DNA from: Zoogloea oleivorans
GTDB lineage: Bacteria > Pseudomonadota > Gammaproteobacteria > Burkholderiales > Rhodocyclaceae
NCBI RefSeq assembly: GCF_008107625.1
Contig: NZ_SDKK01000002.1
Coordinates: 97,756 to 161,755 of the forward strand
Direction: 5' to 3'
Length of the DNA: 64,000 nucleotides
A program made the position numbers and the translations under genes. Under the pieces are notes generated by a model. It did no database searches, had not been told where the DNA came from, and saw only the letters and a program-made list of their open reading frames with translations. Shown here one piece after another: positions 1 to 64,000 of the stretch. Numbering within the stretch: position 1 is the stretch's first letter; every line of letters starts with the position of its first letter.

Positions 1-11
1 GCTGAACCGGC

Positions 12-204
12 GTTGTCGGACTGAAGTCCGACCCACAAAAGCCAGCCTCATCCCGCGGCTCAAACTTCAGTCCGACAACACAACCCGAACCTGCCCCGTC
101 GAATCAAAACCCACCCCACAAAAGCCAGGCCCATCCCTGTGGGTCGGACTTCAGTCCGACATCCCCCGCCTGATACCGTGCTGTCGGACTGAAGTCCGAC
201 CCAC
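12..204. repeat. Two paired copies of a dispersed palindromic repeat
   Basis: Each arm is itself a near-palindrome, GTCGGACTTCAGTCCGAC or its complement, flanked by GTGGG or CCCAC. Arms lie at 12-36, 63-79, 138-160 and 181-204, so the two pairs can each fold into a large hairpin. The same element recurs at 1121-1193 (variant), 5365-6112 (tandem array) and 63397-63462. The arrangement resembles REP/BIME elements. No RAYT-type transposase gene is visible in the window. The pair at 138-204 ends just past the stop of the metal transporter and may act as its terminator or mRNA stabiliser (inference). Confidence 0.8.
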
Positions 205-206
205 GA

Positions 207-1097
207 TCAGCGCAGGCGCAGGATGCGCACGGCACCGGCCAGCACCATCGCGCCGATGATGCTGCCCACTACCCAGTCCGGCCACGGGCTGCCGAGCCAC
301 GCAACCAAACCGCCGGCAACAATCACCCCCAGGTTGGCCAGCGCGTCGTTGGCCGTGAAGATATAGCTCGCCTTCATGTGGGCGCCCCCGTCCCGATGGC
401 CGGCAATCAGCCACATGCAGCCCACGTTGGCGATCAGCGCCAGCACCGACACGCCCATCATCGCCAGCGCCACCGTCGTCGAGCCGTGCAGCACGTGCTC
501 GGCCACCTGCCCGAACAAACCCAGCCCGAGCAGCAACTGCAACCAGCCGGCAAAGCGCGCCGCCTTCAATTGCAGGGCCGCGCCGCGCCCCACCGCGTAC
601 AGCGCCACCGCATACACCGCCGCGTCGGCAAACATGTCCAGGCCATCGGCCAGCAAACCCGACGACTCGGCCCACCAGCCGGCCAGCCCCTCGATCACGA
701 ACATCGCCGCGTTGATTGCCAGCAACCACGACAAGGCCCGCCGCTCGGCCGCCGGGTCGCTCACCTTGGCCACCGGCGCCCCCTCAGCGGGGCCACTGGC
801 CAGACGCTCGCAGCCCATGCCCAGACGGGCGATGCGCGACTCGATCTCCTCCACCGGCACCGCGTGCCACACGCTCACCGTCCGCTCCAGCAGATCGAAC
901 TCCAGCCCGTGCGCCTGGCCATCCAGTGCCATGCGCACCAGCGACTCCTCGGCCGGACAATCCATGTCACCCACCCGGAAACGCGACACACAACGCGCCT
1001 CGCCCGGCGCTGCCACGGCCTCACCGCGGCTCACCCGCTCCGCCGCCACCCCGCCGCTACACCCGCACCCCGTCGAAGAACACGAAGATTCACTCAT
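207..1097 (-). CDS. HMA-domain cation diffusion facilitator (metal efflux)
   Basis: Inner-membrane metal exporter of the cation diffusion facilitator type, 296 residues. The N-terminus has a Cys cluster (CSSTGCGCSGG, about residues 6-16) that could bind metal. It is followed at about 35-100 by an HMA-like domain whose usual CxxC loop is reduced to MDCPAEE. From about 120 to the end there are roughly six hydrophobic segments, with the CDF signature ADGLDMFADA in the second; the paired Asp residues are the expected Zn/Cd/Co site. The usual long cytoplasmic C-terminal domain is absent. I chose the ATG at 1097; an in-frame GTG at 1106 is possible. Substrate is not predictable beyond a divalent metal. 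A palindromic repeat flanks the gene on each side. Confidence 0.82.
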   Translation of the reverse strand: MSESSCSSTGCGCSGGVAAERVSRGEAVAAPGEARCVSRFRVGDMDCPAEESLVRMALDGQAHGLEFDLLERTVSVWHAVPVEEIESRIARLGMGCERLASGPAEGAPVAKVSDPAAERRALSWLLAINAAMFVIEGLAGWWAESSGLLADGLDMFADAAVYAVALYAVGRGAALQLKAARFAGWLQLLLGLGLFGQVAEHVLHGSTTVALAMMGVSVLALIANVGCMWLIAGHRDGGAHMKASYIFTANDALANLGVIVAGGLVAWLGSPWPDWVVGSIIGAMVLAGAVRILRLR

Positions 1098-1120
1098 TCC
1101 CGGCACCCGCCTTTTTAAGC

Positions 1121-1193
1121 TGTGGGCCGGATTTTAATCCGGCAGCCTCATCCGGAATGACGCGTGTTGTCGGATTAAAATCCGCCCCACAGG
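1121..1193. repeat. Variant palindromic repeat pair
   Basis: An AT-substituted version of the dispersed repeat: GCCGGATTTTAATCCGGC at the left and GTCGGATTAAAATCCG at the right, keeping the GTGGG and CCCAC flanks. Both arms carry matching changes relative to the canonical repeat, so pairing is preserved. It sits between the divergently transcribed metal transporter and radical SAM gene. Confidence 0.7.
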
Positions 1194-1224
1194 AACGCGT
1201 CCCAATCTCCAGTCCACACTCTCC

Positions 1225-2121
1225 ATGCCCACCGTCCCCATCCGCTACGTCGAACCCGTCTTCCGCCCGCCCTCCGAGGCCGAATCCCTGATCCTGCCGG
1301 TCACCGACGGCTGCTCATGGAACAACTGTACTTTTTGCGAGATGTACACCGCTCCGCAAAAGGCCTTCCGCGCCCGAAGCGAAGACGAAGTGCTCGACAG
1401 CATCCGCCACACCGGCGCGCGCTACGGCGCACAGATCCGGCGCGTCTTTCTGGCCGACGGCGACGCGCTGGTGCTGCCCACCCGCCGCCTGCTCGCCATC
1501 CTCGACGCCATCAAGCAGCACCTGCCCGCCGTGCATCGCGTCTCCAGCTACTGTCTGGCGCGCAACCTCAAGAAGAAGACCGTCGCCGAACTGGCCAGCC
1601 TGCGCGCCGCCGGCCTGCGCATGGTGTACCTCGGCGCCGAATCCGGCGACGACGACGTGCTCGCCAAGGTGAACAAGGGCGAAACCTTCGAGAGCACCCG
1701 CGACGCCCTCGACAAGCTTGGCGAAGCCGGCATCACCCGCTCGGTGATGATCCTCAACGGCCTCGGTGGCCGGGTGCTCAGCCAACAGCACGCCGACAAC
1801 TCGGCCCGCCTCGCCAACGCCACCCAGCCGGAATTCCTGTCCACACTGGTGGTCAGCTTTCCCGGTGGCGAGGCCCGCTTTCGCGCTGGCTTTCCCGAAT
1901 GGGAGCCCCTCGACCAGCAAGGCCTGTTCCGCGAGATGGAAGGCTTCCTGTCGCAACTCGCGCTGCGCCGCACGGTTTTCAGATCGGATCACGCCAGCAA
2001 CTGGCTGGTCTTGAAAGGCACTCTCGGCGCCGACAAGGACAAATTGCTGGAACAGGTACGCAGCGCCATCACCGCACCCGCCAATGCGCACCTGCGACCT
2101 GCTTGGGCGCGGGGCTTATAA
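1225..2121 (+). CDS. Radical SAM protein
   Basis: A 298-residue radical S-adenosylmethionine enzyme. The cluster motif is CSWNNCTFC at about residues 31-39, a Cx4Cx2C spacing rather than the textbook Cx3Cx2C; this is seen in Elp3/HemN-like radical SAM groups. It is followed by a TIM-barrel-like region with GAESGDDDVLAKVNKG, typical of the SAM-binding part. The short C-terminus has no extra Fe-S cysteines and no recognisable substrate domain. The start ATG follows a short leader after the repeat pair at 1121-1193. It stands alone, with no biosynthetic partner nearby, so substrate is unknown. The family call is secure and the function is not. Confidence 0.85.
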   Translation: MPTVPIRYVEPVFRPPSEAESLILPVTDGCSWNNCTFCEMYTAPQKAFRARSEDEVLDSIRHTGARYGAQIRRVFLADGDALVLPTRRLLAILDAIKQHLPAVHRVSSYCLARNLKKKTVAELASLRAAGLRMVYLGAESGDDDVLAKVNKGETFESTRDALDKLGEAGITRSVMILNGLGGRVLSQQHADNSARLANATQPEFLSTLVVSFPGGEARFRAGFPEWEPLDQQGLFREMEGFLSQLALRRTVFRSDHASNWLVLKGTLGADKDKLLEQVRSAITAPANAHLRPAWARGL

Positions 2122-2187
2122 GCGTGCAGGGCCGCCAGATCTTTGTTCCGATCCATCGGATGATGATTACGATCAGCCACAAGTGTC

Positions 2188-2308
2188 TTCCGATAGTCCA
2201 GGATTGAGATCCGATGCGTCGGATACGTGTTCATGACTATCGGAATTGATTTCCGATAGTCATGAACAGAGTTATCAGCAGTCGAAATAATGTTTGCGAC
2301 TATCGGAA
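2188..2308. repeat. Symmetric array of four 11-bp motifs with a 17-bp hairpin
   Basis: The 11-mer TTCCGATAGTC occurs at 2188-2198 (+), 2235-2245 (-), 2251-2261 (+) and 2298-2308 (-). All four are arranged symmetrically about position 2248. The inner two are extended to a perfect 17-bp inverted repeat (2229-2245 with 2251-2267) around a 5-base loop. A smaller hairpin (ATCCGA/TCGGAT) lies near 2209-2224, and GCAGAT/ATCTGC at 2324-2339. The 359-bp gap 2122-2480 holds no convincing gene. A multimeric operator, a small mobile element relic or an RNA structure are all possible. Confidence 0.75.
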
Positions 2309-2422
2309 TAGAGTTCACGGCGGGCAGATATCGATCTGCGGCTGTCGGCAATTCTTACAGCAGCGCCAAACAAGTCTCCGCAAGAAAACAAATCGCTTTG
2401 TTATTCAACAGCTTTCTCTTTC

Positions 2423-2438
2423 CGGCAGGGACTTTGCT
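2423..2438 (+). promoter_or_regulatory. Probable sigma-54 promoter of PEP-CTERM gene
   Basis: CGGCAG then TTGCT with the invariant GG (2424-2425) and GC (2436-2437) separated by exactly 10 bases, as required for RpoN -24/-12 promoters. The start codon is 44 bp past the -12 GC. The -24 box deviates from TGGCAC at two positions. RpoN control of PEP-CTERM genes is known in floc-forming relatives, which supports the call. Confidence 0.55.
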
Positions 2439-2480
2439 TATCACAGGAACAGGGCTTTTCATCCCGCGGAGGACTGTTCC

Positions 2481-3290
2481 ATGTTTCCGTCTTCGTTTGC
2501 CAGGCGCCTTGCGCCCACGCTTCTCGCGCTGCTGTGTCTCGCGGCGCTCCCGTCCCTCGCCAGGGCTACCGTGGTGGCCAGCACCATCAAGGGCAGCGAT
2601 TCGATCTGGCTGGCAGGCAGAACCGACCTGCTCATCCCCGATGCGAGCCAGCCCTGGCCCGGCGGCATGGTCCGCCACGCGGGGCCGACACCGGAAGAGA
2701 TCAAGGAAACACTGCCTCCCGGCTTTGCCGTCACCGCCGGCTCGGTCATTCGGGTGCTCGACCCGGCGAGCGGTGGCATCAGCTTTTTCAACGGTTTCGG
2801 GGGCACGACCTATGGGCCCGAAGGCAATGGTGTTCCGGGCAGCAGCAGCATCAGTGCCTTTGGTGGCCTGAGTGGCTATCTGGGCACCCAGGGCGCGCTG
2901 GTGGGCGTCTTTCTGAGCGATGGCGTTCCGGTGAGCAACCCGCCGGCCACCCTGGATTTCACCAACGCCGGGCTGGGCATCAACTTCCTCACCCTGGCGC
3001 CGGAACTCCAGCAAGTGTTCTATATCGGCAATGGCGTCACAAGCGGCGGCGTGTTCCAGGAATTCATCGCCCCCGCAGGGGCCACGCGGGTGTTCTTCGG
3101 CATTTCCGACTCCTTCAACTTCAATGGGGCGCCGGGCGCCTTCGATGACAACGACGGGGCCTACCAGATTCGTGTCGGCATCAATGAAGATCCGGGCAAT
3201 CCGATCACCAACCCGGTGCCCGAGCCATCGGGCCTGCTTTTGCTTGCCGCAGGGATGGGGCTGTTGTGGCGGTCGCGACGCAGCATCTAG
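2481..3290 (+). CDS. PEP-CTERM sorting domain protein
   Basis: A 269-residue exported protein. It has a signal peptide at about 1-30 (Arg, then a Leu/Ala-rich core), a Gly/Ser/Phe-rich body without recognised catalytic motifs, and a C-terminal sorting signal: VPEPSGLLLLAAGMG, then a short hydrophobic stretch ending in WRSRRSI. Such tails are recognised by exosortase (EpsH/XrtA family), which in these bacteria links proteins to exopolysaccharide production and floc or biofilm matrix. No exosortase is in the window. The ATG at 2481 is preceded by GGAGG and supported by the signal peptide. Longer in-frame starts would run through the intergenic repeats. A terminator follows directly. Confidence 0.85.
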   Translation: MFPSSFARRLAPTLLALLCLAALPSLARATVVASTIKGSDSIWLAGRTDLLIPDASQPWPGGMVRHAGPTPEEIKETLPPGFAVTAGSVIRVLDPASGGISFFNGFGGTTYGPEGNGVPGSSSISAFGGLSGYLGTQGALVGVFLSDGVPVSNPPATLDFTNAGLGINFLTLAPELQQVFYIGNGVTSGGVFQEFIAPAGATRVFFGISDSFNFNGAPGAFDDNDGAYQIRVGINEDPGNPITNPVPEPSGLLLLAAGMGLLWRSRRSI

Positions 3291-3309
3291 GCAGCACCTT
3301 CCGGCAAGC

Positions 3310-3333
3310 AGGGCCCTTCTCCGGGCCCTTTTT
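3310..3333 (+). terminator. Rho-independent terminator
   Basis: A perfect 7-bp stem AGGGCCC/GGGCCCT with a 6-base loop, followed by a T run, 20 bp after the PEP-CTERM stop codon. Confidence 0.85.
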
Positions 3334-3483
3334 CATGTCCACGTCCGGCACGCCCCTGCTCGCTCGCCCATCGTGCGGCAGCACGCACCCTTTCACGGGT
3401 GGCGGCAGACGGCGGTGCTATGCTCGCCGGGTTCGCGGCCGGGTTCGCCCCCGCCCGCCCGACCGTTTTCCGGAGTCGTGCCC

Positions 3484-5358
3484 ATGAAATCCGCTTTTGT
3501 TGTGCGCCGCGCCAGCGTGGCGATCCTGCTGGCCTTCGCCGCCCCGACCCTGCTGGCCCAGATGCCCGCCCCGGCGGCCGTCAAGCCCGTCCCTGCCGGC
3601 ATCAAGCCCGCCATCCCGCAGCCCGCCAGCGTCCTCCCGGCGCCCGCCGCAACCCCCGGCGCGCTGCCCGTCGATCCGAACGCGCCGGTTGCCCCCCTCA
3701 CGCCTCCCCCGCCACCGCTGTCCGACATCATCTTCACCAACGGCGACGTGATCACCCTCGACGACAAGCGCCCGAGCGCCCAGGCAGTGGCGATCAAGGG
3801 CAGCAAGATCCTCGCCGTGGGCAAGACCAAGGACATCCTGGCACGCTGGAAGAGCGAAGGCACCGAGGTGGTCGACCTGGCCGGCAAGACGCTCGTGCCG
3901 GGCTTTATCGACGCCTGGGGGCAGATGTCACGCCTTGGTTTGTACTCGGTGGCGGCCCAGTTGCAGGCCCCGCCCCTCGGGCCGGTGAGCGATACCGGCA
4001 GCCTGCTGCGGCAACTCCGCGAATGGTCGAAGGGCGAGCTGGCCCAGCGCTTCGGCTGGATCATCGGTGTCGGCTACGACGACAGCCGCCTGCGCGAGCA
4101 ACGCGCGCCAAGCCGCAACGATCTGGATTCGGTCTATCGCGACAAGCCGGTGATCATCATTCACCAGTCGGGCCGCCAGCTGGTGGCCAACAGCAAGGCC
4201 CTCGAGCTGGCCGGCATCAGCCGCGACAGCATCGACCCGCCGGGCGGCCACATCAGCCGCTGGCCGGGCTCGAAGGAACCGGACGGACTGCTCGAAGGTT
4301 CTGCCGCCGTGGCCCTCATCGGCGCCCTGCCCCAGCTGGGCAAGGACGATCGCCAGGCGATGATCCAGCAGGGCCAGAGCCTGTACCTGAAGAACGGCTA
4401 CACCACCGCCGTCGAGGCCCGCGCCACGCCGGACGACTTTGCGCTGTACACCCAGGCCGCCGATCTTGGCGCGCTCAAGCTCGACGTGGCCCTCTACGCC
4501 GACCTGCCCACCAGCGCCGCCGCCCTCAAGGGCCACAAGAGCATCGGCCCCAAGTATTACAAGAGCCACCTGCGCCTGGCCGGCGTGTCCTTCACGCTCG
4601 ACGGCAGCGCCGACGAGCGCAGCGCCTGGCTGACCCAGCCTTACCAGTATCCGCCGGCCGGCAAGCGCAGTGGCTTCACCGGCTACCAGACCATCAGCGA
4701 CGAGGTGGTCGGCGACTTGCTCGGCAGCGCCTACGCCAACGGCTGGCAGGTGGCGGTGCAGGCCAACGGCGACGCGGCCATCGCACAGTTCATCAGCGGC
4801 ATCCGCAACGCCGCCGGCGCACATCCGGGCAAGGATCGGCGCCCGCTGCTGGTGGGTGCGCAGATGATCCGCGACGACCAGCTCGATGCACTGAAGGAAC
4901 TCGGCGTCGGCGTGTCGCTGGCCCCGCAGCGCCTGAGCCTTGGCCTCGCCAGCCTCACCGACGACGCCCTCGGCGCCGAGCGCACGGCACGCTTCATCCC
5001 CGCCGCCGCCGCGCTTCGCCACGGCGTGCCGGTGCTGCTGCATGCCGACAATGCGCTCGTCGAACCGGCGCCCTTCGGCGTACTGGCCGCCGCCATCCAG
5101 CGCCCGGTCGGCGAAGATCAGCAATTGACCCCGCTGGACGCCCTCAAGGCCCTGACGCTGCTGCCGGCACGCCAGATCGGCGAAGAGAAGATCAAGGGCA
5201 GCATCACCGCCGGCAAGCTCGCCGACCTCACCGTGCTGTCCGCCAACCCGCTCAAGACCCCCGCCGACAAACTCGGCGACATCCGGGTCATCGGCACGCT
5301 GAAGGAAGGCGTAACCGTGTTCGGCAGCAACGAAGGCGGCGTCCCGATCACCCGCTAA
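3484..5358 (+). CDS. YtcJ-like amidohydrolase homologue lacking metal ligands
   Basis: A 624-residue exported protein. It has a signal peptide at 1-26 and a Pro/Ala-rich linker to about 80. The rest is an amidohydrolase-3 (YtcJ-like) fold beginning with the composite beta-sandwich signature (FTNGDVITLDD) and ending with GKLADLTVLSANPL. Normally this family binds metal with an HxH after the PGFIDA motif, plus two further His and an Asp. Here PGFIDAWGQM replaces HxH with W145 and Q147, the later VHAIGD-type His is Gln426, and the EHAQ-type His is Gly458. Only Asp522 (HADN) remains. The fold seems intact, so it is not a decaying gene, but classical hydrolysis is doubtful. A binding role or altered chemistry is inferred. 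Its 3' end seeds the downstream tandem array. Confidence 0.75.
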   Translation: MKSAFVVRRASVAILLAFAAPTLLAQMPAPAAVKPVPAGIKPAIPQPASVLPAPAATPGALPVDPNAPVAPLTPPPPPLSDIIFTNGDVITLDDKRPSAQAVAIKGSKILAVGKTKDILARWKSEGTEVVDLAGKTLVPGFIDAWGQMSRLGLYSVAAQLQAPPLGPVSDTGSLLRQLREWSKGELAQRFGWIIGVGYDDSRLREQRAPSRNDLDSVYRDKPVIIIHQSGRQLVANSKALELAGISRDSIDPPGGHISRWPGSKEPDGLLEGSAAVALIGALPQLGKDDRQAMIQQGQSLYLKNGYTTAVEARATPDDFALYTQAADLGALKLDVALYADLPTSAAALKGHKSIGPKYYKSHLRLAGVSFTLDGSADERSAWLTQPYQYPPAGKRSGFTGYQTISDEVVGDLLGSAYANGWQVAVQANGDAAIAQFISGIRNAAGAHPGKDRRPLLVGAQMIRDDQLDALKELGVGVSLAPQRLSLGLASLTDDALGAERTARFIPAAAALRHGVPVLLHADNALVEPAPFGVLAAAIQRPVGEDQQLTPLDALKALTLLPARQIGEEKIKGSITAGKLADLTVLSANPLKTPADKLGDIRVIGTLKEGVTVFGSNEGGVPITR

Positions 5359-6112
5359 AAGCAGCCCGTGGGTAGGACTTCAGTCCGACATCCACCGGCT
5401 GGGAGCACGCAGTCGGACTGAAGTCCGACCCACAGGGCGCGCGGCCGGGGCCGAGCGGGTTGGCATGCTGACGGAAGGCGTAACGGTGAACGGCGGCACG
5501 AAGCCCACACCCCGATCACCCACCAAGGCTTACCCGTGGGTCGGACTTCAGTCCGACATCCACCGGCTGGAAGCACGCAGTCGGACTGAAGTCCGACCCA
5601 CAGGGCGCGCGGTCGGGGCGGAGCGGGTTGGCATGCTGAAGGAAGGCCTGACGGTGGGCGGGCAGCGCGAAGCCCACACCCCGATCACCCGCCAAGGCTT
5701 ACCCGTGGGTCGGACTTCAGTCCGACATCCACCGGCTGGGAATGCGCAGTCGGACTGAAGTCCGACCCACGGGGCACGCGGCCGGGGCGGAGCGGGTTGG
5801 CATGCTGAAGGAAGGCCTGACGGTGGGCGGGCAGCACGAAACCCACACCCCGATCACCCACCAAGGCTTACCCGTGGGTCGGACTTCAGTCCGACATCCA
5901 CCGGCTGGGAGCGCGCAGTCGGACTGAAGTCCGACCCACAGGGCGCGCGGCCGGGGCGGAGCGGGTTGGCATGCTGAAGGAAGGCGTAACGGTGAGCGGC
6001 GTCACGAAGCCCACATCCCGATCACCCACCAAGGCTTACCCGTGGGTCGGACTTTAGTCCGACATCCACCGGCTGGGAGTGCGCAGTCGGACTAAAGTCC
6101 GACCCACGGGGG
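5288..6112. repeat. 168/169-bp tandem array derived from the gene 3' end plus palindromic repeat
   Basis: Copies of the CCCGTGGG-starting block begin at 5365, 5533, 5702, 5871 and 6039, giving periods of 168, 169, 169 and 168 bp. Each unit contains an inverted pair of the palindromic repeat, then a GC-rich spacer, then about 75 bp resembling the end of the amidohydrolase gene. The peptide-like string LKEGVTV...PITR of the gene C-terminus reappears as LKEGLTV...PITR in the copies, and ggcacgctg at 5293 pairs with ggcatgctg at 5462, again 169 bp apart. The last copy has TTTA/TAAA in place of TTCA/TGAA in both arms, so pairing is kept. Small ORFs through the array look like artefacts. Confidence 0.88.
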
Positions 6113-6119
6113 AGTCCGC

Positions 6120-6788
6120 TTATTTGAGGCTTGAGAGGTAGTCGACGACGGCTTCGATGTTTTTCTCGCCGAGGCCGGTCACGGCGGCGGTCATCGGCGG
6201 GTAGGTCCGTTCGCCGCTCATGTCGAGATAGCGCCGGATATTGCGGCGCAGGTATTCGGCCTGCTGGCCGGCCAGGCGCGGAAAGCTCTCGCCGCCCTTG
6301 GCATCGGCACCATGGCAGCGGGCACAGTTCTTCTGGAACAGCTCGCGGCCGGCCGCGGCCTGTGCTCCCGGCGTGGCTACCGATGGCGCGACCTGCTGGG
6401 CGGCGTAGAACACCGCGATGGTGGCCTTGTCCTCGGCACTCAGCACCTTCATCAGGCCCTGCATGAAGGCATCCTTGCGCTTGCCGGCCAGAAAGGCGTC
6501 GATCTGGCTGAGGATGTACAGCGGATGCTGACCAGCCAGGTTGGGGACTTCAACGTACTTGCTCAGACCGCTTTCACCGTGGCAGTTGGCGCAGAAGAAG
6601 GCCGCCTTCTTGCCGGCATCCTGGGCCGCTTTCTGGTCGGCCGGCTTGGCGCGCGCCAGACGCTCGAGATGTTCTCGCGATGTGGGTGCGGTTTCGGCCA
6701 GCGCCGGGCCAACCAGCACCGCCAGCATCAGCCCGAGGAGCGCCCGACGGGCGAAGGCGCCCCCGAAGGCGCCTGCTTTGATCAACAT
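6120..6788 (-). CDS. Periplasmic diheme cytochrome c (c4-like)
   Basis: A 222-residue secreted electron carrier with two class-I cytochrome c domains. The signal peptide covers about 1-32. The first heme motif is CANCH and the second CARCH. Candidate axial Met ligands sit in AFMQGLM and in YPPMTAA. The symmetric two-domain layout and length fit cytochrome c4 or c553-type proteins, which shuttle electrons to terminal oxidases or reductases. The ATG at 6788 is preceded by GAGGAA; a longer open frame upstream lacks a signal-like start. It reads toward the tandem repeat array, whose last hairpin could serve as its terminator. Confidence 0.88.
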   Translation of the reverse strand: MLIKAGAFGGAFARRALLGLMLAVLVGPALAETAPTSREHLERLARAKPADQKAAQDAGKKAAFFCANCHGESGLSKYVEVPNLAGQHPLYILSQIDAFLAGKRKDAFMQGLMKVLSAEDKATIAVFYAAQQVAPSVATPGAQAAAGRELFQKNCARCHGADAKGGESFPRLAGQQAEYLRRNIRRYLDMSGERTYPPMTAAVTGLGEKNIEAVVDYLSSLK

Positions 6789-6950
6789 TCCGGATTTCCT
6801 CAGTGTGTTCCGTCGCGGGCAGCCCGCGGCGGCGGAGCGCGAATTGTAATCCGCTGGCATCGCCGCAAGCGGAAGCCGAAACACAAATCACGCGATGTGC
6901 CGGGTGCCCCTACTACAATCCCGCCCTTGCCCCACTCCGGAAGCCTCGCC

Positions 6951-8219
6951 ATGCCCTCCGCCACTGCACCCGTTTCCGCCTCCGTTGCCATCATCGGGGG
7001 TGGCCCCGCCGGCCTGATGGCTGCCGAAACCCTGGCCCGGGCCGGGGTGCAGGTGGATCTCTTCGATGCGATGCCGTCGGTGGGGCGCAAGTTCCTGCTG
7101 GCCGGCCGCGGCGGGCTCAACATCACCCATTCGGAAGCCTTCGCGGCCTTCGCCAGCCGTTACGGCAGCCGCCGGGCGCAGATCGAACCGCTGCTCGCCG
7201 CCTTCACGCCGCAAGCCCTGCGCGAGTGGGTCGAGGCACTGGGGGTGACGACCTTCGTCGGCACGTCGGGGCGCGTCTTTCCGGACGGGATGAAGGCCGC
7301 ACCGCTGCTGCGCGCCTGGCTGCAACGCCTGCGCGAGGCCGGCGTGCGCTTTCACATGCGCCATCGCTGGATCGGCTGGCATGCGGATGGCAACCTCGCC
7401 TTCAGCACACCCAACGGCCCGCGCCACTACACGGCCAACGCGACGGTGCTGGCGCTGGGGGGCGGCAGTTGGGCGAAGCTCGGCTCGGACGGTGCCTGGG
7501 TGCCACTGCTCGCCGAACGCGGTGTGGATGTGGCACCGCTGCAGCCGGCCAATTGCGGCTTCATCGTCGCCTCGCCCCGGGCCGAGCACAGCACCGGCTG
7601 GAGCGAGCACTTCCGCAGCCGCTTTGCCGGCCAGCCGATCAAATCCATCGCCATGTGCCTTGACGGCGACACCACGCCGGCCCGCCCGGGTGAAGCGATG
7701 ATCAGCGACGACGGCATCGAGGGCAGTCTGGTGTATGCCCTGTCGGCGCCCATCCGCGATGCGATCCACAGCGGCGGCAGCGCGACCCTGCTGGTCGACC
7801 TGTCTCCCGATCGTTCGCCGGAGCGGATTCAGGCCGAGGTGGCTCATCCCCGTGGGGCGCGTTCCCTGTCGAGCCATCTGCAGAGCCGGGTTGGCATCAG
7901 CGGGGTCAAGATGGCCTTGTTGCGCGAATGCCTGACGGCCGATGAACTGGCTGACACGACCCGCCTGGCCGCGGCCATCAAGGCGCTGCCCCTGCGTCTG
8001 GTGGCGACACGCCCGCTCGACGAGGCGATCAGCAGTGCCGGTGGTGTGCGCTTCGAGGACCTGGATGCGCAGTTGATGCTGCGCGCCATGCCGGGCGTGT
8101 TTTGCAGTGGCGAGATGCTCGACTGGGAGGCGCCGACCGGCGGTTACCTGCTCAGCGCCTGTTTCGCCAGCGGCAAGGCGGTGGGCGAGGGCGTGCTGGC
8201 CTGGCTGGCAGCGCGCTGA
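6951..8219 (+). CDS. HI0933-family (BaiN-like) flavoprotein oxidoreductase
   Basis: A 422-residue cytosolic FAD-binding protein. An N-terminal dinucleotide-binding motif GGGPAGLMAAE (about 16-26) is followed by GRKFLLAGRGGLNITHSE, the hallmark of the HI0933/YhiN family. The middle domain is typical of that family, and the C-terminus repeats a flavin-binding GEMLDWEAPTGGYLL segment. Family members are poorly characterised; BaiN acts in bile acid metabolism in clostridia, but that role cannot be transferred here. It lies convergent to the glycosyltransferase-like gene with a 16-bp gap, and divergent from the diheme cytochrome. Confidence 0.85.
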   Translation: MPSATAPVSASVAIIGGGPAGLMAAETLARAGVQVDLFDAMPSVGRKFLLAGRGGLNITHSEAFAAFASRYGSRRAQIEPLLAAFTPQALREWVEALGVTTFVGTSGRVFPDGMKAAPLLRAWLQRLREAGVRFHMRHRWIGWHADGNLAFSTPNGPRHYTANATVLALGGGSWAKLGSDGAWVPLLAERGVDVAPLQPANCGFIVASPRAEHSTGWSEHFRSRFAGQPIKSIAMCLDGDTTPARPGEAMISDDGIEGSLVYALSAPIRDAIHSGGSATLLVDLSPDRSPERIQAEVAHPRGARSLSSHLQSRVGISGVKMALLRECLTADELADTTRLAAAIKALPLRLVATRPLDEAISSAGGVRFEDLDAQLMLRAMPGVFCSGEMLDWEAPTGGYLLSACFASGKAVGEGVLAWLAAR

Positions 8220-8235
8220 CCGGCCCCGGCCGCTC

Positions 8236-9438
8236 TCAGGCCACGCCGGCCAGCAGCCGGTCGCACGTGGCCATGAAACGCGCCATCGCCGTGGCCTGGG
8301 TGAAGCCCTGGTTGCGCTCCCGGTAAGCCTGGGCCCGTTCGCCAAACTCCGGCGCGCTGAAGACCTTGCGCAGCATCTTGTCGATGTCCTTCGGCGGCTG
8401 CTGGTGCCAGTGCCACAGGCCGCAACCGGTCTGCTCGAAGCGCCGGCTGGTCATGATCTGTTCCATCTGCAGCGGCAGCACGAACAGCGGCTTGCCGGCA
8501 GCCAGCATCACATCCACGGTGCCCCCGGCGTGGCACACCGCCAGATCGCATTCCTCGCGCACCCGGCTCATCTTCAAGGGCGCCGAGCTGAACGCCAGGT
8601 TGGCGGTCTGCAGGCGCTCGACCGTCTGTTTGGCCAGGCCCGGGGCGAAGATCAGCACGCTGGCGTCGAGCTTGCCAAGGGCCGTAATCAGCACCTCGAT
8701 GTGCGCGTAGTGGGGCTTGAGGTAGGCGAAGACCTTGCGGGTCTTGCCGGCCGGCCAGCGCGGCTCGACGCCGTGCTCGATGCTGTTGATGGCGCCCACA
8801 TAGTTGTCGGGATCACGCGGGCCGTATACGTCCAGCTCCGGAGCGCCGGTGATGAGGGTCGCCTCGGCAGCGTAGAGGTCGGCCACCCGTTCGAGCAGCG
8901 GCGCGCCCAGCGCAGCCAGCGCGTGGTTGGCGTTGCGCACCAGCTTCTCTTCGCAGTCGCGCTCCCGCGACGGCGCACCGGCTTTCGGGTCCCACCACTG
9001 GTAGAGCGGCATGGGCGTGGCCTGGCGCGGCACGGCAAAGCTGTTGCCGGTGATCAGGCGCGGCAGACCCAGGCCACGGCTGGCCAGCAGGGCCGTGGGC
9101 GCATGATCGAAGACCAGCATGTCGGGCTTGAGCAATTCGAAAAGCTTGCGCCACGCCCGCACGATGGAGAGCAGCCCGGCCGGCTGCAGAAAGCCGAACA
9201 GGAAGAGCGTCTCGGTGAAGTTGAGCGCCGGCGGCAGACCCGACACCGGCGGCAGCCACAGGGGCGCCTGCAGGTATTCAAGGCCGTAGGGGCCGAGCAT
9301 TTCGTCGGCGCGGGAGATGTCGCGCAGGATCATCACCGGCCGGTGGCCACGCTCGCGCAGGGCCTGGGCGATGGGCAGGAAGCGGCCGATGTGACCGTAG
9401 TCGGAACCGAGTTCCCAGATGAGGGCAATGGTGGCCAT
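8236..9438 (-). CDS. GT1-type (MGT-like) glycosyltransferase
   Basis: A 400-residue GT-B fold protein of the UDP-glycosyltransferase superfamily. The N-terminus has ELGSDYGHIGRFLPIAQAL, matching the acceptor-side GHxxP-type start of MGT enzymes. The C-terminal half has CHAGGTVDVMLAAGKPLFVLP, close to the nucleotide-sugar binding signature (HGGxG...G.P...P). Likely cytosolic or membrane-associated; acceptor and sugar are unknown. I place the start at the ATG at 9438. An in-frame start at 9477 would put the terminator of the preceding gene inside the coding region. Confidence 0.75.
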   Translation of the reverse strand: MATIALIWELGSDYGHIGRFLPIAQALRERGHRPVMILRDISRADEMLGPYGLEYLQAPLWLPPVSGLPPALNFTETLFLFGFLQPAGLLSIVRAWRKLFELLKPDMLVFDHAPTALLASRGLGLPRLITGNSFAVPRQATPMPLYQWWDPKAGAPSRERDCEEKLVRNANHALAALGAPLLERVADLYAAEATLITGAPELDVYGPRDPDNYVGAINSIEHGVEPRWPAGKTRKVFAYLKPHYAHIEVLITALGKLDASVLIFAPGLAKQTVERLQTANLAFSSAPLKMSRVREECDLAVCHAGGTVDVMLAAGKPLFVLPLQMEQIMTSRRFEQTGCGLWHWHQQPPKDIDKMLRKVFSAPEFGERAQAYRERNQGFTQATAMARFMATCDRLLAGVA

Positions 9439-9453
9439 GGAATCGAAAATGAA

Positions 9454-9478
9454 AATGGGCGCCGCGAAGGCGCCCATT
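9454..9478 (-). terminator. Terminator of the PEP-CTERM variant gene
   Basis: A 10-bp perfect stem AATGGGCGCC/GGCGCCCATT around GCGAA. Read on the minus strand it is followed by TTTTCATTTT, and it lies just downstream of the stop at 9501. It supports a start at 9438 for the next gene. Confidence 0.75.
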
Positions 9479-9500
9479 AGACCGCAATGAGCGGGGAGCG

Positions 9501-10466
9501 TCAGCGTGGTCGGCGGACTCGTCCGACACCCAGGCCGGCAAGACCGAGGCTCAGCAGCGCCAGGGTGCCGGGCAGCGGCACGACGTTGGCCGCCGTGGCG
9601 GTAATGCCGAAGGTGGCGTTGGTCGGCGGCAGGGTGTTCGCGTCGATGCCGCCCGGATCGCCGAGGCCGGCGTCGATGTAGGCCGTACGGTAACAGGTGC
9701 CGCCATAACCACCATAGCCGCCGTAGCCATCCTCCACCACCGTCATCGGGGCGATGACATCCGGACCATAGCCGCCATAACCGTTGTCACCGTTGCAGGC
9801 GTAGCTCTGCGCAACATAGGAGCCGCTCGCCGTGGTCACCAGGTCGAAATCGATGTTCATGCTTTCGCCGACACCGAGAATGCCCAGATCAAGGCTCACG
9901 TTGGTACCGTTCCAGTAGTACCAGGCCGAGTTGCTGTCGGAACCGCCGGTGGCGCCATTGAGGGCGTTGCTGGCGGTGACGTTGCCGCTGGAATCGAGCA
10001 GCGCGGAGCTGGCGAACAGGGTCGAAGAGGTGTTCTTCTTGATGCTCAGGTCGTAGCCAGCGCTGCCACTGCCGGCCAGCTGGTTGTAGTTGCCGATGCT
10101 CAGGCCGCCGTAATAGATGAAGAAGTTCAGCGTGTACTGGGTGGCGGCCGCGTTGTTGTTGATGACCGACAGGGTGCGATGGAAGGTCGCGGTGCTGTCA
10201 AAAGTGCCATTGCCGTAGGCTGACGCACGATAGGTGCCGTGGTCGTTGCCCCATGCACTGGCGAAGGCGCTGTTGCCATCCGCGCCATAGACGCTGGCGG
10301 AGTCGGTGACATAGGTGGCGCCGGTGGTCGGCCCGAAGCTGCTGGTGGTACCGGCAGTGGCGGAACCACTGGAAGTCAGCACATCGGCCTGGGCCGGCAT
10401 GGCGGCCAGGGCCCCGAGGCTCATCAGGGCAATAACCAGGGTACGCATTGGATTGGTCTTGATCAT
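9501..10466 (-). CDS. Exported protein with PEP-CTERM-like sorting tail
   Basis: A 321-residue secreted protein. The signal peptide is about 7-28 (MRTLVIALMSLGALAAMPAQA). The Ser/Thr/Ala/Tyr-rich body has a Gly-Tyr repeat segment (GYGGYG and YGGYGGYGG, about residues 225-260). The C-terminus is VPLPGTLALLSLGLAG followed by VRRPR, the VPLPG variant of the exosortase signal. Two in-frame ATGs (10466 and 10448) are plausible and neither has a clear ribosome site. The Gly-Tyr repeats suggest a matrix or surface structural protein (inference). A possible weak sigma-54 element lies about 60 bp upstream. Confidence 0.75.
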   Translation of the reverse strand: MIKTNPMRTLVIALMSLGALAAMPAQADVLTSSGSATAGTTSSFGPTTGATYVTDSASVYGADGNSAFASAWGNDHGTYRASAYGNGTFDSTATFHRTLSVINNNAAATQYTLNFFIYYGGLSIGNYNQLAGSGSAGYDLSIKKNTSSTLFASSALLDSSGNVTASNALNGATGGSDSNSAWYYWNGTNVSLDLGILGVGESMNIDFDLVTTASGSYVAQSYACNGDNGYGGYGPDVIAPMTVVEDGYGGYGGYGGTCYRTAYIDAGLGDPGGIDANTLPPTNATFGITATAANVVPLPGTLALLSLGLAGLGVGRVRRPR

Positions 10467-10524
10467 GGATGGATTTATAAGTTTTTCGAGTAGAAAAATA
10501 CCCACAAGCAGGTAGTGACACAAA

Positions 10525-10540
10525 GCAGGTTTCAGGCCCA
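10525..10540 (-). promoter_or_regulatory. Weak sigma-54-like element
   Basis: On the minus strand GGG, then CCTGAAACCT, then GCTT gives GG-N10-GC spacing. The -24 box (GGGCCT) and -12 box (CTGC) are poor matches. Listed because other PEP-CTERM genes here have better versions at similar distance from the start codon. Confidence 0.28.
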
Positions 10541-10717
10541 AACCCATAAACAACTGATTTACATGAAACTCCCGTTCGGCATGGAAAGGGATTGCGGACG
10601 GGGTGTAAATAAATGCGACTAGCATCAATCGGCATGCCGGATTATTCAAATATATAACTAAAGTAATAATCGACCGCGTCGTAATGCCTGACCTACCCCG
10701 CGTCCCGGATTCTCATC

Positions 10718-12334
10718 ATGAAACTGACCCAACGCCTCGTGATTGCCCTGAGCACCGCACTGATCGCCCTGCTCGGCATCGGCGCACTCGGCCTGTGGCA
10801 ACTGAAGCAGGCCAACGCCCGCTTTGAATACATCCAGGCCAACATCTTTCCGAGCCTGCGCGTCATGCAGGAGGCCCGCGGCTTCCTGACCAACAGCCGG
10901 ATGAGCACCTACCAGCACGCCCTGATGTCCGACCCGGCCCACCACAAGGAAGTCGAGCGGGCGATCCAGGAAGCCGACGAAAAACTCGACGCGAAGCTCA
11001 GCGAATACGAACAGAACTTCATTTCCGACGACACCGACCGCCAGTTGCTGGTCGCCGATCGCGCCGCCCTCAAGATTTATCGCGCCACCCGCTCGCTCTA
11101 CCTTGAGAAGTCGAATGCCGGCGAGATGGAAACCGTGCGCACCATGCTGCGCACCAATCTGAAAGAAGACGCCCTGGCCGCGCGCGGCAGCCTGGCCAAG
11201 CACGAGGAGTTCAACTACGCGATGGGCGAAAAGCTGCGCCAGGAAAACGCCGCTGATTACACCGCTGCCCTGTGGACCGTCGGCGGCGTCCTAGCCGCCG
11301 CCTTCATCATTGTCGGAATCCTGGCCTCACTGCTCATCACGTCCCTGCGCGAAAGCCTCGACGGCATCCGCGGCACGCTGGTGCACGTCAATGCCTCCCT
11401 CGATTTCACCGCCCGGGCACCGGTCAAGCGCATGGACGAAATCGGCGAAACCGCCACCGCCTTCAACCAGTTGCTGTCCAAGCTGCAGGAGAACTTCCAC
11501 AGCCTCATCGAAGGTGCCCGCACGGTGGCCGGCGCGAGCCGCGAAATGAATCAGGCCTCGATCCAGGTTTCCACCGCTGCCGGGCAGCAGAGCGAAGCCT
11601 CCTCGGCCATCGCCGCCACCGTCGAGGAAATGACTGTCAGCATCAATCATGTGGGCGACCGGGCCACTGAAGCCCACCAGTTGGCCGGCAAGTCCGGCGA
11701 GATGGCCAAGGCCGGTTCCGCCACCATCGACCACACGATCCGGGACATCCGCAGCATTTCCCAGTCGGTCAGCGCCGCCGCCGGCTCGCTGCGCGAATTG
11801 AGTGCCCAGGGCGAACGCGTCGGCACCGTCGTTCAGGTCATCAAGGAAGTGGCCGACCAGACCAACCTGCTGGCCCTCAACGCCGCCATCGAAGCCGCCC
11901 GCGCCGGTGAACAGGGCCGCGGCTTCGCGGTGGTGGCCGACGAAGTCCGCAAGCTCGCCGAACGCACCTCCAGCTCGACCCAGGAAATCGCCTCCACCAT
12001 CGAGGCGATGCGCCGGCACTCCATGCAGGCTGCCGCCGAAATGCAGGCCGCTGAAAGCCTCGTGACCCAAAGCGTAGCGCGCGCCGACGACACCGACCGG
12101 GCCGTTCATGAAATCGGCGCAGCGGCCACCGCCACCGCCCATACCGTCGCCGAGATTTCCGACGCCATCCGCGAACAGGGCGCCGCCAGCAACAACATTG
12201 CCGTGCAGATCGAACGCATTGCCCAGATGGCCGAAGAGTCGGCCGCCGCTGCCGCGCAATCCTCCAGCAGTGCGCGCCGCCTCGACGAGCAGGCGCGGCA
12301 CCAGATCGCCACCCTGGAGCAATACCGGGTCTGA
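10718..12334 (+). CDS. Methyl-accepting chemotaxis protein
   Basis: A 538-residue transmembrane chemoreceptor. TM1 is at about 7-30. A periplasmic four-helix-bundle sensor with a Tar/4HB-like layout spans about 35-185, and TM2 about 188-212. A HAMP domain follows, then the cytoplasmic signalling hairpin. The hairpin tip has the conserved [20 protein letters not shown] and [15 protein letters not shown] strings that contact CheA/CheW. No CheR-binding NWETF-type tail is present. Ligand is unknown. A loose FliA-like sequence (CTAAAG near 10658) lies upstream, but I do not rely on it. No che or flagellar genes are in the window. Confidence 0.93.
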
Positions 12335-12339
12335 CCGGT

Positions 12340-12355
12340 GGGCGGGGAACCGCCC
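12340..12355 (+). terminator. Possible terminator after chemoreceptor
   Basis: GGGCGG/CCGCCC stem with a GGAA loop, 6 bp past the stop. The following T run is short and interrupted, so this is a weak call. Confidence 0.45.
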
Positions 12356-12404
12356 GCCCTTGTTCCCGGTCAATCGGGCATCGCTTCCTGTTGATGCCCG
12401 CCCC

Positions 12405-13544
12405 GTGCGCCTTTCCCCAAGCTCCGACCCAGAGCTCGCCGCCCGCCTCACCGCGGTTTCCCCGAGCGACTACGCGCTGACCCGCAACCATCTGGACGGC
12501 GCCGTCACCGGCCTGTCCCCATGGATCACCCACGGCAGCGTGACGCTCCCCGAATTGGTCGAACACTTCCAGCTCCAGCCGGACGACAAGCTGGCCTTCC
12601 AGTTCGGCTGGCGGGAGTTTTTCCATCACGTGTGGGGACAACTGGGCGAGGGCATCTTCGCCGACATCCGCCCCGGCCTGCCCGGCGTGACCTACGCCGG
12701 CACCCTGCCCGCCGATATCCGCGAAGCGCGAAGCGGCATTCCAACCATCGACCGCAGCGTGGTCGAGCTGTACGCCACCGGCTACCTGCACAACCACGCC
12801 CGCCTGTGGCTGGCCAGCTACACGGTGCATCTGCGCAAGGTGCACTGGCGCGTCGCCGCCGACTGGCTCTACGGCCATCTGCGCGACGGCGACCTGGCCG
12901 CCAATCACCTGTCCTGGCAATGGGTGGCCGCCACCTTCAGCAGCAAACCCTATCTCTTCAACGCCGACAACGTGGCCCGTTTCGCGCCGGCCGACTGGCA
13001 TTGCCCTGGCAGCGTGCTGGACACCCGCTACGAGCGGCTGGAGGAAATCGCCCGTCACAGCACCGCACTCGACGCCTCGCCCCCCACCGGCGACGGCGTC
13101 CTCGAACCACCGCTGCACGGAGAGCCGCCCCTCCACCTCATCAGCCCCGCCGATTTCCTGTCACCCGACAGCAGCGGGCCGTTGCACCTCGTCCATCCCT
13201 GGGCCCTGCGGCCGGTGCCGGCTGGCAGCGGCCGACGCATCGGCGTCATCCACCTGCCCTTCCACCGGCGCTTTCCCTGGTCGGCGGAACGCTGGGCCTT
13301 CGTGCTGCCGCGTCTGCGGGCCGTCACCGACGCCCTTTTCATCGGCGACATCGCCACCCTGAACGACCACGTCAGCGCCGAAGCGACCCTCAACCCCGGC
13401 TACCGGGATGCCCTCGCCGCCATCGGCGCCGAACTCACGCCTGCTCCACGCTGGCTGCCCGATCCGCCGGAACTATGCCCATCCTTCAGCCGTTTCTGGC
13501 AACAGACCGCCGGGCGCCGCCATGCAGGGCGCTGGCACGCCTGA
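12405..13544 (+). CDS. Photolyase/cryptochrome-like FAD-binding protein without antenna domain
   Basis: About 379 residues matching the C-terminal helical FAD-binding half of DNA photolyases and cryptochromes. The motifs LSPWITHG, FQFGWREFFHHVW, the YLHNHARLWLASY region and SWQWVAATFSSKPY can be seen in family order. The N-terminal alpha/beta antenna domain is missing. A C-terminal part of about 130 residues of unknown type is added instead, ending GRRHAGRWHA. I use the in-frame GTG at 12405 because no ATG fits; the start is uncertain. The next gene is DUF2256, a known genomic companion of this family. Blue-light or DNA-repair function is inferred, not shown. Confidence 0.78.
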   Translation: MRLSPSSDPELAARLTAVSPSDYALTRNHLDGAVTGLSPWITHGSVTLPELVEHFQLQPDDKLAFQFGWREFFHHVWGQLGEGIFADIRPGLPGVTYAGTLPADIREARSGIPTIDRSVVELYATGYLHNHARLWLASYTVHLRKVHWRVAADWLYGHLRDGDLAANHLSWQWVAATFSSKPYLFNADNVARFAPADWHCPGSVLDTRYERLEEIARHSTALDASPPTGDGVLEPPLHGEPPLHLISPADFLSPDSSGPLHLVHPWALRPVPAGSGRRIGVIHLPFHRRFPWSAERWAFVLPRLRAVTDALFIGDIATLNDHVSAEATLNPGYRDALAAIGAELTPAPRWLPDPPELCPSFSRFWQQTAGRRHAGRWHA

Positions 13545-13580
13545 TTCCGAACTGACATCCGCTCCACAGGTCCGCCACCC

Positions 13581-13745
13581 ATGTCGTCTTCCGCCTTCCG
13601 CGGCAACAAGCAAAGCCTGCCCAGCAAGCCCTGCGCCGCCTGCGCTCGCCCCATGACCTGGCGGCGCAAATGGGCGCGCTGCTGGGACGAAGTCAAATAC
13701 TGCTCCGACGCCTGCCGCCGCACAGCGCTCAAATCCAAGCCATGA
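13581..13745 (+). CDS. DUF2256 small Cys-rich protein
   Basis: A 54-residue protein with two zinc-ribbon-like Cys pairs: CAAC near residue 18 and CSDAC near residue 43, with WRRKW and WDEVKYCS between them. This is the DUF2256 pattern, a short protein nearly always found next to cryptochrome/photolyase-family genes. It starts 36 bp after the FAD protein and is probably co-transcribed. Function is unknown; a zinc-bound accessory factor is a reasonable inference. Confidence 0.85.
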   Translation: MSSSAFRGNKQSLPSKPCAACARPMTWRRKWARCWDEVKYCSDACRRTALKSKP

Positions 13746-13766
13746 GTTGCATGAACCCGCGCTGAC

Positions 13767-14513
13767 TCAGTGGCCCTCGACCGGACTCGCGGCCAGCGCC
13801 GCGTCGAAGCGCATCAGCGCCGCCTGAAAGCGTGCCACCCGCAGCGCCGGCGTGCTGCCCTCCGGCGCATGGGTCAGGTCCATCCATGTGGCGGGCGGCA
13901 CCCCGGCCAGCGTGGCGTGACGCACAAACAGGGCCGCGCTGCTGCCATTGAAGAGGCTGCCGCCGCTGGCCATGACGACCGCCTGATTGATGCCCGCATG
14001 CACGCCGGCCAGGTAAAGGTGCCGGTGGCGCAGGGAGAGGGTACTTTCGATACGCTGGCCGAGGCCGCTTTCGTCATCCTCGAAACGGGTTTGCAGGCGC
14101 GCAAACTCGTCCGCCGTGGTGACCGCCGGCCACTTTGCCGGCCCCACCCCCATCGATTCGGCCAGTACGCCGGCCTCGGCGACAAGGGGAGCGAGCCGGG
14201 CGTCGCCCTGCTGGCGTAGCGTCACATCCGACAAGGCCTGGCTGCCGAGCAGCTCGGCCACATAGCCCAGCTGCCAGCCCAGGCGAAAGGCACCCGAACG
14301 CCGCTCGGCCGGCAGGCGAGCTTCCGCCTCCCGGGAGCGGGCGGCCACCTCGGCCGCATCTTTGGCGGTGGAAGACCAGTCCAGCCGGGTCTGCCAGCGG
14401 CTGCCCAGCTCCGCCACGCCGAGCCAGAAATGCTGCAGCAGCAGATAAGTGCCCGCCAGCGCCAGGGTAATCAGCACAAAGCGCAACGCCTTCGGCATCC
14501 TGTCGGAAAACAT
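13767..14513 (-). CDS. Hypothetical single-pass membrane protein
   Basis: A 248-residue protein with one N-terminal membrane segment (about 10-30, RFVLITLALAGTYLLLQHFW) and a soluble, mostly helical, probably periplasmic remainder. No conserved catalytic motif recognised. Two conserved-looking stretches, HRHLYLAGVHAG and SLFNGSSAALFVRHA, could help a profile search. It is divergent from the membrane/TIR-like gene at 14587 with a 73-bp gap, so they may share a regulatory region. I do not recognise the family. Confidence 0.6.
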   Translation of the reverse strand: MFSDRMPKALRFVLITLALAGTYLLLQHFWLGVAELGSRWQTRLDWSSTAKDAAEVAARSREAEARLPAERRSGAFRLGWQLGYVAELLGSQALSDVTLRQQGDARLAPLVAEAGVLAESMGVGPAKWPAVTTADEFARLQTRFEDDESGLGQRIESTLSLRHRHLYLAGVHAGINQAVVMASGGSLFNGSSAALFVRHATLAGVPPATWMDLTHAPEGSTPALRVARFQAALMRFDAALAASPVEGH

Positions 14514-14586
14514 GGCAGCGCTCCTATCCCCGCAGTGGTCCCGGTGCGATCATAGCAGCGGTGCCTTATCATTCCAGGACTGCGTG

Positions 14587-16170
14587 ATGTCACCCGGCGA
14601 ACTGATCTTCCACTTCCTGAACACGGTCGTTCTGACCGCGCTGGTGGCTTTTTTCGTGCTGTGGCGCTACCGGGTTGGTGTGCTCGCCGGCATGGGCAGC
14701 AGCAGCGGCACGTCCCTTGCGCTACCCAGCGTTCCGCCCGCCCGCACGGTCATCCTGAGCCAGCAGGTGGATGCGCTCGCCTGGGAACGACAAGCGCGCC
14801 GACGCATCGCCCTGGCCATCAGCGGCAGCGTCGCCATACCGGCCCTGGCCCTCGCCGTCCTGCAACTCCACGTCAGCGACCTGCCCCTCACTCCGGCCCA
14901 CGTCCTCCTCATCGGTGGCAGCCTGCTGGTCGCAGCGGTGCCGATGGTAGCCGTCAGCCTGGCCCTGAATTTTCGCCAGGCGGTGCTTCTGGCCCTCGCC
15001 CTGCTGCTCGCCGGTGCAGTGCTCGGCACCGTGGTTTCGATGCTCCAGCGGCCCTTTCTTGGACGCACACCGAGCCTCGACCAGTTGCTCAACTTCTTCA
15101 CCTTTTTCCAGTTCGCCGCCGTGTGGCTGCCGCTACCGATGACGCTGATCCTGCTCACCGGCCTGTCGCGCATCCGCGGGGTAGCGCCGATCACCTTCGC
15201 CGGACTGCTGATCTTCGGACTCGCCCCGCTGGCCGGCTCGCGCCTGACGGCCTGGCTGGCCACGGACACCGAGGGCAGCCGGCTGCTGCTCGACATCGGG
15301 CTCAACGGCGCCTTCCTGATGTTGGCCTTACCCACCGCGCTGCTCGCCTGGTGGCGCCTGAAGCACCTCGCCGAAGCCTACGCGGCCAAGCGTTTCTCGG
15401 ACGCCCAGTTGCTGGCCCGCACCTGGTGGCTGATGTTCTGCGCGACGATGGCGCTGGAGCTCATCAACGCCAGGCCCAGCCACACACCGCTGGTCCTCGC
15501 CGGCACGGTTGGCGCCTATGCGCTGTTTCCGTGGCTGAACGGCCGCTTTCTGACCCTCACCCGTCAGCACGGTCATCATCCCCCGCGGCGCACCCTGCTG
15601 CTGCTGCGGGTTTTCGGTTTCACTGCGCGCACAGAACAGCTCTTCGACCGGATCGGCGCGCGTTGGCGCCTGTTCGGCCCGGTGACGATGATCGCCGCCC
15701 CCGACGTGATGGCCCGCACCATCGACCCGGGCGACTTCCTGCGCTTTGCCAGCGGACGCCTGGCGAGCAGCTTTGTCACCAGCCAGGCCGGTCTGGACGC
15801 CGGTCTCAGCGGCATGGATCAGACCCATGACCCGGATGGCCGCTACCGGGTGAACGAGTTCTGCTGCCGGGACGACACCTGGCGCGCCACCGTGGTGGAA
15901 TTGATGGACCGGGCCGACGTAGTGTTGATGGACCTGCGCAAGCTGACCCGCGAACGGGGCGGCTGCGAGTTCGAACTCCGGCAGCTCGCCCATCGCCTGC
16001 CGGCCGGACGGGTCGTGCTGGTCATCGACCAGGACACCGACACCCAGCTGATCCATGCAGCCATGCCCCACCTGCCAGTGATGATCACGCTGAAGAACGG
16101 CAATCCGGCGGAAACCGAGGCCCTGTTCGCAGCGCTCCTGCGGGCAGCGGAACTGCAAGCTGCGGGCTGA
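14587..16170 (+). CDS. Polytopic membrane protein with C-terminal TIR-like cytoplasmic domain
   Basis: A 527-residue protein. About nine hydrophobic segments lie between residues 7 and 330. From about 345 comes a soluble alpha/beta domain beginning LLLLRVFGF and containing RVNEFCCRDDTW, DVVLMDLRKLTRERGGCEFEL and GRVVLVIDQDTD. The pattern of a beta strand with RVFG, a DVVLMDLR strand-turn and a late VVLVID strand resembles TIR/SLOG-type nucleotide-binding folds often used in signalling. This is a weak fold-level similarity, not a firm assignment. The start ATG at 14587 (MSPGEL) puts the first membrane helix at residue 7. The gene is followed at 46 bp by a DSBA-family gene. Function is unknown. 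Confidence 0.6.
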   Translation: MSPGELIFHFLNTVVLTALVAFFVLWRYRVGVLAGMGSSSGTSLALPSVPPARTVILSQQVDALAWERQARRRIALAISGSVAIPALALAVLQLHVSDLPLTPAHVLLIGGSLLVAAVPMVAVSLALNFRQAVLLALALLLAGAVLGTVVSMLQRPFLGRTPSLDQLLNFFTFFQFAAVWLPLPMTLILLTGLSRIRGVAPITFAGLLIFGLAPLAGSRLTAWLATDTEGSRLLLDIGLNGAFLMLALPTALLAWWRLKHLAEAYAAKRFSDAQLLARTWWLMFCATMALELINARPSHTPLVLAGTVGAYALFPWLNGRFLTLTRQHGHHPPRRTLLLLRVFGFTARTEQLFDRIGARWRLFGPVTMIAAPDVMARTIDPGDFLRFASGRLASSFVTSQAGLDAGLSGMDQTHDPDGRYRVNEFCCRDDTWRATVVELMDRADVVLMDLRKLTRERGGCEFELRQLAHRLPAGRVVLVIDQDTDTQLIHAAMPHLPVMITLKNGNPAETEALFAALLRAAELQAAG

Positions 16171-16216
16171 TCCCGGAGTGCTAGACTCGAAGCTCCCCCC
16201 GGCTCCGGAGACCTCC

Positions 16217-16822
16217 ATGAGCAAGCAGACCCTCGACTTCTGGTTTGAATTCGCCAGCTCCTATTCCTACCTGAGCGTAATGCGCATCGAAGCACTCGCC
16301 CGCGAGGCCAAGGTGACGGTGGTATGGCGCCCCTTCCTGCTCGGGCCGGTGTTCCTGTCGCTGGGCTGGAACGACTCGCCCTTCAACATCTATCCGCCCA
16401 AGGGACGCTACATGTGGCGCGACCTGGCACGGCTGTCAGGCAAGTACGGACTGCCCTTCCAGGTACCGTCGCGCTTCCCGCGCAACGGCCTGCTGGCCGC
16501 ACGGGTGGCCCTGACCGGTGCCGACCAGCCGTGGATCGGCGACTTTACGCGGGCCGTGATGCAGGCCAACTTTGCACAAGACCGGGAAATCGCCGAGCCG
16601 GCGGTGATCGAGGAAATCCTGACCCGCCTGAACCTGCCGGCCGCAGCCCTGCTGGAACAGGCCAACAGCCCGGAAAACAAGCAGGCCCTGCGCCGCCAGA
16701 CCGAACAGGCCGGCGAACTGGGATTGTTCGGCGCCCCCAGCTTCATTACCCCTGACGGAGAAGTGTTCTGGGGCAACGACCGGCTGGAAGATGCGCTGGC
16801 GTGGGTCAAGGCCCACGGCTGA
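16217..16822 (+). CDS. 2-hydroxychromene-2-carboxylate isomerase family (DSBA-like)
   Basis: A 201-residue thioredoxin-fold protein. The N-terminus LDFWFEFASSYSYLS is the HCCA isomerase/kappa-GST signature, with Ser in place of the CxxC of true DsbA. FGAPSFI near 172 is the conserved cis-Pro loop, and FWGNDRLEDA follows, typical of the family. It probably uses glutathione. The physiological substrate is not predictable because no naphthalene-type catabolic genes are nearby. CGGAG 6 bp upstream supports the start at 16217. Confidence 0.85.
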   Translation: MSKQTLDFWFEFASSYSYLSVMRIEALAREAKVTVVWRPFLLGPVFLSLGWNDSPFNIYPPKGRYMWRDLARLSGKYGLPFQVPSRFPRNGLLAARVALTGADQPWIGDFTRAVMQANFAQDREIAEPAVIEEILTRLNLPAAALLEQANSPENKQALRRQTEQAGELGLFGAPSFITPDGEVFWGNDRLEDALAWVKAHG

Positions 16823-16833
16823 CCTGCAGGAAC

Positions 16834-17544
16834 TTACTTGCCGATGAGCGGTGATACCGGAGCAGCCTTCTCACCGGCCGCCGCCTTCTTTGCCTTTTCG
16901 GCTTTTTTGTCGGCGGCCTTGCGGGCGCGCTCATCGTAGTCTTCACGGCTAGCGGCGGCCTGTTCGGCCCGACGCGCGGCCGCAGCCGCTTCCGAGGAGC
17001 GACGGCTGGCCTGAGCGGCCTCGTGACGATTGCGTGTCTCCGCCTCGCGCAGCGCGCGGGACTTGCCTTCCTGCTCGCGCTGAATCCGGGCGGCGTCCTT
17101 CTCGGACAGGTTGCGCAGGCGCGTTTCGCTGTCGGCCCGCGTTCGCGCTTCCTGCTCAGAGCGCTCGATGGCCTTCTTCGATGCCAGTTCCTCCTGTTCG
17201 GCTTGGCGTTCGGCAAAGCGCCGGTTCTTCTCGGCCAGATCGATACGGCCAGCCTCCACATTCAGCGCCCGGGCCTTGCGGATTTCCGTGACCCGCCGCT
17301 GGCGGGCCTGATCGATGCAGCGATTGACCAGGAAACGCTCATAGCAGGCCGCCTCTTCCTGAGCGAAGCGCGCTTCCGCCGCATCGTGCAGGGCCTTGCC
17401 TTCCTCGCGCATTTTTTCGGCACGGGCGATTTCCGTGGCCGGATCGACGGCGGACGCCTCCTGGGCCCCAACAGAACCATGAAAACAAAGGGCCAGCAGC
17501 AGGGTGGACAGGAGAGCGGCAGGGAACGGGCGACAGAGGCGCAT
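16834..17544 (-). CDS. Exported coiled-coil protein, Ala/Glu/Arg-rich
   Basis: A 236-residue protein with a signal peptide (about 1-27, LLLALCFHGSVGAQ) and a long charged coiled coil from about residue 35 to 220, dominated by Ala, Glu, Arg and Lys. Two Cys (ACYERFLVNRC) lie near its start and may form a disulfide. The tail is KKAEKAKKAAAGEKAAP. Composition is TolA-like but there is no TolA C-terminal domain. No enzymatic motif is seen. The start at 17544 is chosen because it opens the signal peptide; the longer frame upstream has atypical composition. Convergent with the isomerase gene, 11 bp apart. Confidence 0.65.
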   Translation of the reverse strand: MRLCRPFPAALLSTLLLALCFHGSVGAQEASAVDPATEIARAEKMREEGKALHDAAEARFAQEEAACYERFLVNRCIDQARQRRVTEIRKARALNVEAGRIDLAEKNRRFAERQAEQEELASKKAIERSEQEARTRADSETRLRNLSEKDAARIQREQEGKSRALREAETRNRHEAAQASRRSSEAAAAARRAEQAAASREDYDERARKAADKKAEKAKKAAAGEKAAPVSPLIGK

Positions 17545-17620
17545 GGGACGGCAGGGCAGTGGGCAACGGGACCGCTTACAATACCGGAATTCCCGCTCTC
17601 TTTCCTGACCTCCTGCTGCC

Positions 17621-19531
<1,911 letters not shown>

Positions 19532-19549
19532 AAAAAAGCAAGGGAAAAA

Positions 19550-19569
19550 TGCCAATGAAAACATTGGCA
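19550..19569. terminator. Small perfect hairpin after yheS
   Basis: TGCCAATG, AAAA, CATTGGCA forms a perfect 8-bp stem 19 bp after the yheS stop. The A run lies 5' of it, so the T-tract orientation is better for minus-strand transcription. It may work in both directions or be an RNA stability element. Confidence 0.5.
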
Positions 19570-19584
19570 ACCCATCATCTAGAA

Positions 19585-19636
19585 TGAATAAATCCGGGGG
19601 CCGCCTTGCCAAAGGTTGTGCCCCCGGACTTATTCA
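19585..19636 (+). promoter_or_regulatory. 17-bp stem-loop in the leader of the GDSL gene
   Basis: Positions 19585-19601 pair with 19620-19636 over 17 bp with a single G-U type mismatch, enclosing an 18-base loop. No T run follows, so it is not a classical terminator. It ends 21 bp before the GDSL start codon and just before the ribosome site, so it may influence translation. Within it, GG at 19596-19597 and GC at 19608-19609 have sigma-54 spacing with TTGC, but the -24 box is poor. Confidence 0.55.
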
Positions 19637-19657
19637 TCCAACCTGAAGGGAGCCGAT

Positions 19658-20752
19658 ATGGAAATTGAATTTGGGCCTTACCTGCGCCGCCTCACCCTGG
19701 CCGCCACGCTGATACTCCCCTCCCTGGCCAGCGCCAGTTACTCCCAGATCTACGTCCTCGGCGACAGCCTGTCGGACACCGGCAACATCGCAGCAGCCTA
19801 CGCGCCCATCGTGGCCGCCAATGGCGGTGTGCCGCTGCCCATCCTCGGCCTGTCGACGGAAGCCTACGCCCCCGGCCGGGCCAGCAACGGCCTGCTGTGG
19901 ATCGACCTGCTGACCTCCCACTTCGGCTTCTCCGCCACCTCGTCCCTCAACGGCGGCACCAACTACGCCTACGGCGGCGCACGCACCGACAACCAGGTCT
20001 TCAACCCGATCATTCCCGAGTTCAAGGGCCTGCTGCAACAGCGGGACGCCCTGCTCACCGATCATCCCGTGCTGGACCCCGACGCCCTCTATATCGTCTG
20101 GGGTGGCGCCAACAACCTGCAGGACATCCTCACCGGCCGGCCCCGTGCTGACGGCACGGCCCAGACCATCGGCAAAACCGTGGGCGACCTGCAGAACATC
20201 ATCGACAGTCTGGCCGCCGCCGGCGCCCAGCACTTCTATGTTCCCAACAGCCCCGACATCGGTCTTGTGCCACGCATCACCGAACGGGGCGCCGGCGCGG
20301 TTGCCGCCGCCACCTTCCTGAGCCGGTCGCTCAACACGGCGCTGGCCGGCATGCTCGATGCCCAGGAAGCCAGCGGGCTGGACATCATGACCTTCGATGC
20401 CTTCACCTACCTCCGGGACGTCGTCGCCAACCCCGCCCAGTACGGCCTCGACAATGTCACCGCGCGCTGCTACCTGGGCGACGACCTTCAATTCAAGAGC
20501 AGCGGCAGCGTGTGCGCCACGCCGGACGACTACCTGTTCTGGGACGGCATCCATCCGTCGGCAGCCGGCCAGCAATTGCTCGCCTCCGCCATGATCAACA
20601 GCATTCCCGAACCCGCCACACTGGCTCTTGGGCTGCTGGGGCTCTTCGGAATGCTTGGCCGACGCACGACTCTTGCACTTCGCAACGCATTCGGCACGAG
20701 CCGTCACGATGACTTTGCTAGAATCGCGGATTCGCCCATCCACCCGACGTAA
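19658..20752 (+). CDS. PEP-CTERM SGNH/GDSL-family hydrolase
   Basis: A 364-residue secreted lipase/esterase-type enzyme. The signal peptide ends near residue 28. Block I is GDSLSDTGN with the catalytic Ser, the GGTNYAYGGA region follows, block III is VWGGANN, and block V WDGIHPSAAG carries the catalytic Asp-His. Near residue 315 comes IPEPATLALGLLGLFGMLG followed by RR, an exosortase signal. Unusually, about 30 further residues follow the basic patch, whereas PEP-CTERM tails normally end there. Either the tail is tolerated or the last codons are a readthrough extension. The ATG at 19658 has AGGGAG upstream. thrH starts 14 bp after the stop. Confidence 0.85.
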   Translation: MEIEFGPYLRRLTLAATLILPSLASASYSQIYVLGDSLSDTGNIAAAYAPIVAANGGVPLPILGLSTEAYAPGRASNGLLWIDLLTSHFGFSATSSLNGGTNYAYGGARTDNQVFNPIIPEFKGLLQQRDALLTDHPVLDPDALYIVWGGANNLQDILTGRPRADGTAQTIGKTVGDLQNIIDSLAAAGAQHFYVPNSPDIGLVPRITERGAGAVAAATFLSRSLNTALAGMLDAQEASGLDIMTFDAFTYLRDVVANPAQYGLDNVTARCYLGDDLQFKSSGSVCATPDDYLFWDGIHPSAAGQQLLASAMINSIPEPATLALGLLGLFGMLGRRTTLALRNAFGTSRHDDFARIADSPIHPT

Positions 20753-20766
20753 TCTGGAGTCCCGCC

Positions 20767-21375
20767 GTGCAACTCGTCTGTCTCGACCTCGAAGGTGTCC
20801 TTGTCCCTGAAATCTGGATCGAATTCGCGGAGCGCACCGGCATCCCCGAACTGCGTCGCACCACCCGCGAAGAACCCGATTACGACAAGCTGATGAAGTA
20901 CCGTCTGGATCTGCTCAAGCAGCACAAGCTGGGGCTGCCCGACATCCAGAAAGTCATTTCCGAGATGGGCCCGGAGCCCGGCGCCAAGGACTTCCTCGAC
21001 GCCCTGCGCCAGGATTTCCAGGTCATCATCCTGTCCGACACCTTCTACGAATTCGCCATGCCGCTGATGAAACAGCTCGGCATGCCGACCCTGTTCTGCC
21101 ACAAGCTCGAGGCCAACAGCGAAGGCTACCTGGTGAACTACCACCTGCGCATGGCCAACCAGAAGAAGGAAGCGGTGCAGCGCTTCAAGGAAATCAACTT
21201 CAAGGTGATCGCCGCCGGCGACTCCTACAACGACACCGCGATGCTCAAGGAAGCCCACGCCGGCATCCTGTTCCGGGCACCGGACAACGTCATCGCCGAA
21301 TTCCCGCAGTTCCCGGTCGAGCGCGAATACGACGCACTCATGGCGCAGATCCGCGCCGCCTCCGCCCGCATCTGA
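20767..21375 (+). CDS. thrH: ThrH phosphoserine phosphatase / homoserine phosphotransferase
   Basis: A 202-residue cytosolic HAD-superfamily enzyme. Motif I is DLEGVLVPE (Asp7, with Glu in place of the second Asp, as in ThrH), motif II ILSDTFYEF and motif IV AAGDSYNDTAML. Sequence and length match Pseudomonas ThrH, which dephosphorylates phosphoserine and can transfer phosphate to homoserine, linking serine and threonine metabolism. It starts at GTG 20767 with GGAG upstream. purU follows after 10 bp, consistent with a serine/one-carbon operon. Confidence 0.93.
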   Translation: MQLVCLDLEGVLVPEIWIEFAERTGIPELRRTTREEPDYDKLMKYRLDLLKQHKLGLPDIQKVISEMGPEPGAKDFLDALRQDFQVIILSDTFYEFAMPLMKQLGMPTLFCHKLEANSEGYLVNYHLRMANQKKEAVQRFKEINFKVIAAGDSYNDTAMLKEAHAGILFRAPDNVIAEFPQFPVEREYDALMAQIRAASARI

Positions 21376-21385
21376 TCCCGTTTTC

Positions 21386-22261
21386 ATGCACCGCGAACGC
21401 TTCTTCACCCTGTCCGCGTCCTGCCCGGACCGGACCGGCATCGTCGCCAAGGTGTCCGGTTTCATCGCCGAGCACAAGGGCTGGATCCTCGAAACCGCCC
21501 TCCACGCCGAACCGGCGGTGGACGCCGAGCACCGCGGCCGCTACTTCATGCGCATCGAGATCAAGGCCGACTCGCTGCCCTTCATGCTCACCGAGTTCCG
21601 CGAGCGCTTCGCCCCCATCGGGGCCGAGCTGGAGATGGACTGGAAGATCACCGACTCGGCGGTCAAGAAGCGCGTGGTGGTGCTGGTCTCGAAGCAGGAA
21701 CACTGCCTCTATGACCTGCTGGCACGCTGGCAGTCGAAGGAGCTGGATATCGAGATCCCCTGCGTGATCTCCAACCACGACACCTTCCGCGGCTTCGTCG
21801 AGTGGCACGGCATTCCCTTCCATCACGTGCCCGTCCCGCCCGACAACAAGGCCCGCGCCTATGCCGAAGTGCAGCGCATCTTCGAAGAGGTGCACGGCGA
21901 CACCATGGTGCTGGCGCGCTACATGCAGATCCTGTCGCCAGACCTGTGTGCGGCGCATCCGGGCAAGATCATCAACATTCACCACAGCTTTCTGCCCAGC
22001 TTTGTCGGCGCCCGGCCCTATCACCAAGCCTACGAACGCGGCGTCAAGCTGATCGGTGCCACCTGCCACTACGTCACCGCCGAACTCGACCAGGGTCCGA
22101 TCGTCGAGCAGGACGTGATCCGCATCGATCACTCGGACTCGGTCGAGGACATGGTGCGCTACGGCAAGGACATCGAAAAGGCCGTACTGGCACGCGGCCT
22201 GCGCTATCACCTGGAAGACCGGGTGCTGGTGCATGGCAACAAGACGGTGGTGTTCCGCTAG
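21386..22261 (+). CDS. purU: Formyltetrahydrofolate deformylase
   Basis: A 291-residue cytosolic enzyme that hydrolyses 10-formyltetrahydrofolate to formate and tetrahydrofolate. An ACT domain occupies about 5-85 (SCPDRTGIVAKVSGFI). The formyltransferase-fold catalytic domain holds NIHHSFLPSFVGARPYHQAY and the downstream Asp in TAELDQGPI, which together form the Asn-His-Asp catalytic set. It is the last gene of the thrH-purU unit, which links serine-derived one-carbon flow to formate release. It ends at a strong terminator 25 bp downstream. Confidence 0.95.
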   Translation: MHRERFFTLSASCPDRTGIVAKVSGFIAEHKGWILETALHAEPAVDAEHRGRYFMRIEIKADSLPFMLTEFRERFAPIGAELEMDWKITDSAVKKRVVVLVSKQEHCLYDLLARWQSKELDIEIPCVISNHDTFRGFVEWHGIPFHHVPVPPDNKARAYAEVQRIFEEVHGDTMVLARYMQILSPDLCAAHPGKIINIHHSFLPSFVGARPYHQAYERGVKLIGATCHYVTAELDQGPIVEQDVIRIDHSDSVEDMVRYGKDIEKAVLARGLRYHLEDRVLVHGNKTVVFR

Positions 22262-22286
22262 GCCACGTCAGCAACGCGCCATCCGG

Positions 22287-22311
22287 ACCGGCCCAGCGAG
22301 GCCGGTTTTTT
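22287..22311 (+). terminator. Rho-independent terminator after purU
   Basis: A 7-bp perfect stem ACCGGCC/GGCCGGT with a CAGCGA loop and a T6 tail. Confidence 0.9.
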
Positions 22312-22696
22312 ACGTCCACGCCACGGGCGGCCACGCCCGCCCGCCCAAAAAGTCGCCGTGAAATATGACGCTGTAAGAAATTCCGACATTTTCATGGCCC
22401 GTGACCTACCCGCCACTGACACACCGGCACACACCTCGGGGGGAGCCAGGCGGGGCGTTTTTCCGGCGATCCGACTGCCAAATACGTCACACCTCCGCGA
22501 TGGTGCAGTGTGCGGTTTTTATCGCGGCGGGCGGATGCCAGGCGCAATGCGCGGACGGAATCGGTGCTGTTTTCGGCGCGGGCGCATCGTCGCGTCCGAG
22601 TCGATGTTTTTTACAAAATTCTGCTAATTCGCAAAAATCGGTTCGCAACAAAACTCAAACCCTTGTCGAAAAAGGAATTTTTCAGATTTAACAAAA
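22312..22696. other. Long intergenic leader, no convincing gene
   Basis: About 385 bp between the purU terminator and the sigma-54 promoter at 22697. Small open frames here lack ribosome sites and protein-like composition. The 3' part turns AT-rich, with an A-tract dyad GAAAAAGGAATTTTTC at 22668-22683 just upstream of the -24 box. The length is what an enhancer-binding protein site and a DNA bend would need (inference). Confidence 0.5.
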
Positions 22697-22712
22697 TGGC
22701 ACATATTTTGCT
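22697..22712 (+). promoter_or_regulatory. Sigma-54 promoter of PEP-CTERM gene
   Basis: TGGCAC, ATATT, TTGCT: an exact match to the RpoN consensus -24/-12 boxes, with GG and GC 10 bases apart. Expected transcription start is near 22723, 40 bp before the ATG at 22763. Confidence 0.82.
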
Positions 22713-22762
22713 GCAGTCCTGTCAAGCAGTCGATTCCAACCTTCCTGACCGAACGCAAAAAC

Positions 22763-23569
22763 ATGAACGCCAAGAAATTCAGCCTTTCCGCCATCGCCGC
22801 CGGCCTGCTCGGGCTCGCATCCCTGTCCGCCAACGCCGCTCCTTTTGTCGCCACCGCGGACATCTACGGCGGCGCCAGCAGCTATGCCGGCTCCGATCAG
22901 TCCCTCGGCTACGTTGGGGACGGCGGCTTCGACGCCTTCGACGGCTTCGGCTACTACCCCTTCGGGCTGCCCGCCGGCGTGACCCTCCAGCGCCAGGTCC
23001 AGCTGCTTGCCGGCATCAACACCTACCGCTGGGTCGACACCTTTACCAACAGCACCAACGCCGCCCTCTCCGGCCAGACCCGCTTCTACGGCAACCTCGG
23101 CTCCGACGGCGGGGAAGCCGTGACGACCAACACCGGCTTCCTCAAGGTGAGCCACGAAAACTGGTCCGGCCAAACCTACGATCCGGTGCTGGCCCTCATC
23201 AACGGCAACAACGCCTGGGCGCTGGCCAACACCTCGGCGGCCATCACCCCGAACGACTACAACGACTACATCACCCTGAACCTCGCCGCCGGCCAGTCGA
23301 TCTCCGTCGCCCACTTTGCGATCCTGGTGCGCCCGGACGACATCTCCAGCACCTACGATCCGACCGCCTCGGTGGCCAGCGCCACCGCGCTGGGCCAGGC
23401 CCTGATCGCCGACCCGAGCACTTACTGGACCGGCCTGTCCACCAACCAGGTCAGCCTGATCGCCAACTTCGACTCCGTCCGGAACGCCGTACCGGAACCC
23501 ACCAGCCTCGCCCTGCTCGGCCTGGGCGTCGCCAGCCTGCTGGGCGCCCGTCGTCGCAAGCACGCCTGA
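22763..23569 (+). CDS. PEP-CTERM sorting domain protein
   Basis: A 268-residue exported protein. It has a signal peptide at 1-26 (ending SANAA), a Gly/Asn/Thr/Ser-rich beta-type body with no catalytic motif, and a canonical sorting tail: VPEPTSLALLGLGVASLLG followed by ARRRKHA. It is predicted to be processed by an exosortase and to end up in the extracellular matrix or cell surface. A consensus sigma-54 promoter lies 50 bp upstream and a strong terminator directly downstream, so it is monocistronic. It is the clearest regulated PEP-CTERM gene of the window. Confidence 0.9.
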   Translation: MNAKKFSLSAIAAGLLGLASLSANAAPFVATADIYGGASSYAGSDQSLGYVGDGGFDAFDGFGYYPFGLPAGVTLQRQVQLLAGINTYRWVDTFTNSTNAALSGQTRFYGNLGSDGGEAVTTNTGFLKVSHENWSGQTYDPVLALINGNNAWALANTSAAITPNDYNDYITLNLAAGQSISVAHFAILVRPDDISSTYDPTASVASATALGQALIADPSTYWTGLSTNQVSLIANFDSVRNAVPEPTSLALLGLGVASLLGARRRKHA

Positions 23570-23591
23570 TCGCCCGCTGCGCAACAAAAGA

Positions 23592-23616
23592 AAAACCGGC
23601 CTCGCGCCGGTTTTTT
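23592..23616 (+). terminator. Rho-independent terminator
   Basis: A 9-bp stem AAAACCGGC/GCCGGTTTT with a CTCGC loop and T tail, 22 bp after the PEP-CTERM stop. Confidence 0.9.
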
Positions 23617-23778
23617 CGTTCTGGATCACCCCGCTGGCGCACCGCTGCGCGACGAGCCCGACGTGGCGGTGGAAAATTCGAGAAGCGGAACCTCGGCCGC
23701 ACCCGGGCGATTCGGTGGCACCCGGATATTCATCGCATCCAGATAAAACCAAAGTGGCTCGGCGTGGATGACCGACCC

Positions 23779-23863
23779 GGCGTCATATTCGGGGCAAACG
23801 TAGTTGTCGCCGTCTTCATAGGTGTACTCGGACGAACCACTGGTGGCACTTGGGCAAACTCAT
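23779..23863 (-). pseudogene. phnA/yjdM-like gene fragment, frameshifted and truncated
   Basis: On the minus strand the start reads MSLPKC, as in PhnA/YjdM proteins. After a one-base shift the frame continues SEYTYEDGDNYVCPE, the conserved zinc-ribbon start of this family. After that the similarity stops (YDAG in place of CGHEW), so only about 30 of some 110 codons remain. GGAG lies before the ATG. This is a remnant. Decay is visible from both the frameshift and the lost second zinc Cys pair. Confidence 0.75.
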
Positions 23864-23994
23864 GCTGACTCCGGGATAGCTTTGGCGGTGCGCTTTTGCA
23901 GCGTCAAGGGATTGCAGGATGTGTACACGATGTTATGCATGTCACCCCAGCCAACGAACAGGATCGGGATCAAGTCGGCCACGATCCAGGACAT
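23860..23994 (-). CDS. Possible 44-residue hydrophobic small ORF
   Basis: Reads MSWIVADLIPILFVGWGDMHNIV and then a polar basic tail. Its TGA overlaps the ATG of the phnA remnant as ATGA. There is a hydrophobic segment at about 3-17 and no clear ribosome site. It could be a small membrane peptide, or another piece of decayed sequence next to the remnant. Not recognised. Confidence 0.3.
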   Translation of the reverse strand: MSWIVADLIPILFVGWGDMHNIVYTSCNPLTLQKRTAKAIPESA

Positions 23995-24021
23995 GCTTCA
24001 GGTTTTTCTTTGGCGCTTTAC

Positions 24022-24059
24022 CCAATAAAAACGGGCGCCGAAGCGCCCGTTTTTATTGG
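24022..24059. terminator. Bidirectional terminator downstream of amtB
   Basis: A 17-bp perfect stem (24022-24038 with 24043-24059) with an UUCG-type tetraloop on the minus strand and A/T runs at both ends. It terminates the porin-glnK-amtB operon. Confidence 0.9.
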
Positions 24060-24077
24060 CAGGAACAGCTACCGCAA

Positions 24078-25607
24078 TCAGTTGTGGTAAGCCGATTCGC
24101 CGTGGGAGGTGATGTCCAGACCTTCCCGTTCTTCATCTTCCGGCACACGCAGGCCAATGAACATATCGACCAGCTTGAAGGCGATGAAGGCGACCACGGC
24201 AGACCACACAACAGTGGTGCCAACGGCGGTCAGCTGAACGATCACCTGATCGCTGATGGAGTAGGTATCGGAAGCCTTGTTGGCAACGTAATCCCAGACG
24301 CCGGAGCCCCCCAGGGACGGGGAGGCAAACACGCCGGTGAGGATGGCACCGAGGATGCCGCCGACGCCATGCACGCCAAACACGTCGAGGGAGTCATCGG
24401 CACCGAGCAGACGCTTCAGGCCATTCACACCCCACAGGCAGACCATGCCAGCCAGCAGGCCAATCACGATCGCACCGACCACGCCGACGAAGCCGGCTGC
24501 AGGGGTGATTGCCACCATGCCGGCAACCGCACCGGATGCAGCGCCCAGACCGGAGGGCTTGCCCTTGATGATCCATTCAGCGATCAGCCAGGACATGGCA
24601 GCAGCAGCGGTAGCAACCCAGGTATTCACGAAGGCCAGGGCGGCAGTGCCGTTGGCTTCGAGGGCGGAACCGGCGTTGAAGCCAAACCAGCCCACCCACA
24701 GCAGGGAAGCACCGACGATGGTCAGGGTCAGGCTGTGCGGGGCGAAGGACTCGCGGCCAAAACCGATCCGCTTGCCCACCATGAAGGCACCCACCAGGCC
24801 AGCTACAGCGGCATTGATGTGCACCACGGTGCCACCGGCGAAGTCGAGCGCGCCCTTCTGGAAGAGGAAACCGGCAGTCGCGTTGAGCTTGTCGGCTGCA
24901 TCAGCAGAAACATAGCCGTCCGGACCCGCCCAGTACCACACCATGTGCGCAATCGGCAGGTAGCTGAAGGTGAACCAGAGCACGGAGAACAGCAGCACGG
25001 CCGAGAACTTGATCCGCTCGGCGAAGGCGCCGAGGATCAGGGCCACGGTGATTGCTGCAAAGGCGCCCTGGAAGGCCACGTAGATGAACTCGGAAATCAC
25101 CACGCCCTTGGAGAAGGTGGCGGCCACGGAATCCGGCGTGATGCCCTTCAGCAGGACCTTGTCCAGGCTGCCAAAAAAGGCGCTGCCCTCGGTGAAGGCG
25201 ATGGAGTAGCCGTAGAGCACCCACAGAACGCTGATCAGCGAGAACACCGCGAACACTTGCAGGAGCACCGACAGCATGTTCTTGGCACGTACGAGGCCGC
25301 CGTAGAACAGGGCCAGGCCGGGCACCGCCATCATGATGACCAGCGCGGTGGCAATGAACAGCCAGGCGTTGTCACCCTTGTTGGGAACGGGAGCCGGAGC
25401 AGCAGCTTCAGCAGCCGGAGCGGCTTCGACAGCAGCAACCGGCAGGGCAGCAGGCGCCGCGACAGGATTGACCTCGACCTTGGCGTCAGCCGGGGCCGTG
25501 ACAGCGGGTGCAGCGGTGACGGCGACATCCTGCTTGTCGTCGGCCAGCGCTCCGCCCGCAAAGCTGACCGCCACGGCGGCCAGCAGGGCTGCGAAGAGTT
25601 TTTTCAT
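24078..25607 (-). CDS. amtB: Ammonium transporter AmtB
   Basis: A 509-residue inner-membrane ammonium channel with eleven expected helices. Signal peptide at 1-22, then an unusual Ala/Val/Pro-rich linker to about 75, then the Amt domain. Conserved pore features include the HINAAVAGLVGAFM helix with the first pore His and DVFGVHGVGGILGAILTG with the second. The C-terminal cytoplasmic tail carries the GlnK interaction region. glnK lies 15 bp upstream, the standard pairing in which uridylylated or free GlnK gates the channel. The operon promoter is a sigma-54 element before the porin gene. Confidence 0.95.
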   Translation of the reverse strand: MKKLFAALLAAVAVSFAGGALADDKQDVAVTAAPAVTAPADAKVEVNPVAAPAALPVAAVEAAPAAEAAAPAPVPNKGDNAWLFIATALVIMMAVPGLALFYGGLVRAKNMLSVLLQVFAVFSLISVLWVLYGYSIAFTEGSAFFGSLDKVLLKGITPDSVAATFSKGVVISEFIYVAFQGAFAAITVALILGAFAERIKFSAVLLFSVLWFTFSYLPIAHMVWYWAGPDGYVSADAADKLNATAGFLFQKGALDFAGGTVVHINAAVAGLVGAFMVGKRIGFGRESFAPHSLTLTIVGASLLWVGWFGFNAGSALEANGTAALAFVNTWVATAAAAMSWLIAEWIIKGKPSGLGAASGAVAGMVAITPAAGFVGVVGAIVIGLLAGMVCLWGVNGLKRLLGADDSLDVFGVHGVGGILGAILTGVFASPSLGGSGVWDYVANKASDTYSISDQVIVQLTAVGTTVVWSAVVAFIAFKLVDMFIGLRVPEDEEREGLDITSHGESAYHN

Positions 25608-25622
25608 GATATGAAGACTCCC

Positions 25623-25997
<375 letters not shown>

Positions 25998-26014
25998 TCA
26001 CGCGATTACGGGAA

Positions 26015-26761
26015 TTAGAACGTGCGGGTCAGGGTCAGCTGAATGCGATCCTTGCCCAGATCCTTGCCGAAAGCATTGGTGTAATAGTTCTGGCTGGCAT
26101 TGGTGGTGATGTAGCTCAGACCCACCACGGTGCCGCTGAAGTCCTTGGTCACACCCAGCTTGTAGTCGGTGTAGGAAGCGCCGCTGTTGTCGCCCTTGAC
26201 CTTCTGGCGGCCCACATGACCGACCAGATTGAGGCCCGGGGTCAGTTCGTAGGTGGCGCTCAGGTCGAGGTAACCGGAGCCCTTGGAGTCGGTCCAGCCG
26301 AACAGGTCGCTGAAAGCATGGGAGTACTTCAGGCTCAGGATGCTGTACGAGCCACCGATGTAGCCTTCCAGGGTGTTAGGGTTGTTGCCGTAGCCGGAGC
26401 CCGGGTAGAAGTATTGCAGCAGACCCACGTCGTAGCCAAAATCACCCACGGCATTCTTGAAACCGCCGTAAAAGTCCATTTCCAGGCTGTTGCTGACGGT
26501 GCTGCTGCCATCGCTCAGCCAGGAGACGTTGGAGCCCCAGGCACCGAGGTAAACACCGCTGGAATGCGCGTAGTCAACACCACCCTGCACGGCAGGCTTG
26601 CGGTTGGTCTGGCCGATGCCGCGGTAGATGTACTCGGAGGCCAGCGTAACGTTGCTGGTGAAGGTGTGCTCCGGGGTCGGTGCAGCATCCGCAGCGTTGG
26701 CCATGGTCGGCAGAACGATGCTGGCAGCAATCAGGGCAGAGGCGATGACGGTCTTGCGCAT
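26015..26761 (-). CDS. TorF-family putative outer-membrane porin
   Basis: A 248-residue predicted beta-barrel. The signal peptide is at 1-24 (MRKTVIASALIAASIVLPTM...). The mature start TFTSNVTLASEYIYRGIGQTN is the family hallmark (TIGR02001-like), and the last strand ends LTLTRTF with the terminal Phe used for outer-membrane insertion. As first gene of the nitrogen operon it may admit ammonium or small nitrogen compounds (inference). The start is at 26761, which has GGAG upstream, rather than 26776. Confidence 0.88.
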   Translation of the reverse strand: MRKTVIASALIAASIVLPTMANAADAAPTPEHTFTSNVTLASEYIYRGIGQTNRKPAVQGGVDYAHSSGVYLGAWGSNVSWLSDGSSTVSNSLEMDFYGGFKNAVGDFGYDVGLLQYFYPGSGYGNNPNTLEGYIGGSYSILSLKYSHAFSDLFGWTDSKGSGYLDLSATYELTPGLNLVGHVGRQKVKGDNSGASYTDYKLGVTKDFSGTVVGLSYITTNASQNYYTNAFGKDLGKDRIQLTLTRTF

Positions 26762-26803
26762 GATGGGGATCTCCATGAGTTCAAAGTTGGTGAAATCAAT
26801 TTA

Positions 26804-26818
26804 GCAATCCACATGCCA
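26804..26818 (-). promoter_or_regulatory. Sigma-54 promoter of porin-glnK-amtB
   Basis: On the minus strand TGGCAT, GTGGA, TTGCT: one mismatch to consensus and exact 10-base GG/GC spacing. The expected start is near 26792, 31 bp before the porin ATG. This is fitting for a nitrogen-limited operon. Confidence 0.82.
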
Positions 26819-26893
26819 GTTTTAAAAACAACTTGATTTCAAATAGTTACAGTAGATGAAGGGGCATTGCCGCAGCGCCACAACGGGGGAGGA

Positions 26894-26941
26894 TGCACCA
26901 CTTTGGTATCACGCACCAATACAGGGCGCCCAATTGGTGCG
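26894..26941 (-). promoter_or_regulatory. Pair of NtrC-like binding sites
   Basis: The NtrC consensus is TGCACC-N5-GGTGCA. Positions 26894-26910 give TGCACC-ACTTT-GGTATC and 26925-26941 give GGCGCC-CAATT-GGTGCG, each matching 9 of 12 half-site bases. Their centres fall about 110 and 141 bp upstream of the predicted sigma-54 start, matching the classical -108/-140 spacing at glnAp2. A larger dyad CGCACCAAT/ATTGGTGCG spans 26912-26941. Confidence 0.6.
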
Positions 26942-27023
26942 TCGGCGCTTTCGGTGCATGCCTGCGTCCGGTGCTAAACTGGAATCGACCCCTATTTTTC
27001 CCGTTCTACTGAGGAGCGTTGTC

Positions 27024-27284
27024 ATGACCAATCCCAAAATCCTCGACGAAATTGGTTCCAAAGTCTCCGAACTCCTTGCCAGCAGCCCTGCCAAGGATCT
27101 GGAGAAAAATGCCCGCGCACTGCTCGCCAGCGGCTTCTCCAAACTGGATCTGGTGACCCGCGAGGAATTCGAGGTGCAACGTGAGGTGCTCGCCCGCACC
27201 CGCGAGAAGCTCGCCGAACTGGAACACCGGGTGGCACGCCTGGAAGCAGAGCAAGCCGCCGTTCCGCCAGCGGAAGACGCCTGA
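27024..27284 (+). CDS. ubiK: UbiK-type ubiquinone biosynthesis accessory factor
   Basis: An 86-residue BMFP-domain protein (YqiC/UbiK). It has an amphipathic N-terminal helix (DEIGSKVSELLASSPAKDLE) and a C-terminal trimerising coiled coil (KLAELEHRVARLEAEQAA). UbiK scaffolds the soluble ubiquinone biosynthesis complex with UbiJ. GAGGAG precedes the ATG at 27024. It is divergent from the nitrogen operon, an arrangement common in related genomes. Confidence 0.88.
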   Translation: MTNPKILDEIGSKVSELLASSPAKDLEKNARALLASGFSKLDLVTREEFEVQREVLARTREKLAELEHRVARLEAEQAAVPPAEDA

Positions 27285-27309
27285 TAGTCTTCCCGCTTGC
27301 TGCCACAAC

Positions 27310-27329
27310 GAGGGCGCCTTGGCGCCCTC
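27310..27329 (+). terminator. Hairpin after ubiK
   Basis: GAGGGCGCC/GGCGCCCTC, a 9-bp perfect stem with a 2-base centre. The following tract is T-rich but interrupted. Confidence 0.6.
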
Positions 27330-27356
27330 TGTCATTTCCTGCACTGGAGACCTTCC

Positions 27357-27917
27357 GTGAAACCTGCCTTCGCCCTGCTCATCGCCCTTGCCACCCCGGC
27401 CTTCGCGGCACCGGTCAATTACACCATCGACGCCAACCACACCTTTCCCCTCTTCGAGACCGACCACCTGGGCTTTTCCACCCAGCGCGGCCGCTTCAAC
27501 AAGACCAGCGGCAAGATCGTGCTCGACGTGGCGGCCCGCACCGGCTCGGTGGACGTAAGCATCGACGCAGCCTCCATCGACATGGGCTTCGCCAAGTGGA
27601 ACGACAACATGCGCGGCGAGGGCTTCTTCAACACCGCCGAGTTCCCCACCATCAGCTTCAAGGCCGAGCGCCTGAGCTTTGACGGCGACAAGCCGGTGTC
27701 CGCCGAAGGCAGCCTGACGCTCCTCGGCGTGACGAAGCCGGTCACCCTCACCCTGACCCGCTTCCATTGCGCGCCCCATCCGCTCAACAAGCGCGAAACC
27801 TGCGGCGCCGACATCATTGCCCGCCTCAAGCGCTCGGAATTCGGGATGACCAAGTACATTCCATCGGTGAGCGACGAAGTGCGCCTGATCATTCCGGTCG
27901 AGGCCTACAAGGAATAA
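27357..27917 (+). CDS. YceI-family periplasmic lipid-binding protein
   Basis: A 186-residue exported protein. The signal peptide is at 1-17 (ending PAFAA). The remainder is a YceI lipocalin-like barrel. The family pattern can be seen in YTIDANHTFPLFETDHLGFS, TSGKIVLDVAARTGSVDVSI and GEGFFNTAEFPTISFKAERL. These proteins bind polyprenyl or quinone-like lipids. The neighbouring ubiK makes a link to quinone metabolism tempting, but it is not shown. The start is a GTG at 27357 with GGAGA upstream. Confidence 0.9.
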   Translation: MKPAFALLIALATPAFAAPVNYTIDANHTFPLFETDHLGFSTQRGRFNKTSGKIVLDVAARTGSVDVSIDAASIDMGFAKWNDNMRGEGFFNTAEFPTISFKAERLSFDGDKPVSAEGSLTLLGVTKPVTLTLTRFHCAPHPLNKRETCGADIIARLKRSEFGMTKYIPSVSDEVRLIIPVEAYKE

Positions 27918-27982
27918 ACGGCAAAGATGGCGCCATGCCGGACTGCAACAGGGCTTTCACAAGCCAACCATAAAATCGCGGA

Positions 27983-28678
27983 ATGAAAAGATTCTTTGTA
28001 GCCTGCCTGCTGGGCAGCCTTTCTCTCCACGCCGTCGCAGCCCGACCGTTTGTCACCGACGATGCACGCCTCACGAATGCCGGCAGTTGCCAGCTTGAAA
28101 GCTGGGCCCGGCTCTACCGGGACAGCCATGAAACGTGGGCCCTGCCGGCCTGCAACCCCACTGGCAACTTCGAAGTCACCGCAGGCGGCGGGTACGCACG
28201 CAGCGACAACTCCCAGGGCACGAATGACTACGTACTGCAGGCAAAAACGCTCTTCCGCCCTCTGGAAACGAACGGCTGGGGCATCGGACTGGGACTCGGG
28301 ACTGTTCATCATCCGAAGATCAGTCCTGGCCCCAACCTGCTCGGCAACACCTATGCTTACGTGCCCGTTTCATTCTCATTCGATAGCGACAGGCTTATTG
28401 TGCATACCAATGTCGGGTGGCTGAGAGACCGTGCCAGCGGCAACAACAACATGACCTGGGGTGTCGGCGGTGAATTCCAGGCAAGCCCGCGGCTTCTGCT
28501 GATTGCGGAAACCTTCGGAGACCACCGCAACCAGCCCTACTGGCAGATCGGCGGACGCGTCTCCATCATTCCCAATCTTGTCCAGATCGATACCACCGTC
28601 GGCCAGCAGTTCACCGGCCCCGTGAGCAGCCGATGGCTTTCGTTCGGAATACGACTGACCCCCGAAAGCCTGTTCTGA
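27983..28678 (+). CDS. Exported hypothetical protein, probable outer-membrane barrel
   Basis: A 231-residue protein with a signal peptide at 1-20 (MKRFFVACLLGSLSLHAVAA). The mature start is RPFVTDDARLTNAGSCQLE, seen in many uncharacterised outer-membrane proteins. Alternating hydrophobic/aromatic strands (GWGIGLGLGTVHH, MTWGVGGEFQASPRLLLIAE, YWQIGGRVSIIPN) suggest a small beta-barrel. Two Cys (SCQLE and PACNP) may form a disulfide. No functional assignment possible. Confidence 0.65.
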   Translation: MKRFFVACLLGSLSLHAVAARPFVTDDARLTNAGSCQLESWARLYRDSHETWALPACNPTGNFEVTAGGGYARSDNSQGTNDYVLQAKTLFRPLETNGWGIGLGLGTVHHPKISPGPNLLGNTYAYVPVSFSFDSDRLIVHTNVGWLRDRASGNNNMTWGVGGEFQASPRLLLIAETFGDHRNQPYWQIGGRVSIIPNLVQIDTTVGQQFTGPVSSRWLSFGIRLTPESLF

Positions 28679-28776
28679 ATACAGGATGAAACGGGCCTCG
28701 CCCACAAAATCAGGCGGCCAGGCAATAGCAAATCAGCATTAAAAGATACACTTGGCATTTTCATGCCAAAAACATC

Positions 28777-30276
28777 ATGAGCCTGGCCGTCCTGACCAGC
28801 CGCGCCCTCGTCGGCCTCCTCGCCCCGGAAGTCACTGTCGAAGTCCATCTTGCCAACGGATTACCCGCGTTTACCCTTGTCGGGCTCCCGGATGTCGAAG
28901 TGCGCGAGGCCCGCGACCGGGTTCGTGCCGCACTGCAAACCGGGCAGTTCGATTTCCCGCAGCGGCGCATCACGGTCAACCTGGCCCCGGCCGACCTGCC
29001 AAAGGAAGGCGGCTGCTTCGATCTGCCGATAGCACTCGGCATCCTTGCCGCGTCCGGGCAGATTCCCGCCGACGGTCTGAACCGCTACGAATTTGCCGGC
29101 GAGCTGTCCCTGACCGGCGAATTGCGCCCGGTGCGCGGCGCCCTGGCACTGGCCCGGCAAGCCGCCAGCAGCGGCCGCATCCTGATTCTCCCCGCGGCCA
29201 ATGCCGCCGAGGCCGCACTGGTCAAGGGCGTCACCATCCTTCCCGCCACCAGCCTGCCGGCAGTGGTCGCCCACCTGTGCGCCCACACCCTCCTCGACCC
29301 CTATTCCGGTCAGCCGCTGGCCCCGCCGCCAACCTACCCCGACATGGCCGACGTCAAGGGCCAGGCCCACGCCCGCCGGGCCCTGGAAGTCGCCGCCAGC
29401 GGACAACACTCCCTGCTGCTCTACGGCCCGCCCGGAACCGGCAAGTCCATGCTCGCCCAGCGCCTGCCCGGCCTGCTGCCGCCAATGGACGACGACGAAG
29501 CGCTGGAGAGCGCCGCCGTCCATTCTGTCGAAGGCAGCTTTCGCCCCGAGCGCTGGGGACTGCGGCCAATCCGGGCGCCCCACCATTCTGCGTCGACGGC
29601 GGCGCTTGTCGGTGGCGGGAGCACCCCGCGCCCCGGCGAAATCAGCCTGGCCCACAATGGAGTCCTGTTTCTGGACGAGCTGCCCGAGTTCGATCGCCGC
29701 GTCCTCGAAGCCCTGCGCGAACCCCTCGAAAGCGGTCACATCACCATCTCGCGCGCAGCACGACGAGCCGAATTTCCAGCCCGCTTCCAGCTCATCGCGG
29801 CGATGAACCCGTGTCCGTGCGGCTTTCATGGTCACCCGGACGGGCGCTGCCGATGCACGCCCGACCAGATCAGCCGCTACCGCAACAAGCTCTCCGGCCC
29901 CCTGCTGGATCGCATCGACCTGCTCCTTGAAGTGCCGGCCCTGCCCGCCTCGCAACTCCAGTCGGCGACGGCCGGCGAACGCTCGGCCTGCGTACGCGAC
30001 CGGGTCATCCGCACCTGGGCGATCCAGCAGGACCGGCAGGGCAAGTCCAATGCCCGCCTCGCCGGCACCGAAATCGAACGCTGGTGCGGCCCCGACGCCA
30101 ACGGCAGCAAGCTGCTTGCCACGGCCATCGAACGGCTTGGCCTGTCGGCCCGCGGTTACCATCGCATCCTGAAGGTCGCGCGTACAATCGCCGACATGAA
30201 CGAGGCCGACACTATCGGCGCAGCCCATGTGGCTGAAGCGATTCAGAGTCGCCGGGGCCTCAGCGAATTCGTCTAA
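28777..30276 (+). CDS. comM: ComM/YifB-family AAA+ ATPase (Mg-chelatase-like)
   Basis: A 499-residue cytosolic AAA+ protein. The N-terminal S5/Lon-like domain (GLPAFTLVGLPDVEVREARD) runs to about 170. Walker A is YGPPGTGKSMLAQRLP, Walker B VLFLDELPEFDR, and the Mg-chelatase-type sensor regions follow, with CPCGFHGHPDGRCRCTP giving a Cys cluster. ComM is a hexameric helicase that promotes branch migration during natural transformation. The start ATG at 28777 gives the canonical MSLAVLTSRA beginning. The short membrane protein starts 19 bp after it. Confidence 0.92.
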   Translation: MSLAVLTSRALVGLLAPEVTVEVHLANGLPAFTLVGLPDVEVREARDRVRAALQTGQFDFPQRRITVNLAPADLPKEGGCFDLPIALGILAASGQIPADGLNRYEFAGELSLTGELRPVRGALALARQAASSGRILILPAANAAEAALVKGVTILPATSLPAVVAHLCAHTLLDPYSGQPLAPPPTYPDMADVKGQAHARRALEVAASGQHSLLLYGPPGTGKSMLAQRLPGLLPPMDDDEALESAAVHSVEGSFRPERWGLRPIRAPHHSASTAALVGGGSTPRPGEISLAHNGVLFLDELPEFDRRVLEALREPLESGHITISRAARRAEFPARFQLIAAMNPCPCGFHGHPDGRCRCTPDQISRYRNKLSGPLLDRIDLLLEVPALPASQLQSATAGERSACVRDRVIRTWAIQQDRQGKSNARLAGTEIERWCGPDANGSKLLATAIERLGLSARGYHRILKVARTIADMNEADTIGAAHVAEAIQSRRGLSEFV

Positions 30277-30295
30277 CCTTCCTCGGGAGTTTCAA

Positions 30296-30691
30296 TTGGC
30301 ATCCACCCTGTCCACCGGCACGCCCCGTGCCAAAAACTGGTTTTTATGGTTCATCGGCTTCATCGTCCTGCTCGGCGGCCTCTTCGTCGCCTACACCTAC
30401 ATGGTGCTGAGCTGGAGCTATTCCACTGGCGAACGGGCCGGGTACGTGCAGAAGTTCTCCCAGAAGGGCTGGCTGTGCAAGACCTGGGAAGGGGAGCTGG
30501 CCATCGTCGCCATCCCCGGCAGCCTGCCGGAGATCTTTCACTTTACCGTCCGTGACGACAAGGTGGCGGCCGAAATCAACATCTTGATGGGCAAGCGCGT
30601 GGCCCTTTCCTACGAGCAGCACGTGGGCATTCCGTCCACCTGCTTCGGTGAAACCGGCTATTACGTCAGCAAGATCCACAGCGTCGAATAA
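30296..30691 (+). CDS. Small single-pass membrane protein of unknown function
   Basis: A 131-residue protein starting at TTG, supported by GGGAG 6 bp upstream. One transmembrane segment at about 16-38 (LWFIGFIVLLGGLFVAYTYM), then a soluble domain with YSTGERAGYVQKFSQKGWLC and GNP-less LPEIFHFTVRDD. The GERAGYVQKFS...KTWEGEL pattern is found in a conserved family sometimes mislabelled 6-phosphogluconate dehydrogenase, but no dehydrogenase features are present. Two Cys (WLCKTW and STCFGE) could pair. Function unknown. Confidence 0.7.
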   Translation: MASTLSTGTPRAKNWFLWFIGFIVLLGGLFVAYTYMVLSWSYSTGERAGYVQKFSQKGWLCKTWEGELAIVAIPGSLPEIFHFTVRDDKVAAEINILMGKRVALSYEQHVGIPSTCFGETGYYVSKIHSVE

Positions 30692-30753
30692 ACCCGCATC
30701 GAACACCGCAGCACTCCGGGGTGTCGAACGGCACCCCGACACCGGATAAATCC

Positions 30754-31962
30754 ATGCCTTACGTCCAGCTGGCGGCGCTCCTCGCAGCACTCGCCACCGT
30801 CGGTCCGTTCTCGATCGACACCTACCTGCCGGCCCTGCACGCCATCGGCGCGGATCTCCACGCCACGCAGATCCAAGTCCAGCAAACCCTCACCGCCTAC
30901 ATGCTGCCGATGGGCGTGATGGTGCTGTGGCACGGCGCCATCTCCGACGCCTACGGGCGCAAGCGGGTGATTCTCGTCTCGATGCTGCTGTTCATGTTGG
31001 CTTCCCTCGTCTGCGTGTTTGCCGACAGCATCAACATGCTGCTGATCGGGCGCGGCCTGCAGGGCATCAGCGCCGGTGCCGGCATGGTGATCGGGCGCGC
31101 GGTAGTACGCGACCTGATGGACGGCGCGCGCGCCCAACGCCTGATGAGCCACGTCAGCATGGCCTTTGCCGTCGGCCCGGCCATCGCGCCAATTCTGGGC
31201 GGCTGGATTTTCACCGTTTTCGGCTGGCGCGCCATCTTCGTCTTTCTGGCTCTGCTGGGCCTGGCGCTGGCGGCCCTGACTGCCTGGAAGCTGCCCGAAA
31301 CCCATCCGCCGGAGGCCCGCCATCCGCTCCACCCGGGCCCGCTGGCACGACGCTACAAGCACGTCTTCACGACACCGGGCTTCCTGCTGCTGACCTTTGC
31401 GGTGAGCCTCAACTTCAACGGTTTCTTCATCTACGTGCTGTCGGCGCCGGTCTTCCTGATCCAGCACCTCGGTCTGCCGGAAACCGGTTTCGGCTGGTTC
31501 TTCATCCCCGGCGTACTCGGCATGATGGCCGGCTCGGGCCTGTCGGCGCGACTTGCCGGCCGCCTGTCGCAAGCGCGCACCATCGGCATCGGCTTTGGTG
31601 TGATGCTGGTCGCCGCGGCCATCAACCTGGCGGTGAGCTACCTGCTGGCGCCCGGCCTGCCCCAGTCGGTGCTGCCGGTAATGCTCTACAACTTCGGCAT
31701 GGCCATCGCCATGCCCAGCCTGACCCTCCTCGCCCTGGAGCATTTCCCCGTCCACCGGGGCATCGCCTCCAGCTGCCAGAGCTTCCTCCAGATGCTGGTC
31801 AGCTCGGTGGCCGCCGGACTCGTGGCGCCGGCCCTGTGGGGCTCGGTGGGAGGGCTGGCCGGCGGCATGACCGCCTGCCTGCTGCTGGGCATCACCTGCT
31901 TCGGCCTGTGGTGGGCGCTGTATCACCGCACGCGCGTGCAACCGGAAGAAGTGCTGCCATGA
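30754..31962 (+). CDS. Bcr/CflA-type MFS drug exporter
   Basis: A 402-residue inner-membrane transporter with twelve predicted helices. The first helix has the DTYLPALHAIGADLHA stretch typical of Bcr/CflA multidrug exporters. The loop 2-3 MFS motif is GAISDAYGRKRVIL, and motif C-like GRGLQGISAGAGMVIGRAVVRD follows. Likely proton-coupled export of drugs or dipeptide-like compounds. ATG 30754 is preferred over the GTG at 30721. The stop overlaps the next gene's start by ATGA, so the two are translationally coupled. Confidence 0.88.
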   Translation: MPYVQLAALLAALATVGPFSIDTYLPALHAIGADLHATQIQVQQTLTAYMLPMGVMVLWHGAISDAYGRKRVILVSMLLFMLASLVCVFADSINMLLIGRGLQGISAGAGMVIGRAVVRDLMDGARAQRLMSHVSMAFAVGPAIAPILGGWIFTVFGWRAIFVFLALLGLALAALTAWKLPETHPPEARHPLHPGPLARRYKHVFTTPGFLLLTFAVSLNFNGFFIYVLSAPVFLIQHLGLPETGFGWFFIPGVLGMMAGSGLSARLAGRLSQARTIGIGFGVMLVAAAINLAVSYLLAPGLPQSVLPVMLYNFGMAIAMPSLTLLALEHFPVHRGIASSCQSFLQMLVSSVAAGLVAPALWGSVGGLAGGMTACLLLGITCFGLWWALYHRTRVQPEEVLP

Positions 31963-32642
31963 ACTGGGCCGAAAGCATCGACATCTATTGCGAGCGCACC
32001 GGCCCGGAACTGTGGTCCGAGCCGGTCAATGCCCTCACCAACCTGGCCTTCATCGCCGTCGCCGTCATGCTGTGGCGAGGCGCCGGCCGCCAGCCAGCGC
32101 GGGACACACGCCTGCTGATCGGCCTGATTGCGGCGGTCGGGCTCGGCAGCCTGGTCTTCCACACCGTCGCCACCCGCTGGGCGGCAGTGCTCGACATCGG
32201 CTTCATCGGAATCTTCGTGCTCGCCTATTTTCAGCGCTTCCAGGTGCGCATCCTCGGCAAGAACGAAGCGGCCGCCTGGCGCGGGCTGGGCGGCTTTGTG
32301 CTGCTCGCCGGGCTGTTCGGGCTTGCCACACGGGCCTTGCCGGCACTGCCCCTGAACGGCTCGGAAATCTACCTGCCACCCTTTGCGCTGCTGCTGTTCT
32401 GCGCCTGGCGTGCCCGCCCACGGGCGCCCGCCACAGCCATGTGGCTGCTGCGGGCCAGCGGCCTGTTCCTTGTCAGCATTACCTGCCGGGCCATCGACCA
32501 GGCCGTCTGCGCGGCCTGGCCGCTGGGCACCCATATGGGCTGGCACCTGGTAAACGCCGCCATGCTGTACTGCTGCATGTGCGGCCTGCTGGCCGGCTCA
32601 GCGCCGGCGGCGAACTGTCAGACCAAGAGCACCCAAACCTGA
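31959..32642 (+). CDS. Ceramidase-domain integral membrane protein
   Basis: A 227-residue membrane protein with about seven hydrophobic segments. The family signatures ERTGPELWSEPVNALTNLAF near the start, GSLVFHTVAT (Ser-xxx-His) and THMGWHLVNA (His-xxxx-His) match the CREST/alkaline-ceramidase superfamily, in which these His, Ser and Asp residues bind zinc. Bacterial members are uncharacterised hydrolases or receptors. It is coupled to the MFS gene by a 4-bp overlap. Its last 45 bp overlap the antisense 3' end of the following PEP-CTERM gene. Confidence 0.82.
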   Translation: MNWAESIDIYCERTGPELWSEPVNALTNLAFIAVAVMLWRGAGRQPARDTRLLIGLIAAVGLGSLVFHTVATRWAAVLDIGFIGIFVLAYFQRFQVRILGKNEAAAWRGLGGFVLLAGLFGLATRALPALPLNGSEIYLPPFALLLFCAWRARPRAPATAMWLLRASGLFLVSITCRAIDQAVCAAWPLGTHMGWHLVNAAMLYCCMCGLLAGSAPAANCQTKSTQT

Positions 32643-33698
32643 CAACATTAGGGCGAGGCTGGCCGGCTCCGGCACCTGGCCCGGTGGATTCGGGTCGATG
32701 ATCTGGGCCACATCCAGGTTGAGTGCCGCGTTCTGCGCCCCCAGGTAGGTGCCGATCTCGTCCGGCGTCGGGTTGGAATCGCTCCCGACCAGGGCCTCGT
32801 TGCTTTCCGGATCGTACATCCCGGCGTATTTGAAGAACTCGTAACGGCGAAGAATCGACGCGGCATTGGGCCCGACCGGCGCCCCGTAGCCGCTTTCCAG
32901 CTGGCCGGAGTTCGGGTTGCCCGGATCAATTTGCAGCAGTTGCCACTCGACCTCGGTCTCCGCCTGCTTCACCTTGGCGTTGTCGCCGACCAGCTCCTCG
33001 AGGCCGATGGCGTCTTCGAGCTCGGTGGTGAACACCTTTACCCAGATCGCCTCGCCAAACCGGTCCTGGGCTTCCGGGGCCGGCGCGGCAATCTGCGCTA
33101 CCACGACCGGCGGCGCGGGCGGCTGGCCCGCGGCGGGCGGAGCAGCCGGAATGATGTTCCAGGCCGGCGCCGGCAGACTCACCGTGCCGTTGCTCAGAAC
33201 ACCCGGCGTCGCCGCCTCGAGCAGCCAGCTGTAGGTGGTCTTGAGCGCATTGGCACTCGTCCCGACGCCGAAGTGGTCACACGGGGTGCCCGCCGAATAG
33301 CCCACACCACCGCCCGACCAGCAGTTGTCGCCGGGGGTCACGAAGCTGCCGCTCGGGGTGCCGTAATCCCAACTGGTCCCGTCAAACAGGCCCATGTAAG
33401 TAACCCGGGTGCCAAAGGTGCCGCCGCTGGAATATTCGGAGATGGTCGGCGCACCGTAGCGCACCACACTGTTCGACGGATCAAAGCCGCGACCACTCGG
33501 AAAGCCGCGCCCGACACCGCCGAAAGTGTCGGTGATGTCACTGGCGTGCAGGCCTTCCAGCTTGATCTCGAAACCATGGGCCGTCTTGCCGGTATCGTTG
33601 ATCACATCGAAGTTGCCGAGCATGCCCGCGCTTGCAGCCGTCGGCATGACAGCCGCGGCGATCACCAGGCCAAGGCCCGGCAGGATGTGTCTGCTCAT
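32598..33698 (-). CDS. PEP-CTERM sorting domain protein
   Basis: A 366-residue exported protein with a signal peptide at 1-24, ending TAASA. The large body has ITDTFGGVGRGFP and NCWSGGGVGYSAGTPCDHFG. Its C-terminal tail is VPEPASLALMLSGLGALGL followed by TVRRRR. A Pro-rich linker lies near residue 190. No enzymatic motif recognised. GGGAGGAAAC before the ATG is a strong ribosome site. It is the last gene of a minus-strand operon with a cytochrome c and an FCSD-type flavoprotein, so it may be a surface or matrix partner of that redox system (inference). Confidence 0.85.
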   Translation of the reverse strand: MSRHILPGLGLVIAAAVMPTAASAGMLGNFDVINDTGKTAHGFEIKLEGLHASDITDTFGGVGRGFPSGRGFDPSNSVVRYGAPTISEYSSGGTFGTRVTYMGLFDGTSWDYGTPSGSFVTPGDNCWSGGGVGYSAGTPCDHFGVGTSANALKTTYSWLLEAATPGVLSNGTVSLPAPAWNIIPAAPPAAGQPPAPPVVVAQIAAPAPEAQDRFGEAIWVKVFTTELEDAIGLEELVGDNAKVKQAETEVEWQLLQIDPGNPNSGQLESGYGAPVGPNAASILRRYEFFKYAGMYDPESNEALVGSDSNPTPDEIGTYLGAQNAALNLDVAQIIDPNPPGQVPEPASLALMLSGLGALGLTVRRRR

Positions 33699-33752
33699 GT
33701 TTCCTCCCTCGTGGATGGCCAGGGCGTCACCCGGACGCCCCGACTTGCTGCA

Positions 33753-35009
33753 TCAGCTGAAACTGTCGGCGAACAGGTTCTTGGCCCAGCCGAACATGTC
33801 CTTGTAGTGCTCGCTGGACGGGGACGGCGCTTCGGCAAGGGTGTTGGGCACCGGCTTCATCAGGCCGGTGGCGGCGTCGTAGCCAAAGACAACCGTCAGC
33901 CACGAGGCGGTTTTAGCGGTGATCGGGCTGTAGCAGGCGGAATTGGTCATCGGCGCCGGGTCCGGCGCTTCCCCGGCGAAATAGCGGATGAGCGCATCGG
34001 CACAGACCTTGGCTTCCGAGTTGGCCATGTGGCCCGACTTGGGCTGGCCAGTACCCTGAGAGTCACCGATCACGTGCACGTTGGGCACCAGCGTGGACTC
34101 GTAGTTGAGCGGGTTGACCGAGGCCCAGCGGGTAGCCGGATCGCGGCCCAGCAGGCCCGCACTGGCAACCACCTTGCCGGCCCGCTGGCCCGGGATGATA
34201 TTGGCCGCGTCCACACGGATCGGGCCCCAGTTGGTGTTGATGGTCTTGTTGGCCCAATCCACCGAATCCACGGTGGTGCTCGGGTGATACTCGATCACGC
34301 TGGCGTAGGTGGTCTGGAAGGCGGTGTGGAAGGTATGCGGCTCGGCAACCACGTCGGTATTGGCATCGAGCACGATCACCTTGCCGGCGCGGCGGTTGCG
34401 CAGCAGGGTGTCGGCGACCAGACAGGCCCGCTCGTAAGGGCCCGGCGGGCAGCGGTACGGCGCCTTGGGAATCGACATCAGGAAGGTGCCGCCAGCGGGC
34501 ACCGACTGGACCAGGCCCTTCAGCGCCAGCGTTTGGGGGCCGGCCTGCCAGGCATGCGGGACGACCGCCGGATCAAGGCCCGGAATGGCGTCGAAATCGA
34601 TGCCCGGGGCGAGAACCAGCTTATCGTAGGGAATCACGGTGCCGTTCTGGGTGCTGACCTTGCGGTTGACCGGATCGATGCCGATGGCCCGGTCGGCAAC
34701 GATGGTCACGCCGTACTTGGTGCGCAGGTTGTCGTAGCGGATGGTGATGTCGGTCATCGCCATGGCGCCGGTCATCACCAGGTTGCTGAGGATGCACGAG
34801 ACGTGGGTCGGATTGGGCTCGATCAGGGTGACCTGGATCTTCGGATTCCACATCCGGACATATTTGGCGAGTGTGGCGCCGGCAAAGCCGCCGCCGATCA
34901 CCACCACGCGAGGGGCGGCAAGCTGGGCACGCAGAGACAGGGGAAAGGCACCGGCGGCGAGCAGCACACCGGAGGCCTGAAGGAGTTTGCGACGATTGTG
35001 CGAAAACAT
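33753..35009 (-). CDS. Flavocytochrome c sulfide dehydrogenase-type flavoprotein (FccB-like)
   Basis: A 418-residue periplasmic FAD protein. The Tat-like signal at 1-29 has the NRRKLLQASG motif. A Rossmann motif VVVIGGGFAGATLAKYVR follows. PTHVSCILSN contains the Cys used for covalent FAD in FccB, RCPPGPYERAC supplies a further Cys, and the FCSD C-terminal domain starts at ACYSPITAKTASWL. The pair of late Cys could be the redox disulfide that handles sulfide. Electron transfer would go to the cytochrome c encoded just upstream (26-bp gap). Sulfide oxidation is the family expectation; the extra operon partners are not typical. Confidence 0.88.
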   Translation of the reverse strand: MFSHNRRKLLQASGVLLAAGAFPLSLRAQLAAPRVVVIGGGFAGATLAKYVRMWNPKIQVTLIEPNPTHVSCILSNLVMTGAMAMTDITIRYDNLRTKYGVTIVADRAIGIDPVNRKVSTQNGTVIPYDKLVLAPGIDFDAIPGLDPAVVPHAWQAGPQTLALKGLVQSVPAGGTFLMSIPKAPYRCPPGPYERACLVADTLLRNRRAGKVIVLDANTDVVAEPHTFHTAFQTTYASVIEYHPSTTVDSVDWANKTINTNWGPIRVDAANIIPGQRAGKVVASAGLLGRDPATRWASVNPLNYESTLVPNVHVIGDSQGTGQPKSGHMANSEAKVCADALIRYFAGEAPDPAPMTNSACYSPITAKTASWLTVVFGYDAATGLMKPVPNTLAEAPSPSSEHYKDMFGWAKNLFADSFS

Positions 35010-35035
35010 GGTTTATCCCTTCGGATTCGGTTCGC

Positions 35036-35422
35036 TCAGTCGTCGTGCGACTTGCGGCGGCGTGAATCGCCAGTGTTCGAGGAGGGCGTCGGGGTGCCAG
35101 TCGCGGTCGTCTTGCCTCCGGTGGCGTAATAGCGGGCCATCAGGCGGATCTGCGCATCGGTGTAGCCGGCGGCCTGGCGATGCATGATCTCGTTGGGCTT
35201 GATGTTGGCCTTCATCTTGATCAGCTCGCCGTAGATCTCGCTTTCACTTTCCCCGGCCAGTTTCTCCATGCCGCCGACCGCCTGCCCGTTGGTGCCGTGG
35301 CACTGGGCGCACTGGGCGGCCAGCAAGCGGCCCGCCGGTGGCGCTGCATCGGCTGCCGCAGCGGCCAGCAGCAAGGCCAGCGCGCCGGCACCTGCCAGGT
35401 ATTTCCGGTGTGACTTCATCAT
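35036..35422 (-). CDS. Monoheme cytochrome c, FCSD partner
   Basis: A 128-residue periplasmic protein. It has a signal peptide at 1-27, a single heme site CAQCHG and a candidate axial Met in NEIMHRQAAGY or MARYYATGG. The C-terminal tail is Ser/Thr/Lys-rich and disordered. Single-heme cytochromes adjacent to FccB homologues serve as electron acceptors. Both ATGs of the ATGATG start are possible; AAGGAGG lies just upstream. Confidence 0.88.
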   Translation of the reverse strand: MMKSHRKYLAGAGALALLLAAAAADAAPPAGRLLAAQCAQCHGTNGQAVGGMEKLAGESESEIYGELIKMKANIKPNEIMHRQAAGYTDAQIRLMARYYATGGKTTATGTPTPSSNTGDSRRRKSHDD

Positions 35423-35469
35423 GTCCCTCCTCCTTTTGGCGCCCGCGGTGGCGAACGCATCAAAACCCG

Positions 35470-36675
35470 TCAGTCCTCGAAGTGGATCTTCGTGGCGAAC
35501 ACCGCCCCGGCGCCTGCATCGAAGTAGCCCTTCAGCTCGACCTTCCGCCCGTTGGCCAGCGTGGCCCGGGTGCCGTTCTCGAAACTCACCGCCCCGCTCG
35601 CGTCGATCAACTGGCCGCGCAGGCTGAAGCGCTGGGTGGCGGCATCGAAGCCCGTGATCAGCGCGGTAATCTCGAACTCCTCGCGGTCCTCGGCATCCTC
35701 ATCGCTGGCCTCGATCTCCTTGGCCAGCAGCACGCCGTTGCGTACCGTGCCTTCCACCTCGACCCGCATGCCGACCCCGAGGGTGCCGGCGACGCTGGCG
35801 CCGGTGGCATCCACCGTCACCCCGTCCACCACAAAGGACGTGGCTGACACGAATGCCGCAATGTCGCCCTCGATCTTGGCCTCTCCGTCAGCCAGCACCG
35901 CCCGCGGGGCCGCACCAAGGGAATCCACTGCCCACACGCCCGCGGCGGGCAGGCGGGTCGCCGAGGCACGGACGATCATCCCGTTGGCGAGGGTCGGCAA
36001 CTGCGCAGCCGGAACACCGGTGTAGTCGATAAGCGCCCCAGCCAGGGTGAAGCGCCGGTTGCTGACATCCAGCGCCTCGACCGCACCGCGCAGCTTGAAG
36101 CGGGTCGCCAGGGCTTGCGGCTCGATACGGGTGGCCGTGTAGCCACCGGCCGCCGCGTTGTAGAGGCCATACACCTCGACGCGGTCACCGACCCGCAGGG
36201 CCGACAGCCCGGCCAACCGGTCATCGAAAACAGTGGCCGGCTTGACGCTGACGCTGACACCCAGCACACGGAATGTGCCGGCGCCGACATCCACGGCCGT
36301 CACCGGGCCCACGATCTCGCTGCCGTAGCGGATGCCCGTCGCCACGCCGGTGCCGGCCACGAAATCGGCGCTACCGGTGATCGCCGTGAGCATGCCCAGC
36401 TTGAGATCAGTGCGACTGCGGGCGTTGCCGTCCTCGTCGGTCACGGTGGCAGTGGTGTCGTCGTAGCGAACGCCGGCGATGATCACCGAACCGAAACCGG
36501 AAATCGGCCCCACGGTCACCGTGCTCGAAATGGTGCCGGTACCACCGGTGCCCACACCGGCCTGATCGCCAGCCCCGCCTCCACCGCCACAGGCAGCCAG
36601 CAGCAACGCCAGAACAATCCCGGCAGACCAGCCGGACAAGGGGCGCCGCAGGGCACCCAAAAAGGCAGGTTTCAC
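35470..36675 (-). CDS. DUF5666 repeat lipoprotein
   Basis: A 401-residue lipoprotein. GTG start at 36675, signal peptide with lipobox LLAAC (Cys29), and a Gly-rich spacer. Next comes a chain of about five DUF5666-like units of roughly 65 residues. Each has a core such as LRVGDRVEVYG, LGVGMRVEVEGTV or LANGRKVELKGYF, an OB-like beta repeat. Ligand unknown. Its start overlaps the stop of the DUF6502 gene as GTGA, so the pair is translationally coupled. DUF5666 and DUF6502 are commonly paired in proteobacteria. I reject the longer frame to 37086 because it runs through DUF6502. Confidence 0.82.
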   Translation of the reverse strand: MKPAFLGALRRPLSGWSAGIVLALLLAACGGGGGAGDQAGVGTGGTGTISSTVTVGPISGFGSVIIAGVRYDDTTATVTDEDGNARSRTDLKLGMLTAITGSADFVAGTGVATGIRYGSEIVGPVTAVDVGAGTFRVLGVSVSVKPATVFDDRLAGLSALRVGDRVEVYGLYNAAAGGYTATRIEPQALATRFKLRGAVEALDVSNRRFTLAGALIDYTGVPAAQLPTLANGMIVRASATRLPAAGVWAVDSLGAAPRAVLADGEAKIEGDIAAFVSATSFVVDGVTVDATGASVAGTLGVGMRVEVEGTVRNGVLLAKEIEASDEDAEDREEFEITALITGFDAATQRFSLRGQLIDASGAVSFENGTRATLANGRKVELKGYFDAGAGAVFATKIHFED

Positions 36676-37565
36676 GTTTTCGACTCCACTTGGTCGGGGG
36701 CTGAGGAAGGGAGGGCGGCGTCTGCCGCGTAGCTGTACAGGCCGATGCGGATGCGCTGATCCTGCCGGCGGCCTTGCTGCCGGTCGTCCTCGATGAGACC
36801 TTCGAGCAGCGGAACGGCGCCGTGCATCAGGGATTTCCACTGGCCGAGCACAAAGCTGCGGATCGCCACCAGGGACTCGGCCGACAGTTCGTCGGCAAAC
36901 ACGGCCTGCTCGAAATGCGGGGGTTCCTGGGCCAGCACATTGCTGACGGCGGCCATCAGATGGTCGCCCACGTTGTCGCCGAGAAAACCCAGCATCGGCC
37001 CCTGGGCATCGCTCGGCACGAAGGCATTGCGCACCAGCCGGACCGTGTCGGTGGTGTCGTCGAGCTGGGCGATGCCGAGCCGGCACAACTCATCGAGCAG
37101 GCTGCGGGGATGGACGTCGCGGGTCACCGCGTGAGCCAGGCTTTCGAAGCTCGGCGCGCCGTCCGCCGGCGCCACCCGGGGCAAGGGTTTCGGCTCACCG
37201 GCCCCCTCGCACCACTGCGGATCGGTCATCCAGCGGGTGAACACCTCGGTGGCCGGCGACGCACGCACGGCCCGAATCGCCCGCTGCTGGCGGGTCAGGC
37301 GGGTCACCTCGCGCCGGTTGAGCCCGGTAGCCACGCTGATGCGACTGACCAGGCGCGAGGGCGCCTGCGCCGGCTGGGCCTTGACCGCTTCGTCCACGAA
37401 CGCCTCCTTCATCATTTCCTCCAGTGCCGCGAACGACACCCCCTGCGCCAGAGCCAGTCTGGCAATCGGCCCCAGCAAGGCACGCATGGCGTCCCCCAGC
37501 GCCGGATCGACCGGCACGGGTTCGCTCCCGCCAGGCGTGGCCTGACCTTCGGGATGCGCGCTCAT
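36672..37565 (-). CDS. DUF6502-family protein
   Basis: A 297-residue soluble protein. The N-terminal part (LLGPIARLALAQGVSFAALE, then SRISVATGLNRREVTRLTR) looks like two short helix-turn-helix-type units. The middle FTRWMTDPQWC and SFESLAHAVTRDVHPRSLLDEL and a C-terminal helical part match the DUF6502 family. A DNA-binding or regulatory function is suggested by the N-terminus but unproven. First gene of the five-gene minus-strand unit. Palindromic sites lie 37-72 bp upstream. Confidence 0.75.
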   Translation of the reverse strand: MSAHPEGQATPGGSEPVPVDPALGDAMRALLGPIARLALAQGVSFAALEEMMKEAFVDEAVKAQPAQAPSRLVSRISVATGLNRREVTRLTRQQRAIRAVRASPATEVFTRWMTDPQWCEGAGEPKPLPRVAPADGAPSFESLAHAVTRDVHPRSLLDELCRLGIAQLDDTTDTVRLVRNAFVPSDAQGPMLGFLGDNVGDHLMAAVSNVLAQEPPHFEQAVFADELSAESLVAIRSFVLGQWKSLMHGAVPLLEGLIEDDRQQGRRQDQRIRIGLYSYAADAALPSSAPDQVESKT

Positions 37566-37601
37566 GAAATAAGCTTAAGCAACATAACTGCTCCGGATTC
37601 T

Positions 37602-37637
37602 AAATGTGCAAATTGCACATTTCAAGTGAATTTCACT
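37602..37637 (-). promoter_or_regulatory. Two adjacent palindromes upstream of DUF6502
   Basis: AAATGTGCA-AAT-TGCACATTT (37602-37622) is a perfect 9-bp dyad. AGTGA-ATT-TCACT (37626-37638) is a second 5-bp dyad. They lie in the promoter region of the DUF6502 operon and look like operators for a dimeric regulator, possibly the DUF6502 protein itself (inference). Confidence 0.55.
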
Positions 37638-37662
37638 ATTTTCTTATGTAGCTCGGAAACAA

Positions 37663-37684
37663 ACGGGGCGCCGAAGCGCCCCGT
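37663..37684 (-). terminator. Terminator of the NUDIX gene
   Basis: ACGGGGCGC/GCGCCCCGT stem with a 4-base loop (CGAA, or UUCG on the minus strand). On the minus strand a TTTGTTT tail follows. Confidence 0.75.
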
Positions 37685-37708
37685 CGAGACAGAAACCCGC
37701 GCCAAGCC

Positions 37709-38254
37709 CTAACCGACGGCCAGCTCCCGCTCGGCCCAGAACAAGGCGGTAATCGTCTTCGCATCGGTGATGCGCCCGTCGAACACCGCCGCCCGCGCCT
37801 CGGCCAGCGACATGTGGACAATCTCCAGGAACTCGCCCTCGTCGAGCGCGTGACCCACGTGAGTCAGGCCGGTGGCGAGGAAAATCTCGATGCGCTCGTC
37901 AGAGTAGCCGATGCACGGATGCATCACCCCGAGGTGGCGCCAGTGCTCCCCCTCGTAGCCGGTTTCCTCCTGCAACTCACGCCGGGCGCAGGCCAGAATG
38001 TCTTCCCCGGCGTCGATCTTGCCGGCCGGCAACTCGAGAAAGGCCCGCCCCAGCGGGTAGCGAAACTGGCGCTCGAAAATCAGCAGGCCGTCCTCGCACA
38101 CCGGAATCACCACCACCGCACCCGGGTGCTTCACGTACTCGCGCACGCCGGCGCTGCCGTCCGGCAAGCGCACCCCATCGCGAAAAACCTTCAGCAGGCG
38201 GCCGTCGAACACCACTTCGGAGGATTCCTGTTCTTCGTGCAAAGGGTCTTTCAT
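37709..38254 (-). CDS. NUDIX hydrolase, ADP-ribose pyrophosphatase type
   Basis: A 181-residue cytosolic enzyme with a complete Nudix box, GKIDAGEDILACARRELQ followed by EETGY, matching Gx5Ex7REUxEExGU. The flanking GAVVVIPVCEDGLLIFERQF and MHPCIGYSDERIEIFLA resemble NudF/YffH-type ADP-ribose and GDP-mannose pyrophosphatases. The ATG at 38254 has GGAG 6 bp upstream and is preferred to the one at 38266. Confidence 0.88.
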   Translation of the reverse strand: MKDPLHEEQESSEVVFDGRLLKVFRDGVRLPDGSAGVREYVKHPGAVVVIPVCEDGLLIFERQFRYPLGRAFLELPAGKIDAGEDILACARRELQEETGYEGEHWRHLGVMHPCIGYSDERIEIFLATGLTHVGHALDEGEFLEIVHMSLAEARAAVFDGRITDAKTITALFWAERELAVG

Positions 38255-38371
38255 TCCACTCTCCAACTCGCGGCCATGCCGGATTTCAAAGGGCGAAGCA
38301 TGACACCCGCGGGCCGGAAAAAGCCAGCGTCTCCGGCATAATCGACCCGTCCCTCACCACAGCCCCATCCC

Positions 38372-39073
38372 GTGCCCGCATCCCGCCCCGTCCTGCGCGA
38401 TCACCTGTTCGACCCGAGCGGCGGGCTCGTCTATCACCTGCGCGCCGCACGCCACCGGCACGGCCTGTGGGCGCCGTTCCACGCCCAAGTCGCCACCTGG
38501 CTGGCAGACTGGCAAGCCGACCGACGCGAACTGGTAATCATCGGCCCCAACGCCGGCTACGCGCTGCCGGCGGGATTTCTGGCCCGCTTTGAATCGGTCG
38601 TCGCGCTGGAGCCCGACCCCCTCGCCCGCTGGCTGCTGGCCCGCCGACCGGATGCCGCCCGGCTGCGCTTCGACCGGCTCGACTGCCTGAGCACGCCAGA
38701 CGGCCTCGCCCGTCTGGCCGAACGCTACCCACACGCGACAATCCTGTTCTCCAACGTCCTCGGCCAGGTTTCCGCCCCGGTGGACAGCTGGGCAGCGCTG
38801 CTCTCCCGCCACCTCACCAGCCACGCCTGGGCGAGCTACCACGACGTGATTTCCACCGACGCGCGACCCAGCCGGATCGACGGCTGCACGGTGACATCGC
38901 CGGAAAGCCTCGACGCCACCCTGGCGCGCTTCTGGACGGGACGGCACATCACGGTGGTGGATCACGAAACCTTCCGCCTGAGCGGCAGCGGCGCATGTCG
39001 CTACGCCCCGTGGCAGATCACCCGGAAGCGCTGGCAACTGGTGGAGTGGGCCGAGAACCCGCTTCAGGCGTAG
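38372..39073 (+). CDS. Hypothetical protein with methyltransferase-like Rossmann core
   Basis: A 233-residue protein starting at GTG 38372. ELVIIGPNAGYALPAGFL followed by ESVVALEPDPLARWLL looks like the SAM-binding motif I and acidic loop of class I methyltransferases. The later strand TILFSNVLGQVS would be motif IV. No substrate domain is recognised, and some SAM residues are atypical, so activity is uncertain. Its 3' end overlaps the convergent metalloprotease-like gene by 10 bp. Confidence 0.6.
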   Translation: MPASRPVLRDHLFDPSGGLVYHLRAARHRHGLWAPFHAQVATWLADWQADRRELVIIGPNAGYALPAGFLARFESVVALEPDPLARWLLARRPDAARLRFDRLDCLSTPDGLARLAERYPHATILFSNVLGQVSAPVDSWAALLSRHLTSHAWASYHDVISTDARPSRIDGCTVTSPESLDATLARFWTGRHITVVDHETFRLSGSGACRYAPWQITRKRWQLVEWAENPLQA

Positions 39074-39597
39074 GTATTGACCTGATTGCCCGCATCCGGC
39101 GCGCCGTCGGCCTGGGCCACCCCGCGGTAGGCGGAATCGACCTTGCCCGCCTGCGCGTCCCCGGACGAGGTCTGGGAGGCCATCTCCATGCGCGCCTCCA
39201 TCGCCATCTGTCCGGCGCGGGCGGCGATCTGGCGATCCGGGCCGGAAGGGTCGGCCGGTGCCAGGGCGGCGGCCTGGATCTGCTGGGCCTTGGCGATGGT
39301 TTCTTCCGGCGTGCGGGCCTTCGACACGTCGATTCCGACTTCGCCGCCGACCGCGTAGCGCTGGCCGTCCGGGCCGGTCTCGTAGCTGTAACTCGCCCCG
39401 TGGGTGACGAGGCCGGCGCCGGCCGCCACGTGGGCCAGCTCATGGGCACGCACCTCGCGATCGCGCTTTTTTAGCTCGGTGATCGCCCGCTGATCGGCCT
39501 CGCTGAGCGCCGCATCCTGACCAGCCGCCCCCGGGCGTCTGGGCGACGCCGGGCTGACGCTGTAAGCAGCGGACGAGGAGACGGAGGAAACGGACAT
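39064..39597 (-). CDS. Putative SprA-related metalloprotease
   Basis: A 177-residue protein. REVRAHELAHVAAGAG contains HELAH (His52, Glu53, His56), a short zinc-protease-type motif. The following SYSYETGPDGQRYAVGGEVGIDVS is the signature of the SprA-related family (PF12118-like). The N-terminus is Ser-rich without a signal peptide; the C-terminus is Ala/Gln-rich. Biological role unknown. Confidence 0.78.
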   Translation of the reverse strand: MSVSSVSSSAAYSVSPASPRRPGAAGQDAALSEADQRAITELKKRDREVRAHELAHVAAGAGLVTHGASYSYETGPDGQRYAVGGEVGIDVSKARTPEETIAKAQQIQAAALAPADPSGPDRQIAARAGQMAMEARMEMASQTSSGDAQAGKVDSAYRGVAQADGAPDAGNQVNTYA

Positions 39598-39661
39598 GCG
39601 GCGAACCCTTCTGGCTACCTTTCCAGACTAGACGCCGACGCGCCCTTCGTCAGCCCCGCCA

Positions 39662-40387
39662 TCACTCGCCCAGGTAAGCTGCCCGCACCTTCGGGTCGGC
39701 GAGCAGGTCGGCACCGGAGCCGGTCAGGGTGATCCGGCCCGATTCCATCACGTAGGCGCGCTGCGAAAACTCCAAAGCCAGGTTGGCGTTCTGCTCGACC
39801 AGCAAGATGGTGACGCCCTCGGCGGCCACCGAGCGGATGACCTCGAAAATCTTCTCGACCACCAGCGGCGCCAGCCCCATCGACGGCTCGTCGAGCAGCA
39901 AGAGGCGCGGCCGCGACAGCAGCGCCCGGCCAATGGCAACCATCTGCTGCTCGCCGCCCGACAGCGTGCCGGCGACCTGCTGGAGGCGCTCCCTGACCCG
40001 CGGCAGCATGGTGAACACGCGCTCCATGTCGGCCTCGATGGCATCGCTGTCGCGCCGGCAGTAGGCGCCCATGCGCAGGTTCTCCTCGACCGTCAGGCGC
40101 GTGAAGATGCCGCGCCCTTCCGGCACCAGGGCCAGGCCCTGGCGCAAACGCTTGTGGGCCGGCAGGGCGTTGATCTTCGCGCCGTCGTACAGAACTTCGC
40201 CGCCGGCCACCGGCAAAAGGCCGGCGATGGCGTTCAGCGTGGTGGTCTTGCCGGCGCCGTTGGCCCCGATCAGCGACACCAGTTCGCCCTTGGCGAGTTC
40301 CAGGCTGATGCCCTTCACGGCCTCGATGGCGCCGTAGGAAATCTTGGTGTCGCGCAGTTGCAGCAGGGGTTTGGTCGCGTCGCTCAT
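39662..40387 (-). CDS. livF: Branched-chain amino acid ABC transporter ATPase LivF
   Basis: A 241-residue ATPase. Walker A is GANGAGKTTTLNAI, signature LSGGEQQM, Walker B LLLLDEPSMGLAPLVV. The PEGRGIFTRLTVEENL string is diagnostic of LivF. It overlaps livG by ATGA and is the distal gene of the operon. A longer open frame upstream is read-through of livG in another frame. Confidence 0.93.
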   Translation of the reverse strand: MSDATKPLLQLRDTKISYGAIEAVKGISLELAKGELVSLIGANGAGKTTTLNAIAGLLPVAGGEVLYDGAKINALPAHKRLRQGLALVPEGRGIFTRLTVEENLRMGAYCRRDSDAIEADMERVFTMLPRVRERLQQVAGTLSGGEQQMVAIGRALLSRPRLLLLDEPSMGLAPLVVEKIFEVIRSVAAEGVTILLVEQNANLALEFSQRAYVMESGRITLTGSGADLLADPKVRAAYLGE

Positions 40388-41169
40388 GCGGCAGCTCCGG
40401 CCTTGTGGGTGCCGCCGCCCAGGTAGGCGGAAATCACGGCGTCGTTCTTCTGCACCATGGCGGGCACGTCCTCGGCGATCTTCTTGCCGAAGTCGAGCAC
40501 GGCCAGCCGGTCGCACAGGCCCATCACCAGCTTCACATCGTGCTCGATGAGCAGCACGGTAACGCCGTCGTGGCGGATGGTCTGGACCAGTTCGCGCAAC
40601 TTGCCGGTTTCGGTGGCGTTCATGCCGGCGGCGGGTTCGTCGAGGGCCAGCAGCTGCGGCTCGGTGGCCAGTGCGCGGGCGATTTCGAGGCGGCGCTGGT
40701 CGCCGTAAGAGAGGTTCTTCGACACGGTATCGGCAAAGCGTTCGATGCCCACGTAACGCAGCAGTTCGAAGGCGCGCTCGGTGATCAGGCGCTCCTCTTC
40801 CTTGGCGTGTTTGGTCTGCAGCAGGATCGCGAAGGGGTTGGCGCGAGAGCGGATGTGGTGGCCGGCCATCACGTTTTCGAGGGCAGTCATTTCGCGGAAC
40901 AGGCGAATGTTCTGAAAGGTGCGGGCAATGCCGGCCTCGACCACCAGGTGCGGCTTGCCGGCCGGCAGTTCGGTACCGTTGAAGACAATCTCGCCCTGCT
41001 CGGCCGTGTAGGCGCCGGTGAGCACGTTGAAGAAGGTCGTTTTGCCGGCGCCATTGGGGCCGATGAGGCCGTAGATCTCGCCCTTGCGGATGGTCAGCGA
41101 CACGTCGGACAAGGCCGTGAGGCCGCCGAAGCGCTTGCCGATGCCGCGGGCTTCGAGGAGCGTGATCAC
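40384..41169 (-). CDS. livG: Branched-chain amino acid ABC transporter ATPase LivG
   Basis: A 261-residue ATPase. Walker A is GPNGAGKTTFFNVL; GIARTFQNIRLFREMTALEN and LSYGDQRRLEIARAL (signature) are typical LivG; Walker B is LLALDEPAAGMN. It overlaps livM and livF by 4 bp on each side, so translation is coupled through the operon. Confidence 0.94.
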   Translation of the reverse strand: MITLLEARGIGKRFGGLTALSDVSLTIRKGEIYGLIGPNGAGKTTFFNVLTGAYTAEQGEIVFNGTELPAGKPHLVVEAGIARTFQNIRLFREMTALENVMAGHHIRSRANPFAILLQTKHAKEEERLITERAFELLRYVGIERFADTVSKNLSYGDQRRLEIARALATEPQLLALDEPAAGMNATETGKLRELVQTIRHDGVTVLLIEHDVKLVMGLCDRLAVLDFGKKIAEDVPAMVQKNDAVISAYLGGGTHKAGAAA

Positions 41170-42278
41170 TTGGCGGCCTCCCCGCTGCTTTCCTTGCCAA
41201 CGACCAGTTCAGGACGCGAATAGCGGCTGTAGGCGGGGATCAGCCCCGACGGGCGCAGCAGCATCATGAAGATCATCGCCAGCGACAGCAGCAGCATGCG
41301 CAGCACTTCGGGGTCGAGGATGACCCGGTCGAACAGCGCCTGCTGCACCGGCACGGCCACGTAGCGCAGGATTTCCGGCAGCGCAGTGAGGGCCAACGCG
41401 CCGACGATGACGCCGGCCAGGTTGCCCATGCCGCCAAAGACGATCATCGTCAGCACGGCAATGGATTCCATCAGCGAAAAACTCTCGGGCGACACGAAGC
41501 CCTGGAAGGCCGCGAACAGCCCGCCGGACACGCCACCAAAGGTGGCCCCCAGCGAGAAGGCCAGCAGCTTCATGTTGCGGGTGTTGATACCGATCGCCTT
41601 GGCCGCCAGCTCGTCGTCACGAATCGCCGCCCAGGCCCGCCCGATGCGGGAAATCTGCAAGCGCTGGACGAGGATGATCGACAGCACCACGAAGGCCAGG
41701 AAGACGTAGTAGTACAGGAACAGCGAGTTGATCTTGAACGACTCGCCAATCTGCAGCCCCTGGGAGATGTCCCAGCCGAAGAGCACCAGCGGGTCGACCA
41801 TGTTGATGCCCTGCGGCCCGTTGGTGATGTTGATCGGGTGGTTCAGGTTGTTGAGGAAGATGCGCACGATCTCGCCGAAACCCAGCGTGACGATGGCCAG
41901 GTAGTCGCCACGCAGGCGCAGCGTGGGCAGGCCGAGGATGATCCCGGCCAGCGCGGCAAAGCCTGCGCCTGCCGGCAGCACCAGCCAGAAAGGCAGGTGG
42001 ATGTCGAAGTGCGGCGAAGCGAGGAAGGCGAAGGTGTAGGCACCCACCGCGTAGAAGGCGATGTAGCCCAGGTCGAGCAGACCGGCGAAGCCCACCACCA
42101 GGTTGAGGCCGATGGCGAGCATCACGTAGAGCATCGCAAAATCGAGAATGCGCACCCAGGTCTTGCCGAACAGCACGGCAATCAGCGGCGCGGCGAGGGC
42201 CAGGGCGATCACCACCCAGCGGGCCGCCGCCGGGTTGCGCTTGCCGAGCCACGGAATGGCGAGAGCGAGTTGGTTCAT
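41166..42278 (-). CDS. livM: Branched-chain amino acid ABC transporter permease LivM
   Basis: A 370-residue inner-membrane permease with about ten helices. The EAA-like loop is RAWAAIRDDELAAKAIGINT, and FAGLLDLGYIAFYAVGAYT is the conserved LivM helix. Works with LivH, LivG and LivF. Located 10 bp after livH. Confidence 0.93.
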   Translation of the reverse strand: MNQLALAIPWLGKRNPAAARWVVIALALAAPLIAVLFGKTWVRILDFAMLYVMLAIGLNLVVGFAGLLDLGYIAFYAVGAYTFAFLASPHFDIHLPFWLVLPAGAGFAALAGIILGLPTLRLRGDYLAIVTLGFGEIVRIFLNNLNHPINITNGPQGINMVDPLVLFGWDISQGLQIGESFKINSLFLYYYVFLAFVVLSIILVQRLQISRIGRAWAAIRDDELAAKAIGINTRNMKLLAFSLGATFGGVSGGLFAAFQGFVSPESFSLMESIAVLTMIVFGGMGNLAGVIVGALALTALPEILRYVAVPVQQALFDRVILDPEVLRMLLLSLAMIFMMLLRPSGLIPAYSRYSRPELVVGKESSGEAAK

Positions 42279-42288
42279 GGAAGTGTCC

Positions 42289-43221
42289 TCAAGCCCGGTC
42301 GGCCACCCGCTCGCCCAGCAGGCCGGTAGGCCGGAAGATGAGCACGATGCCGAGAATGACGAAGGCGAAGATGTCCTGGTAGCTGGAGTTGAGGAAACCG
42401 AAACTCATGTCCTCGATGTAACCGGCGCCGATGGACTCGACCAGCCCGAGCAGCAGCCCGCCGAGCATCGCCCCGCCAAGGTTGCCGATGCCGCCCAGCA
42501 CCGCCGCCGTAAAGGCCTTGAGGCCAGGCATGAAGCCCATCGCGTAGTGGGCGATGCCGTAGTTCGACGAAAACATGACGCCGGCCACGGCGGCCAGGGC
42601 CGAACCGATGATGAAGGTGGCAGCGATGATCTTGTTGGTGTCCACACCCATCAGGCTGGCCACCTTGTGATTTTCGGCAGTAGCACGCATGGCGCGGCCG
42701 AGGCGGGTCTTGTTGACCAGCAGCAGCAGGGCCACCATCAGCGTGGCGGACACCACCAGGATGGCGATCTGCACCGGGGTGATGAAAACGCCGGCCACGG
42801 GTTCGAGCGGCGTAGTGGAAACCAGCTGCGGGAAGGTGTGGTAGTTGCGCCCCCAGATGATCATGGCGAGGGTCTGGAGCAAGAAGGACACGCCGATGGC
42901 GGTGATCAGCGGGGCCAGCCGCGGCGCATTGCGCAGGCGACGGTAGGCGGTGCGTTCGATGGTGTAGCCGAGGGCCATGCACACGATGACCGACACGCCG
43001 AGACCGCCGAGCAGCGTGGGAATCAGGCCGAGGTCAGGCGCGTAGAGCTGGATCAGGCGGATTGCCTCGAGGGCGACCAGCGCGCCGATCATCAGCACGT
43101 CGCCGTGGGCGAAGTTGATCAGCCCGAGAATGCCGTAGACCATCGTGTAGCCGAGGGCGACCAGCGCATACACGCTGCCCACGACGAGGCCGTTTACGGT
43201 TTGTTGGAGAAGGGTTTCCAT
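42289..43221 (-). CDS. livH: Branched-chain amino acid ABC transporter permease LivH
   Basis: A 310-residue permease of eight or so helices. The start (VNGLVVGSVYALVALGYTMV), the INFAHGDVLMIGA segment and the loop GRAMRATAENHKVASLMGVD are standard LivH features. It lies 78 bp after the first binding-protein gene, with a stem-loop between them. Confidence 0.94.
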   Translation of the reverse strand: METLLQQTVNGLVVGSVYALVALGYTMVYGILGLINFAHGDVLMIGALVALEAIRLIQLYAPDLGLIPTLLGGLGVSVIVCMALGYTIERTAYRRLRNAPRLAPLITAIGVSFLLQTLAMIIWGRNYHTFPQLVSTTPLEPVAGVFITPVQIAILVVSATLMVALLLLVNKTRLGRAMRATAENHKVASLMGVDTNKIIAATFIIGSALAAVAGVMFSSNYGIAHYAMGFMPGLKAFTAAVLGGIGNLGGAMLGGLLLGLVESIGAGYIEDMSFGFLNSSYQDIFAFVILGIVLIFRPTGLLGERVADRA

Positions 43222-43258
43222 TGATGCGACCCGGAAAGGGTGGGAGAACGAAACGACT

Positions 43259-43282
43259 GGGGCGCACCGGATGGCGCGCCCC
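43259..43282 (-). terminator. Stem-loop between binding protein and livH
   Basis: GGGGCGC/GCGCCCC stem, no T run. It probably stabilises the binding-protein mRNA or partly attenuates the permease and ATPase genes, giving excess binding protein as usual for ABC importers (inference). Confidence 0.5.
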
Positions 43283-43299
43283 TTGAGAGGCAGGTCAGC

Positions 43300-44412
43300 T
43301 TAGTTGGCGGTTTCCCACTTGCCGGCCTTGAATTGGTAGACGGTGACTGCGCCGTCCTTGATGTCGCCCTTGGCGTCAAAGGCCACGGTGCCGATCACGC
43401 CGGGGAAGTTCACCTTGGCAATCGACGCCGCGTACTTGGCCGGATCGCTGCTGTTGGCGGCCTTCATGGCCTCGATGATGGCCGAGGTGGCGTCGTAGGA
43501 ATACGGCGCGTAGATCTGCACATCGGCATTGAAGCGCTTCTTGAAGCGCTCGTTGAAGTTCTTGCCGCCGGGCATCTTGTCGAGGGGCAGGCCGGGCTGG
43601 GTGCAGAAGGTGTTGCCGGTGATGGCGTCACCGGCCAGCTTGATCACTTCGCCGGTGCAAGCGCCGTCGCCGGTGATGAACTTGACGTTGAGGCCGAGCT
43701 GCTTGATCTGCTTGAGCATCGGGCCGGCCTGGGTGTCCATGCCGCTGTAGACGATCACCTCGGGGTTCTGGGCCTTGATGCGGGTCAGGATGGACAGGAA
43801 GTCGGTGGCCTTGTCGCTGGTGAATTCACGCGCCACCAGCTTGCCGCCGCTGGCCTTGACGGCCTTTTCGACTTCATCCGCCAGACCCTGGCCGTAGGCC
43901 GTGCGGTCGTCGATGAGGGCGATCTTGGTGCCCAGCTTGGTGGCCGCGTACTTGCCGATGGCCAGGCCCTGCTGCACGTCGTTGGCGATGGTGCGGAAGG
44001 TGGCCTTGAAGTTCTGCTGGGTCAGCTTGGGGTTGGTGGAAGCCGGGGAAACCTGCGGAATGCCGCCTTCGTTGTAAATGCGCGAGGCCGGGATCGAAGC
44101 ACCGGAATTGAGGTGCCCGATAACCCCCTTGACGCCGCTGTCCACCAGGCGCTGGGCCACGGTGGTGGCGGTCTTCGGGTCGGCCTGGTCATCCTCGGCC
44201 TGCACTTCAAACTTCACCTTCTTGCCGCCGAGCGTCACGCCCTTGGCGTTGTATTCCTCGATGGCGAGGCGCACGCCGTTTTCGATGTCCTTGCCCAGAT
44301 GCGACTGGGTGCCGGTAAGGGGCGCGGCGGTGCCGAGCTTGACGACTTCCTGGGCGTGCACTGCGGATGCACCAAGACCGAGCACGGCAAGGGCGACAAG
44401 GGTGTGTTTCAT
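43300..44412 (-). CDS. Branched-chain amino acid binding protein, first copy
   Basis: A 370-residue periplasmic type-I binding protein (LivJ/LivK family). It has a signal peptide at 1-20 and then VVKLGTAAPLTGTQSHLGKDI, typical of the mature start. KLTQQNFKATFRTIANDVQQ and LIDDRTAYGQGLADEV are the ligand cleft signatures. The single pair CTGE/FCTQ may form a disulfide. Adjacent to livH and paralogous to the next gene. Confidence 0.92.
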   Translation of the reverse strand: MKHTLVALAVLGLGASAVHAQEVVKLGTAAPLTGTQSHLGKDIENGVRLAIEEYNAKGVTLGGKKVKFEVQAEDDQADPKTATTVAQRLVDSGVKGVIGHLNSGASIPASRIYNEGGIPQVSPASTNPKLTQQNFKATFRTIANDVQQGLAIGKYAATKLGTKIALIDDRTAYGQGLADEVEKAVKASGGKLVAREFTSDKATDFLSILTRIKAQNPEVIVYSGMDTQAGPMLKQIKQLGLNVKFITGDGACTGEVIKLAGDAITGNTFCTQPGLPLDKMPGGKNFNERFKKRFNADVQIYAPYSYDATSAIIEAMKAANSSDPAKYAASIAKVNFPGVIGTVAFDAKGDIKDGAVTVYQFKAGKWETAN

Positions 44413-44468
44413 GCGGGTTTCTCCTCTGGTTTATACGGGGCAAGGCTGTCTAGCAACTTCGGGGCCGA

Positions 44469-45593
44469 TCAGGGCCGGGCTTCCCATTTGCCGCTGTTGA
44501 ACTGGTAGAGCGTCACGCCACCCTCGCGGCTGTCGCCGCTCGGATCGAAGGCAATGTTGCCGGTGACACCCTTGAAGGCGACTTTCTGGAGCTGCGGCAG
44601 GTACTTGGCCGGTTCCGCCGAATTGGCCAGCTTCATCGCTTCGATGAGGGCACTGGCGGCGTCGTAGCTGTAAGGCGCATAAAGCTGCACCGGCACGCCG
44701 AAGCGCTTCTTGAAGCGTTCGTTGAAGTCCTTGCCGCCGGGCATCTTGTCCATCGGGATGCCGGCCTGGGTGCAATACACGTCGGGGCTCATGGCCGCAC
44801 CGGCAATCTTGATCATCTCGGCAGTGCACGCGCCGTCGCCGCCCAGGTACTTGGCCGCGATGCCAAGCTGCTTCATCTGCTTGAGGACCGGCGCGCCCTG
44901 GGCGTCCATGCCGCCGTAGAAGATCGCGTCGGGCTGGGCGCCCTTCAGCTTGGTCAGAATGGCCGCGAAATCGGTGGACTTGTCGGTGGTGAACTCCCGC
45001 CCGACCGGCGTCACGCCGAGGCGTTTGAGGCTGTCCACCACCGCATCGGCAAGCCCCTGCCCGTAGGCAGTGCGGTCGTCGATGACGGCAATGCGCTTCG
45101 CCTTGAGCACCTCGGTGGCGAACCGGGCCATGGCCGCGCCCTGTTGCAGGTCGTTGGCGATGACGCGGTAGGTGGTCTTGTACTTCTGCTGGGTGAGCTT
45201 GGGGCTGGTGGACGACGGGGTGATCGCCGGAATGCCGGCCTGCTCGTAAATGCGCGAGGCCGGAATCGCCGCACCGGAGGTGACGTGGCCCACCACGCCC
45301 TTCACGCCGGCATCGGCAAGGCGCTGAGCAACGGTGGTGGCGGTGCGCGGATCGGCCTGGTCGTCCTCGGCCATCAGTTCGAACTTCACCTTCTGGCCGC
45401 CCAGGCTGAGGCCCTTCGCGTTGGCATCGTCGAGGGCCAGCTGGGCGCCGTACTGTTCGTCCTTGCCGACGTGGGCAATCGGCCCGGTCAGCGGGCCGGC
45501 AAAACCGATCTTGACGATCATGTCGGCAAGGGCTGCCGTGCTGCCCGTCATCGTCACGCCGGCCAGGGCCAGCATCATCACGCTGTGTTTCAC
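44469..45593 (-). CDS. Branched-chain amino acid binding protein, second copy
   Basis: A 374-residue paralogue of the neighbouring binding protein, with the same order of motifs: GFAGPLTGPIAHVGKD, KLTQQKYKTTYRVIANDLQQ, IDDRTAYGQGLADAVV. The two copies diverge throughout but remain collinear, indicating tandem duplication and probably different ligand preference. First gene of the liv operon; the promoter must lie in the 99 bp before the divergent BamE-like gene. Confidence 0.9.
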   Translation of the reverse strand: MKHSVMMLALAGVTMTGSTAALADMIVKIGFAGPLTGPIAHVGKDEQYGAQLALDDANAKGLSLGGQKVKFELMAEDDQADPRTATTVAQRLADAGVKGVVGHVTSGAAIPASRIYEQAGIPAITPSSTSPKLTQQKYKTTYRVIANDLQQGAAMARFATEVLKAKRIAVIDDRTAYGQGLADAVVDSLKRLGVTPVGREFTTDKSTDFAAILTKLKGAQPDAIFYGGMDAQGAPVLKQMKQLGIAAKYLGGDGACTAEMIKIAGAAMSPDVYCTQAGIPMDKMPGGKDFNERFKKRFGVPVQLYAPYSYDAASALIEAMKLANSAEPAKYLPQLQKVAFKGVTGNIAFDPSGDSREGGVTLYQFNSGKWEARP

Positions 45594-45692
45594 CTGTTGA
45601 TCCTCCGCAAAGGGCGTTCATGCCAGAATGACGGCGATTGTAACCAAGCCCGGCCCCTTTGGCGGGATACGGGCCAATCCGGAGATTTCCCC

Positions 45693-46175
45693 ATGCGCAG
45701 TCTGCTCTCCCTTTTTCTCGGCGCCCTGGCGGCCATCGGCCTGATCGGCTGCGACGCGGTCAACCTGAAGGACCTGAAACCCGGCGTTTCTACCGGCTTC
45801 GATGTGCGCGACAAGCTCGGCAAACCGGGTATCGAATGGCGCAACGACGACGGCAGCGTGACCTGGGAATACACCCGCCAGCCCGAAGGCACCGAGTGTT
45901 TCATGGCCACCATCGGGCCAGACAACATCCTGAAAAACCTCGAAAACGTGCTCACCCCGCAAAACTTCGCCCGCGTCGAGGCCGGCTGGACGAAGGACCA
46001 GGTGCGTCGCCTGCTCGGCAAACCGCGCTCGGTGCAAAGCTTCGCGATGAAGAAGGAAGAGGTCTGGGACTGGCGCCTGCCTCCCGAATTCAACGCCGCG
46101 GTGTTCTTCAACATCCATTTCGACATGGACGGCAAAGTTACCGGCACCAGCCGCAGTAACGAGATACGCGGCTGA
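45693..46175 (+). CDS. BamE/SmpA-like outer membrane lipoprotein
   Basis: A 160-residue lipoprotein with signal peptide and lipobox GLIGC (Cys20). It contains two SmpA/OmlA-like segments, LKDLKPGVSTGFDVRDKLGK and ARVEAGWTKDQVRRLLGKP, the second with the VRxxLGxP BamE signature. It is longer than the usual BamE (about 110-120 residues) because the fold pattern is repeated. It could be BamE-like in assembly or another SmpA family member. CGGAG lies before the ATG. Confidence 0.8.
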   Translation: MRSLLSLFLGALAAIGLIGCDAVNLKDLKPGVSTGFDVRDKLGKPGIEWRNDDGSVTWEYTRQPEGTECFMATIGPDNILKNLENVLTPQNFARVEAGWTKDQVRRLLGKPRSVQSFAMKKEEVWDWRLPPEFNAAVFFNIHFDMDGKVTGTSRSNEIRG

Positions 46176-46297
46176 CAGGCATGGCCGTTGCTGGCAACGA
46201 GACCTGTGACAAAAGTCACTCGGCATCTGGCGCGCCCTTCAGGAGCTCGCCCCCTGACCGTTAAGCCCAGGGTTGAGTCCATGCCCCGGAGCCCGCC

Positions 46298-48027
46298 ATG
46301 CGCAGCAACCTTCCCGTCACCCGTACCGAGTACTTCATTCAGGACGGGGCCGCCATCATCAGCCGCACCGACCGGAAAGGCCTGATCGCCAGTTGCAACG
46401 ACGAGTTCGTTGAAGCCAGCGGCTTCACCCGCGAAGAACTGCTCGGACAGGCCCACAATATCGTCCGCCACCCGGACATGCCGCCCGAGGCCTACAGGGA
46501 CATGTGGGCCAGCCTGGAACGTGGCCGACCGTGGAGCGGCATCGTCAAGAACCGGCGCAAGAACGGCGATTTCTACTGGGTACGCGCCACCGCCACACCC
46601 ATGGCCGACGGTTCGGGCTATATGTCGGTGCGCATCAAGGCCAGCCGCGAAGAAATCGCCAGCGCCGAAGCACTGTATGCGCGAATGCGCAGCGACACGG
46701 ACATCCGCCTCGACGAAGGACGACTCGCGCCCACCGGCCTGTTGGCCGCGTTCAGACGGTTCATGCCGCAAACGGGTCTGATCACCCGCATTTACCTGAT
46801 CACCGGCAGCCTTGCTGCCCTGTGCCTGATCGTCGGTCTGGTGGGTCTGAATGCCGCCGGCAGCAGCCGCGATGCCCTCAGGACGCTTCATGAGAACCCG
46901 GCGAGCGCCTCGCAAGGCACAGGAAAAATCGAAGCGGACAGGGCTGAAGCACGCTACCAGACAAGCCTGCAACTGCTTTCCGGAATGGCCGCAGGCCTGA
47001 CCCTTGCCGCCTGGCAACCCTCCTGCTGACCCGCCGGCTCAGTCAATCGATTGCGGGCGGGAAGACCGTCGCCGAAGCCATCGCCGCCGGCAACATGCTC
47101 CAGCCCCTGCCCGCTGCCAGCAATGACGAACTGGGCGCCCTGATCGTCCATATGGCCGTCATGCGCAACAACCTCCACGAACTGATCGCCTCGATCCGTA
47201 ACGAGGTCAAGGCCCTCCTCACCAACGCCCGCCAGCTCAGCAGCACCGCCAGCGAAACCTACCAACTGGCAGAAGACCAGGCCGAATCAGCTGCGGCGAT
47301 GGCGGCGGCCGTCGAGGAGTTGTCCGTCTCCATCGACCATATCGGCGACCATGCCCGCGAATCCCACCAGTTGTCGGAAAGTTCCGGCCAGCAGGCCACC
47401 AGCGGCGCCCGGGTGATCGGCGATGCGGCAGCCGAAATGCGCTCCATCGCCCAGTCGGTCAACATCTCGGCGAACTCGGTCCGCGAACTGGAGAACCTGT
47501 CCGGCGGCATCTCGATGATCGTCGGCGTCATCAAGGAAATCGCCGACCAGACCAACCTGCTGGCCCTCAATGCCGCCATCGAAGCCGCCCGGGCCGGCGA
47601 GTCGGGGCACGGCTTTGCCGTGGTGGCCGATGAGGTGCGCAAACTGGCCGAGCGCACAACCAAATCCACCGCCGAAATCACCACCATGATCGAACGCATC
47701 CAGGCGGCCACCCGCAGTGCCGCCGACGACATGGAAAGCGGCGTGAACCGGGTCGCCCGCGGCGTCACCCTCGCCGACGAAGCAGGCCAGACCGTCGGCA
47801 ACATCCAGCACAGCACCCGTCAGGTACTCGCCTCGGTGGAAGGCATCAACCTCGGCCTCAACGAACAATCGACGGCCGCCCGGGATATTGCCCAGCGGGT
47901 CGAACGGATCGCCGGCGCCTCCGAATCCAACGCCGCCAGCGCCGCCACCCTCACCCGTGCGGCGGACGACCTGTCCACCCTCGCCCACACCCTGGAAGAC
48001 CTGTCGGGGCGCTTCCGGATCGCCTGA
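46298..48027 (+). pseudogene. Aer-type PAS chemoreceptor, single-base frameshift
   Basis: Codes for an aerotaxis-like receptor in two frames. 46298-47029 gives the PAS domain (NDEFVEASGFTREELLGQ, NGDFYWVRATATPM), two membrane segments (about 170-195 and 225-240) and then WQPSC-stop. From about 47010 the next frame continues [18 protein letters not shown], a HAMP-like part, and the full signalling hairpin ([35 protein letters not shown]) to 48027. Restoring one G at the CTGGCAACC site near 47012-47014 joins the two into one 576-residue protein. Both halves look well conserved, so this is a recent inactivation or a sequencing error. CCGGAG precedes the first ATG. Confidence 0.82.
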
Positions 48028-48075
48028 GCCAAGATGCGGGAGGCGGCACAGCCTGACACACCGCATTCACAAAAG

Positions 48076-48121
48076 TGCTCCATCGTGCACTTGGCATGGA
48101 GCAACCGTCCCGTTTCGAGAC
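48076..48121 (+). promoter_or_regulatory. Dyad symmetries upstream of aldehyde dehydrogenase
   Basis: TGCTCCAT (48076-48083) pairs with ATGGAGCA (48096-48103). GTCCCG-TTT-CGAGAC (48107-48121) is a second near-palindrome. Both lie about 130-170 bp before the predicted sigma-54 start, a fitting place for an enhancer-binding activator. Confidence 0.4.
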
Positions 48122-48222
48122 ACCCCCAGGCAGCCGATGCGGCGCTGCACAAAAATGGCACACCCTCACCAAGGGACTGATAAAAAAGACATTTGATCCC
48201 ATAACGAGAGCTGATCCGGAGC

Positions 48223-48238
48223 TGGCATGACCCCTGCT
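48223..48238 (+). promoter_or_regulatory. Probable sigma-54 promoter of aldehyde dehydrogenase
   Basis: TGGCAT, GACCC, CTGCT with GG (48224-48225) and GC (48236-48237) exactly 10 bases apart. Expected start near 48249, 46 bp before the ATG. Alcohol/acetaldehyde dehydrogenases of this type are often RpoN and AcoR controlled. Confidence 0.58.
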
Positions 48239-48294
48239 GAATGGATGACAACGCTGCACAACGCGTTTTCAATCAAATCCAGGAGGAGACATTC

Positions 48295-49815
48295 ATGCTT
48301 TACGCACTGCCCGGTACTGCCGAAGCCAAAGTCCAATACAAGTCCAAGTACGACAACTTCATCGGTGGCAAGTGGGTTGCCCCGGTCAAGGGTGAATACT
48401 TCGACGTCATCACCCCGATCACCGGCAAGGTCTACACCCAGGCCGCCCGCTCCACCGCCGAAGACGTGGAACTGGCCCTCGACGCCGCCCACGCTGTCGC
48501 CGACTCCTGGGGCCGTACCTCCCCCACCGAGCGCGCCAACCTGCTGCTGAAGATCGCCGACCGCCTGGAAGCCAACATCGAACTGCTGGCCTACGCCGAG
48601 ACCGTCGATAACGGCAAGGCCATCCGCGAAACCCTGAACGCCGACATCCCGCTGGCTGTCGATCACTTCCGCTACTTCGCCGGCTGTCTGCGCGCCCAGG
48701 AAGGCAGCATCAGCGAGATCGACGAAAACACCATCGCTTATCACTTCCACGAGCCCCTCGGCGTCGTTGGCCAGATCATTCCCTGGAACTTCCCGATCCT
48801 GATGGCGGCCTGGAAGCTGGCTCCCGCCATCGGCGCCGGCAACTGCGTGGTTCTGAAGCCCGCCGAATCCACCCCGATCTCCATCCTGGTGCTGGCCGAA
48901 CTGGTCGCCGACCTGATTCCCCCCGGCGTGCTGAACATCATCAACGGTTTTGGCCGCGAAGCCGGCATGCCGCTGGCCACCAGCAAGCGTATCGCCAAGA
49001 TCGCCTTCACCGGCTCCACCGCTACCGGCCGCGTCATCGCCCAGGCCGCTGCCACCAACCTGATTCCGGCCACCCTGGAACTCGGCGGCAAGTCCCCCAA
49101 CATCTTCTTTGAAGATGTGATGGCCGCCGACGACGCCTTCCTCGACAAGGCTGTCGAAGGCATGGTGCTGTTCGCCTTCAACCAGGGCGAAGTGTGTACC
49201 TGCCCGTCCCGCGCCCTGATCCACGAATCGATCTACGATCGTTTCATGGAAAAGGTGCTGGCCCGCGTCAAGGCCATCAAGCAGCTCAGCCCGCTCGACA
49301 CCGACAGCATGATGGGTGCCCAGGCTTCCGCCGATCAGCTCAACAAGATCATGTCCTACATGGAAGTCGGCCAGCAGGATGGCGCCGAATGCCTGGTCGG
49401 CGGCGAGCGCGCCCATCTGGGCGGCGACCTTGAAGGCGGCTACTACATCCAGCCGACCCTCTTCAAGGGCCACAACAAGATGCGCATCTTCCAGGAAGAG
49501 ATCTTCGGACCGGTGCTGGCCGTGACCACCTTCAAGGACGAAGCCGAAGCCCTGGCCATCGCCAACGACACCCCGTACGGCCTCGGCGCCGGCGTATGGA
49601 GCCGTGACGGCAGCCGCGCCTTCCGCATGGGCCGTGGCATCAAGGCCGGCCGCGTCTGGACCAACTGCTACCACGCCTACCCGGCGGGTGCGACCTTCGG
49701 CGGCTACAAGGAGTCCGGCATCGGCCGCGAAACCCACAAGATGATGCTCGACCACTACCAACAGACCAAGAACCTGCTGGTCAGCTACAGCCCGAACGCC
49801 CTGGGATTCTTCTGA
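48295..49815 (+). CDS. NAD-dependent aldehyde dehydrogenase (AldB/ExaC type)
   Basis: A 506-residue cytosolic enzyme oxidising acetaldehyde or similar aldehydes to acids. Conserved are [19 protein letters not shown] (cofactor region), [19 protein letters not shown] with the general base Glu, and the catalytic Cys in [12 protein letters not shown], as in E. coli AldB. The C-terminus has [11 protein letters not shown]. The ATG at 48295 is fixed by AGGAGGAG upstream. A DUF779 gene follows, a known partner of this subgroup. A terminator sits between the two. Confidence 0.93.
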
Positions 49816-49846
49816 TCCCCGAGTCAAACGAGTAAGGCAAGGTGTT

Positions 49847-49877
49847 ACGGGGCGAGGTTTCTCGCCCCGTTTTTTTC
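49847..49877 (+). terminator. Terminator between aldehyde dehydrogenase and DUF779 genes
   Basis: A 10-bp perfect stem ACGGGGCGAG/CTCGCCCCGT with a GTTT loop and a T7 tail. It ends 16 bp before the DUF779 ATG, so read-through or partial termination must feed the downstream genes. Confidence 0.9.
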
Positions 49878-49892
49878 TTCAAGGACCCCATC

Positions 49893-50261
49893 ATGACCGC
49901 TCGCATCGTGGCCACCGAGGCGGCCTGCCGCTTCATTGACGAACTCGCTGCCGAGTTCGGCCCGCTGATGTTCCTGCTTTCCGGCGGCTGCTGCGACGGC
50001 AGCGTGCCCAACTGCTACAAGGTCGGTGAAGTGCAGCCCGGCCCGACGATGGTGCTGCTCGGCGACGTAGCCGGCGCGCCCTTCTACCTGGGCCACCAGG
50101 AGTTTTCCTACTACGGTAGCAGCCAGCTGACCCTCGACGTGGAACCCGGCAAGGGTGGCGATTTCTCCCTCGACTGCGGCAAGGGCAAGGCCTTTGTGAC
50201 CCGTTCCCGCCTGTTCAACGAAAACGAACTGTCGACCCTGCCTCCCATCCCGGGACACTGA
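49893..50261 (+). CDS. DUF779 protein
   Basis: A 122-residue soluble protein. LLSGGCCDGSVPNCYKVGEV, with three Cys, and FYLGHQEFSYYGSSQLTLDV are DUF779 signatures. The gene is habitually next to AldB/ExaC-type aldehyde dehydrogenases; function is unknown, perhaps metal- or cofactor-related given the Cys residues. AAGGA precedes the ATG at 49893. The longer frame from 49842 would include the terminator and is rejected. Confidence 0.88.
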   Translation: MTARIVATEAACRFIDELAAEFGPLMFLLSGGCCDGSVPNCYKVGEVQPGPTMVLLGDVAGAPFYLGHQEFSYYGSSQLTLDVEPGKGGDFSLDCGKGKAFVTRSRLFNENELSTLPPIPGH

Positions 50262-50315
50262 GCCCGACAAGGTGCGTGTTTTTTCACCCGACGACGACAA
50301 ACGAAAGGAAGGACC

Positions 50316-50759
50316 ATGAGCACACACCCGGCCGGCATTGTCGACTCGTTGCGGGTCCGCCTGAGCCCCGAAGCCGAGATGTTCCTCGGCTCCCTGCATG
50401 ACAGCTCCGGCAAGCTCCACCTGCTGTTCGACGGCAACGCTCCTGAAACCCAGCGCCTGCGCTGGACCCGGGCCGACCTGCACGGCAACCCGGACGGCTA
50501 CGTACCGTGGGCACGCATCTCCTGCGGCACCCTGCTGGTGACGGCTCACGACGTGCTGCGGGTCCAGTCCAACCGCCTGCTCGTAGACCTGGCCGAGTTC
50601 AGCCCTGACTCCGCCTCGGCCCACTGCCCGACCCTGCGCCTCAGCGCCCGGCTGATCCCCCTCGGGCCGGACGACCTAGCCCTGCGCCAGGCGTTTGAGC
50701 GAGGACCCTCTCCTCTGGCGCAGGACGGCGACACGCGCCAAACCCATTACGGGCAATAA
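50316..50759 (+). CDS. Hypothetical protein, third gene of the aldehyde dehydrogenase cluster
   Basis: A 147-residue soluble protein with AAAGGAAGG before the ATG. Strands such as GKLHLLFDGNAP, RLRWTRADLHG and SNRLLVDLAEF suggest a small beta-rich fold. RISCGTLLVTAHDVLRVQS includes one Cys and one His. No family recognised. The 54-bp gap to DUF779 and shared direction suggest it belongs to the same transcript. Confidence 0.65.
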   Translation: MSTHPAGIVDSLRVRLSPEAEMFLGSLHDSSGKLHLLFDGNAPETQRLRWTRADLHGNPDGYVPWARISCGTLLVTAHDVLRVQSNRLLVDLAEFSPDSASAHCPTLRLSARLIPLGPDDLALRQAFERGPSPLAQDGDTRQTHYGQ

Positions 50760-50895
50760 CCAACAGGTTTCTTTGACCTTCTCCTAAAGGCTGCGCCCCC
50801 GATTGACGTGAACTTCTCAGGAAGCACGTGGCGCCATACCGCGGTCACATGATCGCAGCACTCACGAATCGCGCTCCTGCGGAGAGAACCCATCC

Positions 50896-51837
50896 ATGGC
50901 CACCCTGTTATGGCTTCAAACCGGCGCCTGCAGCGGCGACACCATGTCGCTGCTCAACGCGGACAGCCCCTCCATCGAAAGCCTGATGCGCAAGGGCAGC
51001 ATTGAGCTGCTGTGGCACCCATCCCTCTCCGACACGCCACCTGGCGGGCTGGGCAAGCTGATCGCAGCCATCGAGGCCGGCACCCAGGCACTCGACATCC
51101 TGTGCGTTGAAGGCAGCCTCATCACCGGCCCCTTTGGCACCGGCATGTTCGACAGCTACCGCGGCCGCCCCAAGATCCAGATCGCCGAAGCCCTCGCCCG
51201 GCGCGCGCGTTACGTGGTCGCCGTGGGCACCTGCTCGGCCTTCGGCGGCATTCCCGCCGCGCCGCCCAATCCCACCGACTGCACCGGCCTGCAGTTCGAC
51301 CACGAACAACCGGGCGGGCTGCTGCCACCGGAATGGCGCTCCGGTGCCGGCCTGCCGGTCATCAACCTGGCCGGCTGCCCGACCCATCCGACCACCATCA
51401 CCCGCAGCCTGGCCATGCTCGCCCAGGATTTGCCGCTGGAACTCGACTTCCTCAACCGGCCACGCCTTTTCTTCAGCACCACGGTGCACCAAGGCTGCAC
51501 GCGCAACGAATACCACGAGTACGACGTCGAAGAGACCGTGCCCGGCGGCCGCGGCTGCATGTACTTCAACCTCGGCTGTCAGGGCCCCAGCACCCTGGCC
51601 AACTGCAACAGCGAACTGTGGAACGGGCGCAGCAGCAAGCCCCGCGCCGGTGTTCCGTGCTTCGGGTGCACCTCACCCGGCTTTCCACGGGATGGCGACC
51701 TGTTCCGTACCGAGAAAATCGGTGCGGTGCCGGTGACCCTGCCACTGGGCGTCTCCCGCGCCCACTACATGGCCTACAAGAACCTCGCCCACGCGGCCGC
51801 TCCACTGCGCGTAAAGAATCGCGAGATGGAGCCCTGA
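50896..51837 (+). CDS. [NiFe] hydrogenase small subunit with CxGD proximal motif
   Basis: A 313-residue Fe-S subunit that passes electrons from the NiFe site. There is no Tat signal, so it is cytosolic. The N-terminus GACSGDTMSLLNADSPSIES has C12-S-G-D15 where most hydrogenases have CxxC, so one proximal-cluster Cys is replaced by Asp. The other proximal ligands are in GTCSAFGG and LAGCPTHP. The distal cluster is HQGC...GRGCMYF...LGCQGP, and the medial cluster uses NCNS and PCFGC (three Cys). The opening resembles the soluble sensor/uptake types (HupU, HoxB), while CxGD recalls the actinobacterial group 1h enzymes, known to have a 3Cys-1Asp cluster. GGAG lies upstream. The large subunit follows after 11 bp. 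Confidence 0.9.
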   Translation: MATLLWLQTGACSGDTMSLLNADSPSIESLMRKGSIELLWHPSLSDTPPGGLGKLIAAIEAGTQALDILCVEGSLITGPFGTGMFDSYRGRPKIQIAEALARRARYVVAVGTCSAFGGIPAAPPNPTDCTGLQFDHEQPGGLLPPEWRSGAGLPVINLAGCPTHPTTITRSLAMLAQDLPLELDFLNRPRLFFSTTVHQGCTRNEYHEYDVEETVPGGRGCMYFNLGCQGPSTLANCNSELWNGRSSKPRAGVPCFGCTSPGFPRDGDLFRTEKIGAVPVTLPLGVSRAHYMAYKNLAHAAAPLRVKNREMEP

Positions 51838-51848
51838 AGGCACGCCCC

Positions 51849-53384
51849 ATGAGCCGCACCACCCTCAACATCGACCTCAACCGCGTGGAAGGTGACCTGG
51901 AGTTCCAGGTGGATCTGGACGGCAACCGGGTGGTGGACGCCCGCTGCGTCGGCACGCTGTTCCGCGGCTTCGAGCAACTGCTGATCGGCCGCGCGCCCAA
52001 GGACGGGCTGGTGATCACGCCCCGCGTGTGCGGCATCTGCGGCACCGCCCACCTGTACACTGCCGCGCTGGCGCTGGAGCGCATGGCCCAGCTGCCGGTG
52101 TCGCCCCACGCCACCCTCGTGCGCAACCTGTGCCTGATGGCCGAAAACGTGCAGAGCGACCTGCGCCAGAGCTTCCTGTTCTTCACCCCGGACTTCGTCC
52201 ATCCGCGCTACGCGGCGCAGCCCCTGTTCGCGGACATCGAGGCGGCCTTCGCCCCCATGAAGGGGCGCATCGTGCGCTCGACCCTCGCCGCCAGCCGCAA
52301 GGTGGTCGAACTGGTCGCCATCTACGGCGGCCAGTGGCCGCACTCCTCCTACATGCTGCCCGGCGGCATCACCCGCGGCGCCACCGCCCGCGACCTGATG
52401 GACTGCCAGGACATCGTGGACCGGACCATCGAGTGGTACGAACTCGACGTTATCGGCGACAGCCTCGACAACTGGCTGGCCCTCGACAGCGCCGACGCCT
52501 TCTTCAGCTGGCTCGACGCCGCCCCCCACGCCGCCAGCGCCCTCGGCCTCCTGACCCGCTTCGCCCGTGCCATCGGCCTGCACCACATCGGCGCCGGCGC
52601 CCGTTACTTTCTCAGTGCCGGCTCGTGGCACGACCCGCTGCGCTGGCAGCCACCCTACGGCGAGCCGGCCGGCCTGCTCCCCGCGGGCCTCTACCACGCC
52701 GACCACGGCCAGCTGGACGCCTTCAACCCGGACATCATCAACGAGCACGTGCGCCATTCCTGGTACCGCCCCTACCCGGGCGGGCGCCACCCCTACATCG
52801 GCGAAACGGTGCCCGACTACCAGCCCGACACCGACCGCTACACCTGGGCCAAGGCCCCCCGCTACGGCGACAAGGTGATCGAAACCGGCCCGCTGGCCGA
52901 ACTGCTCACCGGCGGCGACCAGCTCATCGTATCCCTGCTCGCCCTCGAAGGCCCCAACGCCTGGCTGCGCCAGTTTGCCCGACTGCGCCGTACCGGCCTG
53001 ACCCTGCACCTGATGAAGCAACACCTGGCCGAACTCGCCCGCCAGCTCGGCACGCCCCACTACCTGCCCCCGCCGGCCGGCGCCCTCGACCAGGGTGAAG
53101 GCTACGGCCTGGTACAGGCCGCCCGGGGCAGCCTCGGACACTGGATACAGGTAACAGACGGGCGCATCAGCCGCTACCAGATCGTCACCCCCACCGCCTG
53201 GAACGCTTCGCCGAAGGACAGCGCCGGCCAGCACGGCCACTGGGAAGAAAGCGTCATCGGGGTCGAACTGGCCGACCCGGCCGACCCCATCGAAATCGGC
53301 CACATCGTCCGCTCCCACGACCCCTGCCTGGTATGCACGGTGCACTTTGTCGGACGCGCGGAACGACACCGCTATGGCGTCTGA
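51849..53384 (+). CDS. [NiFe] hydrogenase large subunit
   Basis: A 511-residue catalytic subunit. Motif L1 is RVCGICGTAH (Cys61, Cys64) and motif L2 DPCLVCTVH (Cys493, Cys496), giving the four Cys of the NiFe site. After His499 there are 12 more residues (FVGRAERHRYGV), the extension normally cut by a specific endopeptidase after nickel insertion. The overall make-up is close to group 2 soluble enzymes. Regulatory hydrogenases usually lack such an extension, so this one appears to need full maturation. The protease gene overlaps its 3' end by 11 bp. hyp genes are not in the window. Confidence 0.93.
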   Translation: MSRTTLNIDLNRVEGDLEFQVDLDGNRVVDARCVGTLFRGFEQLLIGRAPKDGLVITPRVCGICGTAHLYTAALALERMAQLPVSPHATLVRNLCLMAENVQSDLRQSFLFFTPDFVHPRYAAQPLFADIEAAFAPMKGRIVRSTLAASRKVVELVAIYGGQWPHSSYMLPGGITRGATARDLMDCQDIVDRTIEWYELDVIGDSLDNWLALDSADAFFSWLDAAPHAASALGLLTRFARAIGLHHIGAGARYFLSAGSWHDPLRWQPPYGEPAGLLPAGLYHADHGQLDAFNPDIINEHVRHSWYRPYPGGRHPYIGETVPDYQPDTDRYTWAKAPRYGDKVIETGPLAELLTGGDQLIVSLLALEGPNAWLRQFARLRRTGLTLHLMKQHLAELARQLGTPHYLPPPAGALDQGEGYGLVQAARGSLGHWIQVTDGRISRYQIVTPTAWNASPKDSAGQHGHWEESVIGVELADPADPIEIGHIVRSHDPCLVCTVHFVGRAERHRYGV

Positions 53385-53841
53385 CGACATCCACATCATC
53401 TGCTTCGGCAACGAGCTGCACGGCGACGATGGTGTCGGCCCGGCTGTTCATGCCCTGCTTGCCACAAAGCGGCTGCCCTCCGGCGTGCGCCTGATGCGTG
53501 CCGACATCGCCGGGCTTGCCGCCATCGGCTGTTTCGACGGCTGCCGCCGCGCCGTGGTGGTGGATGCCCTGCGCGGCTTCGGTGCCCCCGGTTCGGTGCA
53601 CGACCTCGACGCCCTGCTCCTCGCCGAGGCCGCCGACACCGACGAAGCCCCCGGCGGCTTCCACGGCGCCGGCGTCGGCGCCCTGCTGCGCCTGCTTCCA
53701 CTGGCGCTCGCGCATCTGCCGGAAATCCACCTGATCGGCATCGAAATCGAGTCCACACAGCCCTTCACGCCCGGGCTCTCACACCCCGTCGCCGGCAGCA
53801 TCGCCCGTGCCGCCCGCAGGGTCATGGAACACCTGTCATGA
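53374..53841 (+). CDS. Hydrogenase maturation endopeptidase (HupD/HyaD family)
   Basis: A 155-residue cytosolic protease. CFGNELHGDDGVGPAVHALL is the family N-terminus, with the nickel-sensing acidic residue in the DDG region. AVVVDALRGFG corresponds to the central strand with the second acidic site, and a late GIEIESTQPFTPGLS follows. It removes the large-subunit tail once nickel is inserted. It overlaps the large subunit (11 bp) and the kinase gene (4 bp, ATGA), which ties all four genes into one translationally coupled unit. Confidence 0.9.
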   Translation: MASDDIHIICFGNELHGDDGVGPAVHALLATKRLPSGVRLMRADIAGLAAIGCFDGCRRAVVVDALRGFGAPGSVHDLDALLLAEAADTDEAPGGFHGAGVGALLRLLPLALAHLPEIHLIGIEIESTQPFTPGLSHPVAGSIARAARRVMEHLS

Positions 53842-55928
53842 GCACCGGCCGCACAATTCCAATCCGCCAGCTGCGCCAGGTCGCTGGCCAGCGCAACCGC
53901 CTGTGTGGCGTGGTAGACCTGCCCGGCCGACCGGGCCGACAGCACATCCTGATCATCAAGCGCGGGGCCGCCTGGACAGCCCTGTCCGCCACCTGTCCCC
54001 ACGAAGGCTACCGCCTTGACGAGAGCCCGGAAGACGAGGAAGGCCGCATCGTCTGCCCGGCCCACGGACTCAAGGTCGAAACCGAGGGCATCGGCCATAC
54101 GCTACCGGTGCGCAGGGACGGCGACGACTTCGTTCTCATCATGAACGATGAAGCGCCCCCCACTGCCACCTCCCAGGCGGACATCCAGCGCCTGCAGGCC
54201 GAGCTCGAAGCCCTGCGCCACGCCAACACCAGCCTCGAACAGCAGATCGGCGCCGTCACCGTGATGATGGACGCCATGGTCGACGAGGTCAGCGCCAAGT
54301 CCCGCCTGCTCGAAGAGCGCAGTGCCGAGCAGGCCCGCCTGAGTGCCTTCGTCACCAACGTGATGGACACCATGGACAGTCTGCTGCTGGTGGTGGACCG
54401 CTTCGGCTGCATCAAGCAGGCCAATGCCGCCGTCCGGCGCTGCCTGGGGATCGACCCAGCCAGCCTCGTCGGCAGCTCACCCGACAGCCTGCTCACCGCC
54501 GAAACCCTGGCCCCGCTGCACCAGGCTGCCCCCAGTGTCGCCGCCGGCAGCGTACTGTTCCGCACCATCCTGCTGCGCGGCAACCTGGAGATGGAAACCT
54601 GTATCGAAAGCCGCCTGCCCGACGCCACCCTGCGCCACTTCATGCTGCGCGCCTCAACCCTCCATGATCGCAGCGGCAAGCTGCAGGGCGTCGTCATCGT
54701 CGGCTCCGACATCACTGCCCTGCGCACCCGCGAGCAAGCCCTCAAGGACAGCGAGCAGCGCTTCCGCGACTACTCAGCGGTATCCTCCGACTGGTACTGG
54801 GAAACCGACGCCGAGATGCGCTTCACCGAATACATCGGCCCCAGCCGCAACAGCAAACAACTCATCGACATCGTGCGCGGCGCGCGACGGGAAGACTTCG
54901 CCACGGAAGAAGACCTCGCCGACACCACGAAATGGCTCGGTTACCACGATGCCGTGGCCCGGCGGATGGAGTTTCGCGACTTTGACTACTGCATCCGCCC
55001 CCACGCCACCGACCTGACCTGGCTCAGCGTGGCCGGCCTGCCGACGTTTTCGGCCAGCGGTGAATTCCTTGGTTATCGAGGCACCGCCAAGGACATCTCG
55101 GCCCGCAAGTCCATCGAAGCCGAACTGCGCCGCCACCGCGACCACCTGTCCGAACTGGTCGCCGCGCAAACCGCCGACGTGGTCGCCGCCAAGGAGGCCG
55201 CCGAACGGGCCAACCACCTGAAGAGCGAGTTCCTGGCCAACATGTCGCACGAGTTCCGCACTCCGCTGCACGGCATCCTGTCCTACGCCCGGCTCGGTGA
55301 AACCCGTACCGGCCAGGCGCCGGACGAGAAGATCATCAATTACTTCGAGCGCATTCACCAGAGCGGCAGCCGCCTGGGGGTGCTGGTCAATGACCTGCTC
55401 GATCTGGCCAAACTTGAATCCCGACGGGTGGACTTCATGCTCCGTCTGGCCGACATGGCCACCGTCGTGGAGCGGGTCCACAACGACCTGGGCGCCCTCA
55501 TGACGAGCAGCGGCATCACCCTCGCCATCAACTGCCAGACAGCCAGCACTGTCGCCCTGATCGACACCCAGCAGTTTCACCACGCCGTGCAGAACCTGCT
55601 CTCCAACGCCATCAAGTTCTCACCGGAAGGCAGCACCATCACCGTCACCCTCAGCGACGCCATGCTCGGCAAACGGGAAGCCCTGGCCCTCACCGTGCAT
55701 GACCGGGGGATCGGCATTCCGCCCGGTGAAGAAGAACGCATCTTCGACAAGTTCGTGCAGAGCAGTGCCACCAAGACCGGCGCCGGCGGCACCGGTCTTG
55801 GCCTCGCCATCACCCAGGAAATCGTCCGCGGCCACAGCGGCACCATCTCGGCACGCAATCACCCGGACGGTGGCGCAATGTTCGAGATCCGCGTGCCGCG
55901 TGCCGGGCTGCCTCAGTCCGGCACGTAG
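53838..55928 (+). CDS. Rieske-PAS-PAS histidine kinase fusion
   Basis: A 696-residue soluble sensor kinase. Residues 8-103 form a Rieske domain: C53-P-H55, a 17-residue spacer, then C73-P-A-H76, the complete C-x-H...C-x-x-H [2Fe-2S] ligand set. A coiled coil runs about 112-165. PAS1 is about 168-295 (MDSLLLVVDRFG...), PAS2 about 303-422 (WYWETDAEMRF, GYRGTAKDIS). The HisKA H-box has MSHEFRTPLHG with His471. N and G boxes follow in NLLSNAIKFS, DRGIGIPPGEEERIFDKF and GTGLGLAITQ. No membrane segment is seen. The fusion with a hydrogenase suggests that the Rieske centre receives electrons or senses redox state and sets kinase activity (inference). No response regulator lies beside it. Confidence 0.9.
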   Translation: MSTGRTIPIRQLRQVAGQRNRLCGVVDLPGRPGRQHILIIKRGAAWTALSATCPHEGYRLDESPEDEEGRIVCPAHGLKVETEGIGHTLPVRRDGDDFVLIMNDEAPPTATSQADIQRLQAELEALRHANTSLEQQIGAVTVMMDAMVDEVSAKSRLLEERSAEQARLSAFVTNVMDTMDSLLLVVDRFGCIKQANAAVRRCLGIDPASLVGSSPDSLLTAETLAPLHQAAPSVAAGSVLFRTILLRGNLEMETCIESRLPDATLRHFMLRASTLHDRSGKLQGVVIVGSDITALRTREQALKDSEQRFRDYSAVSSDWYWETDAEMRFTEYIGPSRNSKQLIDIVRGARREDFATEEDLADTTKWLGYHDAVARRMEFRDFDYCIRPHATDLTWLSVAGLPTFSASGEFLGYRGTAKDISARKSIEAELRRHRDHLSELVAAQTADVVAAKEAAERANHLKSEFLANMSHEFRTPLHGILSYARLGETRTGQAPDEKIINYFERIHQSGSRLGVLVNDLLDLAKLESRRVDFMLRLADMATVVERVHNDLGALMTSSGITLAINCQTASTVALIDTQQFHHAVQNLLSNAIKFSPEGSTITVTLSDAMLGKREALALTVHDRGIGIPPGEEERIFDKFVQSSATKTGAGGTGLGLAITQEIVRGHSGTISARNHPDGGAMFEIRVPRAGLPQSGT

Positions 55929-56230
55929 ACCAGCGAGCCGTCCGGCATCCGCCAGGCCGTACCGGCCTTGACGCCCCGACCGGCAGACTGGCTCGCGCCG
56001 TCGCCCTTGAAGTGCTCGATCTTGCGCCCGTCCTTCACCACCACCTCCATCTCCGGCGTGCCGGCCTTGCGGATCACCGTCACCTTCTCGTCGCTGAAAG
56101 GGTTGAGCGGATTCTTCGCCACCGCCAGCAACAGGGCCGCGATGATGACGAGGAACACATCGATCAGATTGACCAGCGACAGCACCGGATCGTCGGCGTC
56201 GTCGCCGGCATCCTGCAAACGCAGCTTCAT
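55913..56230 (-). CDS. DUF2149 protein, ExbD-like single-pass membrane protein
   Basis: A 105-residue protein. The single membrane segment LSLVNLIDVFLVIIAALLL contains Asp24 in the LIDV context of ExbD/TolR, where this Asp is the proton-path residue. The periplasmic part includes TVIRKAGTPEMEVVVKDGRK and GTAWRMPDGSLVYVP, the DUF2149 signature. Its start overlaps the ExbB-like stop by ATGA. Its 3' end overlaps the convergent kinase gene by 16 bp. Confidence 0.8.
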   Translation of the reverse strand: MKLRLQDAGDDADDPVLSLVNLIDVFLVIIAALLLAVAKNPLNPFSDEKVTVIRKAGTPEMEVVVKDGRKIEHFKGDGASQSAGRGVKAGTAWRMPDGSLVYVPD

Positions 56231-56712
56231 CGCGCAGCCTCCGCCTTCTCGATGGCCAGCAGATCGGCCGCGTACCAGCGTCGTCGCACATTCACCACCC
56301 AGTAGGTCAGCGCCGCCGCGATCAGGGCCAGGATCACCGCCGAAAACGCCACCATCAGGCTGCGCGACACATCCGTCAGTTGCCCGTCGCCGAGCGCCTT
56401 GAGAGCCGGCCCCATCGGGATCATCGTCGCCACCAGCCCCAGCATCGGCGCGACACGGGTGGCAATACGGGCAAACTCCAGACGCTTGAGCGCCAGGGCT
56501 TCCAGATCGGCCATCACCAGCCCCGGTTCTCGCTGCCACACGCCAGCCAGCTCGAAGCCCGCCGGACGCCCGGCCCGCCGCTGGGCCGCCTGCCACAGGA
56601 AAGCGCCCAGCGCATAGAAGGCGTACAGAAAGAGCACGCCAATGGCCGCCAGCACCGGCACGAGAAACAGCTGGCTGACGCCGTACATGAAGGTTTCGAT
56701 GCTTTCATTCAT
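56227..56712 (-). CDS. MotA/TolQ/ExbB-type proton channel protein
   Basis: A 161-residue inner-membrane protein with three helices. The first (FLVPVLAAIGVLFLYAFYAL) is near the start; the pair ATRVAPMLGLVATMIPMGPA and VAFSAVILALIAAALTYWVV matches the MotA/TolQ/ExbB core, including the conserved APMLGLVGT-like loop. With DUF2149 it should form a proton-driven motor unit. The energised partner is unknown. No TonB-like partner is present. Confidence 0.87.
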   Translation of the reverse strand: MNESIETFMYGVSQLFLVPVLAAIGVLFLYAFYALGAFLWQAAQRRAGRPAGFELAGVWQREPGLVMADLEALALKRLEFARIATRVAPMLGLVATMIPMGPALKALGDGQLTDVSRSLMVAFSAVILALIAAALTYWVVNVRRRWYAADLLAIEKAEAAR

Positions 56713-56715
56713 GAC

Positions 56716-57609
56716 TCAGACTCCTGAAAAGGCAAGACGGCGGCCGCGCAGACCCTGGTGCAGCACGCCGGACAAAAAGGCCACCAGCAGCAACGCGGCC
56801 AAGCTCACCGGCAGGGTTGTCGCCGGCAAGGGTGACGCTTCGACACGGGCCAGATGCTGGCCGGTCGGGGACAACGGGGCGACATCCACCTGCGGCAGCG
56901 CAGGCGCGGGGGGTGGCGTCGCCGGAAGGTCGTGGCTCAGGCGACGGGCCCCAGCGGGTACGGGGGCGGCCAGCGCCACGCGAGATACCACCGGCGCCTC
57001 CTCCATCAACTCGCCCGGCAAGGGCACGGCCGGCAACTCGCCGACCCCCCGTGCCTGCCCGTCGCGGTCGCCCGTGTGATAGCCGGTACGCAGGAATTCG
57101 AGGGCGTCCGGGTTGCCGTCCGCCGCCGCGGCTTCAAACCATTGGCGGGCCGCCGCCTCATCCTTCGGCACCCCCTTGCCCATGTGCAGGGCACTGGCGT
57201 AGTGGAGCTTGCCGAGGGTCGCGTAGGGCGAATCGCCAGCGCCCGCCGCGCGGCGCATCAGCTCGGCGGCGGCAGGCAGATCGGGCGGCACGCCGCCGGC
57301 ACCGTCCTGCAACATCAGAGCCTTCCAGATCATTGCGCCGATGTAGCCGGCGGCAATGCACTTGTCGAAAACCTTGTGGGCGTTCTCGTGGTCGCCACAC
57401 TTTTCCAGCAGGTAGCCCTTGCTGCACACCATCATGCTGGCCGGCTGGTCAGCCATGTACTCGAGAGTCTGGTCACCCACCACGTGAGCCAGATCGGTGG
57501 GTTCACCACTCTGCACGACCGGGCCACCGCAGAAGCGGTTGTCGCCGGCCCACGCCGAAGCGGCCAGAAAGCCCAGGGCCAGCAAACCCGTCCGTGCCAC
57601 TCTTGCCAT
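56716..57609 (-). CDS. Sel1-like repeat protein with C-terminal anchor
   Basis: A 297-residue exported protein. Signal peptide at 1-21, two or three Sel1-like repeats at about 90-180 (YASALHMGKGVPKDEAAARQ, AAAELMRRAAGAGDSP), a Pro-rich region at 190-245 and a C-terminal hydrophobic anchor (LPVSLAALLLVAFLSGVL). Cys pairs (FCGGP, VCSKG, KCGD, KCIA) may be disulfide-linked in the periplasm. It is 3 bp from the ExbB-like gene, so the three form one operon. It may link the proton motor to a periplasmic client (inference). Confidence 0.75.
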   Translation of the reverse strand: MARVARTGLLALGFLAASAWAGDNRFCGGPVVQSGEPTDLAHVVGDQTLEYMADQPASMMVCSKGYLLEKCGDHENAHKVFDKCIAAGYIGAMIWKALMLQDGAGGVPPDLPAAAELMRRAAGAGDSPYATLGKLHYASALHMGKGVPKDEAAARQWFEAAAADGNPDALEFLRTGYHTGDRDGQARGVGELPAVPLPGELMEEAPVVSRVALAAPVPAGARRLSHDLPATPPPAPALPQVDVAPLSPTGQHLARVEASPLPATTLPVSLAALLLVAFLSGVLHQGLRGRRLAFSGV

Positions 57610-57766
57610 CTGCCTGCATCCTTTTCCGGGTTGGCGACCGGAAAGCGGATCTCACCGGCCAGCCGCCACTCTAGGCGCCGCTCGGCAACCGGTCCGCCGA
57701 TGCTTGCCCCCAAAACAACGGGCAATTTACCCGCCCGGCAGCCCACCGCGCACCGGGGAAAATGCC

Positions 57767-57782
57767 TGCCCGGCGCCGGGCA
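57767..57782. promoter_or_regulatory. 16-bp perfect palindrome between Sel1 and cupin genes
   Basis: TGCCCGGCGCCGGGCA lies in the 253-bp divergent region between the Sel1-like and cupin genes. No clear -35/-10 or sigma-54 element could be placed. A CCGG-CACG-CCGG stem lies further downstream near 57802. Confidence 0.4.
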
Positions 57783-57862
57783 AACTGACCTTGGGGAGCG
57801 CCGGCACGCCGGGTTTTACTGGTCACGGCCAAAACCGGCCTATCCAACCAAGGAGAATCTCC

Positions 57863-58312
57863 GTGCCCCATTTCCGCTTCGACGACCGCGCCATCCACTG
57901 GAACCGCCTGGGCGACTTTCCCCACCTCCACTACACCATCCTCGACGTGGACGTGGAGCGGCGCATCGCCGACGTGCTGTTCCGCTTCGCCGCCGGTGAG
58001 CAGATCGTCCTGCACCGCCACCAGGCTCTCAACCACACCTTCGTCGTACAGGGCGAGCACCGCCTCTATGAAGCCGACGGCAGCCTGCGCGAAGTGCGCC
58101 CGACCGGCAGCTACACGCGCTCGCCGGCCAGCGCCCAGCCCCACCGGGAAGGTGGCGGCAAGGAGGAAGCGATTGTCTTTTTCAGCATCCGGGCCGGTGC
58201 CGACGATGCACTCTACGAACTCCTCGACGACGATTTCCAGCCCATCGGCGTAATCGGTTTCGACACGCTGATCACGCTCTTTGAAGCGCAGAAAGTGGCC
58301 CTGGCGGCCTGA
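57863..58312 (+). CDS. Cupin-domain protein
   Basis: A 149-residue cytosolic protein with one cupin barrel. LHRHQALNHTFVVQGEHRLYE is the metal-binding cupin motif 1, and ASAQPHREGGGKEEAIVFFS the second with the remaining His. The C-terminal segment DFQPIGVIGFDTLITLFEAQ is a helix outside the barrel. It could be a small dioxygenase, isomerase or sensor. GTG start at 57863 with AAGGAGA upstream. Convergent with the response regulator gene. Confidence 0.8.
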   Translation: MPHFRFDDRAIHWNRLGDFPHLHYTILDVDVERRIADVLFRFAAGEQIVLHRHQALNHTFVVQGEHRLYEADGSLREVRPTGSYTRSPASAQPHREGGGKEEAIVFFSIRAGADDALYELLDDDFQPIGVIGFDTLITLFEAQKVALAA

Positions 58313-58324
58313 ACCCGGCGCCGC

Positions 58325-58960
58325 TCAGATCAGGCCAAGGCGCAGCGCCAGCCGGGTCAGCTCGATGTCGCTGCGCACGCCGAGCTTGCTCTTGATCTGG
58401 TAGTGGCTGTTCTGCACCGTCTTGGCGGAGATCGACAGCCGCGCACCGATGTCCTCCGCGCTGCAGCCGTCGAGCAGCAGGCGCAGGATCTCGAACTCCC
58501 GCGGGGCCAGCTCGGCCAGCGGCTCGCGCGGCCGTTCGATGAGGGCCAGCGCCAGTTCGGGCGCGATGTCCGGGCTGATCACCTGGCGCCGCGCCGCCAC
58601 CTGGTACACGGCGGCCACCAGCACATCCGGCGGGCTGCTCTTGGTCACGTAACCCAGTGCCCCGGCGCGCAGGGCCTGGGTGGCGAACAAGGGCTCCCGG
58701 TGCATGGTGAACACCAGGATGCGCGCGTCGGCGTCGCGCTGCAGCAGGCGCCGGATCAGTTCCACCCCGCCCATGTCGGGCAGGCCCAGGTCGAGCACCA
58801 GCACATCCGGCAGCAGTGCCTTGAACTGCTCCAGCGCCTCGCGGGCATTGGCCGCCTCGCCGACAATGGCCAGGTCGGCGCGCGACTCCAGCAAGCGCCG
58901 GTAGCCTTCCCTCACGATGGCATGGTCGTCCACCAGCACCAGACGGGTCTTCTCAAGCAT
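58325..58960 (-). CDS. NarL/LuxR-type response regulator
   Basis: A 211-residue transcription factor. The receiver domain has acidic pocket Asp11-Asp12, phosphoacceptor Asp57 (VLVLDLGLPDMGG), Thr/Ser and Lys of the switch (GYVTKSSPPDV). The C-terminal LuxR HTH reads LAPREFEILRLLLDGCSAED, then RLSISAKTVQNSHYQIKSKL. Encoded after its kinase with an 8-bp overlap. Regulon unknown. Confidence 0.92.
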   Translation of the reverse strand: MLEKTRLVLVDDHAIVREGYRRLLESRADLAIVGEAANAREALEQFKALLPDVLVLDLGLPDMGGVELIRRLLQRDADARILVFTMHREPLFATQALRAGALGYVTKSSPPDVLVAAVYQVAARRQVISPDIAPELALALIERPREPLAELAPREFEILRLLLDGCSAEDIGARLSISAKTVQNSHYQIKSKLGVRSDIELTRLALRLGLI

Positions 58961-60356
58961 GTTCTTCCTCGTGTTCCACCATTGCCGAGGCCGGAAACGC
59001 CGCCTCGACGCGCATGCCGCAGGGTACGCAGCGCGTCATTGCAAAGCACCCGCCCAGCGCCTCGACCCGCTCGTGCATGCCCAGCACGCCCAGCCCGCTG
59101 CCCGCCGTGCTGAGCGGAGTGCCCTCGCCGTCGTCCTCGACCACCAGGGTGCAGGCGTCCGCCTCACGCCGCAGGCTCACCGTCACCCGGCCGGGCGCCG
59201 CGTGGCGCAGGGCGTTGGTGAGGCATTCCTGGACGATGCGGTAGAGGCTCACCGTCAGCTCGTCCGGCAGGTCATCGACCTGCCCTTCGACACGTAACTC
59301 GAATACGCACTCGGGCAGCCGGCGCCGCCAGCCCCCGACCAGTTCCTCGAGCCCGGCGTGCAGGCCGAATTCCTCCAGCCCCACCGGACGCAACTGGAGC
59401 AGGATGCCCTGCAGGCTTTCCATCATGTGGGCGGTGACCGACGCAATGGCCCGGGCCGCCGGCAGCAGCGCCGGTTGCGGCCCGCGCACGCCCTCGGTAA
59501 TGAACGCCGCCTCGGCGCCGATGGAGGTGAGGCACTGGCCGAATTCGTCGTGGAGCTCGCGCGCGAGGCGCCGCCGCTCCTCCTCGCGTACGGCCAGCAG
59601 GCGCTGGGCCAGGTGGCGCTGGCCGGCGATGGTCTTCTGCAAGCGCTCGGCCAGATGATCGAAGCCGCTGGCAATGCGGCGCAACTCGATGAGGCGCGGA
59701 CGCGGCATGCGGGCAGCCAGATCGCCCGCCTCCATGCGCCCGAGCACCGCCAGAATGGCGTCCGTTGGTCCCAGCGCGCGGCGCACAGGCAGATAGACAA
59801 GCAGGTTGAGCAGCAGGATGCCGACGGTCATCCCCAGCACCGTGCGAATCTGGTGCCAGAGTTCCACAGCCTCGCTGTCGAGGTTGGGCGTAACGACAAA
59901 CTCGCCGACCTTCACGCCCGGATACTGGCCAATCGCGCCTCCGTAACTCACCTCCGGCCCGATCACGCGGGCCAGCAGCCAGCGCACGAGCACCGGCGGA
60001 TCGGCGCCATCGTCAAAACAGCGCTGGATGGCCGGACGCTTGTAGATGTCCTCGACTGCCACACAGATGCCGAGCAGCGGGCCGATACCGTCGAGGGACG
60101 ACAGGTCCATCGACTCCAGACTGCGCCGGAACACGTCACGCGGCTGGGTCGCCTCGCCGGCGAGCAGGCGCTCCACGGTACCGCCGGTGCGCGCAATATG
60201 GCTGCGGATGCGTTCCTGCGCCTGCTGCAAGACCACGCCGCTGGCGATCAGGCCGATCACCAGCGCAAACAGCGTCACCCGCAACAACAGGTGACGCTTC
60301 AGATCGACGGCCCTGGCGTGCCCGTCCGCCACCGCATCGGTGCCGCGTAGCTGCAT
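58953..60356 (-). CDS. Membrane sensor histidine kinase, HisKA_3 type
   Basis: A 467-residue kinase. TM1 is about 25-45, then a periplasmic sensor of about 120 residues with two Cys (GICVAVEDI and IQRCFDD), TM2 about 174-194 and a HAMP-like region. The dimerisation box EEERRRLARELHDEFGQCL carries the phospho-His, and HATPase N and G boxes follow (ECLTNALRHAAP, GLGVLGMHERVEALGG). UhpB/NarX architecture, signal unknown. The start ATG at 60356 has only a weak ribosome site. Confidence 0.88.
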   Translation of the reverse strand: MQLRGTDAVADGHARAVDLKRHLLLRVTLFALVIGLIASGVVLQQAQERIRSHIARTGGTVERLLAGEATQPRDVFRRSLESMDLSSLDGIGPLLGICVAVEDIYKRPAIQRCFDDGADPPVLVRWLLARVIGPEVSYGGAIGQYPGVKVGEFVVTPNLDSEAVELWHQIRTVLGMTVGILLLNLLVYLPVRRALGPTDAILAVLGRMEAGDLAARMPRPRLIELRRIASGFDHLAERLQKTIAGQRHLAQRLLAVREEERRRLARELHDEFGQCLTSIGAEAAFITEGVRGPQPALLPAARAIASVTAHMMESLQGILLQLRPVGLEEFGLHAGLEELVGGWRRRLPECVFELRVEGQVDDLPDELTVSLYRIVQECLTNALRHAAPGRVTVSLRREADACTLVVEDDGEGTPLSTAGSGLGVLGMHERVEALGGCFAMTRCVPCGMRVEAAFPASAMVEHEEEHA

Positions 60357-60484
60357 CTTGTAATACCATACTGAAATAGTCGGATTTGGCGAGCGACGCC
60401 ACCGGTGCGCCGCGCCGCCAGATTACCGAAAACCCGGCAGGCAAATTGCCCGACCCACAAAGATAAAGCGCCCGGACAGAGACC

Positions 60485-61966
60485 ATGCACACCCTCGAGA
60501 CCCTGCCCTTCGACAACGCCTTCGCGCGCCTCCCCGAAGCCTTCTACACGCGCCTGCCGCCCGAACCGCTGCCTGCCCCCTACCTGGTGGCCGCCAGCCA
60601 GGAGGTCGCCGCGCTGATCGGGCTGGATGCCGCCGAAGTAGCCCGCCCCGAGTTCGCTGAAGTCTTCGCCGGCAACGCGCTGCTGCCCGGCAGCGAACCG
60701 CTGGCCGCCGTGTACTCGGGCCACCAGTTCGGCATGTGGGCCGGTCAGCTCGGCGACGGGCGCGCCCATCTGCTCGGCGAAATCGCCACCGGCAGCGGCT
60801 GGGAAGTCCAGCTGAAGGGCGCCGGTCCGACGCCCTACTCGCGCTTCGCCGACGGCCGTGCCGTGCTGCGTTCGAGCATCCGCGAATTCCTGTGTTCGGA
60901 GGCCATGGCGGCCCTCGGCATCCCGACCACCCGAGCCCTCAGCGTGGTCGGCTCGGACGCGCCGATTCGCCGCGAGACGGTTGAAACCGCCGCGGTGGTC
61001 GCCCGCCTGGCGCCGAGCTTCGTGCGTTTTGGATCATTTGAACACTGGAGTGCGCGCAACAAGCCGGATGAACTACGCGCGCTGGCCGATTACGTGATCG
61101 ACCGTTTTCGCCCCGCATGCCGCGCCGCCACCAACCCCTACGACGCCCTGCTGCGCGACGTGGGCCGGCGCACCGGCGAACTGATCGCCCGCTGGCAGGC
61201 CGTGGGTTTCATGCACGGGGTAATGAACACCGACAACATGTCGATCCTTGGCCTGACCCTCGACTACGGCCCCTTCGGCTTCATGGACGCCTTCGACGCC
61301 GGCCACATCTGCAACCATTCGGACGACCACGGCCGCTACAGCTACCAGTCGCAGCCGCAGATCGGCCACTGGAACCTCTACGCCCTCGGCCGCGCGCTGG
61401 CCCCGCTGATCGGCCCGGCCGCCGCGGTGCAGGCCGCCATCGAGGAAAGCTACGCCCCGGCCTTCGAAAGCCACTTCATGGACCTGATGCGCGCCAAACT
61501 GGGCCTCGCCCAGGCTCTGCCCGGCGACGAGGACTTCATCGGCGAGACCTTCGGCCTGCTCCAGCAGCAGCACCCCGACTACACCCTGTTCTTCCGTCAG
61601 CTCGGGCGCCTGCCGGCGCAGGTGGACGACGCCAGCCGCGCCCAGGCTGACGCCCCCGTGCGCGACCTGCTCATCGACCGGGCTGCGGGCGACGCCTGGC
61701 TGGCCCTGTGGCCCGCCCGACTCGGCGCCGAAGGCCGCCCCGACGCCGACCGCCAGGCCGCCATGAATGCGGTCAATCCGAAGTACATCCTGCGCAACTG
61801 GATCGCCGAATCGGCCATCCGCAGCGCCCGGGCCAAGGATTTCAGCGAGGTGGCAGCGGTGCTCGCCTGCCTCGCCCGACCCTTCGACGAGCAACCCGAA
61901 AACGAACGCTTTGCAGCCCCGCCGCCGCAATGGGCAACGGGGCTGTCAGTGAGCTGTTCGAGCTGA
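60485..61966 (+). CDS. selO: SelO pseudokinase-type protein adenylyltransferase
   Basis: A 493-residue enzyme (formerly YdiU) that transfers AMP to protein hydroxyls. [35 protein letters not shown] and [20 protein letters not shown] are the family signatures. The C-terminus ends SCSS: the third-last residue is Cys, in the position that is selenocysteine in many homologues and Cys in E. coli. ATG start at 60485 gives the usual [12 protein letters not shown] beginning. Confidence 0.93.
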
Positions 61967-61984
61967 GAAGACGGCGGTGGTCGT

Positions 61985-62776
61985 TCAGTAAACCATCCAC
62001 CAGGGACTGTCCCAGTCCGCCGCATCGCCGAAGGCTTCCTGCTCGACCAGTTGCTCGCGAACTTCCTCGATCTGCTCGAAAATACGCATGAAGGCATCGA
62101 CGACCAGCGGATCGAACTGTTCGCCACGCCGTTCGCCGATCATCGACAAAACCTTGTCGACGGGCAGCGCCTGACGATAGCTGCGGTCATGGGTCAAGGC
62201 GTCAAAGAAATCGGCAAGCCCGACGATGCGCCCCGCCAGGGGAATGGCCTCACCGGCCAGACCCAAGGGGTAGCCAAAGCCATTGAAATGCTCGTGGTGG
62301 CTCATCGCGATTTCGCCGGCCAGCTTGAGCAGCGGCTGCTCCGATTCGCCGATGATGCTGGCGCCGATGCGCGGATGTTCGCGCATCATTTTCCATTCTT
62401 CGGTGGTCAGCGGCCCCGGCTTGCTGAGGATGGTCGCGTGGATCCCGATCTTGCCAATGTCGTGCAGTTGCGCAGCGCGTTCGAGCAACTGGCAATGCGC
62501 ATCCGGACAGCCCAGTTCGGCGGCGATCAGGCTTGTGTAGATGCCGATGCGCGCGGTGTGCAGCGGTGATTCGCCATCATTGCGCTCGGCGCTGCGGGCC
62601 AGATCGAAGAAGGTTTCATTGCGCAGGTCGGCAATGGCGCGAAAAGCCTGATCGCGCTCCTTGCGGAGGGCTGCAAGCTCGGCCTCGGCCTGCTCGATGC
62701 GGCGGGTCAGGCACTCCATCTCGCCAGCCGGCTCGGCCAGCATCGATGCAGCTTCGGGGAAAGTCGGCGTTTTCAT
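61985..62776 (-). CDS. HD-GYP domain protein, probable c-di-GMP phosphodiesterase
   Basis: A 263-residue protein. A coiled coil lies at about 20-55. The HD-GYP domain has QLHDIGKIGIHATIL (HD pair), MMREHPRIGAS, MSHHEHFNGFGYP (HHE and GYP) and ADFFDALTHDRSYR. All metal-binding motifs look intact, so c-di-GMP hydrolysis is expected. No receiver or PAS domain is attached. The ATG at 62776 has GAGGAA upstream; a longer frame to 62884 is unlikely. Confidence 0.88.
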   Translation of the reverse strand: MKTPTFPEAASMLAEPAGEMECLTRRIEQAEAELAALRKERDQAFRAIADLRNETFFDLARSAERNDGESPLHTARIGIYTSLIAAELGCPDAHCQLLERAAQLHDIGKIGIHATILSKPGPLTTEEWKMMREHPRIGASIIGESEQPLLKLAGEIAMSHHEHFNGFGYPLGLAGEAIPLAGRIVGLADFFDALTHDRSYRQALPVDKVLSMIGERRGEQFDPLVVDAFMRIFEQIEEVREQLVEQEAFGDAADWDSPWWMVY

Positions 62777-62894
62777 GATGTCTTCCTCTACGGTCCAGGG
62801 GACTCGTTGAGAATCATAACGGTCACAACCCCTTTGACTTTGCCGACTTTTGCACAAAATCAATAAAGACGTTAAATTCAACACAGAGCTGCCG

Positions 62895-63386
62895 TCAGCC
62901 GAAACGCCACCCTCCGTGGCTCCCCGCCACTGCGCCCAGCACGACGATCAGGCTCACCGTCAGCAACACCTGATGCAGGCGCTGAATGCGTGCCATGGTG
63001 CCCAGCGGATCACGCTGGGCGGCCGCCTTGAAGAGCTTGTCGAGCACAAAGGGCTCAAGGATGAAGAGCATCACCGCGAACAGGGTCCATACGACGACCA
63101 TGCCGTGCATCCACCACCAGTTGAGCGGATCCGTGAAGCGGTCCCACACGCCCAGCCGCCATACCAGCCACAGGCCCGACGCCCCGGCGAGCAGCACTGA
63201 ATGACGGGCGATGCCGGCAAAGCGGTGTTCGATCCGCTCGAACAGGTCGAGCTGTGCCTGTGGCTCGGCCAGCGAGCGGCAGGCCGGCAGCAGCACGAGG
63301 GTCACGAAGGCCACCCCACCGATCCAGATCAATACCGCAAAGACGTGCACGGCACGGGCGATGGCAAAGTCGTTGAAGCCGTTCAT
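62895..63386 (-). CDS. Small CopD-like four-helix membrane protein
   Basis: A 163-residue membrane protein with four hydrophobic segments and His residues in or beside them (AVHVFAVLIWIGGVAF, WMHGMVVVWTLFAVM, LHQVLLTVSLIVV). The pattern resembles CopD/DUF2269-type or b-type heme membrane proteins, with the His as possible heme or copper ligands. Lies downstream of a polyferredoxin gene with a palindromic repeat between them. Confidence 0.6.
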   Translation of the reverse strand: MNGFNDFAIARAVHVFAVLIWIGGVAFVTLVLLPACRSLAEPQAQLDLFERIEHRFAGIARHSVLLAGASGLWLVWRLGVWDRFTDPLNWWWMHGMVVVWTLFAVMLFILEPFVLDKLFKAAAQRDPLGTMARIQRLHQVLLTVSLIVVLGAVAGSHGGWRFG

Positions 63387-63396
63387 TGCCCCCCCC

Positions 63397-63462
63397 GTGG
63401 GTCGGACTTCAGTCTGACTTGAAGGCCTGACAGCGCGTTGTCGGACTGAAGTCCGACCCACA
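63397..63462. repeat. Dispersed palindromic repeat pair
   Basis: GTGGGTCGGACTTCAGTCTG and the facing GTCGGACTGAAGTCCGAC with CCCAC, separated by about 20 bp. It differs from the copies at the left end by one base (TCTG for TCCG). It occupies the gap between two minus-strand genes. Confidence 0.8.
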
Positions 63463-63464
63463 TT

Positions 63465-64000
63465 TCATTCTTCACGGGTTTTCCTTTCCTGTTTGGGGGC
63501 GCTGAAGGCGGCTTCGTTGTGGCGCGCCGCCTCGCCGCTGACCCACTGGAGCAGCGGGCCGTTCGGGTTGTCGCGCTGGGTGGTGGCGCAGGCACTGATG
63601 CACTGGCTGCACTGGGTACAGGTGAACATCGTGCGCTTGATGTTGCGTGGCTTGAGGCGCATCGGGCACACGTGATCGCAGGCGCTGTAGCAGGTGGCGC
63701 AATCGGCAGCACGGTCGCGCTCGAAGCCCACCACCATGGCCTTCTTGTTACCCATCCAGGCCAGGCTCTGGAACATGCCGACGGCGCAGGCGTAGCGGCA
63801 GAACAAATGCCGGGCAAAGAGAAACTCGGCCGACAGCACCACGGTACCGGCGGTAATGAAGATGAACTCGTTGCGGCTCGGCGCGCCAGCCAGCAGGTGG
63901 CTGTAAACCTGGAAGGGCGGCAGCAGGTAGGTGAGCAGCACCACCGCCCACACGAAGGCAAAGCCTACCGCCAGCGGCGCGGTGACCAGCCACCACAGGC
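63465..64000 (-). CDS. 4Fe-4S polyferredoxin membrane protein (NapH/CcoG-like), partial
   Basis: Only the C-terminal 177 or so residues are inside the window; the frame stays open to its right edge. Several membrane helices include FLFARHLFCRYACAVGMFQS, typical of NapH/CcoG/RdxA-type proteins. Two ferredoxin clusters follow: CATCYSACDHVCP and CTQCSQCISAC. The protein probably passes electrons between quinol and periplasmic or membrane enzymes. The gene family cannot be narrowed without the N-terminus. Confidence 0.82.
   Translation of the reverse strand, partial: LWWLVTAPLAVGFAFVWAVVLLTYLLPPFQVYSHLLAGAPSRNEFIFITAGTVVLSAEFLFARHLFCRYACAVGMFQSLAWMGNKKAMVVGFERDRAADCATCYSACDHVCPMRLKPRNIKRTMFTCTQCSQCISACATTQRDNPNGPLLQWVSGEAARHNEAAFSAPKQERKTREE

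Follow-up and report, generated by a model that had tools for sequence, protein, structure and literature searches.

A candidate H2-sensing operon of Zoogloea oleivorans combining a group 2c-type [NiFe] hydrogenase with a Rieske-fused histidine kinase

A four-gene operon located on the forward strand of Zoogloea oleivorans (positions 50896-55928 of the window, that is, the whole analysed stretch of 64,000 nucleotides) encodes the small (HydS) and large (HydL) subunits of a [NiFe] hydrogenase, a maturation protease and a Rieske-PAS-HisKA-HATPase kinase. This is probably an H2-sensing operon, the output protein of which carries its own electron-accepting [2Fe-2S] module. A broader interpretation, for which we consider the chances to be roughly even, is that of a modular, electron-wired H2 sensor, in which the hydrogenase passes its electrons to a Rieske centre that is either part of the signalling protein or encoded by an adjacent gene. 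The electrons would themselves constitute the signal, and different outputs (phosphorelay or c-di-GMP) would have been exchanged in evolution while the electron-input module stayed the same.

The HydS and HydL genes were separated by an 11-bp gap, the protease gene overlapped HydL by 11 bp and the kinase gene overlapped the protease gene by 4 bp (Table 1). The coordinates and Pfam matches bore out the gene order, the spacing and the complete Rieske motif described in the initial annotation. Its statement that cytochrome b, a Tat signal and an NAD module are lacking was also confirmed, as no cytochrome b, NAD or HucM-like module was found among the four genes and no twin-arginine motif was present in the first 60 residues of the operon proteins. 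None of the four proteins contained a transmembrane-like stretch (best 19-residue hydropathy of 1.44 versus 2.34 in a neighbouring control kinase). The source organism is a sludge bacterium. A search for the gene order across genomes, as the initial annotation had proposed, revealed that the arrangement of hydrogenase and Rieske signalling protein recurs in other species; the operon is therefore no accident of the window genome.

Table 1. Positions of the operon genes and of the protein features assigned to them (window coordinates)
Feature	Position	Strand	Basis
HydS, [NiFe] hydrogenase small subunit, putatively group 2c type, no Tat signal, 313 aa	50896..51837	+	Pfam Oxidored_q6 (PF01058), NiFe_hyd_SSU_C (PF14720)
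HydL, [NiFe] hydrogenase large subunit, 511 aa	51849..53384 (ATG at 51849)	+	Pfam NiFeSe_Hases (PF00374), E 5e-75
HydL C-terminal extension after CTVH, FVGRAERHRYGV, 12 residues	53346..53381	+	relatives
Hydrogenase maturation protease, HycI/HupD family, 155 aa	53374..53841	+	TIGR00072 (NCBIfam; 85.5 bits, cut-off 47), HycI (PF01750; 24.8 bits, cut-off 23)
Soluble histidine kinase, Rieske-coiled coil-PAS-(PAS)-HisKA-HATPase, 696 aa	53838..55928	+	Pfam, hydropathy, AlphaFold2 model of residues 1-330
Rieske [2Fe-2S] domain, residues 1-105	53838..54152	+	PF00355, PDB profile matches, model
Rieske ligand motif C53-x-H55 ... C73-xx-H76	53994..54065	+	conservation
Long helix, residues 113-178; start point of Rieske-less relatives	54174..54371	+	AlphaFold2 model
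PAS domain	54357..54725	+	PF08448 (residues 178-296), PF00989 (residues 174-292)
Probable second PAS, approximate limits	54759..55112	+	inferred from PAS_3 in homologues L085 and L086; no Pfam report in the window protein
HisKA (phospho-acceptor), residues 462-528	55221..55421	+	PF00512
HATPase_c, residues 576-688	55563..55901	+	PF02518

The best PDB matches of HydS and HydL were HucS (7uur) and HucL (7uus), respectively. Ten Fe-S ligand positions of HydS were unchanged in all 79 rows of the group 2c clade described below, and D15 replaced the proximal-cluster cysteine in the same 79 rows. The HydL motifs were RVCGICG (L1) and SHDPCLVCTVH (L2); the L1 cysteines were kept in 77/77 rows with a filled column and the L2 cysteines in 79/79. 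The C-terminal extension of HydL is expected to be cut off during maturation. In the 74 relatives that could be read, 2-17 residues followed the CTVH motif (at least 6 in 73 of them), and no such extension was present in the large subunit of the regulatory hydrogenase (RH, HupUV type) that the window genome encodes elsewhere. Proteases of the HycI/HupD type trim the large subunit once the metal centre has been inserted, and a protease match followed the large subunit in 67 of the 74 readable relatives.

The phylogenetic analysis was based on the best 80 of 180 relatives; the tree did not include L077, with a HydS 100% identical to that of the window, or L110, which lacks the large subunit. These relatives split into two clades, one of 45 rows including the window and the other of 34 rows. 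The joint 79-row clade, with Methylobacter tundripaludum (L094), had an SH-aLRT support of 98, and the 45-row clade holding both the window and M. tundripaludum had a support of 99, which was again 99 when Huc was removed from the tree. The 79-row clade was separate from the four group 2b rows and from Huc, the placement of the latter being unsure because of its long branch. M. tundripaludum has been assigned to group 2c (PMC4853749, PMC12810054) and reported as the nearest relative of a group 2c hydrogenase (PMC4853749), and the grouping in the tree places the window enzyme in the group 2c type. HydDB labels this group "diguanylate cyclase-linked, putative", and H2 sensing via c-di-GMP has already been proposed for it. 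The L2 motif of the window differed from the quoted 2c consensus (SFDxCLVCTVH) at one position, the same as in Thiomargarita. The link to a diguanylate cyclase or phosphodiesterase was not found in the window, where the output is a histidine kinase, and GGDEF-EAL proteins were encoded in relatives of the same clade. As HydDB words the cyclase link as putative, the window was classified as a 2c variant rather than a typical member. Membership in group 2b (HupUV/RH) was rejected, since the four 2b rows formed a clade of their own (support 100) that did not include the window, and the 12-residue HydL extension, the protease gene and the cluster ligands also argued against it; the initial annotation had likewise set the enzyme apart from HupUV/HoxBC. 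Assignment to group 2a (Huc type), whose three [3Fe-4S] clusters are missing the fourth ligand, found no support at the sequence level, the distal His198 being kept in 79/79 rows (Gln in Huc) and the proximal position being Asp15 (Asn in Huc).

The Pfam Rieske family (PF00355) matched residues 33-90 of the kinase (E 5.7e-8, 33 bits, cut-off 20.3), and the ligand set was complete (C53-P-H55 ... C73-P-A-H76). The Rieske profile matched Rieske ferredoxins in the PDB. PAS proteins topped the structure search with the 330-residue model (residues 1-330), and the Rieske domain was therefore folded alone; the resulting model (pLDDT 91) had Rieske proteins as its top structural matches, with Foldseek E values of at least 0.006 for this small domain. 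The window protein and seven of nine others compared with the Pfam Rieske family exceeded its cut-off; the exceptions were the degenerate L092 and the kinase of L115, in which the Rieske is a separate frame. The ligands were intact in 32 of 33 sequences, with one ligand lost in L092, and were invariant in 24/24 sequences when L092 was left out of the count (near-copies were left out of set A3). Only five residues of the domain were invariant, four of them cluster ligands, at an identity to the window domain of 20-63%, which points to a kept metal centre. A chance or misread motif was rejected on the grounds of Pfam, profile, fold and invariant ligands. The Rieske domain and the hydrogenase share a history: their distances were correlated across 30 rows (Mantel r 0.94; 0 of 9999 permutations as high), as well as within Rhodocyclales (0.87, 11 rows) and Methylococcaceae (0.88, 16 rows), in a test run without L092, L073 and L074. 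In Pseudoalteromonas (L115), the Rieske was encoded in a separate frame between the protease and the kinase, in the same place as the fused domain; this frame overlaps that of the kinase and could reflect a frameshift in the assembly.

The downstream protein was readable in 74 of the 80 loci (all except L077, L082, L110, L114, L145 and L146). Of the 42 loci that could be read within the 45-row clade of the window, 28 had an intact Rieske motif at the start of this protein, among them 16/16 loci of Methylococcaceae. In the other group 2c clade, the domain was found at the start of the downstream protein in 0 of 32 readable loci; the motif matches in L142 and L155 lay in unrelated frames, out of frame with the kinase in L142 and between the hydrogenase genes in L155. 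No Rieske motif was present in the inspected portion of the downstream frames of L127 and L117. In one tree-based tally, L114, L123, L145, L146 and L155 were left unscored, and for L082 the state was taken from another contig of its MAG (G017). A hydrogenase and a signalling protein without an intact Rieske occurred in 13 of the 42 readable loci of the window's clade, including Zoogloea ramigera, which indicates that coupling can work without this domain. Among the Zoogloea kinases of the window's family, 5 of 11 had no Rieske, and it was also missing in the Contendobacter clade and other relatives that retained hydrogenase and output. In a correction to the initial annotation, the Rieske domain is not an obligatory part of the system. 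Most of the Rieske-less outputs, judged by eye, retained at their start the coiled coil located behind the Rieske in other proteins (exceptions L120 and L154), and the kinases of three Zoogloea loci (L079, L081, L084) began at the long helix. No strong candidate for a stand-in Rieske gene was found in Rieske-less Zoogloea, the match in G013 being of 29 bits in a 118-aa frame. The initial annotation had named a kinase encoded apart from any hydrogenase as part of its refuting case. One such kinase was seen, in the Zoogloea MAG G008; it lacks the Rieske and is preceded by a short remnant of the beginning of the small subunit.

Wherever the contig showed the neighbourhood, fused Rieske proteins were located behind a group 2c-type hydrogenase; the kinase of G017, at a contig end, was uninformative. 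Rieske profile searches of 399 (order), 369 (class) and 398 (phylum) genomes, in partly overlapping draws, added G097 and G809 to the fused loci, and in both the fused gene lies immediately downstream of HydS-HydL-protease. The profile derives from domains linked to hydrogenases and would overlook Rieske-kinases of greater divergence. In the order search, 64 of 399 genomes matched at E 1e-6, and only the window, G097 and G371 exceeded 80 bits, the last by construction, since it is the same contig as L086. The remaining matches reached at most 43 bits and were mostly short frames resembling ordinary Rieske ferredoxins. The class search returned 8 of 369 genomes at E 1e-9, with only the window above 43 bits. 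The three matching genomes of 398 in the phylum search were the window, G809 (beside a hydrogenase) and G942. The Rieske of G942 is a separate protein of 110 aa on a 4-kb contig with no recognisable hydrogenase gene, and the best HydL match in that genome was only 39% identical.

The signalling protein of the window is a HisKA-type histidine kinase according to PF00512 and PF02518. Among the relatives, a kinase or c-di-GMP enzyme repeatedly followed the protease, and the outputs located behind the Rieske were kinases in Rhodocyclales and GGDEF-EAL proteins in Methylococcaceae and Neptuniibacter. With a single receiver-domain query, no partner response regulator was recognised adjoining the window kinase on its strand; over 12 loci, the query detected only the NarL-type regulator of the window, on the opposite strand and 2.4-2.5 kb away, in three Zoogloea.

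The operon is probably a cytoplasmic H2-sensing system whose core is a group 2c [NiFe] hydrogenase. In this proposal, the protease would trim HydL after insertion of the metal centre, and the mature HydSL heterodimer would oxidise H2, with electrons passing through three Fe-S clusters to the Rieske [2Fe-2S] centre with which the signalling protein begins. Depending on whether this centre is reduced or oxidised, the long helix and the PAS domains would set the activity of the output, a histidine kinase in the window and, in methanotrophs, a GGDEF-EAL enzyme. The gene order, the domain composition, the conserved cluster ligands, the common history of Rieske and hydrogenase and the exchange of outputs are results of the analysis; we infer that a complex forms, that electrons reach the Rieske, that kinase activity changes with them, and in which direction and on which regulator the response acts. 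HucE is a precedent for a Rieske protein needed by a related hydrogenase.

Alternatively, the Rieske could be a second, independent sensor (of general redox state, O2, NO or cluster supply), with the H2 signal conveyed through physical interaction between the hydrogenase and the coiled coil and PAS domains, as in HoxBC-HoxJ. The persistence of hydrogenase and output without the Rieske (Zoogloea L079, L081 and L084, the Contendobacter clade and others), mostly with the coiled-coil start retained, agrees with such an arrangement. It is less easily reconciled with the position of every fused Rieske protein with a visible neighbourhood behind a group 2c-type hydrogenase, with a Rieske divergence that tracks the hydrogenase and with the free-standing frame inside the L115 operon, and we regard it as unlikely. 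That the Rieske aids complex assembly or docking, its cluster being unused in signalling, is improbable in our view: four ligands among only five invariant residues, at identities down to 20%, contradict it, even though some relatives do without the domain, L092 has lost a ligand but not the domain region, and the authors of PMC6883350 regard HucE as a possible assembly factor rather than an electron acceptor.

A genuine uptake hydrogenase, for example quinone-linked like Huc, with a merely co-transcribed kinase reporting something else, appears very improbable. The closest solved structure is that of Huc, a menaquinone-reducing enzyme, and its quinone-site Tyr301 (Huc numbers were matched to its paper by an offset of one) is conserved as HydS Y291 in 44/45 rows of the window's clade and 34/34 of the other, so a quinone may be the electron acceptor. 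However, the quinone-site Tyr229 of Huc is Phe in 41/45 and 34/34 rows, the four genes include no HucM-like, cytochrome b or NAD module, and a kinase or c-di-GMP enzyme recurs behind the protease.

No description of a hydrogenase-linked Rieske signalling module was found in the open-licence literature, a scope outside which the founding group 2c paper lies. The word Rieske is absent from the HydDB paper and from PMC4853749; the accessible passages of PMC12727194 list Rieske with NifU and give EAL-GGDEF-PAS neighbours without Rieske, and those of PMC4465626 have Rieske and GGDEF/hydrogenase wording in unrelated places. The suggestion of the initial annotation of an undescribed H2/redox-signalling device holds in part: the 2c type already has a name and H2 sensing via c-di-GMP has been proposed for it, so that the link to signalling had been described to some extent, and it is the Rieske module for which no description was found. 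The way in which sensory [NiFe] hydrogenases report H2 to their kinases is an open question, the cytoplasmic electron acceptor of the Ralstonia RH being called 'yet unknown' (PMC5665086), and the window offers a candidate acceptor within the signalling protein, with an EPR-visible centre. Natural controls are available in close Zoogloea relatives with and without the Rieske, in the split and degenerate forms of the domain and in the two output types. The built-in acceptor and these controls make electron transfer versus conformational coupling directly testable. If true, electron-wired sensing would point to H2 signalling via c-di-GMP in common methanotrophs.

In comparison to known systems, the operon resembles group 2c hydrogenases in its clade with M. 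tundripaludum, its cytoplasmic character, the C-terminal extension with a protease and the signalling gene behind, and differs in having a histidine kinase instead of GGDEF as the output. With group 2b HupUV/HoxBC and HupT/HoxJ, it shares a cytoplasmic hydrogenase and a PAS histidine kinase, whereas RH forms a separate branch, its large subunit ends without an extension and its proximal cluster has CxxC (4/4 rows). To our knowledge, the RH kinase (HupT/HoxJ) has no Fe-S domain. Group 2a Huc of Mycobacterium smegmatis is the nearest solved structure and likewise has an operon-encoded Rieske-motif protein, HucE, which is needed for Huc activity (PMC6883350). In contrast to the window protein, HucE combines its Rieske motif with a NifU-like domain and has no described signalling output; furthermore, Huc reduces menaquinone and has Asn and Gln at the proximal and distal clusters, where the 79-row clade has Asp and His. 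Rieske-type ferredoxins of aromatic oxygenases share the fold and the ligand motif and provided the best structural and profile matches, whereas the window domain is fused to signalling domains and encoded together with a hydrogenase.

Re-reading of the coordinates placed the four hydrogenase-kinase genes at the positions claimed in the initial annotation, with the 11-bp gap and the 11-bp and 4-bp overlaps that it described. Their gene families were backed by Pfam and NCBIfam. The kinase contained Rieske (33 bits; cut-off 20.3), PAS, HisKA and HATPase_c domains according to Pfam, and all four proteins look cytoplasmic from their sequences. HydS of a Zoogloea oleivorans MAG (G018) was 98% identical to that of the window. 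A HydS 100% identical to it was found on a 5.5-kb contig (L077) filed under a Thiobacillus MAG, a label that is probably a binning or naming error. Downstream of the operon, a NarL-type response regulator and a membrane histidine kinase are encoded on the minus strand (58325-60356); the regulator was retained in three other Zoogloea, and a link of this pair to the hydrogenase is not obvious.

Genes of the hydrogenase-kinase operon (window numbering)
Gene product	Position
HydS	50896-51837
HydL	51849-53384
Maturation protease	53374-53841
Rieske-PAS-HisKA-HATPase_c kinase	53838-55928

The closest solved structures were those of Huc, the group 2a hydrogenase of Mycobacterium smegmatis: HucS for HydS (276 bits; next-best molecule 112 bits) and HucL for HydL (323 bits; next-best 209 bits). 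In a tree of 84 rows, including Huc and four rows of the group 2b regulatory hydrogenase (RH), the window and Methylobacter tundripaludum fell inside a 79-row clade with a support of 98, and Huc and the RH rows remained outside; the tree carries a long-branch warning, and the positions of Huc and of loci L109, L115 and L154 are unsure. Nested in this clade was a 45-row clade containing the window (support 99), recovered again with a support of 99 under a mixture model with Huc left out. M. tundripaludum is named as the nearest relative of the group 2c sequence (excerpt of PMC4853749), and 2c hydrogenases are reported from Methylobacter genomes (excerpt of PMC12810054). Ten ligand positions of the three HydS clusters were retained in 79/79 clade rows; a further position carried one constant substitution, Asp15, which is Cys in the four RH rows and Asn in Huc. 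The HydL tail past the last metal-binding motif comprised 2-17 residues in 74 loci from the best 80 of 180 relatives, and at least six residues in 73 of them, which fits the protease gene of the operon. In two Zoogloea MAGs (L079 and L083) the large subunit gene was broken across two frames, reflecting either an assembly error or decay.

Several observations supported the Rieske domain as a metal centre. Only the four ligands and one arginine were invariant among 32 sequences (33 less L092, which has lost one ligand), and the same five residues were invariant in a 24-row set with 20-63% identity to the window domain. The top PDB matches of the Rieske profile were Rieske ferredoxins. The AlphaFold2 model of the domain alone reached a pLDDT of 91, and its structure matches at ranks 1-28 were all Rieske ferredoxins or oxygenases (probability 0.98-1.00, with E-values of at least 0.006). 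A 330-residue model showed the Rieske domain followed by a single 66-residue helix and the PAS domain. In high-potential bc1-type Rieske proteins, a cysteine pair forms a disulphide. These cysteines are absent from the window domain, which suggests a lower-potential centre.

The Rieske-first architecture was conserved, associated with hydrogenase genes and combined with modular outputs. Among the best 80 of 180 relatives, the downstream protein was readable in 74. An intact Rieske motif was present within the first 120 residues in 28 of the 42 such proteins of the 45-row clade and in none (0/32) at the start of those of the other, 34-row clade. In L115 (Pseudoalteromonas), a frame of 109 residues encodes the Rieske on its own, after the protease and before the kinase; since this frame overlaps that of the kinase, the split may be an assembly frameshift. 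Because of this separate frame, 13/42 loci are counted as lacking an intact Rieske. L092 retained a Rieske-like N-terminus, and the remaining proteins started at a coiled coil or were built differently. In the same set of relatives, the Rieske occurred in all 16 Methylococcaceae loci of the 45-row clade, followed by GGDEF-EAL wherever contig and frame were readable, in ten Rhodocyclales loci, nine with a readable kinase behind it, and in both Neptuniibacter loci, followed by GGDEF-EAL. Pfam Rieske exceeded its cut-off in 7/9 proteins tried, drawn from four named lineages and one further genome, and was missing from L092 and the L115 kinase. In Thiorhodococcus minor, protease and histidine kinase were fused in one 755-residue open frame (L117:10447-12714). 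Judged by eye, many outputs of the other clade (L123-L156) shared an N-terminal helix resembling EIRVxREAAEITAxLVVxQFExTE, possibly a docking element for the hydrogenase.

Rieske and hydrogenase distances were strongly correlated (r 0.94, 30 rows; 0/9999 permutations as high), also within Rhodocyclales (r 0.87, 11 rows) and Methylococcaceae (r 0.88, 16 rows). Profile searches of 399, 369 and 398 genomes revealed no signalling protein with a fused Rieske of this family at a distance from a hydrogenase; the two new fused loci, G097 and G809, lay directly behind HydS, HydL and protease, and the output of each is GGDEF-EAL. The Rieske state changed at least six times on the tree (78 rows scored), three changes being forced by well supported branches. 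The simplest reading, although not a proven one, is a single gain and several later losses.

The case against necessity comes from Zoogloea itself, where the Rieske was present in six and absent from five of the 11 kinases belonging to this family. Three Rieske-less kinases (L079, L081 and L084, the last from Z. ramigera NBRC 15342) stand behind hydrogenase genes and begin at the coiled coil, the usual 4-bp overlap being retained in L081 and L084. The contig that bears the fourth (G007) is broken. In the fifth (draft MAG G008; L075:2380-2760), a match to the first hydS codons directly precedes the kinase; the rest of hydS-hydL-protease is apparently deleted and the kinase retained, which may be an assembly fault. 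Therefore, even where the Rieske is missing, hydrogenase-output coupling, or output retention, is possible. Repeated loss of the Rieske suggests that it supplements a contact perhaps made by the coiled coil.

[NiFe] hydrogenases cleave H2 at their NiFe site and pass the electrons along an Fe-S relay. In the window system, HydL would cleave H2 and the electrons would travel through the relay to the Rieske centre that the signalling protein carries, the obvious candidate for the acceptor; its reduction would change the helix-PAS unit and consequently the output. We infer a hydrogenase-kinase complex in which such electron transfer would alter kinase activity towards a target. A rival acceptor is a quinone: Huc uses menaquinone, bound close to Tyr229 and Tyr301 (excerpt of PMC10017518). 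The Tyr301 position was Tyr in 44/45 rows of the 45-row clade, so a quinone may also serve there, though the Tyr229 position was mostly Phe (41/45); the RH rows had Glu and Phe at the Tyr229 and Tyr301 positions. In the alignment, D210 of HydS corresponds to the quinone-site residue Lys212 of Huc; among the 45 rows of the Rieske-bearing clade, 42 have Asp at this position, and all 34 rows of the other clade have Arg, a pattern that tracks clade rather than Rieske state.

The genome encodes further [NiFe] large subunits besides HydL. One is part of a regular RH of the HupU/HupV kind and has no C-terminal extension (L009; G000:C46:84001-102000); read by eye, the upstream frame resembles a sigma-54-type response regulator and the downstream frame a PAS kinase. 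The window operon would thus be a second hydrogen-linked signalling system of one cell.

H2 sensing through group 2c hydrogenases is an earlier proposal: in the HydDB paper, 2c is labelled 'Diguanylate cyclase-linked (putative)', its role undetermined, and perhaps senses H2 via c-di-GMP (PMC5037454). The word Rieske is absent from that paper and from PMC4853749, and no description of the Rieske input module, the kinase/c-di-GMP swap or the split form was found in searches of an openly licensed set of papers, which does not include the founding group 2c paper. Compared with known systems, the RH large subunit lacks the C-terminal extension present in HydL of the window's group (excerpt of PMC10073562), and the electron acceptor of the Ralstonia RH is described as 'yet unknown' (excerpt of PMC5665086). 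Huc does not keep the distal-cluster histidine, whereas HydS of the 79-row clade does. The Huc partner HucE has a Rieske motif and is needed for Huc activity, an assembly role also being allowed by its authors (excerpt of PMC6883350). It offers a precedent for pairing a group 2 hydrogenase with a Rieske protein.
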